In this document: positions 1-64,000 of the stretch, piece by piece
How positions within the stretch are numbered: the stretch's first letter is position 1
Layout of the letters: each line of letters opens with the position of its first letter
NCBI RefSeq assembly: GCF_022539665.2
Contig: NC_081334.1
Coordinates: 8,154,424-8,218,423, forward strand
Source: Daphnia carinata
Lineage: Eukaryota; Arthropoda; Branchiopoda; Diplostraca; Daphniidae
Reading direction: 5' to 3'
Length of the DNA: 64,000 bases
Position numbers and translations under genes: made by a program
The notes under the pieces: generated by a model
The model's database searches: none
Told to the model about the DNA's origin: nothing
The model's input: only the letters and a program-made list of their open reading frames with translations

Positions 1-331
1 CTTTTTCTTCTTTTATCCTATAAGGCTTGATTTATTTTTATTTTTATTACTAATTTTCAGCCGCCATTTATGGCACAATAAGCTTTTTCAGTTAAGTTTT
101 AGAAATACGAAAGAAATCTTTTCTTCAAACTACACAACGATAAATTTTTTTGGAAAAATTGTTCGGCTTTAAGCTTCGTTTATGTACTGCACTCAAAACT
201 AGTTAGTTAATGGACAGAATTTATTGTTTATTATGGAGGTCATACTTGTTTTTGCCTTTAAATATTTAATTTCTTCTTATAACCAGAGGCGGTAGTTTAA
301 CTGTAGTGACGCTGTGGAAAAATAGAAAAGG

Positions 332-683
332 TTTTATCTCATCTCTTAGAGACGCTAAGTCCTATTTAGTAATTGCGTATTGTACAGTTTTCAGCGAAAG
401 ATGCTCTAACACGCGCAGATAAGTTAACACAAATGTTGTGGAATATTTTCCCCAAGAATTCATGCATGCTAGAGAAGGGGCGTATATTTTGTAATTATGA
501 CATAAAAAGCCATCTCTCTCTAGTTCTCTAGTTTTCCCTTAGTTCTCCCTGTTTTTTTTTTATTCTCTCTACAACTATTCAGAAAAATTAAGTAAAGCTG
601 TAATTTTTCCTCTACTGTGTATTGTGTTCTGTTCCTTCAGTTTAAATATAAATAGTTAATGTCAAGTTAAGTCCAGTGTGACA
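332..683 (+). repeat. Copia-like LTR, solo copy
   Basis: This segment aligns by eye with the reverse complement of two other copies at 15050-15377 and 39024-39354. Shared blocks include the GACGCTA and AATTGCG words, the agaaggggcg word, the CAGGGAGAACTA region (inverted here) and the end GTCCAGTGTGACA. The right end is clear because all copies finish in GTGTGACA. The left end near 332 is estimated from the length of the other copies. No internal element sequence follows it, so it looks like a solo or truncated LTR. A copia pol remnant lies 1 kb away but on the opposite strand, so the two need not belong together. Confidence 0.6.
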
Positions 684-1709
684 TATTCATTGCAGTGAAA
701 GCAGACTGCCGTTTGTTTACTAGAATTTTTTGTATCTTGGAATCACTAAAAAAAAAGTAGAACTTCTCCCACGGAAAATAATCCTGTCAGTTATTATACC
801 TTTTATTTAATGTTATCTCCGTGTATCTTCACCATGCCGAAAAATACAAATCAACTAAACTCTTCCATGAACCTCATTTTTTTTCTTTAGTGTTTACTTG
901 GTTCAACAAGAACCTAATAGAAATTTAATTGGCCATCAATGCAGAGACAAAACATGTTTGCCGCTGCAGTACTATTAGCAGCAATTAAGAATGCAATTTC
1001 TTCTGTAAGTACATGGGATATATAAGAAAATGATGGGATCCTCTGAATGCAATTGAGAAATCTCATAAGAAGCTTTACTTATTGCGAGTTCATTTAGGTC
1101 TTAAAACAACTTTTGAAAACCCCAAAAGCCTTACCCTAGGTAAGCGTTACGCAACTAAACGTTTTTTCATATTTGTTACTGATGTTTGCGCTTATTACAA
1201 GGCCCGATCAACTAACATATGTTTCTAAGAGAAGAAAGTTTACACAATTCCTACAACATCCAAATTGATAACCCTATTGCTCTACACAAAAAAACAAAGA
1301 CATGTTTCCAATAGGACATATCAACAATGTTTCTGCTATGCATAGAATTTTTGTACATTATATAAAGTTATTTAAGCTAAAATTACACTACACAATTACG
1401 ATTTTCAACATAAAAAGTGTTCTTATCAGTAAGTTCTGTGCAGACCGTTAACCATAGCCTCTATCTTCAGAGTAGTCGGAAAGCGAGTGAGAAGCGTGAA
1501 AACGTAAAAAATCATCAAGCGGACGAAGTAAAGCTAGGCAGGTGAAATTGGTTCAATCAATCAATGAAATTGGTTCAAGCAATACCAGTTGGGTGCACTT
1601 GGGTCAGAGATAATAAAATACATCTATCTCCTCAAGCATGTCCAAAAAATAACATCGTTCTCAATTATAAGTGTACTTGTAGAAAAAATAAGCATCCCTC
1701 AAGTTGAAT
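684..1709. other. No gene seen
   Basis: AT-rich sequence with no sustained reading frame, splice-bounded exon or obvious repeat structure. It may include the decayed 3' end or LTR of the copia element to its right, but I could not align it with any LTR in the window. Confidence 0.5.
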
Positions 1710-3340
1710 ACTCTAGCTTGAGTATTCCTGAATTTTCAGGCCGTGACGCAGCTTCTCGAATCTCGGGATCAGCAGAGCCTTTGTAATGGCATCGTCAAGA
1801 TTAAACTTGGTGTCGGCGTACATGACGTCAAGTTTGACCTCCTGCTGAGCGTCACACACGAATAAGAAACGCACGCTCATGTGCTTTGTACACTAGTGGT
1901 AATACAAGATGGTGAATTAGGGCAATAGCGCCTGGTCGGTTGCATCACAGTGGCATAGTCAAGCCGATGCCACTCAACTCTGAGTAAAGAATCCTCAACT
2001 ATATGTCCTCTCTTGCTCCAACAAATGCTACGATAAACTTTCATTTTGGGGAGGACAGAACAACACACGTTTGTCGATGTCTGTGCCAGGAGACGATGCC
2101 GTCATTGAAAATAAATACGGCTTCACTCGTTGATCGTTCTGTTTTTCAGATCACCTACGTAATTGAAGTCGATGTACTCACAAAGTTCGACGGTTCCACC
2201 GCTAAATAAAAGGCCATGATCGATGGTTTTATGTAGATAGGTCAGGATCTGCTTAAGTCCCTTCCAGCGTTCCATGTAAACATTTTCGCAGAACCGTGAG
2301 ACTTGATCGACTGCATAGGCGATGTCGGGTCGCGTTAGAGTGGCAAGGTGCATCACCGAACCGATTCCCGCTCTGAAGGAAACCTGAGCCATCAGATTTT
2401 TTCCTCCTCAGTTCTAGGACACATAGATGACGATCATTTGATAGAAGGCTTGGCTAGAACTACAACAAAATGAAAGTTGGCCATGTCGAACCTTTCTGCA
2501 CCGTTCTGTTGTAGTCGACCTGAGAAAGATGAATAGTCCGTTAAATACGGTTGCGCCCTATGTCAACGCCAATGAATCGTTCTGTGCGGAGCGAGCACAC
2601 TTCAAACTCCTTGCCAAGGAATTCCATTATCTTCAAAAGGGCTGCATTGATTTTGCTCAGAATCAAGCCATCGTCTACGTAGAAGATGAAGAAAATTATT
2701 TTTTCATCTATCTCGGTGAGATGTAGATGGCGGTAGTAGATGAAGAGTTCACATTTGGACGATTTTGGGCGCTAATATCCTGAAACGATGAATTTGACGT
2801 TCAATAAGTGAAACGCCTGTTTCAAGCCATAAATGCGTTTGGTGATTTGGCATTTCTTTCCCTCTCTCCCTGGAACGACGAGCCCCTGAGGTTGCGGCAT
2901 ACAGAATTCTCCTTGAAGTATTCCGTAGAGGATGGTGGTCTTGACGTTTAGATATGTTATTGCAAGATCTTTCGCAGCTGCGGTGGCCACGACCATTTGC
3001 AAGTAATAGATTTATGCTACTGGGGCATATGTTAGTCAAGGCCGTTTTTTGAAGAAACTTCGTTGACGATGAAACGGGCCTTCTGCTATTGGGTAGTTGT
3101 TTTGAATCCGGTCATATTTCTTCACCCACTTTCATTCAACTGCTTTTGGTCCAGGAGTTAGTTGACACATTATCTCTGCACCGCCCTGATGACTTGTCTG
3201 GTATAGAAGGGATTTCATTTGACCACTTCTCGAAATTAATTAATTCTGCTACTGGTTTGCCAGTTTGCGCAAGGGGCGCTACGGGAATTATTGGTGTATT
3301 CATCGGATACGCAAAAATTTTAGTCGATCAGGAATAATAT
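1710..3340 (-). pseudogene. Ty1/copia-type polyprotein remnant (RT and RNase H)
   Basis: Reading the minus strand from about 3340 downward gives, in changing frames, the order expected for the second half of a copia polyprotein. A KWVKKYDRIQNN segment resembles the KWVFK start of the RT domain. Near 2950-2790 come an LNVKTTILYG-like block (the usual form is LDVKTAFLYG), an E-FCMPQPQG block and IYGLKQAF. At 2390-2130 is the RPDIAYAVDQVSRF block with ERWKGLKQILTYL. Near 2080 is FIFNDGIVSWHRHRQ of the RNase H domain, and at 1890-1720 TKHMSVRFLFV followed by the usual C-terminal FEKLRH. Several frameshifts and stops make it non-functional. No YVDD catalytic box was recognised. Gag, protease and integrase parts are absent. 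Confidence 0.85.
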
Positions 3341-3894
3341 TATCCGTCATCGTGGTTCAGTTAGAAACAACGTACCACCATTATGTAATAAATTCTCCCC
3401 ATTGGGTGAATAACTTAATTAATTAAACGGAATTAGGACGGAAAAAAGATAAATTCTGCAAATAAAGAGCTCATAGGCGTTTAGCCACAATGTCGAACAT
3501 ATTTCCTTCTTTACGCCATAAGAATAATACAGAAATAGGAATAACAACTAATACGGAAATATGAACTAAAACCGGGAAACTGGGAAAATAAAAAGTCAAA
3601 TCGGAAAAAGGAAATATGAGAAAGCGGAAAGCGAAACGAACGGAGAAATGACAGCACTTTGTAAATGTGGATAGATGAGAAACGGCACTTCCAGAATAGT
3701 CAATAAGAAGGAAATAACTGAAAAATGACTGATCACTGATTTATAAAAATCAGCTACGGTAACGGCAAACTTAGAAAGTACAGTAGGGCAATAAAAACCT
3801 CCAGGACAAAGAACTTACAAAACAGAAAGAGAGTGGAAACTACTGAATAGAACGGAAAAGAGCAACTAAGAAGAACTTAAGAACTCCAGAGAAC
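3341..3894. other. No gene seen
   Basis: Purine-rich, A-rich sequence with many short near-repeats of the type cggaaa and gaaacg. No coding frame or recognisable element was found before the TIR transposon that starts at 3897. Confidence 0.5.
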
Positions 3895-3896
3895 TA

Positions 3897-6800
3897 CCCT
3901 AGTAGAACAAGATATCTTCACACAATCTTAAGATAGCGATACATCTATGGCAAATACATCTTAGATATCTTACCACTATCTTTGTACTAGCTTTGTACTA
4001 GCTAAATGTCATGGGGTGGAGATATCTTGTTTATATATCTTACGAATATCCTGAAAGCCACTTTCTAGATAACTGTATAGGGAACTTATCGGTCTAAAAC
4101 AAATAGTAAATACAAAAAAAAGAATACATTTTTTAAAGACAGTTTATTTTTAAAATCCGAATTACAATTGGCAAAGAAACACAAGTTACAAACTGTGACA
4201 GGAAGACATTCAAGTCTTATTATTAATTAGAATCGCTGCTGTTGTCTTCCGCCGCAAGTTTCGCTTGTTCTGCCACAAATTGCCCTTTTGCATTATGAAG
4301 ATACGATTTGGTTTCAGCGACGAACACTTCTTTTTCCAGATCTTTAAACTTTGAATTGGAGATGATTCCAACTAAATATAAAATATTTTTATTTAACTAC
4401 TTATTTTACTCTTTACTTATATCTCTTCTCTATATAAAACGGTTACCTCTTACTAATTCCGTTATACGACAAGAGTGGATTCCTTTTTTTCCCATTCCGC
4501 CGTTTACTCTCTTATCACGTCTCCCAAGCCAATTTACATCCTTAGAGAGTGAATCTTCAAATACTGTTCTCCACGCTCTTTGTACATAGTCGCCTTCAGA
4601 ATTTTTGGAATTCTTTTTTCCTGACAGACGGATTTTTTGGACTATCTATTCATGAATGAAAGAGGAGTTTAACATACTAAATGAAATATATAAATTATTG
4701 AAAACTTACTAGCTTCTTCAGATTTTCATCTTTTTTCAAAATTTTTTCGAATGCTTACTAAGTTTTTTAATGGAAGAGAAGCAATGCCTTCATCTATTTC
4801 CTCAATGCATTCGTCAACTCGATTAATTTTTTTATCGATCATAGACAACTTTTCATTAATCTTCGCAAGGTCAGAGAAGTATTTCTCTTTGTCGTGATTG
4901 ACTTTCTTTGGAATGGGTAGAGACGATGGAGAATCCATAGCATAATAAGACGAAGAATCTCGGGATGTAGAAGGGCCGGAACTACTTTCAGCATCTAAAA
5001 AAATATGGTTAAGGATTATACGTTTAAAATGAAAATATTCTGATTAGTTACGAAGTTGCAGATGATGTGATTCATTTGGCCTATAGCTTGTTATTGCTCC
5101 AATATTTTGCTGGCTCGGAAATTCAGGGACAGTTGATGGTGTTTGATAAGAAGAATTCATTAAATGTGAATTATAGTTCCAGTACGGCTGCTGCATTCCC
5201 CAGTTGTAATGACCACCATTGTAATTAAATTGCGGATGCATATTTTCTGATATGTTCACAATAAACAAAATAAAGTAAAATGTGTAAAACAGTATTGAAA
5301 AAGAGGTTAATGAAAGAAAGGTATTTTTTATGATTACCGAACTGGTGGGTTCCATATGAGTCGTCGGAATTACCTATTTAATGCACTAGAATATTTTGAA
5401 AAAAAAGGTTTAGCATTAAACTAGAATTAACATTACCAGACTGAATCGACTGTTGAATTTGCATATCCACAGGAGACGACGAATCTTCTGTAATTATAGA
5501 ATAAGGAGAGTAAGGTAATTATAGAAGGAGTGCACTGCACATTTAATCCGAATAGTAACGGCGAACAAAAACACGATACAAGACAACAGTAACTGAACCA
5601 AAAATTAAGAAGTATATAATATCATTATTACCAGGTTGAAACGATTGTTGACTTGGCAAATGCACAGGATACGATGTATCTTCTATAATTATAGAATAAG
5701 TTAGGTAATTACCGCAAGAGTGACCGGCACATTTGTCCGAAAAGAAACGTGAAACAAAAATAAACGATATACTAGACGAGACCACAGTAACTGTACCAAA
5801 ATAACGAAAAAAGCAGCATAATTACCAGGCGCATTCAATGACAGAACTTCGGCATTGGAACGCACTATTAACGCTTCCAGACTTGACATATCGCTATGAG
5901 GTAACGAAAATTTTTCAACTTAATGAAAAGTTGCGTTGCATGAATGTTATGCAACAATGTATTAAATATTATAATTACGAGACGAATTTGACGAAAGGAC
6001 CACAGCATTAGAAGACAAACGTTTATCAGAACTGGAGGAACCTCTCTTACTAGTAGAAGCAGCAGCAATGACTAAACGAAATGACAATAAGACTTGGTTT
6101 ATAGGTTTGTTAAAAGTTCAAAATCAATTATCCTTTTTAGTTGACGTTGAAGCATTGCTGGATTGTTTAGAAACCAACAAGGCTCTAGGAGGTATTGGAA
6201 GCAAAGTAGAAGTGGCCGTTCCTTTGGCAGAGTTTGTATGGGAGGCTTTCTTAATCGTCTTTCCTTTGCTGGGTGCTGATTTTTTAGGTGGGCTGAGAGA
6301 CTCTTCCTCACTGTCTATTTCTGTTGTTGATTGTCCAGGTATATTTAGTTTCTTCCTTTTAGGGACTCGTTTTCCTCTGCCTGAGTTTTCTTGATTAAGA
6401 ATGGGCAGGCCAGTTTCAACACGGGGAAGACTTGTTCTTGCTTCTTCATACGTGTCTTTAAAAAGGAAGCAATATTGTTGCATTAAACATACAAAATGAA
6501 GTAGTATCGCAAATTACCAAAAGTTCCAATTATTTGGAAATCCTCGTATCTCTGCCATGTTTCCTCATCAGGTGGAACGCCACACTTCAAAATTTGGATT
6601 TGATGTGCAGCTGAATAACTATCATTCGGTAAATAGAGAATGTCTTCCTCTATCCAATTTTCTGCCACTACGTAAAGCCAGTTACCTATTATAGGTAATA
6701 TTTTGGGAACTTCAACAATACAACAACAATACAAAGGTATTGAATATCTCATAATATATCTAGCAGTTAGCTGGTAGATATCTATAAAGACATATAAAAT

Positions 6801-6905
6801 TGATATGACTTTTTGATATACAATAGATATCTTTGAGAACTAAATACATTGGCTAGACATATATACATCTTAAAGATAGGAGTAAGATATCTTGTTCTAC
6901 TAGGG
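3897..6905 (-). mobile_element. DNA transposon with 22-bp TIRs and TA duplication
   Basis: The left end CCCTAGTAGAACAAGATATC is repeated as an exact inverted copy at the right end (the two TIRs match over 22 bp). Both ends are flanked by TA (3895-3896 and 6906-6907), consistent with a 2-bp target duplication. The subterminal 150 bp on each side is rich in short AGATATCTT palindromes. The 3,009-bp body holds one multi-exon gene on the minus strand and no recognisable transposase. It is therefore either a non-autonomous element or one whose mobility protein is the unusual gene itself. I could not assign a superfamily from the ends. Confidence 0.8.
4223..6752 (-). CDS. Multi-exon gene, resembles DUF4806-type proteins (tentative)
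   Basis: Read on the minus strand, exon-like segments follow one another with GT-AG-like junctions. The first (about 6752-6518) has WLYVVAENWIEEDILYLPN and a conserved-looking DEETWQRYEDF. The next (about 6460-6124) starts TYEEARTSLP and contains GRGKRVPKRKK and acidic and Ser-rich stretches. Then come short Ser/Thr-rich exons, two of them near-duplicates (EDTSYPVHLPSQQSFQPG and EDSSSPVDMQIQQSIQSG). After these are an Asn/Tyr/Gln-rich segment (about 5250-5045), a coiled-coil segment with IEEIDEGIASLPLKN (about 4938-4735), a block with VNWLGRRDKR (about 4620-4450), and a last exon ending at 4223. The N-terminal and VNWLGRR blocks are what suggest DUF4806-containing proteins, which often occur in arthropod repeats. 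No catalytic site was recognised. Exon limits are approximate and a stop after 6124 suggests splicing there. Confidence 0.5.
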
Positions 6906-6907
6906 TA

Positions 6908-7660
6908 TATGGAAATAAAGATGCAAGACAATTCTTTTATTAAATAAGGGAGATGGATCCTCTAGCTCAAAGCCTACCGATACAGATGTAATAAGATCTG
7001 AACATGTTCCCCATGTTCTTATCTACACCTTACGTAGCAAAAAACTAGCAAGATGAATGATCATAAAATTTTTGTTACATTAATGAATCATAATCATAAA
7101 TCTTCAAAATTAGGTTATGTACAAACAAAATCTAGAATCAATGGAATCCAACAAACGGAGAAGGAAGTTGACCAAGAATGAACGAATGCACCTTGTCAAC
7201 ATCTCGAAAGATGAAAGATATGATGGAGAAAAAAAATATCTGGCAGCCCAGTATCCTTGACGAAGTGTTGGTAGTTTGCGTTACATTTAATTCAACATGG
7301 TTAGTCCCAAGAAATAAGAAAGCGGTTGAAAACAAGTACTTGCTAGAAGGGCTAAAATGACTCCTAAGCTGACATCAGTGGAACACCCACCCAAATCAAA
7401 ATCCTACTGGAAGATAAACTCCTACAGTTGCTCCGAACCCTGGGAATCTCCTTGCAATGCCGTCAGCACATCATCTTGTTTTCGGGCAATGGTCGAAGAA
7501 ACCGCCCGGTGCTCGCTGCGCTTGTTGTGCGTCCAGTTTGGCACAATTAAGTTTTTCAGTGTGGGGAACGGAGCATGGAATCCTGCCACCATACAATCAT
7601 TTTATGCTTCTGGAATTAAGGAAAAAATCCTTCATTCATAAAGGATTCCACTGTATCTGA
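6908..7660. other. No supported gene
   Basis: Several short ORFs of 60-94 codons overlap here on the plus strand (for example 7178-7360 and 7357-7641). None shows a family motif, consistent splicing or conservation with another part of the window. I treat them as chance frames. Confidence 0.4.
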
Positions 7661-7669
7661 TTGCCGAAT

Positions 7670-8450
7670 TTCCAATACAACACGATGCCTATAGCTCAAT
7701 TTACTTGTCTGGAGACGTCGCCGCCGGAATCCCTTCTGCCTCCGTCGCTTCACACAGTGGTTGGGCTTAGAGGACTACTACTTTGAAGCGATCCGTAGCG
7801 GATGAGGTGGAGAAAAAATTTTGTCAAACCGGAAAAGGTCAAAGCAGCTGAAGATTTGTACGAAGCCACAGGTGTGAACGTTGAAAACTTGCAGTTCGTA
7901 GACGATATCGGAGATCCGAAAGCGTCTAAGAAAAACCGTCCCCATTTGGGCGTGCTTTTCACCCGTCGCTGGAGCCAATCCATTGATAAAAATTAATGGA
8001 TATTAGTAATTAGTAATGGATATGATTATTAGTAATGGATAAGATATTCTGGAAAATGATTCCGTGGGTTTGCCAACATTATGGCAAGCAACAAGTGTAT
8101 TTTGTGCAGGAAAAATCCCCCATCCACACAGCACGCAGCATCACCCAATGGTTTCGGGAGCATCCACCAAATTGGGCTGCTACCGTGGCCTTCTAAGGGT
8201 GCGGACATGCATCCCATCGAAAATGTATGGGATGATATAGTCAATGATCTTTTTATCAATGGCCTTTTTATTCTCAAAATCTCGCTAAAACGAATGTATG
8301 GTAACTATAGACACGAGACTTCCCTTCCCAAAATCTGTAACGTAAGTCTGTCTAACCTATCTGTCTGCCATATATCGAACGGAATGGGGAACACTAGTGG
8401 GACGGGAATAATATGTTGTTATCGGGGTTTGAAACTCGTAACATAACATA
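7670..8450 (+). pseudogene. Tc1/mariner transposase remnant with KVKAAEDL module
   Basis: The first half (7670-7995) is a copy of a module found also at 15430-15670, 39410-39620 and 41130-41220. Its reading frame contains FVKPEKVKAAEDLYEATG. The second half (about 8060-8270) carries, in two frames, the catalytic-core end of a Tc1/mariner transposase: EKSPIHTARSITQWFREHP, then LLPWPSKGADMHPIENVW. These match the D-N-PIH and LPWP-KSPDLNPIEN-W signatures. A frame change between the two pieces and the loss of the N-terminal HTH show it is dead. The copy at 41140-41540 is collinear, so the two halves were probably one element. Confidence 0.75.
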
Positions 8451-8719
8451 ATTCAGGATGAACTTGAACAGTATGAAGATGAAGAGAAACCTTTTTTATT
8501 TGTCTTTCTTTTCTGTGAACGAGGACACTAAAAACCTTAACCAAAGAAAGTTGCAATCTTGATTTTATGAGCCTCCGCTTCCTGTATGTACAAATCTTTT
8601 TTGGCTGTTTGTTCATCACCGCTCTATCTGTCTCTTCCTGAAATGTTTCAGGTTTTTCTAGTAGTAACAATTTACACAATACAGGCCTTAGGAGACAAAT
8701 ATTGTAGTTGAAATTTACC
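8451..8719. other. No gene recognised
   Basis: A 100-codon minus-strand frame covers 8419-8721 and is lysine/arginine rich. It has no motif I recognise and no splice context that ties it to the coiled-coil fragments to its right, so it is left uncalled. Confidence 0.3.
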
Positions 8720-10620
8720 ATTTCTAACGACTTAACTTCTTCCAGATTGGAAATAAATTAGGTTAATACTTTTATGGTTGCTCTCAGCTTTTTACTTTTT
8801 ACTTGAGGTAAGGGATCTCTTCATGTTATTGCTCATGCCGCTGATGCTGCTTCTTCGGCTGTAATCATTCCGTCGGAAGCCAGGTCTTAATTTTTCTGGT
8901 GGATCATTGCTAGTTCTTTTGCCGATTCTTCCACACTAGGTCCAACCTAACGAACTTTTTTTCTTTGAGCAGGGGGCTATTTAGAGCTTCAGGCATTCCT
9001 ATAGCACGGTTTTCTGTAATATTCCAAAGAGTTTAAAACCACTTAAAAGATATTTTAAAATATATGTATTACCGAGAAAATCGTGGAGTTCTTCATAGAG
9101 GGCTGGTGGTTTCCTGGCCCCTCTTTTTGTCTGTCATACAGAATCCTTGTACGTGATGTAGGACTATTTGAGCTTGTTCCCCTGCCATACCCTTTAAGCA
9201 AAGATTTTGCAGGATTTCGAGTAGGCTTCACGCCAGCCAACCAAACATTTGGGTAAACACGGCTTTTCTTGGCATCTTCTTATTGGACACCTCCTCCAAC
9301 GGTCTTTAATAACCTCCAACAATTTTGTACTTTACCCAGGTCCAGCGATTTATTTGCTTGATATCTGCAGCCCGCCCAGATCTCTTCGTCAGTAGTCTAC
9401 TCTTATCCCTTGCCTTGCCTGTTCCAAGCATAGCGTCGTGTATTGGACATAAGCTGGCCTGGAACTTACTACTGGCCTCTGTCGGAAATTCCGACGTCCA
9501 AACCAGTAAGAGGGGACGACGAGAGCATAAGCAGGGAGGCAACAGAAGCCCGGGCACTCGGGGCCGATGATTCGGTAGCCGGAGTAAGTCCAACACTAGG
9601 CGGGAACCAGTCAGGAGTTCCGCTACAATTTCTCTAAAGTATTCATCGAGATGTTGACATAGCACGTCATGATGCGATATGGGGACAGCGTAGGTTCATC
9701 CTAAAAAAACAAACCATTAATGAAGTAACAGGAAAGCATACACAAAAAAGAATTTACTTACCATCAAGTAGAGTGCCCGGATAAATTTAAGAAAAAATCC
9801 CTCTGATAAATAATAAAAACATAGGCAACCGCATTGCCAATATAGTTGAATAGGGTCTTCCCCAGCGTGTCTTCGATTACTGTAGGTCGAACGATAAATG
9901 AGGCCCACAGTGAAACTAAGGCAAAAAGTCTGATTTAATTGGACACTTAACATATTTTCCTGGTTTTTTCCAAAGAAACGACCGATAGAAAAACCGTTTA
10001 GTTTTTTCTAACGTAACGGAATATCAAGAAAGATATAGAAAGAAATTAAGCTAATTATATTACTTGCAGCCAGTCCAGATGGATGTTCTTCATGCGTATT
10101 ACTTAGCTCCTGAAGTTCTTGCACCACTTCTTTTTCCTTGTCGGACAACTGGTGGCCAAGCTCAATAAGTGAGTTTCCAGTTCCACAACCTTAGATTTTA
10201 GATTATCGACCTGTGAAAAAATTAAAGAGGTATTTCAAAAAGATAGTTTAATGGAACAAAAACGTACAACGCCTTCGTTCTTCTCGTTTAACGTTCGTTC
10301 GTCTCTTAACAACTGAACCGCTTACCTCAAAAGAATCCGATGAATGGTTTTATTCTAAATATCTTTTCTTGGCAGATTCTCTTGTTTGCTGTCTCGTGAT
10401 GATTTGAACCTTGTTCGGAGAGTAATGTTCTGTGTTTCAGCTACTTCACCTTGATCAACTGATGAATAAGGATGGCGGAATAATTCACGTGCATGTGAAG
10501 GCTGATATGTTTGTTAAAGTGGTTACACGCTTTGCTCCCTGCTGTTTGTCTGCCAACCTTCGCGCCAGCTCTAGCAGTTGATCTCTTTTATCCTGTAATT
10601 CATGTTTATGCTCTAGCACA
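8720..10620 (-). pseudogene. Broken coiled-coil gene, unknown identity
   Basis: Minus-strand pieces separated by intron-like gaps look like one protein. At about 10620-10525 is HELQDKRDQLLELARRLADK; at about 10320-10265 is VQLLRDERTLNEKNEG; at about 10215-10070 is VDNLKSKVVELETHL followed, one frame over, by LSDKEKEVVQELQELSNTHEE. These heptad-rich stretches predict a coiled coil. Further downstream a Ser-rich frame (about 9600-9480) and a basic segment at 9240-9066 (KSLLKGYGRGTSSNSPTSR, ending at a GGTAATA donor-like site) may be C-terminal exons. Frameshifts between the coil pieces suggest a pseudogene. I cannot name the family; a centrosomal or cytoskeletal coiled-coil protein is possible. 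Confidence 0.4.
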
Positions 10621-10639
10621 AAAAAAAGTGTTCAGCTAC

Positions 10640-11370
10640 TTTTTACGTTAAATTCATCATACCAAATACAATGAAATGTACCTGAATAGAAAACTAGATG
10701 TCCAACAAGAAACTGAGACTCAACGGGTGCGTATTTCTGGTAGCCTGTGAGACTCCAAGAGGCTTTGAAACTAGGAGGCCATCTAAAAAGAAATTTTACA
10801 AGGATGTTTAATTCTTCTACTCAATGGAAATAATGGAAAAATCACAAGTGGTAGAACAAAATATTGTGCCTGACGACAAGCTTTTTTTAATTCCATTGAT
10901 CCAAAGTCTTCAATTTGTCAGGTAAACGTTCAGAAAGTTCTAGCTTAAAAATAGCACTTATATGTGCTATTGCAGGGAAACCTTCGCTAAATTCAAATAA
11001 CACAAGAACTTTAGCCATTCTTTCCCATATGTGCATACCTCAGGTCACAGAAACACAATGAGCGTCTGTATGTCCCACGCCGCGCAATCCTATTCGCTTT
11101 GTAAGAAGTTAAATTAATAATTTATCCAACTTTTTTTTTCAAATGTTTGCCACCTCAGATAAAATTTCTATCTTAGTATGTATGTATATATATCATTTTT
11201 ATGTATTATTTTTAGGTACAAGGGTCAGCAAAGGAAGAGGTTCCACTCGTGTATACCCTGAGCCAGTATCGAGTCTTACGTCCAACTTCGTACCATGGAG
11301 CAACATTTTGAAGACTTAAAGAACATATTAATAATTAACAGCTATCAGCATACTAACAGCAAGTTAACCC
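10640..11370. other. No gene seen
   Basis: AT-rich intergenic sequence with poly-T and TA runs near 11160-11210. No sustained frame or repeat was recognised. Confidence 0.4.
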
Positions 11371-11377
11371 ACGGAAT

Positions 11378-11690
11378 CAGCTGATCAACTTCTCTTTCAA
11401 AGTTAGGTGGGCTGGATTTTATTAAGCCGTTTATTCCGGCATGTATGCATTGTGTTTGTCAAGGGGTTATAAAGATGTTTCTTAAGCTACGGACAGCAAA
11501 ACATAGCAAAGAAATTTGGTACCTTGGTAGGAAAATTAAAGTAATTATTCGTCGTCTTTCGCAAATCAGGCCTCAATTTGAAGTAACTAGAGTAATGGAA
11601 TCAATCGACGATTTATCCGCTTGGAAGCCGTCCATGTATAGGTCTTTTGCCCTCTATTGTTACGTGATCCTTGATCCTGTTGCCTAAAGA
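11378..11690 (+). pseudogene. Transposase-derived MHCVxxGV fragment
   Basis: The frame reads FIPACMHCVCQGVIKMFLKL, then EIWYLGRKIKVIIRRLSQIRP, FEVTRVMESIDDLSAWKPS and YRSFALYCYVIL. This matches a domain frequent in arthropod and fish repeats whose hallmark is a DYMH-V--GV-K-LL-LW line, a WYIG line, then R-L--I-PP-E-TR-PRS and a WKASE-R-WLL line. In my memory it belongs to DNA transposon proteins, perhaps CACTA-like. Here the first Asp of DYMH is replaced (ACMH) and the protein stops after about 100 residues. It is a 5'- and 3'-truncated remnant with no partner ORF nearby. Confidence 0.55.
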
Positions 11691-11809
11691 ATATTTCCGT
11701 CAATTTACGAGTCTTACGACTGGGGATGCTTATGGGCTCATTCCACATTCATTCCAGAGTGGTTTAATGCGGAATTATTGAACCTGTGTAATGGTATTCA
11801 AGCCGTTCA

Positions 11810-12340
11810 GGCCATTCATACCATTAGTCCTGAATCGGCAGTCTCCGACAGTGAGAAAACACAAAGCAGGCCTAGCTTGTTATCTCTGGCAGCGAGTTGT
11901 GCTGCCACGTTTTGCCAGTCGTTTGGGAGTCTTGCATGCAGGAACCAATTGTTGCTCAACCAATCATCCAAATACATACCGAAAATATTTCATTTGTCAG
12001 CATCGCCCCAATCATTGTGGGTAGAAATCGTCTCATGGCGTTCTATCATTAACGAGCGTCTTCAGTTGGGCTATGGTGTGGCGAATGTTCGCACTTGTTG
12101 TCTAAACGCCTGTTTCACTGTTCATTTGCCTATTCCACCCGCTAGCTTTCCTATTTTCTTTTCTATATATTGCTTAGCATTTTCGGTTACCGTTTAGCCC
12201 ATTATCTTCCTACTTCCCGTCGGTCAAACTAGTTACGGTCAAAACGACCTGTGTCTGTCTGGTAATTGCACTACTTCGTAAAACGGGTAAATAAATTCAA
12301 ACCATAGTACCACCGACTTCACCATTATTACACAATTCCA
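11810..12340 (+). repeat. 5' LTR of a BEL/Pao element (BEL-C)
   Basis: The stretch 11820-12090 aligns closely with 38320-38585. Shared words include CCTGAATCGGCAGTCTCC, GTGCTGCCACGT, TTTGCCAGTCGTTT-like blocks and GTCAGCATCGCCCCAATC. At 38 kb the sequence follows a BEL pol in the same orientation, which makes it a 3' LTR there; here it precedes a BEL gag, as a 5' LTR should. The right end is near 12340, before the gag leader. The left end is not fixed. Confidence 0.65.
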
Positions 12341-12354
12341 AAGCTGAGTTATCA

Positions 12355-14592
12355 TTGGGCCTTCGAACCAGAGCCTGTACAGATGCCATATCTTCCAATA
12401 ACTGTGAAGTCAGCCTATCGGTTTCCATGGATAGACCGGTAACACCTGCTCCCATCTCAGAACCATCCGTTCCTGTTGCACCTGTGAATGAAGATAGTTC
12501 ACAGAGACCTACTGAGATTGAAGAGGCTGAGAACTAATACACGCCGTCAGATCACGAGTACCTGTACTCAGATGTACGCTACCATACAAGCACGAGGATC
12601 AAGAGGGGCCCTGAAGGGCCTCTACAAGCATGTAGAAACTCTGCTAAATGAGGCAGATAATTGAACGACCGTATTCTTGAGAATGAAGAACAACTCGAAG
12701 TCGATCATCAACAAGCCTTACACCTACGCTACATCCAACAAGTAGGGACTGTAGCAGAACTTTACGAGAGGCAGAACCTGGCCGAGGAGGAGGAGGTCGC
12801 CGGAATTGATTCGATCGTCGTGAGGCAGAGTTGAGAGAAGTAGAACTAAGCTTACAAACTTTAAACGTCAATGCTGAAACTGGAATTTCTCTTGGAGCTC
12901 CGAATAATTGAAACGAGCAGAGATGGTGTGCCGATCGCCAACGATGGCCCACAAAAGAACTTAATGAAGACTACGATCAAGCGCCTGACGTCTGGATAGA
13001 CCTTTACAGTGCGGAACAACTGCCCCCTCACAATTGGACGGGAAGAAAGGCTCAGGTCTCGGTAAAACCAGATTTGGAACCTTATAGTGGGAAAGCACTT
13101 GAATGGTTTGGCTGGATAGACCTCTTTCGAGCTCTCGTTCACGGCACTGCAAAATCTCCAGGGGAAAAACTCGCATTATTGAAGCGAAGTCTGAGAGGGG
13201 GCTGTGTTGATATTGTAAAGCTTGGCCACAAATAGTGAGAACAAGCTAAACAAAATAAAGATAGGTAGGGATGTTTTGACTTACTGTGGGCTCATAGTGG
13301 AGAGCGGCGACTGGCGGAGAACTAACACAACACACACACACTTTGTAAATAACGAAAAAGGGTTTTTATTTAACACTATTGGCGCAGAGCACCGTTGCAC
13401 TTCAACTCACAGATCAGACTGATGTACAGATTTTCGGGGAGAACATTTTATAGCTAAATAGAAGGTCGAATTAATTAGCACTTCGGAAAGGGTAGGGAAT
13501 TTTTCCGTGTAAATTTAACACAGAGGTGCGAAAAGGGACATGGCCGGTTCTCGGGGGTTAAAGTCTTCCGTGGGAACCAAGGTCGGTGTAGGGAGGCAGC
13601 ACCGGCGGGTCGTTCCTTACAATATTGTCCATGGTCTTGGTGGAGGAGAGGCGGCATACATCGAAGCATTGGTGAGGCTGAAGCAAAACTGTGGTAGAAG
13701 AGACGTCATGAGGGCAGCCCATTTCCATGCTATCGACAGACTGGAGTTAAGAAATGGCCCTTCCAGCTTCAAACGATTTTCCGAGAAGATCCGGACCCAC
13801 CTCTTTGACCTTAATCGTATAGGTGAAACATCTTCAGCGGATTTAATCGAGAGAGCCTGCCTGAAGCTCCAGTTACAGGATAGATTGGCTTGGAATGCCG
13901 ATCGAAGAGAAACCTCAGACGAAACAAGCCTTAACGATTTCGGAAATTGGCTTTGTCTAAGTGCATCAGCCTACCAGAATGCGTATAGTTTGGCAGCAGA
14001 CCAATTGCAACCAGCCGCCGGAAGTATCAACCATAGGCAGCGTCCAGCTCGCACCTATCAGAGCTCCTCGAAGTTCCAAGTAGACGACAAGATGACCCGT
14101 CCAGGATCTACCCAACCGTACTGCTTTAAATGCGAAGGTAATCATCGGATTCAAGACTGCAACGAATTCAAAGCTCTTCTTATAGGAGACAGAGTCAGCT
14201 TTTGTGCCAGACATCGGTTATGCTATAGCTGTTTCGGTAAAAGGCATGCTGCAAGAGACTGTCGTGTTAAAAAGGCATGCCGCTACCCTAACTGCAAGAT
14301 GTGGTACCACACCTTACTGCATGATCCATCCCGGGATGTAACTGATGGCTCACGGAACAACACTCTGCCATTTGAAGAACCCCAACGGCACCAAGTTGTC
14401 ATGGGAATAGTGAGGCTCAACGTCATCACGGAAGGCGGATCAGTATTTCCAGCCAACGTCTTCGTGGATGAGGGGAGCGACACAACTTTGATTAGGGAGG
14501 ATTTCGCGCACCGTTTTAAATTACGCGGTGATCGGCAGATATTGGCGGTGGACGGAGCTGGCCATGTAGTGAACCACTACCGATCACAGTGA
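12355..14592 (+). pseudogene. BEL/Pao gag-protease (BEL-C)
   Basis: The N-terminal part (about 12570-12840) reads IKRGPEGPL-like and coiled-coil sequence with frameshifts, as in BEL gag leaders. At 12946-13213 the core DUF1759-type gag begins (LEPYSGKALEWFGWIDLFRA, then GEKLALLKRSLRGG). A 408-bp solo LTR interrupts it at 13214. From 13622 the same frame continues through the gag core (SSFKRFSEKIRTHLFDLNRIG), a CCHC knuckle CFKCEGNHRIQDC, a second Cys/His cluster (CYSCFGKRHAARDC) and an aspartic protease segment FVDEGSDTTLIREDF. The usual protease triplet region is DSGS; here it is DEGS. The frame stops at 14592, where a repeat block replaces the rest of pol. Confidence 0.85.
13214..13621. mobile_element. 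Solo LTR (408 bp) inside BEL gag
   Basis: The insert starts TGTAAAG and ends CGTTCCTTACA, giving TGTAA/TTACA terminal inverted repeats. It is flanked by ATAT on both sides (13210-13213 and 13622-13625), a 4-bp target duplication. Removing the insert plus one ATAT rejoins the gag reading frame without a frameshift. The ends and an internal GTGTAAAT-TAACAC block are shared with the solo LTR at 58033-58601, so both belong to one LTR family. The orientation is taken from that shared arrangement only. Confidence 0.85.
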
Positions 14593-14629
14593 GTGGACAT
14601 TAAGCTTCGCCCGTGAGTTATCAGGCTAT

Positions 14630-15049
14630 CTAAAAAAATAGGTGGAAATTGGTGGCCGCCATGACTGTATCTTGCAATTATCTTGGAGGTCAACAAATGT
14701 GCTTACCTTTCTGTGGAACAACCGGGTTGCGTAGGCTCTGTTAAATCTTGTTCGGAGTCACAACTTGATTCGGACTAACTTGGAGGATTTTCAAGCTCTC
14801 TCTGGCAAATTGTCTCTACGCTTGATGTCGCCAAATCTTCTCTAGACGTAGAGACTTCTGAATCTTGTGTCTCGCTAGTCGCTGTGGTCTCGTTCCCAGA
14901 CAGCACGGGTGACAAGTCACGAAGCGGGTGAGATCGCCTTCTTGTATCCCGAGGATAACTAGGTAAGCGTGAATTATTCTTTTTCTGCACCGATCTTTTA
15001 AGCAGCGCTAAGTCGTTAACAACAGGAAACGAATTGATCCTCCACCATT
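14630..15049 (-). pseudogene. Leader and first ORF of a copia-like element, copy 1
   Basis: On the minus strand, directly after the LTR at 15377-15050, a leader is followed by a frame (14990-14775) that begins MQKKNNSRLPSYPRDTRRR and continues acidic and Ser/Thr rich. It aligns base for base over long runs with 39023-38600, the second copy. The sequence ends at AAAAAATAGGTGGA, where both copies meet BEL-derived DNA. I infer the 5' end of an LTR element because of its position behind an LTR. The coding family is not certain. Confidence 0.5.
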
Positions 15050-15377
15050 TGTCACACTGGACTTGACTTAATAATTTGTATTAAACTAAGGAACACAATA
15101 CAGTACAGAAATGAAGGTTAACTGTAGCTTTTACTTAACTTTAATGTAGGAATATGAAGAGAGTACAAGAACTCAGGGAGAACTAAAAAAGGACTAAAGA
15201 TAAATGGGTTTCTTATTCCATCGTCACTAACTATTCGCCCCTTCTCTAAGGTTAGCCAGTTGAATTCTTGGACTAACAATCATTGCTAACTAATCTGCTT
15301 GTTACAGCATCTTTCGCGGAAACTGTACTCTGCGCAATTACAACATCGGCTGTAGCGTCTTTTCAGAAAGGATAACA
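15050..15377 (-). repeat. Copia-like LTR, copy 2
   Basis: A 328-bp unit that on the minus strand starts TGTTATCC and ends GTGTGACA, so it is bounded by TGT/ACA. It aligns with 39024-39354 (331 bp) and more distantly with 332-683. The internal leader follows on the minus strand after AATGGTGGAGGATCAA, a possible primer-binding region, though I could not match a tRNA. Confidence 0.7.
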
Positions 15378-15429
15378 TGTGCTATTTTTCTTTCGCGATA
15401 ATATGATTACCGAATTTCAAATAGAAGTC

Positions 15430-15670
15430 GATCCTAAGGCTCACGCTACTTGTCTGGAGACGTCCTGATGCCGCAATCACTTTTGCCCCCTTCGCTTCAC
15501 ACACTGGCTGGACTTTATGGAATACTACTTTGAAGCGAGTCTCTAGCACATGAGTTGAAGGAAAAGTTTTTCAAAGTGGAAAACGTCAAGGCAGTTGACA
15601 ATTTGCACGAAGCCACAGGCGTGGACATTGAAGAGCCGCATACCGAAGACGTTTTCGGAGATCCGAAAGC
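15430..15670 (+). repeat. KVKAA coding module, copy 2
   Basis: The frame carries KFFKVENVKAVDNLHEATG and DIEEPHTEDVFGDPKA, close to the versions at 7800-7940 (FVKPEKVKAAEDLYEATG) and 39530-39620. The flanking non-coding sequence (CTTCGCTTCACACACTGGCTGG) is also shared. It is therefore a repeat copy rather than an independent gene. Function unknown. Confidence 0.7.
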
Positions 15671-15899
15671 TGACGAACGATTGATGTCTTTCTTGTAAAG
15701 TATGTTAAGTAAAGTATGCGGCTGGTGAAGAGTTGGAGTTACTGCCATTGAATTTTGCCGGCTTAAACGTTTTGTTCTGAAGTTTTTTGTTCTGCAATTT
15801 TTGTACTCCATTACCCTTTGAATACATTCTGCTTACATTGGCACAAGCATAAATGTTGCCTAATGCACAATGCCTTCATACTATAGTTTGCCTGACCGC

Positions 15900-16130
15900 C
15901 GCCCATGGGTCGTTCTATTTGATCTCCAATCGAGCCGTCCATCTGGCCGTCCATCGGTCCACCATTTGCATTCCCATCGCCCGTCTTTGTTGCTGCTGCT
16001 GCATAAGTCCGCCGTGCATGTGGATGGTCGGACATGCCTACCCCGGGAGGCAAATTCATAGGCATCATTCTGCACGTGGGTGATCCGGCCATCGGTCCTT
16101 CAACCATGGGTATAAGAGGAATTTGAAAAA
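15900..16130. repeat. Composite-block segment, copy 1
   Basis: The part 15915-16020 is nearly identical to 39625-39720, and 16010-16130 resembles 40822-40920. In the second locus the two parts are separated by a Gypsy element, so this copy acts as the empty site. Frames on both strands are open (a minus-strand frame over 15811-16107 has PPGVGMSDHPHARR and AAAATKTGDGNANGG), but coding is unproven. Confidence 0.7.
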
Positions 16131-16373
16131 AAGTTTTAGTTTGGGTTTGTTTACCGCCATCAATTTATCCGAGTTGGTTGCTCTGCCTAAAAAGATCAAT
16201 TTTACAATAGGTTAGCGATTCCATTTGAGACAGCAAAAATTCTACGAGTTTTCTACAAACCTCTTCCTACTCTTTGCGTTTTCAACACGAAGAAAAATAA
16301 AAGGGTAAAAAGTTATGTTCGCTAAAGAACAAGGTCCTGGTTTAAACAGAAAACGTGCAATAAATTACATCAC

Positions 16374-17117
16374 TTGGCACGTGAGATGAGGAAAAGCTTG
16401 TCAAACCGGAAAAGTCAATTCTCTCTCAAGGCAATTCTGAAACGCCCCGGAAGGAAGGCGCAGATTAACCAATTCAGCCGCCCTGTAGAAGCCATAGTCG
16501 AGATCAAAGAAGCTATTTCGCCACTCAATTCACTGCTTCCCATCGCAGTTCGACATATGCCCTTTGCGGCTATAAAGGAAGCCCCTACACCAAAATACGA
16601 CGGTGATACAAGGTATCGCCCAGATACCCAGAAGACAGAGAAGAAGGTGGAGGAAGCCGGCTCCAGGAGGAGGAATTAAGCCAACTACAAGTGGGTTGGT
16701 CAACCCCACAGCAACTATAAGAAAGAAAGGATATCGCGCGGACGTGGTCGACCAATTTCCCAAGTCGTCGGCGATGGTGAGCAGCCCCAGGTCAAAGTAG
16801 GTAGATCGCGTGGACAAGGTCGGCCTAGCTCTTCAAACATAATCTATCGTGATTCATTCAAACAGCTGTTGCCTACCCCAGGCGTAGGGTATAACAACTG
16901 GCTTCTCACGAAATACGCACCCTTTAAACCAGGGCAAGGGAAATCGCGTGGACGTGGTCGGCAAATATTCATCCACAACGAACATCCCTTGGCTGCTCCA
17001 ATCCACGACCCGACCCCGGTGATAGCACCCGCTAAAGCAGTGGACAACTCCGCAGAAGACAAGGGGAAAAAGGAGGAAGAAGACGAAGACATCCTTTGGA
17101 CATTATTTTGGAGTTGA
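16374..17117 (+). pseudogene. ORF with AT-hook-like GRGRP repeats, copy 1
   Basis: Two frames in series give a basic N-terminal part (RPGRKAQINQFSRPVEAIVE and VRHMPFAAIKEAP) and a C-terminal part with three SRG-GR motifs (SRGRGRPIS, SRGQGRPSS, SRGRGRQIF), a SFKQLLPTPGVGYNNWLL line and an acidic tail ending in EEEDEDILWTLFWS. GRP flanked by basic residues is the AT-hook pattern for minor-groove DNA binding. A stop lies between the two parts near 16676; the second copy at 42300-42975 lacks that stop but has others. Protein family unknown. It may be a DNA-binding accessory protein of a mobile element. Confidence 0.5.
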
Positions 17118-17460
17118 GTGCCACCTACCGCTCAAAAATACAAACTCTATTTTCGTTTTTCAAATTGAATTTTCTTTCCGTAACTCGAAGCTTACGGTAC
17201 CTAGTGGTCAAAATCGAACTAAAAAAACTAAACTTCAAGCTTTCTTTTCTTTTTTCTCAGAAGCTGAATGTCTACGCCATCTAGTGATAAGATAGAAACA
17301 AATTCAGTAATTTATTTTTCTCTTTTATGTTCAAAACTGGACCCTTACGCCATTTAGCGGTAAAAAAATTAAACGATAATAGAAAATTCCTTGTTTCGCT
17401 CATTTCTTTCTCAAAACTGAATGTTTATGCATTTTAACGGTCAAATAAGCAACTTAACGT
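17110..17460. repeat. Short minisatellite with CGCCATCTAGCGG-like units
   Basis: About four diverged units spaced 73-80 bp apart (near 17180, 17259, 17332, 17412) share an AACTGAAT-TTTACGCCATCTAG-GGTCAAAA core, each followed by a T-rich spacer. No coding frame is consistent across units. Confidence 0.65.
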
Positions 17461-17867
17461 TCTGAGCCATCCGAAAATAATACTTTCTCATAGTTATCCA
17501 TTACGCATCGTACTAACAATCGATTTAGGCGTGGCATTCATTATTATTACTGACAATAAGATCGGTTTATTTGCTCAAAAATTACCGAAAGCTAACTAAA
17601 AACTAAAATTTAATCTCTTAAAAAAAATTGCTCTGTCATAGGAAGGGGGATAACTCTCCACCAGTGGATTTCAAAAAATACGTCCACTGATTGGAGCACG
17701 GCGTCAGCGCTTCTCCCTTTCCTTTTACCGACAATTTAGTGGAAGCACCAATAGTAAAACTTTTACCAAGTTTTCCTTATTTTCACTTCTTCAAGAGAAA
17801 TCCAGAAGTGAATTCCGCTAAGAATTGCAAAGAGTACTAACTGTACAGTTCCAACAAAACAAAGAAA

Positions 17868-18085
17868 ATGCTACGATCGGCTAGAGGGTCACGAGCGGGC
17901 CTGAAAGGGCACTTTACGAGGACAATGAGAAAGATAAACGTCTACAAGGACCTTACGATGACTGGAGATCTGGATAAAGATATTGCAATGGAGATGGAAT
18001 TCGTAATGCAACGTTTTCAGTAATTTTTCAAGGACCCCGACCAAGTATGGGAGACCGGGGCCAGTTCGGACGAAATTCGCTGTGA
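17868..18085 (+). pseudogene. BEL gag N-terminal fragment
   Basis: The frame from 17868 reads MLRSARGSRAGLKGHF and continues with a short helical stretch (EMEFVMQRFQ), a stop, then FFKDPDQVWETGASSDE. The same RGSRG-LKG-ly opening occurs in the BEL-C leader at 12590-12640. It is a short, isolated piece of a BEL gag leader ending in a degenerate 3' tract. Confidence 0.5.
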
Positions 18086-18389
18086 GTCAATAACTTTTCA
18101 CTGGTTCGCAATTTCGTTAATTTTTTTGCATCAATTGAATCGCCAAACTTTACGCTAGATTCTGCAATTGTTTCATGGTCGCCTGATAATAAAGAAAGGT
18201 GTTATTGGATTTTTAAATTTAAAAAAAAAATTGGACAGGATGTCAGTTAAACCATCCACTTCTACTTATTATCGAAATAACATCTAATAGTGATTTTAAA
18301 AAATGAATAAGACATTGTATTGTCGTTGACATTAAGAAAATATGTGTTCTCCAAACAGTTGACATTCTAAAATACTTAAAGAGCACTTC

Positions 18390-18700
18390 CTTGAACGTTT
18401 TTCACTGTTCTACCGGAGCGGCTTCATTTAGGTAACCGAGTGGGGGGCAGACCCGAAGAACAGAGAGCTGAAATGAAATCTTCAGTAGCCTCTGCTCCCG
18501 GTTCAAAATTTTCTTTGTTTTCTTTGTTGTTGTTTCTGCGAAAACTGGAGAGGAAACTTTTTTACGTTTTGACAGATGATTCTGTTCCAAAGCATTCTTC
18601 TCTGAATTGCTAGTGAGGATGCGCGTAGTACCGGCATTCCTTCTACGGCCAGTTGGTTGCTTATCTCGGTTGGTTTCAGAGAAAGGCCTAATTGCACGAA
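18390..18700 (-). pseudogene. C-terminal tail of a pogo/Tigger transposase, copy 1
   Basis: On the minus strand, two frames give RRMLWNRIICQNVKKFPL-like and EQNHLSKRKKVSSPVFAE segments. They match the tail of the fuller Tigger copy at 43060-43440 (LEQDHLSKRRKVSAPAI and NREQRLLKT). The basic tail after the DDE domain is typical of pogo/Tigger proteins. Only the tail survives here, at the right edge of composite block copy 1. Confidence 0.65.
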
Positions 18701-18899
18701 ATTGAAAACATATATATGGTTCTATCTTTTTGTCCTTATTCCAGGCGTTTTTTTAGTAGCTTGTTTGTCATACTGCCGTTCATGACGTAAAGCGCCTTAT
18801 TTATGAGTGTGCTCATACCTTCCGTTCCTTTTCTGCCTGTTTTAATAGGGAACTAAATAAGCGAGCGTTAAAATTACTCGATAGTTATCTTTGAACGCC

Positions 18900-19880
18900 T
18901 CTTTAGTGCTCTGTTGCGAAAATATCTAGAAACCTATGGTGATCGAATTTGACAGTAGCTGAGCTGCCTTCTTGACGTTCATTATTTCAAATGAAGTTGT
19001 TTTTTGATGTGCATCTTTTAATTTTGAAAGGCCACTAAGGGGTATTCCATTAATCTGGCCTGTTTTGTCAAATAATTCAAAATTGCTACAGCTTACGGGG
19101 TTCCACCTAAACTGAAAGTTAATACACATGATTATTTAGGATCATTATAGCTACAACAGAAATAATCACCCGGACATTTTTAAAGTTGAATATGTTGTTC
19201 CGCAGACCTTTGGTGAGATGTAAAACATCAATATAAAAATATATCAATTCTTCTTCTAATGTAGGGTAGTTGAATGATGTTGCCTTTTTTTCGCCAATAT
19301 CTGAGTTACCGGATTGATTTTGGAGAATCGCAGAACGGTTTTTTCCGTTTTTTCCCGCAGTTACTAGCGCTATCGTATTCAGGTTCAGGACCCAATGTTG
19401 GTAAGGCAAAAACAATACCAACATTGGGTCCTCTCATTTTAGAGTCACTGAAATGTTTGTGATGTGAGTGGTGTTTTCCGAAAACATCATAGAGTTGCAT
19501 TACTGTTTGATTGCTTTGTGCACATTACAGACAACATTTTCTACTGTCTCCTCATTTTGTTCTAAGACGGTTATAGTTCGATCCACCAGTTGATGAATTA
19601 CACCTCCCGGACATGCCCCCTTTGTAGAACAATAAGCTGTCGGCTGTATCCATGGATAGTGTTGGGCGAAAAATGGACACAGAAACATGATCTTCTAATT
19701 CGCCCTTACGGCTCTTTAGATTGATCGAATGACCTAAGCCATCGTCCTGCCCATAGTCCACAAATCCCTCAATTATAAGTTTTTTTTCGAATCAACTGTT
19801 AGGTCTTCGGCTATGGTCATCTCATCCCAAACAAAACTGCCGTAACGTAATTCTTTTTGCTTCGCTGAAAGAAAACTCCT
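18900..19880 (-). pseudogene. P-element/THAP9-like transposase remnant
   Basis: Minus-strand pieces occur in the order expected for a P-type transposase. KELRYGSFVWDEMTIAEDLT is followed, after a one-base slip, by GFVDYGQDDGLGH. Then come the PTAYCSTKGACPGG line with VIHQLVDRTITVLE and VENVVC, DVLHLTKGLRNNIFNF (family form D-pHLlK-iRNN), and a C-terminal segment with LSGLSKLKDAHQKT and MNVKKAAQLLSNS. The RNase H-like fold of this family carries its catalytic acids in the first and third pieces. Frameshifts, a stop and a 46-bp hairpin insertion at 19387 make it inactive. A THAP domain was not seen. Confidence 0.7.
19387..19432. repeat. Perfect 17-bp-arm hairpin in transposase remnant
   Basis: The left arm AGGACCCAATGTTGGTA and the right arm TACCAACATTGGGTCCT are exact inverted copies around a 12-base loop. 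The hairpin lies between the conserved P-type blocks, so it looks like a tiny insertion rather than part of the coding sequence. Confidence 0.8.
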
Positions 19881-19889
19881 AATGGATGT

Positions 19890-20740
19890 TAGTGCAAAAC
19901 CGTTCAGCCCAAAAGTACATGGCATGCAGCTCAGTAATCGACCAATTCTTTCCGGTGAAGGAGGAGGAAGGAGATTTGGTTTTCGAAGTGATCATAGAAA
20001 GCTTTGCTTTTTACGTGAGAAATTCAGGGTCGTGGCGCATTGATTTACTGTATTTGAATTCAGCTTTTTTCAAAATCACTTAGACAACCAATACTTTCTG
20101 AAACTATAAAAAAAATGTTGCTAGTGATAAGCAGGTAACATTTTCAACACGTAAGCTGCAATGAATTGGTTTATATTTTTAACTTTTTATTTTTAACAGC
20201 ATTCTTTGCATGCATGAAAAATCAAATAAGACATCAATATTAGTCAAATATTCAACCTTTTACAAAGAGAATTCAAACAAACGACAGTCATGCTTAGTGA
20301 ATTGGCTGCAATACCGCATTTAAAGTCACGTCAATACAAAGTGGATACTAAAAGCATCTAATTTATGATTTTTCCGTTAAATCAGTCAAATTCTAAACGT
20401 AACCAGCGTCAACCCCACGATCACCTTTAGCAACCATTACCTTACAAGACAGAGTGAATAATGTCTCTCGAAGAAGTAGTTACTCTTTTTCGTCCTGTAA
20501 TTTGTGTAATAAAAAAATTTGCACTGGCGTTAAACATAGTCAATGAAAAATATTTCAACGAACACCTTGACAAGTATTTCTTTGCGTTTAACTTTGCATT
20601 TTAAAAGCTTTGTTTTCAGATAGCGTTTTTTGCGACGTTCGCTAAGCCTTTTAATTTTGCTCGCCTTTAAATGCCCTTTCTTTATTTTCTTGTAGCCCTC
20701 ACAACTGCGGCATATGTTGGTTTTTTTCCTAAATTTGCAG
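19890..20740. other. No gene recognised
   Basis: AT-rich sequence. A 65-codon plus-strand frame at 19886-20083 has no motif or splice context. It could be the decayed 5' part of the P-like element, but no THAP signature is visible. Confidence 0.35.
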
Positions 20741-20742
20741 CT

Positions 20743-20861
20743 GTGATCGTGCCATCAAGTTCAAATCGATTTTGGCAACTCCAGAATGGCTTGTGAAATG
20801 GCTGCTCGAAGCGAAATTGCATCCAAAGAATATGGAAGCTGCCTGGAAACGTGACGCGAGG
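20743..20861 (+). other. Possible isolated exon, unknown gene
   Basis: Between a TTTGCAG acceptor-like site and a GCGAG/GTCGG donor-like site the plus strand is open and reads AIKFKSILATPEWLVKWLLE and HPKNMEAAWKRDA. The composition is coding-like. I do not recognise the family and see no partner exons. Confidence 0.25.
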
Positions 20862-20929
20862 TCGGTGATTTCATCTACATTTTGGGGGAATTGCCAAGGA
20901 AATCCGGTGTTCTGACCAATAATCCCAAA

Positions 20930-21300
20930 ACACTATAAAAAACTTGCGAACTGCTGTAATAGACTTCGTAATAATTGTAGCATTGTTCACAGCATCACTC
21001 TCTACAACAATCTTCCTTTGAGCAGGTGGGTCATTATGTTGATAAACATCGTATTTAGGCAACCAACGCTATGATGGTGGAAGCTTAGCTTCTGTTGGAT
21101 CAAACATGAGGTTGGAAACGGGCTGAGTGATATTTACAGGTTCTCTATTACTTCATGATAAACGTTTGCAGCTCCTGATTCGGTTTGCATATCGTTTACT
21201 TCAAGATCTGCAGGAAGGTTAGTCAACTCTACTACGTCTGAGGTCATTCTAAAACCTAAAACACTGTTTCTACTTGGACTCTTTCTAGTGGGTTTCCTTC
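20930..21300 (-). pseudogene. Unknown coding-like fragment
   Basis: The minus strand reads RRKPTRKSPSRNSVLGF, DVVELTNLPADLEVND and, after a frame change, WLPKYDVYQHNDPPAQRK with IVVESDAVNNATIITKSI. The pieces follow each other with small breaks, which suggests a decayed exon. It lies upstream of the P-like transposase on the same strand and might be its linker region, but I have no motif to prove it. Confidence 0.3.
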
Positions 21301-21649
21301 TTTCTGTGGCAAGCTTAGAATAGTGAAAATTAGTTAAACCATTGAAAAGAAAAATTCTACCAAATTTGTTACCTAGATTATGAGAATATACCTTGCCTTG
21401 ATTATGTCTTCTTCTTTAAAATGTTTAGCTAAGACATGATCTTTTTTTGATAAGCACCTTATCATGTTGTCGACGATTCAAAAGAACGATAACACTAGCA
21501 AACGTTATTTGTTGTTGAAAGTTATAATTCAAAATAGTACTTTTTGTCAGAAAGCATACTAAGCAGACTAGGAAACCCGGGTACCAAAAGAGAAAACCGA
21601 TACGTTCGGATTGTCTGGTATGTGGATAACTCAACTGTTAGACCGGGCC

Positions 21650-22990
21650 CTATAGTAATTTTTTTACATTTAGTAAGTAGTCCCTTTAGTAATAAAACAT
21701 GACTAAACCTGCAGTTCATCTAACACCCGCTTGGTGGCTATCCTTCCTAACTTTACATCGGGAACCTGTTTTTGACTAAATTCATGAATTTTTACCATTT
21801 CAATCCCAAAATGACTGTGTTTTATGAAATCATTAGAATAAAACGCACACAGTAACCATCGCGTCTGTCGAAACACCTATCAAAATTCACCACTAGGTGT
21901 CGTTTAATAAACGTGACTAAACCGGTACTTCATCTAGCATCCGCTTAGTAACTATCCTTGTTAACTTTGCATCGGGAACCTGGGTCGTTTAATAAAACAT
22001 GACTTAATCTGTAGTTCATCTTACATACGCTTGGTGGCTATTCCTGCTAACTTTGCATCGGGAACCTGTTTTGAACAATTTTATGAATTTTTATCATTTC
22101 CATCCCAAAATGACTGTGTTTTAGGAAATCATAAGATTAAAACACACACAGTTCAGTAACATCTATTAAAACCTATACAAGCACAATTGATTTAAATATT
22201 TTAGCATGTTGGACTAACCACTGCGTTTGGCTAAACTTGTGATTCATCTAACAACCGCTGGGTGGCTATCCTTGCTAACTTTGCATCGGCAACCTGTTTT
22301 TCACAAATTTTTTAATTTTTACCATTTTAATTCGAAAATGACTGTGTTTTATGAAATCATTAGAATAAAACGCACATAGTTTAGTAACGTCTATTAAAAC
22401 CTTTACAAGCACAATTGATTAAAGTAGTTCAGGATATTGGACTGGTAGCCACTGCGTTTGACTAAACCTGTGGTTCATCTCACAACTGCTCGGTTGCTAT
22501 CCTTGCTATCTTTGCATCGGCAACCTGATCTTGACCAATTTGTTAAATTCTTCCATTTTAATACCATTTCAATCCGAAAGTGACTGTGTTTTATGAAATC
22601 ATTAGAATGAAAAGCAAACAGTTCAGTAACATCTATTAAAACCTACACAATCCCAATTGATTTAAATAGTTAAGGATATTGGACTGGTAGCCGCTGCGTC
22701 TGGCTAAACCTATGATTATTCTCACAACCGCTGGGTGGCTATCCTTGCTAACTTTGCTGCATCGGCAACCTGTTTTTGACAAATTGGTTTAATTTTTATC
22801 ATTTCAAACCGAAAATGACTGTGTCTTATGAAATCATTAGAATAAAACGCACGCAGTTTAGTAACCTCTATTAAAACCTACACAAGCACAATTGATTTAA
22901 ATAGTTAAGGATATTGAATTGGTAACCATTGCGTTTGGCTTAACCTGTGATTCATCTCACAGCCGCTGGGTGGCTATCTTTGCTACATCT
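21650..22990. repeat. Minisatellite, ~235-bp units, about six copies
   Basis: The core GGTGGCTATCCTTGCTAACT and the following ATGACTGTGTTTTATGAAAT recur with conserved spacing. Unit starts (gactaaacctgtg-ttcatc) are near 21697, 22000, 22227, 22458, 22697 and 22933, with one shortened unit near 21911. Units differ by scattered substitutions and small indels, so the array is old. No frame is open across it. Confidence 0.85.
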
Positions 22991-23084
22991 GTTGTGTCTC
23001 TCGAAAGAGTAGCAATGGCTTTATAGACTAACGGTCTTAAAGCCTCTAGTTCCCCTGTCTTGACGAAATAAGAAATACTAACGA

Positions 23085-23304
23085 ATGGTTTTGATATCTG
23101 TATTAACAGAAAAGGACACACGCTGCGGTTGGATTCTGACAAGTTTTAGGGGGGGGGGGGGATTTCGACCACTATGTGTCGAGCATAACAACAGAACTGG
23201 CCGGATCGACCCACACATACTCCCAAGAAAACCCAAAAAACAAAAGCTAGTTAAACTGATAAGGAAGCCCTTTAGAGAGTCTTGCCCTTACCGATCAAAT
23301 CGGT
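23085..23304 (+). pseudogene. Unknown ORF cut by MULE-2
   Basis: A plus-strand frame reads CGWILTSFRGGGGFRPLCVE and HILPRKPKKQKLVKLIRKPF, and runs into the 9-bp duplication CAAATCGGT. After the element (from 27795) the same frame resumes with a TGA codon and then QWALVRYFNEQYLIKEKN and KWEFLDHKREERRYRP. The TGA could be a mutated CGA. A run of 12-13 G at about 23148-23160 also looks like slippage. I do not recognise the protein; the basic composition suggests an old element or ribosomal/nuclear protein. Confidence 0.4.
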
Positions 23305-23500
23305 GATTGCCGGAGAAATAGGACCTGGAGAAATAGGACCCGGAGATTTAGGACCCCAAAATAGGACCTGGAGAAATAGGACCCGGAGAATTAGGACCCA
23401 ATCATCAATCATATTTTGAAGGGTCCTATTTCTCCCTCATAAGGGTCCTATTTCTCCAAAGTAATGGTCCTATTTCTCCTTGGGAAATAGCCCTAAAGCC
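23305..23500 (+). repeat. Left TIR of MULE-2
   Basis: About 195 bp made of GGAGAAATAGGACC-type direct repeats, then the inverted form GGTCCTATTTCTCC, so each TIR can also fold on itself. It is imperfectly inverted relative to 27600-27785. Confidence 0.85.
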
Positions 23501-24000
23501 CGCTGTTATAAAGGAAGAACCGGACGGCTTATGTAGTTTTCCGCACTCCAAACCACGTTATCAATTGCTCGTGTAATCAGTCCATCATAACTTCTTTGTT
23601 TGAATTCATATTTGTATTTTTTTTGCACGATTACACGCATTATCTATTGCTTTACACAGCTCATGTATAAAAGTTATGTTTATTTTTACACAGTGTTTGA
23701 TTTTTTGCCCTTGACCTTTCGTTAGTGGCGTTTCCAGTCCTAGTATCGCCCTCCCCCCTGGCTGATATCCTTATTCCATGCGAATTCCCGGAGACGAGGG
23801 GCATGCTTTCCCCTAAGTACTCCTTAATACACTGATAAATAATAAAAAAATTATATATATATTATTTAAGACAAGCACATTTTTTAATAAAAAAAATATA
23901 TGCCGCAAAACCATAAATAGAGACCTACGTGGCAAGAACGAAAATAATGAGTTCCGCTCGGATCATGGAAGGCATGCCAGTGTATTGTTATACAAAACTA

Positions 24001-24480
24001 TCATGGCACGGCTTGTAAATAATGGAACACGAGGCAGCTCATCCATGTCAATATCGGCAATTCATACGATAAGTTTGTTTTTTTTTTCGCTAGTTTATTC
24101 AGTTTATGCTTTCCTTTCATTTTTCGTTTTCTTAATGTTGATTTATCCCTTTTCTGTTGTTGTTCCTTTCTCTTTTCTTGTTCTTCGATGCGTTCAACCA
24201 ACTTCTTTCTCGTTTGTGATGTTGATTTTATTCTCTTTCCTAATTGGTTTATCAAGCTCGCAATCAATTCCACATTTTTTTTAACCTATTGCGCTTAGTA
24301 TTCTTTTATCTGTTAAAATACAGAAAAGTAAAATTAGTTGAAGGTCTATTTTTTTTTGTCGAAATCAAAGTTTACCTTGGCATCTGTTATTTTTCCTTTG
24401 TTTGTTTAGTTTCTTCTTCTCCAACTTATCTAACTTCCGTTTAAGTTGAGTTTTCATTTTATCAGAGTCCTGCTTTTCCC
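24001..24480 (-). other. Lys/Arg/Gln-rich frame inside MULE-2
   Basis: Minus-strand frames read KTQLKRKLDKLEKKKLNKQ (about 24470-24370, ending at a donor-like GTAAAC) and then LINQLGKRIKSTSQTRKKLV and EEQEKRKEQQQKRD (24273-24001). They could be further downstream exons of the captured JADE-like gene, since they are on the same strand and side. No diagnostic motif is present. Confidence 0.35.
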
Positions 24481-24559
24481 CTGAAATTGGATGGCATATG
24501 CTGGCTTGCCTTCCTTAAACAAAAAGATTATAGCACATACATACCCTACTAGCCTTTGT

Positions 24560-24840
24560 CCGTCCCAGGGACATCCCATCTACGTCCTGGCTGGCCGATC
24601 GGGACGTCCTATTCTGACGGCAGATGTACGTCACCAGGATGTCCTAATGTCCGGTTTTAGGGACGTCCACTGGAGGACGTCCTACGGACGTAATTAATTG
24701 GAAGTCCTGGTAACGTCCTTATTTGGGAGTACTACGGACGTCCTTAGTTGGACGTCTGCAGGATGGCAAATCCGTACGTTCAGTGAACGTACGTATTGGA
24801 ACATCCGCGGAATGTCCGGATCGCGGCAGCCAAAGGACGC
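24560..24840. repeat. GACGTC-rich palindromic insertion
   Basis: Roughly 280 bp with at least nine GGACGTC- or GACGTCC-related words in both orientations (for example GGACGTCC near 24660-24685). This composition is unlike the surrounding AT-rich MULE-2 sequence. It resembles a short foldback or MITE-like element nested in MULE-2. I could not define TIR ends or a target duplication. Confidence 0.55.
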
Positions 24841-25252
24841 AAGAAAATTTGTTTAAATTAAAATAAAACCATAAATTTTTGGTAATTGATTTACATTTAT
24901 TTTTACAAAATACAAACAATTAAACAAAAATTTAGCAGGTAACATCAAAAGCCTAAAAGGTCCCGCTTCTTCTTCACTGTCGGTGTAAATGAACTTGCCA
25001 GCTCTATCACTAGTTTTCGAACTGGCTTTTTTGGAACCAAGCTGTGTAATGGCTACATCGAAATCGCTGTCGACCGAGGTAATTGATGTTTGCGAAGGTG
25101 TTCTCACCTGGACGGAAAGAATAAAAAATGGGAAATTGTGATCGGCGTAGAAACTCGAACAGGAAGATGATTTGAAATACCGGTCTCTTCCATCTACTGT
25201 TTGTTTCAGTATCAGAGGCAGCCGATTCGGCACTGATGGAAGATAGCGAGCG

Positions 25253-26390
25253 GAATCAACGACTTTCGTCCCCATTCATGTACGTGCGTTTGTATGGGTT
25301 GTCTTCCTTTAAATGATTGGGACGACCAACGATTCCATTTTTATCCTGCAACCAAATAAATTCAACGCACACAGATTGAGAACTGTTTCCTTGTCATCGA
25401 TAATTACGGAAAAGCCAAACCTTTTTCATTGCGGGGATGTTCGACTGTACGCCTGCTATGAGTTGAATGACTTGTTCAAAGCCTTCTTTTTGGATCGTTT
25501 CCCCACGTAAATATACAAGGTCATAGACATTGGAGCCATGATTGGCGTCAGTTCTGCTGGGGTGATAGTTTTTTGTAGATCAGACAGAGACAAAATCGCT
25601 GTTGCTTGTGGAAGGTTTGTTCTCGCAATCGAAAATACGATCGTGATAATTTCTCTCTTCGGCTGACCATGTAACACAAATTTCGAACCTACAGCGAAGA
25701 ACAGTTTTTACTGACAACTCTGCATTTAACGAGACAAAATAATAAAGTTAATGAGAAGTATGTTCATACCCTCTCTAGGTCTTGTCGTAGCTGTACAAAC
25801 AATTTCATACGTTCCATATCTTGCTGTTGTTGCTGACTTAATCTTTCCGTTTCAGTGGTTTTGGGCGGTAGCAATGGTCTGTCTCGGTTGGACTGGAAAT
25901 TTTAAAAAAGAAAATTGATTGCTTGTAGTAGAGACACATGAATTTGGGAGCACACACCTTTCGTTTAAGAACCCAAAAGTTGAAAATTTGATCAACGACA
26001 ACGACATCGAGATCAAGATCTAGCGTCCGCGCCGTTTCATTAATGCTGGCATGCTTATAAAAGTCCGATTCGATGAGTTGTAGCCTTTTCACACACAAGT
26101 AACTCTAAATAATTAAACGCAAAACGTAAAAATGTTTATGTATCCTATACTTTTGGGCACGGATTAAGTGCCTTTCTTCGACGGTCATTTCTTTTTTCAG
26201 CTTTCTAACGGATTGGGTGTTCTCCTCCCCCTCGCCTTCAACATGAGATCCCGTGATCCATATCCAATATTGATATCATGGAAATCAATAATAAGGAATA
26301 GTGTTACGTGCTCCTGGACATTTTCTTGGGCACTGCTCAGCGATGGTACCGATTTCGGTTTGCTACCTAAGACGATAATAAATTAATGTA
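25253..26390 (-). pseudogene. Captured JADE-family (PHD finger) gene fragment
   Basis: Minus-strand exons with matching GT-AG sites are visible. About 26240-26170 has KLKKEMTVEERHLIRAQK. Exon 26103-25958 has KRLQLIESDFYKHASINE and IFNFWVLKRK. Exon 25892-25770 has SNRDRPLLPPKTTETERL and RMKLFVQLRQDLER. Exon 25688 to about 25425 opens VRNLCYMVSRREKLSRSYFR and continues LREQTFHKQ, then, after frame slips, NHGSNVYDLVYLRGE. Exon 25345-25253 has GIVGRPNHLKEDNPYKRTY. The -YWKLKRK-, LRQDLERVRNL and YMVSRREK lines are hallmarks of JADE/Rhinoceros proteins just upstream of the PHD fingers. The fingers themselves are absent and frames are broken, so this is a pseudogene copied together with its introns. 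Confidence 0.8.
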
Positions 26391-26917
26391 GTTACTAGTT
26401 GAAAATGCATCTAAGTGAAATGATAATTAAAGAATGGCTCTCAGATACTATCTAGCAGGAAGATTAGAACGAAAAGCCTTTAAACCATAAAAATAAAATT
26501 AATTTAGATTCAATTACACATATGTGTCCATTCATAGCTGGGTGTGTAGTTGGTTTTCTCCTCAACAACAGAATTGGATGTCTTGCTTCTGTAAATTGAA
26601 ATCCGTTAAAGCTCAGTACTTGCATCTTGAGATTAATGTCTTGACGTAACTAACAGCTGTAATGCTGTTATTTCATCTGAACGATAAGAAAAATGATTAC
26701 ATAAATTTCACGAACAAAAAATCTGTGAAAATCTAGATTACCAGAAGGATGATAGCTATAAGGCAGCTAACAAGTTGGTTCCCAAATGGTTCATGGTAAA
26801 TCATGCTCTAGTTTCATGATTCTCCTTGAAAGTAACCACCTAAGAAACATTTCGGATTAGTAATGTGTGTCAAATTTCCAACTGCAACTAATAAAATTAT
26901 GTCTACACTTTAAATAC

Positions 26918-27130
26918 CTTTCCTTCCAAGTAAATTTTTTTCTTCTGTGGTGCTAATGCCAACAGGAATTTGAAATGTACCAAAACTGCCAAACCTAGGT
27001 AATAGAAAATTTTTTATTTTACTGAAACTAGCCACTTACCTGTCAAACAAACACCGCTTACAATAAGCAACTTCAACGATTCAACGATTCGAGCTTGAAA
27101 CAGTCGTCTGCTTGTAGTAACCGTTGCCAT
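26918..27130 (-). CDS. Small two-exon ORF in MULE-2, unknown (COX6C-like?)
   Basis: A start codon at 27130 opens an exon to 27040 (MATVTTSRRLFQARIVESLK and a hydrophobic stretch LLIVSGVCLTG). A GTAAGT donor follows. The next exon, 26994-26918, continues in frame through a hydrophobic run to PQKKKIYLEGK and a GTATTT donor. One membrane segment preceded by basic residues and followed by PQKKKIY recalls small mitochondrial subunits such as COX6C (basic N-terminus, one helix, PRKKAY). The resemblance is weak. It may be a second captured host fragment. No third exon was identified. Confidence 0.3.
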
Positions 27131-27599
27131 ATATATCGTAAAAAACAATATTTTGCGCAAGGGCAAACAGTGTTTTATTATGAAATTAACGTTTCTTAAA
27201 TTATTTTTATATAATAATTTTCTTAGTTATCTGTGTATTAAGAGATACTTATGTGCCCTCCCAAGAATCCTCATTGAGGCACGAAGAAAAAAAAAGTGAA
27301 TAGCGACCCTAGTAAAGGGCGGGTGATGGTAGGCCTGAAAACACCAGTAAGAAAATGTGAAATGCGAAAATCCAAATACTGTATAAACAAAATTACTTTT
27401 CTATTAAATGAGCTCTAAAAAGCAATAGAAAAAGCATATAATCCTGCAAAAATATTATGAATGTAAATTGTTTTAAAAAAGTTATAATGCAGTGAAAAGG
27501 CGTCATATTGATAACGGTGTTTGAAGTGCAGAAACCAATATAAGCCGTTCGGTTTTTTTTTTCAACATATCGGAATATTAAGCCCATTACACATTTAAT

Positions 27600-27785
27600 T
27601 TTTTTAAGATGGAGAAATAGGACCTCAAGGCTGGAGAAAAAGGACCCTCAATAGGGAGAAATAGGACCCTTCAAAAAATGTTTGAAGATTGGGTCCTATT
27701 TCTCCAGGTCCTATTTCTCCAGGTCCTATTTGTAGGTCCTAAATCTCCGGGTCCTATATATCCAGGTCCTATTTCTCCGGCTACC
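27600..27785 (-). repeat. Right TIR of MULE-2
   Basis: Inverted counterpart of 23305-23500, again built from GGAGAAATAGGACC words in both orientations. It ends TTTCTCCGGCTACC next to the 9-bp duplication. Confidence 0.85.
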
Positions 27786-27925
27786 CAAATCGGTGACAGT
27801 GGGCCCTTGTTCGTTACTTCAACGAACAATATTTAATTAAGGAAAAAAACACAGCAGGGAACAAAAAGTGGGAATTTCTGGATCACAAACGCGAAGAAAG
27901 AAGATATCGACCACGAAGCATATAA

Positions 27926-28501
27926 CTAGTCGCTCTGACGAGTGACGAAATTAGCTCGACAAAGCAATTGATGAGGAGTGGCGCTGTTACAGCGGAAATA
28001 ATTTCGAGGGTGAGAGCAGCTGGGTCTTATATGCTTCGCCTCTCCGGTAAAGTCTCTACTTTCCCAACAGTGGAAGGATAACGAACGTTGGGCAGTTGGC
28101 ATCAGCTTCGCTCGTTCAGGGGCCGTTAATTTTTCCATGAAGACTCGGCACTAGTCGATGTTGTGTGGAGGCAAGTTTTCGACGTGATCCACGAAGCACG
28201 GCACCGACGGCGTAAAACGTGGGACGGCTACAGCTGGTGGTGATAGCGTGGGAATGGATGGTGGATCGACATGCCTTGGGAAATCGCGTGGTGGAGTGGT
28301 CGCAATTATTTCTTCACACAATGTCTTTTCCATGTAGTTTCGGCTGGAATTTAGAGCAATGATAGTTTGTTTCACGACACTGTCGTCTAAGGGGTGATGA
28401 GTCAGCGAAACCCGAGCTCTTCGTTCTTCGCAGTCAAAATTTTGCACAACCCTTTTTAGTTCGATAAAGAGTTTCTTTTGACGATTGTTGACCTCTTCCA
28501 T
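27926..28501 (-). pseudogene. Unknown ORF, possibly a gag-like start
   Basis: A minus-strand frame begins MEEVNNRQKKLFIELKRVV and continues with a short coiled-coil, then a Pro-rich part (IPTLSPPAVAVPRFTPSVP). It stops at about 28151 and is followed in another frame by LTAPERAKLMPTAQRSLSF. The helical start plus Pro-rich linker is common in gag proteins of LTR elements, but no zinc knuckle follows. The solo LTR at 28562 sits just upstream of its start codon. Confidence 0.3.
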
Positions 28502-28561
28502 TTTAATGATTTTAAAGTCACTGACACAATGTTAGATTTTCGATAAAAGTACGGTCACTAG

Positions 28562-28946
28562 TGTTACAATTTCTTCTATTTATACCAACATTACCACATT
28601 ATAACCAAACAACAAACACATTATACGAGACGCATACAAGACAATATTTACACACACATATACTATTTACAACACTCGCGAAGGGAAGCCAGCAGTCATG
28701 CACAGCTCCTTCTTAAAGGACTTACGCGAGGGTGGCCAGCAACAGCGGAGCCCCCACTTAGCGTCCTATCGGACATCGGGCCAGATCCCGACTCCCAGTC
28801 TGAATAAAAGAGAGGCCAGAGGTCGACTAAGGTTCGACCTGACCTTTAGGGGTGGAAAGGTTAACAGTAAGGGAGACAAGCATGATGATGAAGTCAAATA
28901 CAAGATGGCAGCCCTTGAAACAGAAAACAGGGCAACTGTTGTAACA
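28562..28946 (+). mobile_element. Solo LTR (385 bp) with CTAG duplication
   Basis: It starts TGTTACAA and ends TTGTAACA, an exact 8-bp terminal inverted repeat. CTAG flanks both sides (28558-28561 and 28947-28950). An AATAAA lies at about 28803, which supports plus orientation, but this is weak. A 100-codon frame across 28698-29000 runs over its right end and is not regarded as a gene. Confidence 0.85.
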
Positions 28947-29294
28947 CTAGCACCTTTAGTTCGACACGAGTTTGTTTTAAAACACAATTCAAAACACTGA
29001 GGAAGTCGACTGTAACTGATGGCTAGAATTTTCTAATGATGGTAGGTAAGTGCTGCATAATACGTTCGATGACGTTCGAAAGAGTAAATTGCCGAGGGGT
29101 TTACTAGAAGGCGATCCTAGACAATGTCACACGTATTGTCAACTACGGTAATTGGATGGTTTTTTTTCTTCTTCGCATTTAGGCGAGTTAGGCAGTGTGG
29201 GTGTCTGGCTCGTGTCAAGTGCGATTACGTTCCGCGTTAAGAGTACGCATAATCTTGTCACAGGACGAGTATTTTTGCGCCGCAAATTTTCAGT

Positions 29295-30568
29295 TTAACC
29301 ACGCGCACGACATTGGCGGACACGCTCGGTAAAATTACGACTACCTTTCCCAATGGCCACTAACCCCGAGGAGTTAATGGGTCGACAACGAGTACAATAT
29401 CGTTCACTTCGATGTTCTTGTGACTCTTGGCCCATTTTTTTCTTTCTGTGAGGTACGGAAGACATTCGGTGATCCATCTTTTCCAATATTGGTTGATAAT
29501 GAGCTGACTTTGTGTGAACTGGTTTTTTGAGATGCTCATATTGTCGAGATCGACGAATGCCAGCGGTATATACGGCATTGGTCTGGCGTGTAAAAAAATG
29601 GTTATGAGTGAGAGGGTCAGGATCTTCGGGGTTTACGCTGAGATGGGTTAGCGGTCGAGCGTTAAGCAAGGCCCCGATTTCTGCCACAACAGTATTTCAG
29701 ACTTGATCACTAACAACAGTATTTCCGAGGGTATCTTTCATAGCTCTTTTGTACGATTGCACGAGCCTCTCCTAAACTCCCCCGAAGTGAGGTCCACTTG
29801 GCGGAGAAAAAAGTCACTCAATGTGTCGACAAGTGAATTGTGCTTCAAGGTAATCTTTGCTATCGTGTAGTTCTTCGACTGTCTCGTTCAACTCTTTTTC
29901 TCCAGCCACAAAATTTGTGCCATTGTCGCTATACACAACGACCGGCTTTCCCTTTATGCTAGAGAATCGAGAAAAGGCCAACAGAAATCCCTCTGCACTG
30001 AGGCTGGCCGTTACTTCTAGATGCACTGCTCGTGTTGTAAGGCACATAAAAAGGCAAATCCATCTTTATTCGTGTCGTCACCCTCTCCCTCCTACTTTGA
30101 CAGTCAGTAAAAGTAGGAGGTAAAAGAGAGAAGATAAAAGTAGTCGACTCCTGTATGAGCGAACGGAGGTAAGAAAGGAGTTATGCGATGAACGGGTAAC
30201 TGAGCCATGAGTGATGCGACTGGTTGTGAGTTTCTTCGCTTGCAGGGAGTACACTTGTTCAGTAGAGATTTAATTACCCTCCGTCCAGCGGTTATCCAGT
30301 ACATCGTTCAAAGTTCGCACAATAAGCGATCGGCCTTAATGTGGTAATTTCGAACGTGGGCATCCCAGACTCGGGAGACAAGATCACTGGATGTCTTGTC
30401 ACATAGTCGACAGGTGCTTGACCAATTCGACCGCCCACTTGCCTTAGGTGTTGTTCGTCGATAAATAGTCGAAACTGCTTGAGTTTCGACCGGTTTGGCA
30501 ATTTCTTTCCCCTTTACAAGAACAACACATCTTCTAGGTATGCTACTTCTTGTGCACGTTGAATGCAC
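29295..30568 (-). pseudogene. BEL-A integrase
   Basis: The minus strand gives an H2C2-type region (LRQVGGRIGQAPVDYVTRHP, then YWITAGRRVIKSLLNKCTPC). The core follows, with first Asp in THTGVDYF-like AHTGVDYF, second Asp in VVYSDNGTNFV (about 29930), and the Glu region PSGPHFGGV-ERLVQS near 29790-29755, where the expected Trp codon before ERLVQ is a TAG stop. The C-terminal domain (29687-29295) has LNARPLTHLSVNPEDPDPLT and LEKMDHRMSSVPHR-like lines. It shows the stop and at least two frameshifts. Confidence 0.85.
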
Positions 30569-30792
30569 ATTGCCAGCGCTGCTTCAGTTTCAACTGGCGT
30601 CAGTTCTCCTGGAGTCACCTTTAGTATCTTTGCTTTGGTACGACAGTTTGCGATTAACCGCGAACACCACGCAAGCACTCGCTCCAGGCGCACTTTGTTT
30701 GAAGAATATTCTACGCACTGGTCAATCACATTATCACTGGGCTTGGTTTTCGTTGTGTAGACATGAATGGCTTCGGGATCTTGATGGTCGTT

Positions 30793-31471
30793 TTATTCGG
30801 TTTGATCCCACTTTGGCCATAATGGAGGTTCCAACAACAGAAAGGCTGGCCCTTGATGGAACTGCTGTAGCTCTTTGAGATTGTCGGGATCTGGTCCTCT
30901 ACTGCAAACATCTGCTGAATTCATGATTCCTGGTACGTGGCGCCATTGTCGACAATCGGTGTTCACTAAAATCTTTCCAATTCTAATTCCCACAAACACT
31001 TCGTATTTGACATTGGCAGAATGGATCCATCTCAGAACTGTCTGGGAGTCGACGTGAAACGTGGCTTGACTTAGATCCAGGTTCATCTCACGGCAAATTA
31101 TTATGGCCAGGTGTAAAGCTTCGACAGCTCCTTGAAGTTCGAGCCGAGGGATCGCGAGCTGTTTTAGCGGTGCGACGTGCGTTTTGGCCATGATGAAAGA
31201 CATATCGACCCTTTCACTGGCATATGTTGTTCGCGCGTATGCGATGGCTCCAAACCCTAGTTGACTGGCGTCGGCAAAGATGTGTATCCGTTGAGTTGTT
31301 GGATGCTCTTCGTTTGCTAGGCATCGGGGAACTGTGATGCGTGCTAAGTTTGACAGACTTTGACACCATTTTTGAAATCAAAATTTCATGGGTTCGGGTA
31401 GCTCTTCGTCCCAATCCAACTTGGCTAGCCATACTTCTTGCGTCAACATCTTCATGGCGACGGAAGACCAC
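30793..31471 (-). pseudogene. BEL-A RNase H
   Basis: The minus-strand frame 31203-30793 reads MAKTHVAPLKQLAIPRLELQ, ATFHVDSQTVLRWIHS and WRHVPGIMNSADVCSRG. These are the A-KS-VAP-K--SIPRLEL, -TDS-tVL-Wi and W-HVP---NPAD--SRG lines of BEL RNase H. The Asp of HVDSQTV is kept. Upstream at 31471-31214 is the connection domain in another frame. Confidence 0.85.
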
Positions 31472-32387
31472 CAGAACGACGAACCCAAGCGGACGTATAC
31501 CGTGGCCACCACACTTAGATTTCTTTTAGTAGGTATGGCATGCAACTGAATTTTCTCTCCCACCTTGAAAGTGAACGCATCGATTTCGCTGTCCCAAAGA
31601 ATCCGTAGGGCGCGATCCATAGGCAATTTGTCCAAGTCTAAATCCAGCTATGGATTGGCTAGTCCTAATGGTTTAAGCGCTGTGAGGACCCTTCTTGACG
31701 ACGACGACCACTTTGTGAGATTAAAACCCCCTAGCTGCAACAGTTCCTTTAGCTGGCGGGCACGTTTGATTGCCTCTTCTTCCGAATTGAACGAATCCAA
31801 ATAATTGTCGACATAGAAACTTGTTCTTACTCTGGCTGCTGCCTACGGAAATTTCGTTTTGTTGTCTTCAGCTGTTTTATTTAAGCCGAACAATCAAGTC
31901 GACGGCGACGAGACGCCCCCAAAGACATGAACTGCCATTCTGTAGGTAAGCGGCGACGACGTGCTATTACGCGACCGGTACAAAAATCGAAAGGCATCTT
32001 GATCCTCCTCTGGAACTAAACCCTGATGATATATCTTTTCGATGTCACTACTGATGGGAATTTGGTGCTTGCGAAAGCGCAAGTAAATTCAGAAGATAGT
32101 TCGGTCTACGAAGAAGATTTTTTTAAGGGGGTACCTTCACACTCTGCTGAGCAGTCGAAGACCACTCTTGTTTTCGTCGTCAAACTCGTCGAGCTTTGAA
32201 CACCATGATGAGGCATATAGTTTGTCTTTGGTGTTCTGAGTTTAGCTTCTTCGGTGGACAAGAGACGAGCATGGCCAAGTTTTATGTATTCTTGGATGAC
32301 GTCATCGTACTGTTTGGCATAGTTTGGGTCTCTTTTGATGAGTGTTTTGATGGATGCAGTCTCCCACATGGGTTTGGGAGACAGCAC
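31378..32387 (-). pseudogene. BEL-A reverse transcriptase
   Basis: The frame 32387-32106 has YKLGHA-like YIKLGHARLLSTEEAKL and TKTRVVFDCSAECEGTPL (first catalytic Asp in VVFD). At 32082-31894 is FRKHQIPISSDIEKIYHQ. At about 31830-31770 is FYVDNYLDSFNSEEEAI, the catalytic box as YVDN instead of the usual YVDD. The region then runs through a Leu-rich segment to DKLPMDRALRILWDSEID. Frame changes join the pieces. Confidence 0.85.
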
Positions 32388-32498
32388 GACAGCGAGTCTT
32401 TCGCTTCAGGCCTCCAAAAACGCTCGACAAGTTCGGGGAGGCTCCTTTCTCCTTCCTTCGATGTGATGTGAGCTACATAGTGACTGGTTTGCTCATGT

Positions 32499-33026
32499 TC
32501 ACCTTGCGGGCCCACTTTTCCTCCCAAGCACCATCCAAGCGGCGTGTTGAAAGCCACCGGTCCGGTCGACCCATTCGCTGTGGTCGTGAGCGTCTGCTAC
32601 ATCGGGGCCAATTAGAATCGTTACTTGGTCGGATTGAACTTCTGGGAGCTTCAGGCCTTGCAGATGAAGGAATGCCTTTGCTTGTAGGCCCGAAAAGGTT
32701 GGATTTTGAGCAACCTGTAGATTATCTACTGCATTACTGATGACGAAGTATACTGCGTGAGCATTGACTGGAGTAACTCCCCCGTCGTATGAAGTCACGT
32801 TGATCTTCGTTGTTGGCCCGGATAAACCTAGTTTAGTTCTGGCCACATCACTTCGGATTAGGTTAGCGTCGCTTCCGCTATCTAGAAATCCAATGGTTTC
32901 AAATAATTTCTCTCTCTGTTGTAGACGAACAGGAACAATTTTTAAAAGCACTGGACGTGGTGTGTTCGACCTGGTGCGTGATACTGCACCAAGGAAGGCT
33001 TCGTCGACTTTGTTGTCGAAAGTCAC
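32499..33026 (-). pseudogene. BEL-A aspartic protease
   Basis: The 175-codon frame contains the active-site segment TIGFLDSGSDANLIRSDVA (DSGS, the BEL equivalent of DTG/DSG), then a TSYDGGVTPVNAHAV line and ILIGPDVADAHD, as in DUF1758-type proteases. This domain is the best kept part of BEL-A. Confidence 0.85.
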
Positions 33027-33170
33027 TCGACGTGGTGTTTTCGATTATGGTGTGGTCTTGTAGTCACTGGAGGTGCTTGCATTGTTTCTTATGGAAAACT
33101 CTGAACCATGAAGCAACGTCGAGTGCGCCGGATTTTTGCATCCTTCGACCGTACATCGAATCGATTTCAG

Positions 33171-34180
33171 TCAGCAGAATCGACTGGGGTGTTTTCCTGT
33201 AAGACATCGGAGACACCGGCCTGCTTTGAAGACTGTCTCCGCTCTTTGTGTTGGAGACATCTGCCTTAAGGTGGTGCACTCTTCAATTTTATGGATTGGC
33301 TCTTTGCAGACAAAGCACGTTGGGCTGCCTTTCGTTTGGCTAAACGAGGTTGTATTTGGTGGGTTCACCCGCAGACTTCCTCACTTTGTTTGCGGCAAGT
33401 TTGTGTCAGACGTCGAGGTGGTGACATGGTTGATGGTAGAAACATAGGGAGTTGGATATCCCTTCCCATTTCTCCTGGGCACGACTGGTGAGGTCGTTGG
33501 AAGTGCTGAAGGACCAGCCATTAGTTTTGCAAAATCTGAACCCTTTGACTGAAGGGTTAACCAGTCGTAAAGATCGACTATTGAAGGCACAACAGGATGC
33601 CTCTTCATCACCTTCCCTCCCCATCTTTCCCTCAAGGTCTTCGGCAGTTTGGTGACAACGTGCATAAGATTACCTAACGGTTGTAATTTGCTCGCAAGTC
33701 CAGTGTTGGACAGGGCGGAAACGGCTACATGAAGCTTGTTGGAGAATGTTTTCAGACTGGCGCTGTCATTTGGCTGCACGGACGGAAGTCAAAGGAGATT
33801 GTTTAGATGTGTCTGAGTCATGAGAGTAGTGTGGCCATATTCTTGGTCGAGTTGTGCCAGACTACATCGTATTTGCTCGGGTCAAGCACACAATCAGCTA
33901 CCGAGTTAAGAACCTGCGTAGCAAGTAGCTCCTGCAGATGCGCTAATCGGATTCCATTGTCACTGCACCGGTTGTGATACAGCTTCATAAATTTCGACTT
34001 GAATATTTGGTAGTTAAACGGGTTCCCGTCGAACTTGGTGATGGTGAGACGTGGAAGTGCTGACATTCTCAGAGAATCAACAAGTTGGCAGATGAGACTA
34101 GGATCTGATTTCGGATCGCTCTTCGACTGTTGTTGGTAGCTAAACGATGGGTCGTTAGACATGTCAGCGGTTGCTTCCAT
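33171..34180 (-). pseudogene. BEL-A gag core and zinc knuckle
   Basis: Frame 34180-33818 has ALPRLTITKFDGNPFNYQIF and ending QELLATQVLNSVADCVL, the DUF1759-type gag core. Frame 33779-33381 continues it (SLKTFSNKLHVAVSAL and VVTKLPKTLRERW). Frame 33368-33171 has a CCHC knuckle CFVCKEPIHKIEEC and a following Cys/His line (CLRCLTGKHPSRFC). Small indels separate the three frames. Confidence 0.85.
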
Positions 34181-34403
34181 GTTGTCTATTTAATCGCCCG
34201 TTGTCCCTGCTCCTCCGCATTGTTCCAAGAGGCTGGTTCTGTGGCGGTGAGCATGGGGTACTGCCTTGCGGTCATCCTAAAGCTTCGCGACGCTGAGACA
34301 ACATCCCTTGTATCGATGTGTCCAGCCGACCTTGGGATGATACATTTTCACCCTCGGGGCATTGTCTACACATTTTTTGTGCACGTCTGTTGTACAAAGT
34401 ATT

Positions 34404-35169
34404 TTAACTTTCGAGTTCTTTGGACTGCGATTCACTGGTTTTCTGAATGGCTTCTAGTCTCTCTTCGACATTCCTTGAACTAGACTCGTTCTCCTCCACC
34501 ATTTGGTTCATCGCAGACTTGAGTCCAATGTCCATCTTCTTTTCGTTAGCCTCATGGATCGATTGTAGAATTTGTTCGATAGCGTTTAACGATTCACTCT
34601 GCCGTCTGGCTTGCACAGGAGACTTCTTAATGTCGTTGACGATGTCTGACAAAAGCTCCCCATGTCGGTTTAAGACGTCATGCGTGTGGCGAGCTTGGGT
34701 TTCTAGCTATTAGATCTTTGCAGATACAGTCGAATTTTCCTTTAGGCTTGCTTTTGTCACTGTTGAGTTAATAGTGACTGACGATGCACGTGACGATACA
34801 GTCGTTACCTGGTAGATTGGTAACTGACTCCACATATTTCTCGTGAAGCTCCATGGTCTTGTCGAACAGGCGTACGAGTTCGGTGCGCCAGATGCTCAAT
34901 TGGCCTTTGCTGAGACAAATGCCTTGACGATGTGGACGGATATAACCGTGGATCCTGGTCGACAGCGTGGTATGCTCCCTCTTCCGTATGCCTCGTGATT
35001 GAGTAAGACTGGGAATTGATGAGTCGCGACTCATGTTTACACCATGGTGATCGTGCCCCGTCTCGGCGATTTTTAAGGCCATTACAGATTCTTCCTTGGC
35101 GGGTTTGGAGGTGACTCCTATACTTCCTCCATGGTGAACCGGCCCCAATTCAGCGATTTTTAAGGCCAC
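34404..35169 (-). pseudogene. BEL-A gag leader (coiled coil, internal repeat)
   Basis: Two minus-strand frames precede the gag core. At 34652-34404 a heptad-rich segment (IEQILQSIHEANEKKMDIGL and VEERLEAIQKTSESQ) predicts a coiled coil. At 35169-34768 a basic region is preceded by a duplicated unit, MALKIAELGPVHHGG and MALKIAETGHDHHGV, separated by a KPAKEES linker. The leader position fits the variable N-terminus of BEL gag. Confidence 0.55.
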
Positions 35170-35271
35170 TGTAGGTTCTTCTTTGGCGGGTTTGAGACAA
35201 TTCCTTGGGTCTCACTCGTATTGCAATTAAAGTGATGAAGCACCAATGTAGTAAATGATTTTACCTATATT

Positions 35272-36380
35272 ATGTCTATACAAAGTGTTCCAACAATACC
35301 TGGAAAAGGGTACACTGAAGAGATGGACAAGAACTACAAAGGGGTATGTGCATTCCTTCCTCATACATCTGTAATGAGAAAAGAAGCATCTACCACAAAA
35401 ATTAGACCAGTGTTTGATGGAATAGCCCACCAGCAGAACTGGCCCAGTTTGAACCACCTACTAGAAATAGGGCCGAATTTAAACCCAGAATTATTAGCGG
35501 TATTGCTACGATTCAGACAACACAAAGTAGCCTAGATGGCATATATCGCAAAGGCCTTTCTGCAGATAGGAATACAAGAAGAACAAGCGCAAGTAGTTAG
35601 ATTCATATGGATCCTATAAGAAAAATAGAAAAACATCCCTACTAGGAGCCATCAGAACTGGTGGAGTAAAGATGGAAACGTGTCTCATTTGGGCTATCCA
35701 GCAGCGCATTCATACTTAGGGCAGTAATCCTCAAATATATTGAGGGCGGCGAGGAACACTTTCCAGAGCTTGCAGAACACATGAGGAAACAGTTCTATGT
35801 AGATGACTGGTTGGAAGGAGCCAAAACGGTGCCTGAAGCATTAAAACTCATAGAGCAGTGACAACAGCTATTTAACCGAGCGAGGATGCAACTAAGAAAA
35901 TGGACGACGAATAACAAAGAGTTGCGAGAGAAATTGCAGCCAAAACAGTTCCAAGATGAATCAGTAACCATGGGAGAAAATAAAGAAGAAATGGTGAAAG
36001 CGCTCGGAGTAACTTGGGATCCAGAAACGGATACTTTCCGATTCAGTCCTCAGAAGATAATAGAAATAGAACACATGAAAAAAAAACACCGACAAAAAGG
36101 AAACTTTTTAGCCTAGCACTAAAGGTATTTGACCCGTTGGGACTAATATCACCAGTAACGTTTAGTGGCGAAGATAATCATGCAAAGGGTATGGATGGAA
36201 AAGACGGGATGGGACGAATCGATCCCGGCAAAAATAATACCACACTGGGAAACATTTGTTAAAGGATTATCAGACCTAACTGACACTGGAGTAGACAGAG
36301 GGATAGGGGGAAGCTGCCAACAATTGCATCTGTTCTGTGACGCTAGCGATGACGCATACAGCACAGCGGCTTATATATAG
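35272..36380 (+). pseudogene. BEL-B reverse transcriptase
   Basis: Segments in order: FLPHTSVMRKEASTTKIRPV and FDG (first catalytic Asp), a line with MAYIAKAFLQIGIQEEQAQV after a TAG stop near 35533, then EHMRKQFYVDDWLEGAKTV with an intact YVDD box (about 35790-35820). After that come MVKALGVTWDPETDTFRFSP and VWMEKTGWDESIPAKIIP. Several stops and frame changes inactivate it. Confidence 0.85.
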
Positions 36381-36395
36381 CACGTAGATCAGACC

Positions 36396-36665
36396 ATGTT
36401 ATTATGTAGCAAGACCAGGATAGCACCAGATCCAAAAAAATCTGTGCCAGTACCACGATTGGAATTGCTGGGTAGTCTGCTAGCAGTAAGGCTAGGCAGT
36501 TATATTGAGACAGCACTGAGCACACCTCTAGCTAAAAATCTATGGACAGACTCGGCCATAGCCTACTGGTGGATAAAGGGAGAATCTGGACGATGGAAAC
36601 AGTTTGTCCACAATAGGGTAATAGAAAACAGAGGAAAATTTTCGGAAGACGCAATAAGACATTGA
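36396..36665 (+). pseudogene. BEL-B RNase H
   Basis: One open frame reads KKSVPVPRLELLGSLLAVRL, NLWTDSAIAYWWIKGESG and WKQFVHNRVIEN, the BEL RNase H signature (PRLEL, TDS, W--FV-NR). The catalytic TDS is present. A stop follows at 36663, before a P-N-AD-like stretch in the same direction (ETQNPADIA). Confidence 0.85.
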
Positions 36666-37067
36666 CCAGAAACCCAGAATCCAGCAGATATAGCCTTAAG
36701 GAGGGCCGCAGTAAGCCTACTGAAGAAAAAAAAGACTGGTGTCTAGAGCCGGACTGTTGAGCGACAGAAGCAGTTGGCCAGAAAACCCAGCACAAGCAGA
36801 TAAAAAGTGGACGATAGAAATAGGTAAAGAAGCCAAAAGCAGCGAGGTAACTCAATGCAGCGTAATGAATGAGAAAAAATGGTATGAACATTATGGAAAA
36901 CTGCGCACCATCATAAGAATATGGGCAACGGTCAAAAGAGCGGTGCAACGGTTCAAAGGCGAAAAAAGCCCGGAGGCACCGTTGGTTAAAGTCACAGTAG
37001 GCGTATGTAAAAAAAACTTCAGAATTCTTACAGTAGACGAGGTAGGAAAGGCCGAGCTGGACGGTGG

Positions 37068-38095
37068 GTGGAATTGCAGGAAGAAGTGTTCCTAGAAGTC
37101 ATACAAGCAATAAAAGAAAACATAACATGGAAACATGAAAAGCTAAAGAAACTGGGGATAAATTGGGAGAATAAAAACAGGTTGCTAAGATGTACTGGCA
37201 GGCATCAGAATTGGTTAACTTACAATAACAGAGAAGCAGTGATACTACTCCCGGAAGATCAGTATTTGACAGAGAAACTAATAGAACAAACTCACGAGAG
37301 GTTAAAACATACGGAAGTAAATACGACGATGGCCGAGATAAGGAGGACGTTCTGGGTCCCTACGCTAAGACAGATAGCGAAGAAAGAGCTAAAAAGATGC
37401 GTCAAATTCCAAAAATTAGACACAAGAGCGTTTAATGAAATACCGGCACCAATACCAATAGACCGGTTTCAGATATCAAACCCGTTCAATGTGACGGGGG
37501 TTGATTTCGCAGGGCCTTTTCTTCTGATAGGAGCAAGAAAAAACCCACAAGCAAAGGGTTACATTTGCCTATTCATGTCTGCAGTGACAAGAGCGATGCA
37601 CTTAGAGGTAACCACGGGACAAGACACCACGTCATTCATAAATATACTTCGATGGTTCTTCGCAATGTGAGATGTTCCAAAGGCAATCTATTCAGACAAT
37701 GCACGTATCTTCACGCAAGCAGCGAAATATTTAAGAGTTGCATACAAAAATGAAAAAGTTTATAATACGCTAGTGGACCTCAAAGTAAATTGGAGGTTTT
37801 CGCCTAGCTTAGCTCGTTGGTGGTGAGGATTTTGGGAGAGGATGGTACAGACGGTGAACAAACTGTTGTGCAAGACATATGGAAGTAAGTGCCTCGAGTA
37901 TATTATATTCCACACAGTATTACCAGAGAAAAAGGATACTATCAAAACGAGACCGCTGACTTCCACATCAGATGAAGACAATGAGCCCCTAACGCCTAAA
38001 CAGCTGATATCAGGGTAGAAACAAAGACAAAAACACCTCACCAATGACGAAGAAAGGATGAGTTGAAAAAGAAATACTCTGACAAAATCTCCCAT
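37068..38095 (+). pseudogene. BEL-B integrase
   Basis: A 200-codon open frame has RLKHTEVNTTMAEIRRTFWV and a Cys pair region (LKRCVKF), where the second Cys of the usual C--C motif is lost. The core NVTGVDFAGPF follows (first Asp) with AVTRAMHLEVTTG. After a TGA at 37668 the frame continues with AIYSDNARIFTQAAKY (second Asp) and, at about 37800-37850, SLARWW then GFWERMVQTVNKLL (catalytic Glu), followed by a C-terminal DEDNEPLTPKQLI line. Confidence 0.85.
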
Positions 38096-38309
38096 CTCTC
38101 TAAGGATACGGCATTCATCTTCAGCCCCCGTACTCCAAGCTAAATAAGCATATAAGTATTTCTTTCTCTAATTACTTTTTTGTCTATAGATGGACTGATA
38201 ATCTCGTGTGTCTGTGGATTATAAGTCTAAACCGCATAAAAGTTGCCTGGAACCTCATAACGGTTCCCGCCAACCAAGACAACTTGCCCATCTCGTGCGG
38301 CTCTACTAA

Positions 38310-38585
38310 CCCAGTACTAGGCCATTCATAGTCGATTACTCCTGAATCGGCAGTCTCCAACAGTGGGAAAACTCACAGCAGGCCTAGCTTGTTTTCTCCG
38401 GCAGCGGCTTGTGCTGCCACGTCTTGCCAGTCGTTTCGGAGTCTTGCACGCAGGAACCAATTCTTGCGGCATCATCCAAATATATACCGAAATTATTTCG
38501 TTTGTCAGCATCGCCCCAATCATTGTGGGTAGAAATCGTCTCATGGCGCTCTACCATTGAAGAGCGGCTTCGGTTGGGCTACCTC
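38310..38585 (+). repeat. BEL LTR, truncated 3' copy
   Basis: It aligns with 11820-12090 over most of its length. It lies about 200 bp after the end of the BEL-B integrase, as a 3' LTR would, and is cut at 38585 by the composite block that begins AAAAATAGGTGGA. Confidence 0.65.
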
Positions 38586-38589
38586 GAAA

Positions 38590-39023
38590 AATAGGTGGAC
38601 TTATGAATTTGCTTACAGCCGCCATGACTGTATATTAAATTATTAAGCAATTATCTTAGAGGTCAACAAATGTGCTGTCCTATCAGTGGAACACCGGGTG
38701 CGTAGGCTCTGTCAAATCTTGTTCGGAGTCACAACTGGATTCTGACTGACTTGGAAAATTTTCAAGCTCCTTCTGGCAAATTGTCTCTACGCTTGATGTC
38801 GCCAAATCGTCTCTAGACGTAGAGATTTCTTAATCTTTTGCCTCGCTAGTCGCTGTGGTCTCGTTACCAGACAGTGTGGACGACAAGTCACGAGGCGGGT
38901 GCAATCGTCTACTTGGATCCCGAGGACAACTAGGTAAGCGTGAATTATTATTTTTTTTGCATCGACCATCTTTTAGGCAGCACTAAGTTGTTAACAACAG
39001 TAACGAGTTGATCCTCCACCATT
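38590..39023 (-). pseudogene. Leader and first ORF of copia-like element, copy 2
   Basis: Second copy of 14630-15049, with shared runs such as CAAATTGTCTCTACGCTTGATG. The frame that is open in copy 1 is broken here. It sits behind the LTR 39354-39024 on the minus strand. Confidence 0.6.
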
Positions 39024-39354
39024 TGTCACACATGACTTGACTTTTAATAATATGTTTTAAACTATGGAATACAATACAGTATAGAAATGAAGGGTAATGG
39101 TAGCTTTTACTTAACTTGAATGTAGAAATGTGAAGAGAGTACAAGAATTCAGGGAGAACTAAAAAAGGACTAAAGTTAGATGGGCTTCTTATACCATCGT
39201 CACGAAGTATTCGCCCCTTCACTAAGGTTCCATGGATTTTTGGACTATCAATCTTTGCTAACTTATTTGCATGTGTTACAGCATCTATCGCGGAAGCTGT
39301 ACCCTGCGCAATTACAACTTCGGCTGTAGCGTCTTCTCAGAAAGGATGATAACA
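39024..39354 (-). repeat. Copia-like LTR, copy 3
   Basis: 331 bp; on the minus strand it starts TGTTATC and ends TGTGACA. It aligns with 15050-15377 along its whole length, and with 332-683. Confidence 0.7.
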
Positions 39355-39409
39355 TGTGCTTTTTTTTCTTCGTGACAATATAATTGCCGAATTTCCAATA
39401 TAACTTGAT

Positions 39410-39625
39410 GCCTATAGCTCACGTTACTTGGCTGGAGAGATCCTGCCGCCGCAATCACTTCGGTCCCCTTCGCTTCACACACTGGCTGGGCTTAGGGGAC
39501 TACTACTTTGAAGCGAGTCTTTAGCACAAGAGATGGAGGAAACGTTTTTCAAAGTGGAAAAGGTCAAGGCAGCTGACGATTTGCACGAAGCCACAGGCGT
39601 GGACATTGAAAAGCCGCAGATCGAT
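39410..39625 (+). repeat. KVKAA coding module, copy 3
   Basis: The frame contains FFKVEKVKAADDLHEATGVD. Upstream it shares CTTCGCTTCACACACTGGCT with copy 2. It is followed immediately by the segment also found at 15915-16020, so the order is the same as in block copy 1 apart from a short deletion. Confidence 0.7.
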
Positions 39626-39722
39626 CCAATCGAGCCGTCCATCTGGCCGTCCATCGGTCCACCATTTGCATTCCCATCGCCCGTCTTTGTTGCTGCTGCT
39701 GCATAAGTCCGCCGTGCATATA

Positions 39723-39894
39723 TGTAGTAACCCAAGACCAATAGCAGAGACATGGCAACAGGGCCTGCTAGTGGTCGAGGGACGCCAGTTGAAAATCGCA
39801 AATAAACGCAGCAAGGTCAGACTTAGTTCGCCTCCCTTTCATCTTGGCTATCTGTTCACAATACGAGGTAACCACGCTAGTCTAGATTACTACA
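39723..39894 (+). repeat. Left LTR of Gypsy element
   Basis: 172 bp, TGTAGTAA to TTACTACA. No primer-binding site follows. The next bases (tatatagggatggc, then catcattctgcac) instead resemble the right flank of the element. Confidence 0.9.
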
Positions 39895-39908
39895 TATATA
39901 GGGATGGC

Positions 39909-40438
39909 ATCATTCTGCACTACGCAAATAGCAAACGCACTCGCACACCTTCGACCATAAATGTGGGTGACGTCGTCTTATTGCGAAACAATAGCAGACT
40001 CAGAAACAAAATGGAACCACCATACTTCCCTAACAAGCTGACGGTCTCAAACAAAAAGGGCAGCATGGTAACGGTCGAGGCAAACAAGTAACCCGAAACA
40101 GTTCGTTCTTTCGTCAATTTGACTGCGACGACCCTGCAACGTTCACCGATGAGGAAGTTCCAGCCACCACTAGTAAAAATAACAGCCAAGCCGAAGCTGG
40201 AGACAAGGAAAGAGAGGAATCGGGCAGTTCAAGTTCACGCTGCTTGTCGCCACTGGACGAAACCAATAAGCCACCAAGCGAGCCGGTAGAGACGCTGAAG
40301 GAAAATGAAGAAAATTTCCATGGATGGACGAATGCGGACAACATTCCTCCCTTACCGTCGGACGAAGACGATGACCGACAGGAGATCCCAGATACACTCC
40401 ATTACGTAGGGAAAGGAATTCAGGGGAAGAAGAAGTAA
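39909..40438 (+). pseudogene. Gypsy integrase C-terminus
   Basis: The frame to 40091 reads STINVGDVVLLRNNSRLRNK and PPYFPNKLTVSNKKGSMVTV, the GPY/F-type C-terminal module of Ty3/Gypsy integrases (GD-VL, then P-pY-V---KGSM-T). One base later a second frame continues TRNSSFFRQFDCDDP and an acidic, Ser-rich tail that ends at 40438 in GIQGKKK. The rest of gag and pol is deleted, so it cannot move by itself. It could still be mobilised in trans only if an intact relative exists. Confidence 0.85.
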
Positions 40439-40643
40439 TAGGAGCCCAAGAAACCTCCCAATCGTCTGTATCTCCCTAGTATTTGTGAAATGTGACCGCT
40501 GTCAAATTTAACCGGGTGCAGCTGTATTGAAAAACAAACATAGTCTCGAAACCATGTAATGCAGAAATGTCAAAAAAAAAAAATAAATAAATAAATAAAT
40601 AACAATAATATATTGAGTCCTACTAAATCAAAGTGGGGAGAAA

Positions 40644-40815
40644 TGTAGTAACCCAAGACCAATAGCAGAGACATGGCAACAGGGCCTGCTAGTGGTCGAG
40701 GAACGCCAGTTGAAAATCGCAAATAAACGCAGCAAGGTCAGACTTAGTTCGCCTCCCTTTCATCTTGGCTATCTGTTCACAATACGAGGTAACCACGCTA
40801 GTCTAGATTACTACA
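40644..40815 (+). repeat. Right LTR of Gypsy element
   Basis: 172 bp, same ends and nearly the same sequence as the left LTR. It follows the polypurine tract directly. Confidence 0.9.
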
Positions 40816-41129
40816 CATATAGGGATGGCCGGACATACCCGTCCCGGGAGGCATGTTCATAGGCATCATTCTGCACGTGGGTGACCGATCTTCACCCATG
40901 GGTATGTGAGGAATTTGAAAAACAATTATTTGGGTTTGTTTACCGCCATCGTTCAATTTTACAATAGGTTAGCGATTCCATTTGGGATAGTAAAAATTCT
41001 ACAAGTTTTCTGCGAACTTCTTCCTACTTGCGTTTTCAACACAAAGAAAAATAAATGGTAAAAAGTTAACTGTTCGGAAAAGAATTAGTTGATACCTCCT
41101 GGCTTAAACAGAAAACCTGTAATAAAGTA

Positions 41130-41540
41130 CATCACTTGACACGTGAGGTGGAGGAAGAGTTTCTCAAACCGGAAAAGGTCAAAGCAGCTGAAGATATGTA
41201 CGAAGCCCCAGATGTGGATATTGTTCAAGTTCATTTTTTGCAGCAAAAATCCCACATCCACACATCTCGCATCATCACCCAATAGTTTGGGGAACATCCC
41301 AAAATTGGACTGCTGCACTGGCCTTCTAAGGGTGCGGATATGAACCTCATCGAATATATATGGGGTGGCATGATTTTGACTGCCGACATGCCACTACAGC
41401 GGAAGACGTGGTTGATCATGCCCGCGAAAAGTGGTTGCATTATAACAAGCGACTAGACTATTGGCAGAAACTGTCCCAATTCCATGCCAAATCGCAGTGC
41501 AATGGTTGAGACCAAGGTACAAATTGTTGCCTTGTATTTA
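41130..41540 (+). pseudogene. Tc1/mariner transposase remnant, copy 2
   Basis: It starts with the KVKAA module (FLKPEKVKAAEDMYEAPD), then QQKSHIHTSRIITQ, a stop, FGEHPKIGLLHWPSKGADMN and LIEYIWGG. After a slip come AEDVVDHAREKWLHYNKRL and DYWQKLSQ. The last two lines match the C-terminal helices of Tc1 transposases (W--L---YW--L--SMP). The catalytic PIEN is changed to LIEY. It is collinear with 7800-8280. Confidence 0.75.
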
Positions 41541-41559
41541 TACTATACTACTGCTCTGT

Positions 41560-42290
41560 TGTATTTAGAATGGATTTGTAACCATTTTTGGCTTTGCTTA
41601 ACGATTATTTTTCCCACCCCTTCGCAATGTAAGGTCACAAGCTCATTCACGTCTCGTTTCCATGGTAATGTCTGCTACAGTTTTTCGCATTTTTCCATAT
41701 TACAACATGATTCATCTAAACTACTAAATAATTTAGCTATGCGTTGATTGGGCATTTTTAAAAAAACAGTGATAGGATTTTATTTGGTAAAAGAAGACCA
41801 AGCCAAGGGAAGGCAAAAAAAATTAAAAAGAGTAGTGTAAAAGAAAAACGATTAATGGTTAAATGATATATAAATAAATGTGGTGCCGAATGGACAGAAA
41901 AAATAGCCAGCCAAATAAATAAGCAACCCAATAAACCCTTCGACAATGCAACGAGAGGTCGAGAGAGAAAAAAGAAAAGCAATTATTAAAAAAACCGGTT
42001 TATTTACCCAGTGAGCCATCCTTCTGCAGAAGAGAAAAAGAAAATGAAAAATTAATTTTAGCAAGAGTTCCGATTTAGTAGTAGGATTCCTCATTAAGTG
42101 ATTTCAGACGTAACCGAGGGACGATGCCTCACCCTACAGCTGCCCCCTAACCTAAGAGTAACAATCTATTGTTTTATGTTTAGCGGAGCACCATTAAGGT
42201 CTCCACACAAGCTTAATAATTCGCGACGCTCAGAAGATCAAAAGGGCTAAGCGGAGGGATGAAGATTTAGAGAAACCGTGGACTGGCCCA
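41560..42290. other. Insert without recognised gene
   Basis: AT-rich DNA that separates the Tc1 remnant from the AT-hook ORF in block copy 2. A hydrophobic minus-strand frame (42094-41758) is likely chance, since the plus strand is simply A-rich. Confidence 0.35.
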
Positions 42291-42299
42291 CACCACCCG

Positions 42300-42975
42300 A
42301 GACAATTCTGAAACATACCCGGAAGGAAGGCGCAAATTACCCAATTCAACCGCATTGTAGAAGCCACAGTTAAGACCAAAGAAGCTAGTTCGCCATTCAA
42401 TTCACTGCTTCCCATCACAGTTCGACATATGCCCTTTGTGGCTATAAAGGAAGCCCCTGCACCAAAATACCACGGTGATGCCAGGTATCGCCCAGATACC
42501 TAGATCACAGAGAAGGAGGACGAGGAAGCCGGATCTAGAAGGAGGAGTTACACCAGCTACAAGTGGGTTGATCAACCCCGCAGCAACTGTAAGAAAGAAA
42601 GGATATCGCGCGGACATGGTCGGTCAATTTCCCAAGTCGTCTGCCATAGTGAGAAGCCCCAGGTTGAAGTAGGGAGATCGCCTGTACGAGGTCGGCCAAG
42701 CTCTCCAAACATCAACCTTCGTGATTCATTCAAACAGCTGTTGCCTACCCCAGGCGTAGGGCATAACAACTGGCTTCTCAGGAAATACGCACCCTTTAAG
42801 CCAGGGCCAGGGAAATCATGTGGACGTGGTCGGCCAATATTCATCCTTTGGCTGCTCCAATCCACGACCCGAACCCGATGTTAGTACCCGCTAAAGCAGT
42901 GGGCAATGCCGCAGGAGACGAGAGGGGGGGAATAAGGAAGAAGACATCCTTTGGACATTATTTTGGAGTTGACCA
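42300..42975 (+). pseudogene. ORF with AT-hook-like GRGRP repeats, copy 2
   Basis: Collinear with 16430-17117. Here the join between the two halves is open (AGSRRRSYTSYKWVDQ, then KKERISRGHGRSIS). The later motifs read VRGRPSSPN and CGRGRPIF, with SFKQLLPTPGVGHNNWLL between them. A 9-12 base deletion after GRGRPIFI and a frame slip in the acidic tail break it. Its right edge meets the Tigger copy. Confidence 0.5.
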
Positions 42976-43059
42976 TGTAGCGCTTCGATTTTTCACTGTT
43001 CTAGCGGAGTGACTTCTTTTAGGTGACGGAATTGGGGACAGACCCGAAGAACTGAGGGC

Positions 43060-44520
43060 TGAACTTAAGTCTTCAGTAGCCTCTGCTCCCGGTTAAAAAA
43101 AATTTCGTTTTCTTTGTTGTTGTTTCTGCAAATAGCTGGAGCGGAAACTTTTCTACGTTTTGACAGATGATCCTGTTCCAAAGAATTCTTCTCTGGATTG
43201 CTAGTGAGGATGCGCGTTCTACCGGCATTCCTCTTACGGCCTGTTGGTTTCCTATCTCGGTTGATTTGAGAGAAGGGCCTAATTGCGTTAGGTGCGACGA
43301 CAGTTGATGACGGTTGATGAACGGTCGCTAGAATCGCGGTGGGTGTTGCAGGACTAGTGGCCTCAGAAACTAGAACCAATAAGAAACCAGGGTAATAAAA
43401 TTGCTCCAAAATCAATAAAGTGTGAAGAAGACACATACCTTCGAGACGATCGGTTGCAAATGATGGTAAGAAATCGGCGTCCGAAAATGTATCATGATCA
43501 AAAGAGAATATACTAGACTTAGAAAAACCGCTGATGATATTCGATGTGTTGAAGGACCGTTCATATGACTTCCGGCTGAGCTCCGCAATTTGATGAAATG
43601 AAATCCGGCAACCTGGATTGAGATCCTGTCAATCATAAACGACGTCCTGAGTGCGCTTTTGAATGGCCCGAAAACGCTTACGTCCAGGGGAAATTCAACA
43701 TCACAATCCCATTATCTCTAGTGAAGTTGATAACATTTACATCTAGAGGGCTGGAATCGTTACCCAGTAGCAACAAATGGGGCACTTCCTTGGAGCAGCC
43801 CGTGCAAGCGGCGAAATGTTTCAGGCTATCTAGGAATGTGTCGCCGTTGACCCATCCTGACGGATGGGCGAATCACACACACCCAGTAGGCCCAGCTCGC
43901 GTTATAGATGTTAAATTTTTTTCCCGCGGGAAAATGTAGATTGGTGGGATGTGCGTACCAGCAGCAGATATGAAGGCGAGCATTGCGACATTTACGCCGC
44001 GTTCGTGCGAGACAGTTAGTTACCCTTGATTAAGTCCTTCCGTGGCGACAACTTTCGGGAGAGGCAAAACTGTTCGGATGCCGGTATCATTAGTGTTCCA
44101 GATTCGGAAGGCGGGAAAAATGTAGAGAAGAATTACGGTCATCAAATTGTCAAAAAATTTGGCTACGACCGATTTATTGAAGCCGCTTGCGCAGCCCTGG
44201 CTTGTTTGTTCCGGAGCACGGATGGCTAAAGTCGGATTTCTTTTAAGAAATCCCGAAAACCAGTAACGAGAAGCGGCTTCAGTGATTTTCCAGTTAAAAG
44301 GGACTTTGTTGCCGATAGCAAATGAATATGCCAGTTTACGGGTTTCAGGTGAAGTCAGGCCGTGGTTCAACAGCGAACATTTTTTCAAATAATCGGCAAG
44401 TTCGCTCTCTAAACCAGGAGTAAAGATTTGCCTTATTTCTTGACATCGCTTTAACTGGTTGGGAACGATGTCGCCATTTACGCAGACTTTGTTGCGGACG
44501 GAAGTAGTCAGCTAAAGTAG
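43060..44520 (-). pseudogene. pogo/Tigger transposase
   Basis: Minus-strand order: the CENPB-type HTH with LESELADYLKKCSLLNHGL, TSPETRKLAYSFAIGNK and YWFSGFLKRNPTLAIRAPEQ, then GFNKSVVAKFFDNL and a NTNDTGI line (family YN-DETGI, first catalytic Asp). The DDE_1 body follows in other frames (NVAMLAFISAAGTHIPPIYI, HPSGWVNGDTFLDSLKHF, VPHLLLLGNDSSPLD and NFTRDNGIVMLNFP). The tail is FGPFKSALRTSFMIDRISIQ and a basic end with GRKRNAGRTRILTSNPEKN. The DG-H-SH line is altered to GNDSSP. It is a nearly full-length but dead copy with a TAA after MLNFPWT. Confidence 0.8.
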
Positions 44521-44599
44521 ATCTAGCAAGCCCAAAATACTGCGCTGCAGCTCTGAGGACATCCGCTTCTCCATAACCTCCTCAACGGCAAATTACAGT

Positions 44600-45300
44600 G
44601 TTTCCTCCGACGGGCCTGGCTGCGAGCTTTTCCTTACATGAGATGCGAACTATTCTCGGAAAAAATAGGCAAGCAGTAAAACAATCAGTAAGATAAAATG
44701 GTTAAACTACCTTTAAGTAGACTGCACAATCATTGCGAGTTGCGAAATCAGAATGAGAACAGCAACCAATATTTCTTCTTCTATAACCTACATACCGATG
44801 TAAACATAGATATGTTTGACATTTTATTGGACTCGAGTGTATCTTGTAAAGCTTATGTGCTAAACAAGCATCTAACTAACCGACAAATAGCATGTCCGGT
44901 ATCACCCCCTTTTTGTTGTCCGATGTAATCCCAAGTGCCTTGTTGCGGTAAAACAAATACAACTCAAAAACTATCCAAGAGAAAATGTTTCTGAATACAC
45001 CATCATAACCACAAATAAAAACCAACTTCAGAGAATTTTTTCAAAATTGTGTGTTAATTTGTACGTCGGCAAGACAAAAAACACTGCGAACACAAGGCGA
45101 AAAAAAAACATACCGAAACCGCTCTTTCATCCCATTTCGTTAAGTTACTTAGACAACAGTTTGGAATTTTGTCGAAAGCTGCAGCATTGCACTGATAATG
45201 TTGTGTAAAAATTTCAGAATTTTACAATCAGAATTGAACAAAAAAAAATCTTATGGTTGGTTTAGTCCCCGTCCGGCCTAGCCCCGGTCTCCTCTACAAT
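44600..45300. other. No gene seen
   Basis: AT-rich spacer between the Tigger 5' end and the BEL gag fragment. It may contain a decayed LTR of the latter but I found no match to other LTRs. Confidence 0.4.
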
Positions 45301-45309
45301 GGGCCTTGC

Positions 45310-46390
45310 AAAGTACAAACGCTAACGAGCAGCGAATTGAACAAGATTACTCCAGAGTAGCAGAAGCAGAAGAAGAAATGAGCACTATATTCGTCTTCGT
45401 TAAAAAACAAACGAGACGAGTATAAACGACAACTGGACATGGAATTTCAAGAATTGCAGCAAAAAGAACAGCGCCAAAGAGACGAGGATAGAAACATGTT
45501 GCTACAAGACCTGCTCACTCAACAGCAGCAACCGTTTGCAACTCAAATCCTCCAAGAACAACAAGCCAGCGCCCTACAGGTTCAACAAATAAGGCGCAAA
45601 CCAGGCTCCAGTGCAAGTAGCAACAGCAGCAGCAGCTTTCGTACAATAACCGACATGTCTTCCCCAAAGACAAAAAAAGCATTTCAAAGGAGATATTCTT
45701 GGGTGGACATTATTCTGGCAGAGCTTTAATGTCTCCAGCATCCACTCATCTACAATGTCTCTAAATCAAAACTCTCTATCTACGATTTCCAAAAATTTAA
45801 CTATTTAGAAGAATACCTGAAAGGCGAAGCGTACTTGTGCATTGAAAATCTGGAACTCCCTGCAGCAAATTACAACATTGCCATATCGGAGCTAAAAAGA
45901 TTCTACGCTAAGCAAAAAGCACTCATTCAAACCCATTTATGCAAGTTTGACAACTTAGCTCCAGTCAAAACAATGGCGGACGTATCGCATTTAGAAAACT
46001 GCAATTAACCGTTCAGTCTCATTAAACGCCTTGGAAACCCTCGGGGTTCAAAAAGAATCGTTTGAAGGACTGCTTGGCACGACATTAATGAAAGTACTTC
46101 CTGCAGAATTGCAAAAGGAATGGTTAAGCTCTGTGTATACATGTAAAATACATACATTTTCTCACAAAAGAACGATGAAGGGTTGTATCTAATGATGTCG
46201 ATTCTAATGAAATACCGTTGAATTCTATCTACCTCAGTTCCATCGGGACAACTGTTTTCTCTAGCAGGAAACCCAATGCGGAAAAAAGAAGCTGGCCCTC
46301 CCACTTTGCTTTTTTTCAACAAAAACGCATGGTTTTTGTGTAAAAGTCCGGAAAAATACAAAACGCTTTCATGCACAAATCTTATGAGTA
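45310..46390 (+). pseudogene. BEL gag fragment (BEL-D)
   Basis: The first frame is a charged Gln-rich coiled coil (MEFQELQQKEQRQRDEDRN and later LLTQQQQPFATQILQEQQ) followed by a Ser-rich linker. After a stop at 45727 the gag core follows: KSKLSIYDFQKFNYLEEYLK, GEAYLCIENLELPAANYNIA, LKRFYAKQKALIQTHL, then LNALETLGVQKESFEG and VLPAELQKEWLS. A weak zinc-knuckle remnant (WFLCKSPEKYKTLSC) ends it. A DUF1759-type gag is clear. Protease and pol are missing. Confidence 0.75.
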
Positions 46391-46399
46391 CTTATTACG

Positions 46400-47920
46400 T
46401 TACGTAATGAACTCGAATTTCAAATGTGTTTCCCAAACACTGGATTATGCTTACTCGTGCTTGCCTTGCAGTTCTTCTTCTACCGCAGAATGTATTTACT
46501 AGCTGCTGATTTCTCATAATCATCGTCATAAAAAGATTTCGTGACAAGTAATAAGAATATTGGCAACTAACGTAATAAAAATTATTTCCACTTTTATTGG
46601 CGATTTTGGGATTCGAATCCAGGTTAAAACGATTTCAGTCGCATACCATACAATAATCTAGTAAAAGAAATGCATGAATCGTAATTAAACTCACGCTACA
46701 TGAAATCTTCGTCACAGATTCTACCGAACATCCAGGTAGAAACCAAACGCAGCTCGAATAGTATCAATCCCGATATTGCAAAATCATAAAGAATTATATT
46801 GTCGCCGTTTCCATTAAACTTTTTTTTTCTTGAAGTTTAATTTCAAATTAAAAAGTAGAAAATTAAGAATTGCACCCTGGATTTTAATTCAAAAACCTTT
46901 GCCGCTATGCTAATTTCATTAAATTTTTTGGAGAGACACAAAAATTCCACAAATTAAACGTTTCCAATGCATTCCAATAAAAAAATGGAAAACAATTTTT
47001 TAAAAGATTATAATTTTATGGAATAGAACCTATGATATTTCTATAAAAAGGAAGAGGTGGTGAAGGAAAGCGTTCCCATGACCCCTTTCAACTTCAATTA
47101 GACGCTTCGCGAACGTTGCGGAGTGGTAGACAACATTGTTTCATGGCTAACCTATAATAAGGAGCATCTCTATAATTGAACCAGTAGTGACCCTCTATCG
47201 GAAGAAGGTGATGTATGAAAGTGTTTTTACTAGTGGATAATATCTGATATTGTGCGAACTATTAAGTAGTCGTGTACTCCAACTGTGTTCATTAGGGATA
47301 TTGAAAACTAAGATAGAGTAGTGTCATAAGAGTGTTGTTTATACTTTTCCCTTCGGGGCCCCTGGGTGATAATGAGCAACTCGTGAGCGTTCACACACGG
47401 TGACGGGAACTTGATGTTTAAACTGTGGTTTGATTCAATTGACATCACGGTGCCTGAGTCGTGGGTGTAACGGCGACGGAATTATTGTCGTTTCAGGTTC
47501 ATACGCCTGGTTCCTAAGACCTGCAAGTAAGTAGTCAAACCCCTTCTTCCTCGCGAATGCTACTCATTGTAACCAATAGAGCTCAGCATGTTCCCGCAAT
47601 TTTTTTACAATATTTTACTAACTATGCACAACCCCTATCTATCACCAAGCAGATAAAAGAGAAAATCATGTATCTCGAAGTATACTAACATCGATATTTC
47701 AACTTTTAACTTTCAGTTACAGTACTAGCCGTACTCGCTTTGCATAATATTTTCTCCACAAACTCAGAAGCGACTTGCGCCATCTGCCCGTCGCTTCAAA
47801 CAAATTTTTTTCGATTTTCCCAGGAAAACGTCTGAACGTGGAGTAGGTTAAGTGTCTTACAGAGAAATGAATAGCTCTTAACAAGGCCTATCGACTTCTG
47901 TAAAGTTTTATTTAAAAATA
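46400..47920. other. No gene; one tRNA-like stretch
   Basis: AT-rich intergenic DNA without coding signal. On the minus strand about 46670-46608, TGGATTCGAATCCC looks like a Pol III B box / T-arm, preceded by GCGACTGAAATCG. The cloverleaf is incomplete, so it is at most a degraded tRNA or tRNA-derived SINE. Confidence 0.35.
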
Positions 47921-47924
47921 ACGT

Positions 47925-48157
47925 TTCTAATTACCCAACAGGAAAAATTGGGAGATCAGAAGTCATATTTTGCAACATTAGGAACTGGAAAAATCTGTTT
48001 AATTGATAACTAATAAAAGCAGTGAAATTTCGGGTGTTGCAGACGTTGTTGCCATCATGGCTGTTTATGGGTTGCTTGTATTCAAGGGCCTCTATCCCTT
48101 TATGAGTTGCTATATGTGACCTCTGTTTTCCCAATTTTTCCTGTTGGGTAATTAGAA
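47925..48157. mobile_element. MITE-like hairpin element (233 bp)
   Basis: The arms TTCTAATTACCCAACAGG... and ...CCTGTTGGGTAATTAGAA are inverted copies of about 29 bp (extending through AAAAATTGGGA). They enclose about 175 bp without coding potential. The true element ends and target duplication are unclear because the arms end in TAATTA palindromes. Confidence 0.7.
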
Positions 48158-48367
48158 CCGTTTTTTTTCTTTTTCTTTATCTTTTAAAAAATTGTTTTCC
48201 ACTTTTGTATTGGAATGCATTGATAACTATAAAATAACCCGCACCTTAACCTCGGATGCTATCCAGCACCCGCCCCTCAACCTGGCATGCTATGCATCAC
48301 CCCGCTACACCAACGAGCTATTAGAAAAGCTGTCTCGCTCGGCTATTTTTAAAGCTTACGGCTTTCG

Positions 48368-48399
48368 GCTATCCAGCATACGTGCGTATGCTGGATAGC
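48368..48399. repeat. Perfect palindrome at left arm
   Basis: GCTATCCAGCATACG and its exact inverse are separated by only TG. The palindrome joins two oppositely oriented copies of the terminal motif, as expected at a fold-back or a head-to-head junction. Confidence 0.85.
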
Positions 48400-49399
48400 A
48401 TCCTAGGTTGAGGTGATGGCTTATCAGGTGTAAGGCAAGTTTTTAGTGCCATTATTGTCACCCGCACCTGATAAGCCAGCACCTCAACCTAGCATGCTAT
48501 CCAGCACCCTCACCTCAACCTCGGGTGTTATCCAGCACCCGCACCTCAACCTGGGTTGCTATGCCTCCCTCCGCTATACCAACGGGCTATTAGAAAAGGT
48601 ATCGCGAAAGGCTATTTCAAAAGTTATTCGTAAAATCTATGCTGCTGCCTGGCGGGGAATGGAAGAAGCGACGTTATGGAGCTATCAGATAGGAATCTTG
48701 ATAGCTCGCATAGGGCACTAGCGCCACCTGGCCTCTGGCTACCAAAATAATTGTCATCACCAGAGTACGCTTTGAAAGCGGAACGTTTTCATACAATACG
48801 TTTTATTGCACATCCTCTGCTAGGTACAATAGTCTTTTCGATTCGAATTCCCAGTACGTAGCTCCTAAAACATTTAACGTTTTAAATGAAGGTGGGATTG
48901 GCGTGATGTCACTGGACGTTGTATTTAAGGTTTGCCTTACTTGTGGATGTACCGTGGAAATTTCTCTACTAGAAGTTCACACTGCAACATGGTATGAACA
49001 GCCTTTAATTTCATTCAGAATTCTACCTAAACGTACACATGTTGCAATTCTATGTCCTAATTAGTGTGAAAGCAGTGGAACGTTCTACTTTAACTACTGC
49101 TCGGAGACCAAAGCTTGCTGTTGACATTGATTTACTGAAATTGTACTTAGGTAAGTAACATTCATGAAGTAACATATCACAACGTGGATATGATTTTTGT
49201 GTTTACGTTCAGACCAGAGAGTCCCTGTTGCAAAGATTGCTGAATTGCTGAAGATCAGCAGAAGAACTTTGTTCCGAGTTTTAAAGGAGACGCATCTTAC
49301 AGCTAGACCGAATTACACAAAGATAACTAATGAACAACTAGACGCACACCTCACAAATATGTTACGATGCGACCCAACGTTTGGTAATGTTACTTCCTG

Positions 49400-50033
49400 G
49401 ATTGGCGGTGAAATAGGACTGAAACGAAATAGGACTGGAGAAATAGGACTGAAACTTTCCAGTCCTATTTCTACCGGAGAAATAGGACTGGGAGAAATAG
49501 GACTGACTTTTTAAAACTTTTAGGACAGTCCTATTTCTCCATGCCAGCAGTCCTATTTCTCCTCGGCATCAGTCCTATTTCTCCTTAGAAATAGTCCTAT
49601 TTATTTTATTTTGTTCCAATAGGAACGATATGCCTCCAATCCGGTAGGCAACATATTGCGTAAGAGCGTCGGCTTATATCCATTTCCCTTTGTAAAAAGT
49701 CGATGGTGTTAATTCATAACTTAAATGGTTCACCAAATATTTATCTTTTATCCTATTTTAATTTAAATTGCAGGGGACCATTAAATATGTTATATCTAAT
49801 ATAGTTCATTTAATAAAATACTACAACGGCCACACCAGAAATATTTATTAAATTTTTCTTACTTTTTAGTGCATAAATAACTTTTCCAGTTGCACTCATG
49901 TTGTACTTGCTAATACAACTATCAGCAACGAATAACAAGCAAGTCTTACCATATCGGTAGCGCTCTAACCTGTGACACGGGTAGTCCTATGTTCGATTCT
50001 CCGTGGTTACATTTCTTCTGAGGTTTTTAATAA
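49400..50033 (+). repeat. Left TIR of MULE-1
   Basis: The first 210 bp consist of GAAATAGGACT words in direct order, then the inverted AGTCCTATTTC words. The rest is unique sequence that includes a tRNA-like stretch at about 49958-50012 (GGTAGCGCTCTAACC, then TGTTCGATTCTC). Confidence 0.9.
49958..50012 (+). promoter_or_regulatory. tRNA-like Pol III A/B-box pair in MULE-1 TIR
   Basis: CGGTAGCGCTCTAACC resembles an A box and ATGTTCGATTCTCC a B box (consensus GGTTCGANTCC). Spacing is about 25 bases, as in tRNA genes. A full cloverleaf with matching acceptor stem is not visible. The same sequence is repeated inverted at about 52683-52737. Confidence 0.4.
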
Positions 50034-50199
50034 TTATTCTATGAAAGAATTTTTGGGAGAAAACAATTACTGGTGTTTAGGGTAATACTTCTGAAATGGC
50101 AAATAATGGTAGTTCTGACTTCCCAATTTTCACATGCGGTTTCAGCATTTCAGCCAGTCAGTATTTAGATCTTCATGGTGTAGGTTGTCGACGGTGCTT

Positions 50200-51160
50200 C
50201 GAATGTGCCGTGAATGTGCCGTGAATGTGCTGTGAATGTGCTAAACATCTGTTGTTCGTGTCCAGCGGCCTGCCCAGTTCCTGCCCAGCTGCGGATTGTT
50301 TCTAAGGAGTCGCAAACCGTAAGTACATTTTCTACTTCACTAGTGCTGGGCCGTACCCGGACACATTGTATCAGGCTCGGAACGGATAGGCAACGGTTCG
50401 AGTGCTGGCATTGTTAATTTAAGTGTAAGGGCATTGAGACTTGTCACCTCAATGGGCACAGGTATCGGGATTGGTTTCACAGTGTCGTCGTGAAACCAAT
50501 TGTCTGACCCAGGTCAGTGGACCTTCAGTTAAATAGATATCTTAGTCGGGACGTAGGCCGACTAGGATTAGAAATATTTACGATAGTTATTTAATTACAT
50601 CTGCAAATTATGGGTATGCTACCTAACTATACTTCACGTCACTTAATGCTTTTACTTTTTTTATTGTGTTTCAACTGCTTATGTTTTACTAATTTTTTTT
50701 TCTTCTTTTTCTCCTTTGTAGGTTTTGCGTGGCAATTTTTTACAGTTTACTCAGGCCGGTTTAACGTTTTTTTATTTCTTAAGTTCTTTTTTTGCCTTTT
50801 TCATTAATTTTATTTTTCTTTTTTCATAGGGAGCTCTGATCAACGAATTCTTAAACCGTTCTTCCGGACAATTGAAAGCTTTTGCTTTCTCTTATCACTC
50901 GTTTGGTAAATGGTTGGAAGGATTTAAACATGCAAGGTAAATTCATTTATAGTTATATGGAGTACATTGGTATAATTATTGCAATTTTATTTTTTTTAGA
51001 ACAATCATCTTCTCGGGAATTGTGGCCACGAACCAAAACCATCAATCGGCACATTAGTTGTCGCTTGCACAACAAGTATTATCGTAATAATTCAAGCATA
51101 ATGTATTACATTACATATTACATTAAAATAAAAAAGTCAATTGAGATTATGTAAGTTTAT
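50200..51160 (+). other. Non-transposase half of MULE-1
   Basis: Near 50200 is a short tandem run (gtgccgtgaatgt, about three times). Several AG/GT-bounded open stretches follow, for example GALINEFLNRSSGQLKAFAF near 50830-50907. I see no family motif. It might be another captured fragment or the remains of a second MULE ORF. Confidence 0.3.
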
Positions 51161-51223
51161 TTATAAAGTATGTTAATTTGTAAACATTCGTCAAATAAAA
51201 TACATGTTACAAACAAACAAATG

Positions 51224-52275
51224 TTATTCAATTATAGACATATCTAGTTCATCCTTAATATTATTTATAGCAACATTAAGGGCATGTGAGGAAACAATAG
51301 CGGGAAAAGATGATCTAAGCTCTAAAACTATTTCTTCTAGTAGATCCATTGTAGATAGCTGCAAAAACAATGATAAGTTATAGGGAAACTTTTTTTTTTT
51401 GTAAATTTAGAAAACATACCTCATTATTTTGATAGCGCGCCCAAAGCTGGAACAGTACGGAATTCTTAAGTTGGGTCTCTTTCTTCCGGTGAGCCCTTAT
51501 TTTGTCATGGCAGAGTAGCGTGCTAGTAAGGGAAACTTCTTCGGCCAGTTTCCGCAATATCATTGTCATCTTGTAGAATTTTAAATTAGATCCGCCTGCC
51601 AACTACAAACATTTTTGTTATTAATTATTCATTACATATTATTGTTCAAATTTAAATTACCTTGTTCCATTGGTGGTGCATTCCTTCGCAGTCGTTATTG
51701 GTACGCGTTAAGATGTTGAAGCATGACCAGTTCTCAGGAGTCCAGAACTTGCCCCGAATCCAATTCCGCTCCATATAATCCATGAGTGCTGAAAGTTCGC
51801 TAGGTGCTGAGCTCTTCAACGCGTCAAACACACCAGGAATTTTACCAGCTACAAAAAATTAAAGTTCACAAATGTTATTTATGACAATTAAATATAACAT
51901 TTGTGTGCTATTTACCTGGAAGATATGCAAGGCATAGCAGGCGAAACACAAAGTCTCGCACTGGATTCGGTCCCTTGTTGTTGTAGAGGGTGGCAAGGTG
52001 AAGATCCCGGACCTTTTTCAGAACGGCTTGGCACCAGTGGAAATTGCAGCCAAAGTACTGGCAATCCACAAAGTGCCTGCGGACAGCCGTAAATATAGCA
52101 CGTTCGAAATCGGTCACGATCCGCTGGACTCTAGGAAGGGGGATTATATCCTATTACAATATAAAATTTATTATTTTTACATAACAAACTATTTGTAAAT
52201 GAGATAGTATCTATACCTTTATCTTCTCGAAGACAGCGCTATAGTCGGCTGCTCTTCTCCTGGTCATGCAAATCT
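51224..52275 (-). CDS. MULE transposase, 3' exons
   Basis: Minus-strand exons join in frame. The exon ending 52217 has MTRRRAADYSAVFEKIK. Exon 52150-51916 has PRVQRIVTDFERAIFTAVRR and FGCNFHWCQAVLKKVRDL and ends LCLAYLPG. Exon 51848-51661 has KIPGVFDALKSS, NWSCFNILTRTNNDCEGMHH. Exons 51602-51420 and 51358-51224 end at a TAA. TDFERA carries the second catalytic Asp, CNFHWCQA is the MULE C-x-H-like signature, and RTNN-CEGMH (usually RTNN-VEGWH) holds the catalytic Glu region. The upstream exons with the first Asp (DGTF-like) and zinc finger were not found; the 52280-52660 stretch has only short pieces such as LPPKWMAEHDIALLIK. The gene may be 5'-truncated. Confidence 0.75.
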
Positions 52276-52660
52276 CTTCTTTCTATTCGCCGCCGGCAAC
52301 TATCTTCAACTTCCTCGGCTTTAGCACCCATAAATCTTCTTCATCAATTTTATTTCAAAGTCAATATAAATATTAACTTAATCCTTTGGCATACGTCACT
52401 TGATGAGTAATGCTATGTCATGCTCGGCCATCCACTTCGGTGGTAGAATCCTCTTCTTGGTAAAGAAGTTGAGGAATTGTTAAAATGTTAAATTACAAAT
52501 AATTTATTTTTCGCCCATCTACCGTTATCTACCATCTCCTCTCTCATCCATTCTCTTGTATCTCAACAGTTCTTCTTGCTCCTGGTGAGGAACTAGCTTT
52601 CATACAGGCGAAGATTCATTAACATTCTTCTACTATTCATAGTAAACTTAACCGCAAATG

Positions 52661-53299
52661 TTATTAAAAACCTCAGAAGAAATGTAATCACGGAGAATCG
52701 AACATAGGACTACCCGTGTCACAGGTTAGAGCGCTACCGATATGGTAAGACTTGCTTTTTATTCGTTGCTAATAGTTGTATGAGCAAGTACAACATGAGT
52801 GCAACTGGAAAAGTTATTTATGCACTAAAAAGTAAGAAAAATTTAATAAATATTTCTGGTGTGGCCGTTGTAGTATTTTATTAAATGAACTATATTAGAT
52901 ATAACATAATTAATGGTCCCCTGCAATTTAAATTAAAATAGGATAAAAGATAAATGTTTGGTGAACCATTTAAGTTATGAGTTAACACCATCGGCTTTTT
53001 ACAAAGAGAAATGGATATAAGCCGACGCTCTTACGCAATATGTTGCCTACCGGATTGGAGGCATATCGTTCCTATTGGAACAAAATAAAATAAAATAAAT
53101 AGGACTATTTCTAAGGAGAAATAGGACTGATGCCGAGGAGAAATAGGACTGCTGGCATGGAGAAATAGGACTGTCCTAAAAGTTTTGAAAAGTCAGTCCT
53201 ATTTCTCCCAGTCCTATTTCTCCGGTAGAAATAGGACTGGAAATTTGCAGTCCTATTTCTCCAGTCCTATTTCGTTTTAGTCCTATTTCACCGGCTACC
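52661..53299 (-). repeat. Right TIR of MULE-1
   Basis: Inverted copy of 49400-50033 with only scattered differences, including the tRNA-like stretch and the GAAATAGGACT array. Confidence 0.9.
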
Positions 53300-54639
53300 T
53301 ACTTCCTGTATTTGATTTAAAGTGTCAAACAGAGTCAACAAAACTTCCCAAACAGAGTCAACAGCACCCTAAAAATTTGTGCCAAATTGCGTGTCACTTT
53401 GTAATGCATTGTTCGAACACAGGTTTCAGATGTTCAAAGGCTGCACCATTCAAAAAATATTGTTCTCAAGCCAAAACAACTGCGCGCAAGTTATGAGAGA
53501 GTTAGGTAAATGGAAAATGCACCTATGATTCAACGGATAAAGCGTCGGGTTTACAAAATAAGAGCTCCACTGGCATTGTGGCATATTGACGTCCACACAA
53601 AATGGATCGGTAATTTACTTATTTATTCTCTTATTTGGATAATCGTTTACAGTTTCCTTTAATTTTAGCTATGGGTTCATTATACACGGAGCCATCGATG
53701 GTTATTCGCGCTTGATCGCCTATATTTCCTTGGAAAATAAAAAATTTTCTGAAACTGTAATCGGCTTATTTGAGAAAGCAGTCAACGAGTGGCGCTGTCC
53801 CGCAAGCATAAGGTAAACATATTTTTGGAATTATTGGAAAATTCTCTGATGAAATACCAATAATTTCTTTATACAATCTAGGTCCGATCATGGCGGTGAA
53901 AACGTTCTAGTTGCTGATTTTATGATAAATGCAAGAGGGGTTAATCGAAAGAGTTTTCACACGGGATCATCTGTTCACAATCAGCGTGTTGAACGACTCT
54001 GGAGAGATGCAATTGAAAGATGCAACAATACTTTTATGAATATATTTGAGTAACCTCCATCGAGTTGCAAATTTAGTGCTTCTACTATTTCCTTGTCTTA
54101 CATTATTCTAGGCAGATGGAAACAGATGATATTCTTAACGAAGACTCGGATGTCGACCTTTTTTGCTTCCACATAGTAGGCTATGATTTGATTCAACGCT
54201 CGTTAAAAACTTTTCGGGAAGCATGGAACTGTCATCCTATTCGAACCGAAAAGCACCAGGCTCCTATGGAGCTATATATTAAAGGATTAGAGATGTTGAA
54301 GGAGGAACACGAAGCTGGAGTTCTTGATAATGAACCTACGGAAACTCATTCAGGTAATTATACTGCAATAATTTTCTGGAAGGCGTTTTTAGTAGTACTT
54401 TAAATGTGCCATGTAATGCTGGTTCAGGGGGAAAAACTGAAGGCGCTTTCTGAATGGTCCGATTACGCTGATGCATTTCATAGATGTGTGGTTGACAAGT
54501 TCCCAATCAATATTTCGAAAGACCAAGTTTCCTGCTTGGAAGCCGTTATTAATCCGAAATCAGTTGATATTTGGAATCTTCGAAACAAGTTTATCCAACC
54601 TAAGGCATGTGTCGTAAGATATCTAAATTTGTGAGTTTG

Positions 54640-55739
54640 CCTGTTTCACTTCAATACAGAGAAGATCATTTTCAGTGATAAAGCCTTTTGTGTTTTTTTT
54701 TTATGGGAACTCATCTGATCCTCATTATGAATGGAATATAAACTTATGCACAAATTTACAGTACTAAATTTCAGTTAGTAGTATTTTAAATCTAGGATGT
54801 CAATTGAAGTTTGGTGTTAATTGACTATGTGTCTACCTTGCGTTCGTGTGTTGACCCATTGTGATGAGCGAAATGCTGGGTTTTGACAACGAAAACCTAT
54901 GATATTTTATGATATTATGTGTGAATGTGAACCTGTGGCTTTATACTTACGTTTTATATGGATCAGGCAGATTCGTCGATATTATTTTTCGTGGCAAATT
55001 TTAATTGTTGGGTGATAGGTTAAAGTTAAAGCTGTACAATACGTAACGGTAGTGTTATTTGAATGTTCTGGACATTTACATGGAACGAATGGAGACTACC
55101 AAGACTAATTCAATTTTGTCTACATCCCGAATCAACTTCTGTTCCCCCCTTAGTCAACTGTATTAATTTTAACTGGAATGAAATGCAATTAATTAGCATA
55201 GACTTACCTGCTCAACGGCATCATTTAGTTTAACAAATCTTGTTATTTACCCGTTTTCGTGTCTAGAAAAAATATTCCCACGCCTAAACGATTGTTTTTT
55301 TAACCCCGACGGCCGAATATTTAACGCACGTGTAAGAATATTGTTAAGGGGTGTGAGAGGTTGCGTGATAAGCGTAAAATCTGAATCTTTTTGGGATACC
55401 AGTTATTAGGTTTAGGAAAGACGTGAGGGAGTCGAGGACATATTTAAGGAAGGCAGATGTAGTGAAAAAAAACCAATGGTATTGAAAATAAAAATTCGCG
55501 TTGGTTGCTTGGCGAGTTGATTGGCTAACTGCTTTCGTGGGAAAAAGGGATAGGGTAGCAGAGGCGAATCTTCAAAACTCAAAACACTTGCGCGAAACGT
55601 GAGCAAATTTTCCAGTTGACTTTTTACTTTTCAGTTATTAAGTCGATCTTATTATTGTTACAACAACTTTGGTTTTTAAAGTGGATTTTTAACTGTGAAC
55701 GAGACGACATATAGTGCACACACGGATTAAAACGGCAAC
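54640..55739. other. Spacer between integrase-like and HECT-like genes
   Basis: No coding frame with a motif. The GC content rises toward 55400-55600, just upstream of the HECT start codon, where a promoter would be expected. A 64-codon minus-strand frame at 55606-55412 is probably chance. Confidence 0.4.
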
Positions 55740-57950
55740 ATGGATCGAAAAAAATTGGGGGAAATGTTCAAGAAGTTTTTTAAACAATTGGAGGAGTCGA
55801 ACGATATAGACGAAGAGAAAGAAAAAGAGGACCAGGATTATGGTAAAAGTTCTACAATTAATTATGAATTGGGCAGTTTTGGTATTATTTTATTCTTCCA
55901 ACTTGTTCATTTTTTCCAACGCTTTTAGTAAAAAGGTAAACATTTAAAAGCTGTAACAAAATCATCCAACTAGATCCAGGTCCTTTATCATCGTGTTGTA
56001 GCTCAACAAAAAGAAACAAGCTTAAAAGGCTTCAAAAGAATCCTCGTAGGGAATCAAAACTTGAAGACGAAAGACGCCACGAACGACGCAAGCTGTTTGA
56101 TAAAAAAAGAAATGGTTTGATTTTCAAAATGTTGTGTGTTTTGGTGATTCTTAAATTTACATTTACATTTTTAGACAAACACGAATTTGAAAAAAATTTT
56201 CGATGTTTGGACAAAAAATGCCCTGTAATGCCTGTTCCTAAACCGACTAATTTAGCAGCATTAGAAAATTCTGGACTATGGGGAAGAACGGTGAAGTTTT
56301 TGGACACAGACGACAAACAAACCGTTAAAACTAAAATTGAAACGTAATGTATTAAAACAGTGTACAGACGAGCGAATTGCAATAATAATCTTCTTATTTT
56401 TAGCATTTTCCCCAAGCTTGTTGGCGGATTTAAAATGTTAAAATCACAAAAGAATGGAAAAACGTTGTACCTTATCGGCCAAGGTCCAGTTGTGGATGGA
56501 AAAGAGTTGAAGGCGGTTTTTGCGAAAAACTTTTATCTATGTCCACTCCAGAAAGACATAGTTATTGCAGACGATTCCTATTCCCAAAGCGAATCGGAAG
56601 AAGATGACTGCACGGAAACATGCGTGTATTGCGGTGAAGTTATGCCTATCGAAGTACTGGAAGCGCACACCAATGTTTGCGACAAAGAAATTCGTCAAAT
56701 GTCCGACGATGAAGCCACCGTCTTGCTGTTTGACGAAGAAGCAGCTGTACTCGATTTCGCTGGTATGTATGAACATTCGGTAGTAATCAGGATCATTTCT
56801 TGTCTTTCAGGTTTTATCTATTTACAGGAATGGAAAAAATTCATCTGCACCAAAGTCGGTTTATGGCATATTCAGACGATGCGGCCTATGCTTCTAGGGA
56901 ACTATGCGGGAACGCCATCGATATATACAGGATGAGCTACATAGAAGACGCCATCAAGATTTTAAAAGATCCCTTCTTTCTGTAAGTTGCAAGTTTTAAA
57001 GCATGCATAACTTACCTTATCTCCATTAACTCTGCTAACTGTGCCTCTTTTTAGTTCCAGGATCAAAAGGCCTTTGGTTGTTTCCTCCATTGGTGAGGCC
57101 GGAGTAGACGGAGGCGGACTTCGTAGGGAATTCTTGTCTATGATAGTAGACTACGGTAATTCTGTATTTTCTAATAAGGAAACAGATGTTGGTTTAGATT
57201 TAGCCGACATAGATGAAATCTATTACATGTTGGGGATTTTCCTTGGTAAAGTTTAATTGCTCCTCCGATTAAGTACACAATTTTTATTAATTTACTTTTC
57301 TTCCATGCTTAGGTCTAGCTGTAGTTCAAGTCGGTCTGTGCCCAAAATTTGTGATAGCGGCTTGGAAGGATTTTAACGGGAGCATCAATCGCTACCATCC
57401 GTTTATCAGAGGCTTAACGGCCTTACAGCTAAATGAGGTAACAAACCAATAAAACAACTATATTTTACACTCAGCAATAATTTGTTGTATTTCTATATAG
57501 CTACTTTGCGACAAACAAGTACAATCAATCTTTATGAACATCCCAGTTACCGTTGCTCTAATAGTGGAGTCATTAGACACCAATCCAGACCCTCTGCTCT
57601 TTTGTAGCCAAGAAACGAAGATGTGCCAAGCAATTTCGTACAATTTCTTTATTAAATTCCTAAACAACGTAGCAGATGGAAAAGTTAGTTCTCCGAACTA
57701 TGGAAAAATCACCTTGGACGACGTTTATCTTTTTTACACCGGATCAAAGATTGTTCCCATTTCTTGGGACAGTTTCCGATACAAGCTGAATTTCAAGATG
57801 AACGACGATTGTCACCGGTTCCGGCCTACAGCAAACACCTGTGTTGGATGTGCCTAACTAAATATACCAGTCGTTGAAACGTATAAGGATACGGAAGCTG
57901 GATGGATTGATGCAATTTTAGGTATCTCCTTTGGGTTTAGTCGAGTGTAA
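55740..57950 (+). pseudogene. HECT-type E3 ubiquitin ligase-like gene with C2HC finger
   Basis: In-phase exons: 55740-55842, 55974-56114, 56175-56343, 56404-56762, 56828-56981, 57054-57245, 57313-57437, 57501-57950. The N-terminus is charged (MDRKKLGEMFKKFFKQLEES). Exon 4 has a C2HC finger, TCVYCGEVMPIEVLEAHTNVC-type (Cys-Cys, then His and Cys). Exons 5-8 form a HECT domain: VVSSIGEAGVDGGGLRREFL, DEIYYMLGIFLG, LAVVQVGLCPKFVIAAW and the catalytic Cys region RPTANTCVGC. The domain would transfer ubiquitin through that Cys. A TAA at 57855-57857 cuts the chain four residues after it, yet the downstream frame continues NIPVVETYKDTEAGWIDAIL to a natural end at 57948. The stop is thus a recent-looking nonsense change. 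The family resembles G2E3-like repeats found in many animals. Confidence 0.75.
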
Positions 57951-58032
57951 TTTTTTGGCTTGTTCACCTGTTTGTGGTGTCGTATTTCATGGTTTTTTAT
58001 TCAGAATTCAATCATTTTGTTTCTTTGTAATG

Positions 58033-58601
58033 TGTAAGGATCGAATGATCTATTCCTTCACTGTCACCAAATGTAAGGTTCGAATGAAGAAATCTATCCC
58101 TTCACTGTCACCAAATGTAAGGTTCGAATGAATCCGTTCCTTACTTATAATTATTGGATAACGATGATGAACTGTATTGTTGCACTGTGTTCGAGTATTT
58201 TACAAAGACCAAATTGATAATTGACGAAAGGAGACTTACGGAGACAGTCTGACCGAGATGGCAACTGAAGCTTGGAATTAGACTGAAGCTAGAAACACAC
58301 TGACTGAAAGTTAAAGGTAGACTCGCTGGTGGCTAGAAGTAGACTGACTCAAAGCTTAAAACACACTGCCTGACAATCTGGAAAAAGGGCAACATTTATA
58401 CAGAGAAGCAAGGTCGTTTAGGATTAGGTGTCCCAACGGGAATAAATATTCTGCGTGTAAATGTAACACCTATGTGAAGAATTGGCAAGTTTGAAGGCCA
58501 GAGCCATCGGCAGATGACCTGTTGGCGGAAGAGGGGGGAAAAGGGTTGCAAGCGTGGGAACGAGAGGGGAAGGTAAGGAGTACGGTTGGCCGTTCCTTAC
58601 A
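58033..58601 (+). mobile_element. Solo LTR (569 bp) after the HECT gene
   Basis: It starts TGTAAGG and ends CGTTCCTTACA, with AATG on both sides (58029-58032 and 58602-58605). The first 120 bp contain three tandem units of about 45 bp (TGTAAGGTTCGAATGA then TTCACTGTCACC). It is related to the solo LTR at 13214-13621 through its ends and the GTGTAAAT-TAACAC block. Confidence 0.85.
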
Positions 58602-58689
58602 AATGCTTTATCAATAAAGACACTGGTGTGGCAGTCAGAAAGACTGTTTTAACGTCAGACGAACATTTTGGTTGGTTAGTTTTTTCTTG

Positions 58690-59560
58690 TTGCTTCTTCT
58701 CCATCCACTTCTTACATTTGTCATACAAACGGCAACTAGGACGTTTTCACGGCCACGATCGGACCTAAATTGTATTTTAAAAATTACTGATTTTTCATGA
58801 AATCTGCACAAGCCATTCCAGAAATAGTTTTAATTTAATCTGGCCGAATACCTCCACTCGCTGACGGCTTTCTTGAATAAAGCAATTACAGTTCCTAAAA
58901 TTGTTATTTTCGAAGGAAATGTAGGCAGTAATGAAAACACGATCATAAATGAATAAATTACCGATTCATTTTATGGTGGCCCTCAATGTGTCACAATGGC
59001 AGTGGAGCTTTAACTTTCTACACCCGATGCTTTATCCATTGAATCATGGGTGCATTTTACGTTTGCCTGATCTCCCATAACTTGCACGCAGTTATTTTTG
59101 GTACAGAACAACGTTTGTTGAAATGGTGCAGCACCTGAACATCTGCAAACCAGTGTTCGAACAATGCAGATGTTTTGTTGAGTCTGTTTGATACTGTAAT
59201 GTAAATACAATAGTTAACGTTACCAATTTGGATTACATCTTAAGACATCTGTGAGATATATTTCTAGTTCTGCATCAGATACCTCTGGTCTAGCTGTAGG
59301 ATGTGCCCTCTTTAAGACTCGAAACACAGTTTTTCTTCTGATCGTCAGCAATTCAGCAATCTTTTCAACCGAGCGCTCTGGTCTGAACGTAAACACAAAA
59401 TTTATATCCACATTGTGATTTGATACTTCATGAATGTCACTTACCTAAGTAGGCTACTCTTCCAGTAAATCAATTCGACAGCAAGATTTGGTTTCCGAGC
59501 AGTAATTGAGGCAGAACGTCCGACTGCTTTCACACTAATTACAACGTATAACTGCAAAAT
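58690..59560 (-). pseudogene. Inverted, decayed copy of integrase-like 5' exons
   Basis: On the minus strand: an exon with KIAELLTIRRKTVFRVLKRA at 59375-59224, then an intron of only about 85 bases, then the exon aligned to 53430-53609 (59138-58960), then broken pieces of the next two exons (SVEWR region at about 58870 and SDRGRENVLVA at about 58755-58720). It lacks MULE-1 and carries a CAA where the left copy has the TAA stop. Frameshifts show it is not functional. Confidence 0.75.
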
Positions 59561-59569
59561 GTGCATATA

Positions 59570-60212
59570 AAAACAAAATTCAGATGAAATTATAGGCTGT
59601 ATACATACCATGTTGCGGTGTAAAGTTGTAGCAGCGAAATTTCAACAAAGCATCCATATGTAAGGCAATCCTTAAATAAGACTTCCAATGACACCACGCC
59701 AATGACACCTTTATTAAAAACGATAAATGTTTTAGAAGCTACTTACTGTGATTTCGAATCGAAAAGACTATTGAACCTCGCAGATGATGTGCAATGAAGC
59801 GTGACGTATGAAAACGTTCCGCATATCTTTCAGAGCGTACTCTGGCAGAAATAGTTATTTTGGTAGTCAGATACCAGGTGGCGTTTGTGACTTGTACATG
59901 CTTTCAAAATTCCGATCTCATAGCTCCAATACACGGCTTTTCCCATTCCCCGCCAGGCGGCAGCATAGTTTTTACGAATAGCTTTTGAAATAGCCGAGCA
60001 AGATAGCTTTTCTAATAGCCTGTTGGTATAGCGGGGTGAGGCATAGCATACCAGGTTGAGGGGCGGGTGCTGGATAACACCCGAGGTTGAGGTGCGGGTG
60101 CCCGATAGCATCCCAGGTTGAGGTGCTGGCTTATAAGGTGCGGGTGATCATAATGGCACTAAAAACTTGTCATATCAGGTGCGGGGGACAATAATGGCAC
60201 TAAAAACTTGCC
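59570..60212 (-). repeat. Right arm of the large inverted repeat
   Basis: Inverted relative to 48434-49080. It keeps the GGCTATTAGAAAAGCTAT block, the TTTTCGATTCGAA word and the CACCTCAACC tandem motifs. The terminal GGCAAGTTTTTAGTGCC word occurs twice here (about 60150 and 60212), a small tandem duplication. Confidence 0.75.
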
Positions 60213-62590
60213 ATAGTTAAGAGGTGCGGCGCTCAAAATTTGCCCCATCGCACATTTTGCCTTCTGCCGTCTGCTGTCTGCTATATATATATACGATGGT
60301 TGCCTAGGGAACGATACTTGTGCATGACTTGTAGTTTTTGAAACCGTCGACTGCAAAAATGCTGACAATTAGAAGATAGTTACCACTTCGACCGTTCGGT
60401 GGCGCTGCTTTTCGTGGTGTTTGAGCGGGCACTCATCGCACATTTTTTTTTGGAGCGTAGCGCCAATCACGCTCAAATACCGTTAAGCGGCTCGGCCGCT
60501 TAAAAATTTAAGCGGAGCGCAAATTCGCTCAAATTTTGTGCGCGCTCACGGCAAGTCTCATATTATCCAACCATATAATTTATAGTTTAAGCACGCAAAT
60601 ACGCAATCATTCTCATTACATTAAAATTTAATTAATCATTCATTTAATTGATATTTTCGCAAATTTAAAAGTATATTTGCATCGTCTTAAAAAATGAAAT
60701 AGAGCAAAATAATGTTTCGTTATATTTTCATTAAAGAGAGTTATTGATTTAAGAAATTATATATTTACATGGCTAGAAAATGTAAAGTTACATTTAGAGA
60801 ATTAACTAAAAAAACTGACCGGCAGATGACGACTGCAGTAAAAAAAAACATTTTTTTTTTTTTGGATGGGGAGGGAGTAGAACGGATTGCCATTATACAA
60901 GAGGAAACCTGTATCTGTGAATTATCTCTTAAATAACGCAGTATGATTTAGAGATAAATAAAATATATAATACTATTAACAAAAGAAAATAATACTTTTT
61001 TTTGTATAGGTAAATTTATTTGCCTGTTAAGTGGGTATTGAATTATTTTTGAAAGTTATGTCCTCTACAGGAGTCACGTTCAATGAGGGAAGGACACAAA
61101 CCGTAGTATGTACATATACATATATTAGTAATAATAACATGTATAGTAATGCATGTGGTAGAGTCTGTACATACATAATATTAACAGTATGTATGAATTA
61201 CATATTAAACATGCATTGATTATATGGATAGCATATGTATAACAGACTACATATAGTTAATCAAAATAGTATAGATATATGTATCTTGTAGAGTACCATA
61301 CATGTCTTTCTTATAGTACTTATCTTTAAATTCTATATGTCAACTAAATTTGATTCAAGTAACTTAATAATGTATAGATGTAACTCTCAATATACCATAA
61401 CACAGATAAAGAAATAACTGAAGTATGAAGACATTACCTGCGCCGTAAATATAAGGAGAATAGCTCATTCAATAGCTGTCAATATTTTGACATCAGGATA
61501 AGCATCAGTGCCAACATTGTCAGTCTTCTTGGAACTCATCCTTCAGAATTTCGTTATAAGCTTCAATACTGGGTGACGGAAGTTGATGGCCGAGAGTCAC
61601 CATTCAAATACATCACTCTTCTGTGTACATTTTTTGCAGTCAGGCCACTTAAAAGTAATTTTTAACAATGTAAGATACTTTTGCAGTCTTAATTTTTCTT
61701 TATACTTGCCTTAACCAGTTTGGGCAACAAATAGTCAATCCTATCCTCTCTGTAATTTTCTTTTTGAACACTAATATTAACTACACTAATAAAGTCTAAA
61801 CGAGACACTATTAAACATTAATAAGTATAATTGAGAAATCATAATAAATCATTAATCGCATAAGGAGCTACAATTTTACCTTTTACAGAAAGGGCAGTTG
61901 AAAAACAGATAACAACCGAAAACAATAACATTTTTTTAAAATTATAGTCTGCTAATATCGTTTTCCACGATATACCAGAAAAACTCATCTATTCCACACT
62001 GTTAAGTTCCTCGCCTTATGGGTGAGAAGTCATTCCATGATCGTTTTCCACGATATACCAGCAGACGTTACGCGTACATAATTTACCGGGCCCGTAGAGC
62101 CGCAGAATACAATACTTTGTATTTCACAATACTGCGTCCAAATGTGACGTCCTGACGCGAGCCTGCCATGCGTTCAAGGCGTTTAAAAAAAAGTAGAATT
62201 TAATTAAAAAGGCCCTCATGTTTTTGGCTTAAAATTTCTAAAATCATGTTTAAAAATGATAAAATTTTCATGTGAAACTGAGACAACTAAAGAAAAAATC
62301 GATTCGATCACTGACGTAGGTTACTCTGTTCAGAAATTCCGCTTAGAAACCATTTTTAAATGCTACACATTTCCAGGAGAAAGAACGTAATCAAATTAAA
62401 CAAACGTAATCTATCGGAGTAATTCTTGAATAGATATTCTATTTTTGCTAATACTACAATGAATCAGCGGGAATTCAGAATTTCGCCACAGTACTAGTAG
62501 CCTGACGAAAAAACTCGATTCTGCCAACTTTAGCACTTAATTCTAGATGGCGTTGCAAGTTTGCCTTGGTAAATTCACCTTGCCAGCAAC
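60213..62590. other. Intergenic, no gene seen
   Basis: AT-rich DNA with low-complexity runs (poly-A/T at 60840-60865, TA-rich at 61090-61330). A GC-rich palindrome lies at 60483-60503 (TTAAGCGGC-TCG-GCCGCTTAA) in an otherwise AGCG-rich 100-bp patch. No sustained ORF. Confidence 0.5.
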
Positions 62591-62596
62591 TATCGA

Positions 62597-62775
62597 TCAG
62601 TCTGTCTATCGCACGGCACGTAGCTGCTTAAAAGAAAGATCGACTGAAGTTAATCGATAGCTAGCAAGCTAAGAGTAACGAAGCAACGAGTTCCCTTTTA
62701 TCGCTCGTACAACTCAGTTGGTGCAGCTCAGCCAGCGAGGCATTTTCCGCTACACTTCGGCACCCACTCACTCAC
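62597..62775 (+). promoter_or_regulatory. Probable promoter and 5' non-coding exon of 14-3-3 zeta
   Basis: TCAGTC at 62597 and TCAGTT at 62714 both fit the arthropod initiator TCAKTY. No clear TATA box precedes them. A strong donor CTCAC/GTAAGT lies at 62775-62776, and the first coding exon starts with a matching acceptor at 63526, so 62.6-62.78 kb is the best candidate for exon 1. Which initiator is used cannot be told from sequence. Confidence 0.45.
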
Positions 62776-63525
62776 GTAAGTTCCAGAAACTTGAATATGG
62801 TTACATTTAAGCGAGAAACAGAGGACTAAAATGTGAAAACGTGGCGTTTGACGTTTAATGAAGAATTAGATCGACAAAAACCGTTAGTTAACCCTCAATC
62901 CGTAACCGGTGATGAGGTTGGGCGTCCATAGAGTAGAATGTTCTTAGCTTGTGAGAGGCGCCATCTTTGCTCCCTACGCGACAGCTCGCGCAACCCATCC
63001 CACATTCCTTTTCTTCAAAGTTTTTACGTGTATCTTCATGCAGCCATTTTCTCTTCTGTAGAGAAGAGGTGCGTAGATGATAGAAATATAGATTCCAATT
63101 GTTCGCAAGTGTGAAATTCATATATTTCCATTTCGTTTTTTATCCTCTATCTGTGGCTCCTGTCAATCAGTAGGAAGTAAAGTATGTCTGTGTGGCTTCT
63201 CCTGTTCAAGGCCAACACTAAACTTATTAATGCAAAAATTTTAGCCTTTTGCTGCGTTGAGACGCACACGAGGCCTCTCAACTTGCAATCAGGAGGGTGG
63301 GTTCGGACGCTCCCGCGTGATTCATGCTTAAGGTCAGGGAGGGTGTGGTGTTATTCAATGGTGGTCGACGTTTGCTTTTTTTTTCTCGTTTTCATCATAG
63401 AACATTAGTTCTCCTGCCAAACCAAGAAACTAGTAGTTAGGTTTTCCATTGAACTCCTACCGGCTATCTAACTGGTTGTAAAGTTGTATGATAATGTAAT
63501 CTTGGTTTATTTCTTTTTGATGCAG
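62776..63525 (+). other. Probable first intron of 14-3-3 zeta
   Basis: Bounded by GTAAGT at 62776 and TTTTTGATGCAG at 63525. It contains no convincing ORF; the 60-77 codon frames on both strands lack motifs. Confidence 0.45.
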
Positions 63526-63846
63526 GTATTATAAATTAACAGAAGAATGAGCATGGACAAGGAAGAATTGGTGCAGCGAGCCAAGCTGGCCGAACAGGCC
63601 GAGCGTTACGATGACATGGCGGCGGCTATGAAATCGGTGACGGAGACGGGCGTTGAGCTGTCCAATGAGGAACGGAACCTGTTGTCTGTGGCCTACAAGA
63701 ATGTAGTGGGTGCCCGGCGGAGTTCTTGGCGAGTCATTTCGTCTATCGAACAAAAAACCGAGGGCTCTGAGAGGAAGCAGCAAATGGCCAAGGAATACAG
63801 AGAAAAAGTTGAAAAGGAACTCCGCGAAATCTGCTACGATGTTTTG
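63526..63846 (+). CDS. 14-3-3zeta: 14-3-3 zeta, first coding exon
   Basis: After an acceptor at 63525 and a 21-base 5' leader, the start codon at 63547 opens [20 protein letters not shown], then [40 protein letters not shown] and [12 protein letters not shown]. This is helices 1-4 of a 14-3-3 protein. The phosphopeptide-binding Lys (in [10 protein letters not shown]) and the first binding Arg of ARRSSWR are present. The exon ends in phase 0 at a GTAAAT donor (63847); the remaining ~145 residues lie outside the window. 14-3-3 dimers bind phosphoserine proteins in the cytosol in signalling and cell-cycle control. The sequence is much closer to the zeta type than to epsilon. It appears fully intact. 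Confidence 0.97.
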
Positions 63847-64000
63847 GTAAATATAATCGAACAAGTCTCAAACGTTTTAAAGCTCAAAGTGTTTCATCTT
63901 GTGTTTAACACAAACAGACCTTTTGGATTTTTCTTAAATTGTCCACTGACTTTGGAAATTTTCTGAACATGTGTATCCTTCTTAGTCGATGAAGGTCGCA
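63847..64000 (+). other. Start of second 14-3-3 zeta intron
   Basis: The reading frame stays open by chance for a further 40 codons after the donor, but the residues after CYDVL do not match 14-3-3, so the exon ends at 63846. Confidence 0.85.

What the first reader, a model, noticed from the sequence alone, without database searches (positions are those of the whole stretch)
48230..60212. Large inverted-repeat unit pairing a DD34E integrase with a HECT ubiquitin ligase
Seen: long inverted arms (48434 onward and up to 60212) enclose two co-oriented multi-exon genes. One has a DDE triad ([21 protein letters not shown]); the other has a C2HC finger and a HECT domain with its catalytic Cys. Known: integrase-core genes and G2E3-like HECT genes are separately amplified in several animal genomes. 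Inference: together they form one eukaryotic DNA transposon of about 7.4 kb in which a ubiquitin ligase travels with the transposase, perhaps to control transposase level or host factors.
Basis: partly seen in the sequence, partly recalled or inferred. Interest (0 to 1): 0.88.

Follow-up and report, generated by a model that had tools for sequence, protein, structure and literature searches.

The report
Daphnia transposon carrying a ubiquitin ligase
A low-copy jumping gene of a water flea carries, besides the enzyme that moves it, a second gene that looks like a protein-tagging enzyme (a HECT-type ubiquitin ligase), and both genes show signs of selection while the element spread; what the second gene does is unknown.

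Summary
The finding holds up. Window 48431-60215 is one copy of a low-copy DNA transposon in what is very probably the Daphnia carinata genome. Its ends read TATGG...CCATA; arms of about 1.5 kb enclose a DD34E transposase and, on the same strand, a divergent HECT-like gene. Without a later 3.9-kb MULE and a ~570-bp insertion it is about 7.3 kb.

The same arms, order and orientation recur on contigs C6, C8 and C9, collinear over 4.7 kb at 92-94%. Flanks tested at four loci do not match. All 29 transposase and 25 HECT rows lie in this family. Pairwise dN/dS is 0.12-0.51 (transposase) and 0.34-0.52 (HECT), so HECT was probably selected, not idle cargo.

Corrections: the right arm is a decayed mirror of the transposase 5' half; the window copy is dead; the target duplication is unproven (one 5/6 match); a G2E3 link is unsupported. 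New: both proteins carry a C-x2-C-x11-H-x3-C finger.

By termini and transposase it resembles IS3EU. Passenger genes are known there; my paper searches showed no HECT ligase. The HECT domain itself scores below Pfam's cut-off, and function is inferred only.

The parts
48431..60215 (+). Transposon copy, terminus to terminus (TAAGGC... / ...GCCATA), including nested insertions
   Evidence: Terminal motif TATGGCAAGTTTTTAGTGCCATTA found 30 times in the genome with up to 3 mismatches, 0 for the reversed control; ends fixed
48431..49399 (+). Left arm, outer part (terminus, 31-bp subterminal repeats, transposase exons 1-3); the arm continues after the MULE at 53309 to about 53936
   Evidence: Inverted-repeat blocks; arm comparison
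58700..60215 (-). Right arm: inverted, decayed copy of the terminus plus the transposase 5' half up to RSDHGGEN
   Evidence: Inner block: right arms of different copies 89.8-98.1% alike, left against right 77-81%; inverted pairs
48479..48552 (+). 31-bp subterminal tandem repeat, left arm (2.4 units)
60043..60126 (-). 31-bp subterminal tandem repeat, right arm (2.7 units)
48906..54634 (+). DD34E transposase gene, 8 exons read by hand: 48906-48991, 49065-49150, 49213-49383, 53423-53609, 53669-53812, 53882-54049, 54112-54354, about 54428-54634; 1-bp deletion near 53597 breaks the frame
   Evidence: Exons guided by D. carinata P0002 and D. magna P0001; Pfam PF24764 E 1.3e-62 on exon-joined letters; deletion seen in alignment
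48933..48991 (+). Transposase N-terminal finger CLTCGCTVEISLLEVHTAT(C), C-x2-C-x11-H-x3-C; last Cys completed by exon 2 at 49065
   Evidence: Sequence; pattern seen in 4 of 5 left-arm regions examined, not found in 1 whose left arm is truncated
53588..53993 (+). Catalytic triad D (53588), D (53886), E (53991)
   Evidence: Sequence; alignment of copies
55740..57950 (+). HECT-like gene, 8 exons: 55740-55842, 55974-56114, 56175-56343, 56404-56762, 56828-56981, 57055-57245, 57313-57437, 57501-57950; in-frame stop at 57855 in this copy
   Evidence: Splice sites and multi-copy alignment; Daphnia pulex relative P0121, E 7.7e-72
56621..56680 (+). C2HC finger CVYCGEVMPIEVLEAHTNVC of the HECT protein
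   Evidence: All four ligands retained in 5 of 5 copies aligned
57840..57842 (+). Presumed catalytic Cys of the HECT C-lobe (RPTANTC)
   Evidence: Aligned with PTANTC of host HECT domains; conserved in D. pulex P0121
49400..53299 (.). Nested MULE-like element in transposase intron 3 (not part of the transposon)
   Evidence: 9-bp duplication TACTTCCTG at 49391-49399 and 53300-53308, shown against uninterrupted C9 copies; arms 98%; MULE domain E 4.1e-4, 21.2 bits, below the 27.6-bit cut-off
58033..58601 (.). Later ~570-bp insertion absent from the four other copies aligned

Best explanation
This is one decayed copy of a low-copy, two-gene DNA transposon, very probably of Daphnia carinata. It works like the IS3EU group: a DD34E transposase with N-terminal helix-turn-helix domains presumably binds the subterminal repeats in long inverted arms and moves everything between TATGG and CCATA (arms, gene order and separate insertion sites are shown; the chemistry is inferred from the family). 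The second gene encodes a HECT-like protein, probably a ubiquitin ligase, that moves with the transposase (shown) and was kept by selection (supported by dN/dS). Most likely it is a helper that adds ubiquitin to a host protein, or to chromatin, at the donor or target site so that transposition escapes silencing or is repaired successfully (inferred, about 0.35). Self-limitation of the transposase is the next likeliest role. The long arms arose when the transposase 5' half was duplicated in inverted order before the family spread (supported by arm comparison); parts of them were later homogenised.
For: Same arms, gene order and orientation in C4, C6, C8 and C9, collinear over about 4.7 kb at 92-94%. 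Flanks tested for C4, C6, C8 and C9a show no similarity; only the C9 twins match each other. All 29 transposase rows, 25 HECT rows and 26 PF24764 rows lie in this family. Pairwise dN/dS: transposase 0.12-0.51, HECT 0.34-0.52; upper 95% bound below 1 in 17 of 20 comparisons, which are not independent of each other. The D. magna relative matches IS481 (E 5.6e-12) and IS3 (4.6e-10) models; the modelled D. carinata protein resembles IstA and retroviral integrases. HECT-like: all 8 PDB sequences matched by the profile up to E 10 are HECT ligases, best E 0.0079; C-lobe profile alignment superposes the Cys; the D. pulex relative is named HECT domain-containing by a source.
Against: Target duplication not established: 1 near-match among 4 copies with both ends. 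All five copies aligned carry lesions or insertions, so activity is history. HECT similarity is weak (Pfam E 0.086 for C4, 0.0049 for C8, both below the cut-off; the D. pulex relative matches no Pfam family; hhalign probability only 8.6%). 0 of 54 PF00632 rows in the genome fall on these elements. One HECT exon relic stands alone on C5. No expression or biochemical data. Pairing outside D. carinata could not be examined; no D. magna HECT partner appeared in the protein search.
Confidence: 0.8

Rival explanations
1. The HECT gene is a passive passenger trapped between two inverted transposase copies (a composite), moved by the element but of no use to it.
For: The right arm is a decayed mirror of the transposase 5' half, as expected of two head-to-head copies. 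Passive transfer of accessory genes between fungal transposons is described (PMC12730594, passages).
Against: HECT dN/dS 0.34-0.52 with upper bound below 1 in 9 of 10 comparisons. No terminal motif (up to 4 mismatches) remains in the window between the two ends. HECT follows in each unit that is not cut within the transposase gene.
Confidence: 0.15
2. The ligase limits its own transposase: it ubiquitinates the transposase, whose N-terminal finger may bind ubiquitin, and so keeps copy number low.
For: Very low copy number (30 terminal motifs in 108 Mb). The two proteins share one finger pattern. RAG1 autoubiquitylation is the title of a work cited in PMC4411706 (reference-list entry).
Against: No physical data; low copy number has many causes.
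Confidence: 0.2
3. The copies are segmental duplications of one host locus with unrelated neighbouring genes.
For: The C9 pair is a segmental duplicate (flanks 100% over 734 bp), and C8 has two duplicate pairs.
Against: Flanks tested for C4, C6, C8 (older host copy) and C9a share nothing; breaks coincide with the terminal motif.
Confidence: 0.03
4. The second gene is not a working ubiquitin ligase: a HECT relic reused for another purpose, such as a scaffold or ubiquitin-binding protein.
For: Sub-threshold or absent HECT scores.
Against: Presumed catalytic Cys and N-lobe GVDGGG signature conserved between copies and in D. pulex apart from V to Q; C-lobe motif PTANTC matches host ligases.
Confidence: 0.15

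Closest known systems
IS3EU (with GingerRoot), eukaryotic DNA transposon superfamily (PMC10045372, passages)
   Same: TA..TA termini; transposase akin to IS3/IS481; no HHCC motif found; usual 6-bp duplication compatible with the C6 copy
   Different: Arms about 1.5 kb including transposase exons; HECT-like gene; C2HC finger at the transposase N terminus
Fungal TET+ IS3EU families (PMC12730594, passages)
   Same: Termini TAYGG..CCRTA, fitted by TATGG..CCATA; extra enzyme genes (TET/JBP, alpha-kinase) inside the element
   Different: Accessory gene is HECT-like, on the same strand as the transposase; animal host
Ginger1 transposons with OTU or Ulp1 domains (PMC2836005, passages)
   Same: Integrase-type transposase combined with a ubiquitin/SUMO-pathway enzyme
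   Different: Those remove ubiquitin or SUMO and are domains of the transposase; here a presumed ubiquitin-adding enzyme as a separate gene
Chapaev and the inferred TransibVDJ ancestor of RAG1-RAG2, with a RING finger (PMC4411706, passages)
   Same: E3-type domain in a transposon; two-gene element in the RAG case
   Different: RING rather than HECT, fused to an unrelated transposase

Membership tests
IS3EU | TA..TA termini | tested here: met
   TATGG...CCATA at both ends of C6, C8 and C9a; window left end TAAGG
IS3EU | Usually 6-bp target duplication | tested here: inconclusive
   C6 ATTATT/ATTATG, 5 of 6, chance 0.009; none in C4, C8, C9a nor in the two short derivatives with both ends, compared by eye
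IS3EU | DDE transposase related to IS3/IS481 | tested here: met
   D. magna relative P0001: NCBIfam IS481 E 5.6e-12, IS3 E 4.6e-10, both far below their own equivalog cut-offs
IS3EU | No HHCC motif before the core | tested here: met
   N terminus is a C2HC finger plus helix-turn-helix; no HHCC family among Pfam matches
IS3EU | Transposase groups with Repbase IS3EU proteins in a tree | not testable with these tools
   No Repbase sequences held
HECT E3 ligase | N-lobe plus C-lobe in order | tested here: inconclusive
   N-lobe matched to E6AP (E 0.0079); C-lobe to PF00632 positions 236-297 (E 0.0049, below cut-off)
HECT E3 ligase | Catalytic Cys in the C-lobe | tested here: met
   PTANTC aligned with host HECT domains; conserved in D. 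pulex
G2E3 subfamily | PHD/RING-type fingers N-terminal to HECT (recalled) | tested here: not met
   No family at E 0.1 over the 531-aa exon-joined protein
UBZ4 ubiquitin-binding finger | C-x2-C-x11-H-x3-C spacing (recalled) | tested here: met
   Present in both proteins
UBZ4 ubiquitin-binding finger | Recognised domain or fold | tested here: inconclusive
   No Pfam UBZ family on either stretch; transposase model pLDDT under 50 there

The most novel reading that the evidence does not exclude
The element carries its own ubiquitin writer and reader: the HECT ligase marks chromatin or a replication/repair factor, and the transposase, which carries a finger of the same C-x2-C-x11-H-x3-C pattern as the ligase, is recruited to that mark, so the transposon steers its own excision or insertion by a ubiquitin signal it makes itself.
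Probability: 0.12. Interest if true: 0.88.

Novelty: new variant of a known kind. Interest (0 to 1): 0.62.

Why it matters
[quoted passage not shown] A separate, apparently selected HECT-type gene inside an integrase-type transposon would put the adding step into the element and makes that proposal testable with two proteins. It also warns annotators: integrase-core and this kind of HECT-like gene in Daphnia genomes may be transposon genes rather than host genes.

Tried and rejected
G2E3 origin: rejected. Segmental duplication as the general explanation: rejected. Shared retroelement insertion in C6 and C8, an early idea of mine (note): rejected, because the C8 LTR is not found at the C6 junction. 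My first impression that the MULE interrupts a transposase exon was also wrong: by the exon reading it lies in intron 3. Viral relatives: one scan of IMG/VR with the transposase confirmed none. HECT search with the 531-aa protein: no hit among 7994 scored candidates; the domain-only search gave one hit among 1499 candidates, D. pulex. Single-sequence model of the D. pulex protein failed (pLDDT 31). Host source for the N-terminal HECT exons: 21 of 22 rows lie in the elements and 1 is a 45-residue relic on C5. Target duplications of short arm-only derivatives: two with both ends compared by eye, none found. A C8 pair of ends 24.9 kb apart gives a 4-bp TTTA match, judged too weak.
Full report
WHAT WAS CHECKED. 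The window lies at G000:C4:8154424-8218423 of a 108-Mb genome. Protein P0002, named Daphnia carinata LOC130686971 by its source, sits on a contig of 8,392,112 bases, the exact length of contig C8, so the host is very probably D. carinata. One search finds the outer arms and, inside them, a younger pair of arms (434 and 210 nt blocks at 98%) belonging to a repeat with at least 40 copies (40 of 131 candidates scored).

THE NESTED ELEMENT. Aligning the window to an uninterrupted copy shows that 49400-53299 is an insertion flanked by the 9-bp duplication TACTTCCTG. It carries a MULE-like transposase fragment (PF10551, E 4.1e-4, below cut-off). By my exon reading it lies in an intron of the outer transposase gene. 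A second insertion of about 570 bp (58033-58601) is absent from C6, C8, C9a and C8c.

TERMINI. The 24-base terminal motif TATGGCAAGTTTTTAGTGCCATTA occurs 30 times in the genome with up to three mismatches, and the reversed control not at all. It marks both ends of C6 (5200537-5216601), C8 (716295-731977) and C9a (9660113-9675974), and in the window 60215 and, with one change, 48431. Lengths of 15.7-16.1 kb in C6, C8 and C9a reflect later insertions.

COPIES. Transposase rows: 29 of 29 lie in units of this family; HECT rows: 25 of 25; Pfam PF24764 rows: 26 of 26. Units with arms, transposase and HECT are C4 (window), C6, C8 at 716-732 kb, C9 at 9.66 Mb and its inverted twin at 1.23 Mb (whose right end apparently lies at 9.59 Mb). 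A further C8 unit at 1351-1372 kb appears to be interrupted by about 6 kb between the genes and about 8 kb within HECT; I computed this from coordinates and did not sequence through it. A second version of it is split between 640 and 1333 kb. One truncated transposase copy at C8:732 kb ends before HECT. The window's 4.7 kb from transposase intron 3 through HECT aligns collinearly to C6 (94.3%), C8 (93.8%) and C9a (91.7%). Flanks of 320-813 bp were compared: C4 left and right, C6 left and right, C9a left and right, C9b left, and for C8 the left flank of the older copy in which the C8 copy is nested. Only the C9 twins match. Of 41 arm rows, 25 are in these units and 16 are at 10 other places without a transposase-core or HECT row, as expected of short derivatives.

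TARGET DUPLICATION. Only C6 gives a candidate: ATTATT against ATTATG, five of six; random 6-mers from the same flanks reach this in 0.9% of draws. C8 sits inside another copy's arm with about 215 bp of that arm missing. The left ends of C9a and of the window abut arm fragments. The duplication length is therefore not established.

ARMS. Right arms contain an inverted, decayed transposase 5' half. In the inner block, right arms of different copies are 89.8-98.1% alike, but left against right only 77-81% (within a copy: C4 78.8%, C9 81.0%). The inverted duplication therefore predates the spread. In the outer part, C6 and C8 right arms resemble left arms (left against right: C6 99.3% over the first 300 positions, C8 99.6% and 97.7% in two blocks), while in C4 and C9 left and right are 81-89% alike, which indicates homogenisation in the C6/C8 lineage.

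TRANSPOSASE. Exon-joined letters match PF24764 (E 1.3e-62). The D. magna relative P0001 (68% identity, 97% coverage) matches IS481 and IS3 models below their cut-offs. 716 proteins of 1861 candidates score E <= 0.001; among the best 120 listed, those with names are from water fleas, sea urchin, molluscs, fish, hydrozoans, a ribbon worm, beetles and the fungus Rhizophagus. A model of P0002 with 31 sequences (mean pLDDT 73, pTM 0.48) resembles IstA and retroviral integrases (best E 1.8e-6; query TM-scores of the rows shown are 0.22-0.35). In the window copy a 1-bp deletion after WHID breaks the frame.

HECT-LIKE GENE. Eight exons give 564 codons including the final stop in the window copy, with one internal stop; the C8 copy reads through that point and ends in a normal stop, but has two stops further upstream. 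Domain evidence is weak singly but consistent: PF00632 E 0.086 for C4 and 0.0049 for C8, both below cut-off; 8 of 8 PDB sequences matched by the profile up to E 10 are HECT ligases (E6AP, pub2, UBE3C; best E 0.0079); the C-lobe profile aligns with five host HECT domains so that PTANTC superposes, although hhalign gives a probability of only 8.6% and E 0.0039. The one homolog found, D. pulex DAPPUDRAFT_258962 (E 7.7e-72, 45% over 98% of the searched part), is named HECT domain-containing by a source but matches no Pfam family itself. None of the 54 PF00632 rows of the genome is in the element, so this lineage is far from the host ligases.

SELECTION. Pairwise dN/dS is 0.12-0.51 for the transposase (exons 4-7, 210-219 codons) and 0.34-0.52 for HECT (433-537 codons). 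The upper 95% bound is below 1 in 17 of 20 comparisons; the three exceptions are C6-C8 for each gene and C9a-C8d for the transposase. The comparisons share copies and are not independent. Codons with gaps or stops were left out. Because copies decay after insertion these ratios should overstate dN/dS during active life. Intron divergence is 1.6% between C6 and C8 and 4.6-9.7% between the others.

SHARED FINGER. The transposase N terminus (CLTCGCTVEISLLEVHTATC) and the HECT protein (CVYCGEVMPIEVLEAHTNVC) both have C-x2-C-x11-H-x3-C, the spacing I recall for UBZ4/RAD18 ubiquitin-binding fingers, with 9 of 20 residues identical. Among the 121 proteins held (the best 120 of the 716 transposase relatives, and the D. 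pulex HECT protein) only D. carinata P0002 has the pattern; the D. pulex HECT protein does not. Shuffles give 5 in 24,200. All ligands are kept in 5 of 5 HECT copies and the exon-1 part in 4 of 5 left-arm regions (the fifth is truncated); in the mirror copies, two ligands are lost in C4 and C9, while the exon-1 part is still present in C6, C8 and C8c. D. magna P0001 keeps three of the four ligands. Pfam does not recognise the finger and the model is of low confidence there, so ubiquitin binding is a hypothesis.

WORKING AND NOVELTY. Mobility as a unit is supported by the copies; transposition chemistry is inferred from the family. A role for the ligase is inferred from selection and from the precedent of ubiquitin-pathway domains in transposons (PMC2836005, PMC4411706, passages). 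Passenger enzymes in IS3EU are known in fungi (PMC12730594, passages). My searches of the held library showed no paper describing a HECT gene in such an element, judged from titles and abstract openings; some searches listed 20 of 35, 20 of 874 and 20 of 158 papers, and searches found none. Repbase reports and most subscription journals were not searchable. I therefore file it as a new variant of a known kind: IS3EU-like, with the target duplication inconclusive and tree placement not testable here.

Noticed in passing
window 49400-53299: Young MULE-like repeat, 98% arms with CAGTCCTATTTCTCC tandem units, 9-bp duplication; at least 40 copies (40 of 131 candidates scored).
   Followed up: partly
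window 58033-58601: About 570-bp insertion with ends TGTAAGGA...TCCTTACA, a possible 4-bp duplication AATG and a 44-bp tandem repeat; absent from the other copies aligned.
   Followed up: no
L077 (G000:C8:716690-725700): LTR retroelement with two 246-bp repeats (99% alike) inserted in transposase exon 3 of the C8 copy; C6 has a different insert of about 8.9 kb nearby.
   Followed up: partly
G000:C9 1.23 Mb and 9.59-9.66 Mb; G000:C8 640/1351 kb and 1333/1372 kb: Duplicated blocks in inverted or displaced positions, each holding parts or all of this transposon; real rearrangement or assembly artefact not decided.
   Followed up: no
window 48237-48430; L064 573-795; L065 before 814: Left ends of three of four full copies (C4, C8, C9a) abut arm fragments of other copies, suggesting nested insertion or recombination between arms.
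   Followed up: partly
L085, L086, L087, L088, L089: Only the outermost 22-66 bases of the arm occur here on otherwise unmatched sequence, perhaps ends of other families using the same transposase.
   Followed up: no
L069 (G000:C1:9679000-9680900), L070 (G000:C5:5457000-5458600): Short arm-only derivatives under 1 kb with both ends, candidate miniature elements of this family.
   Followed up: partly
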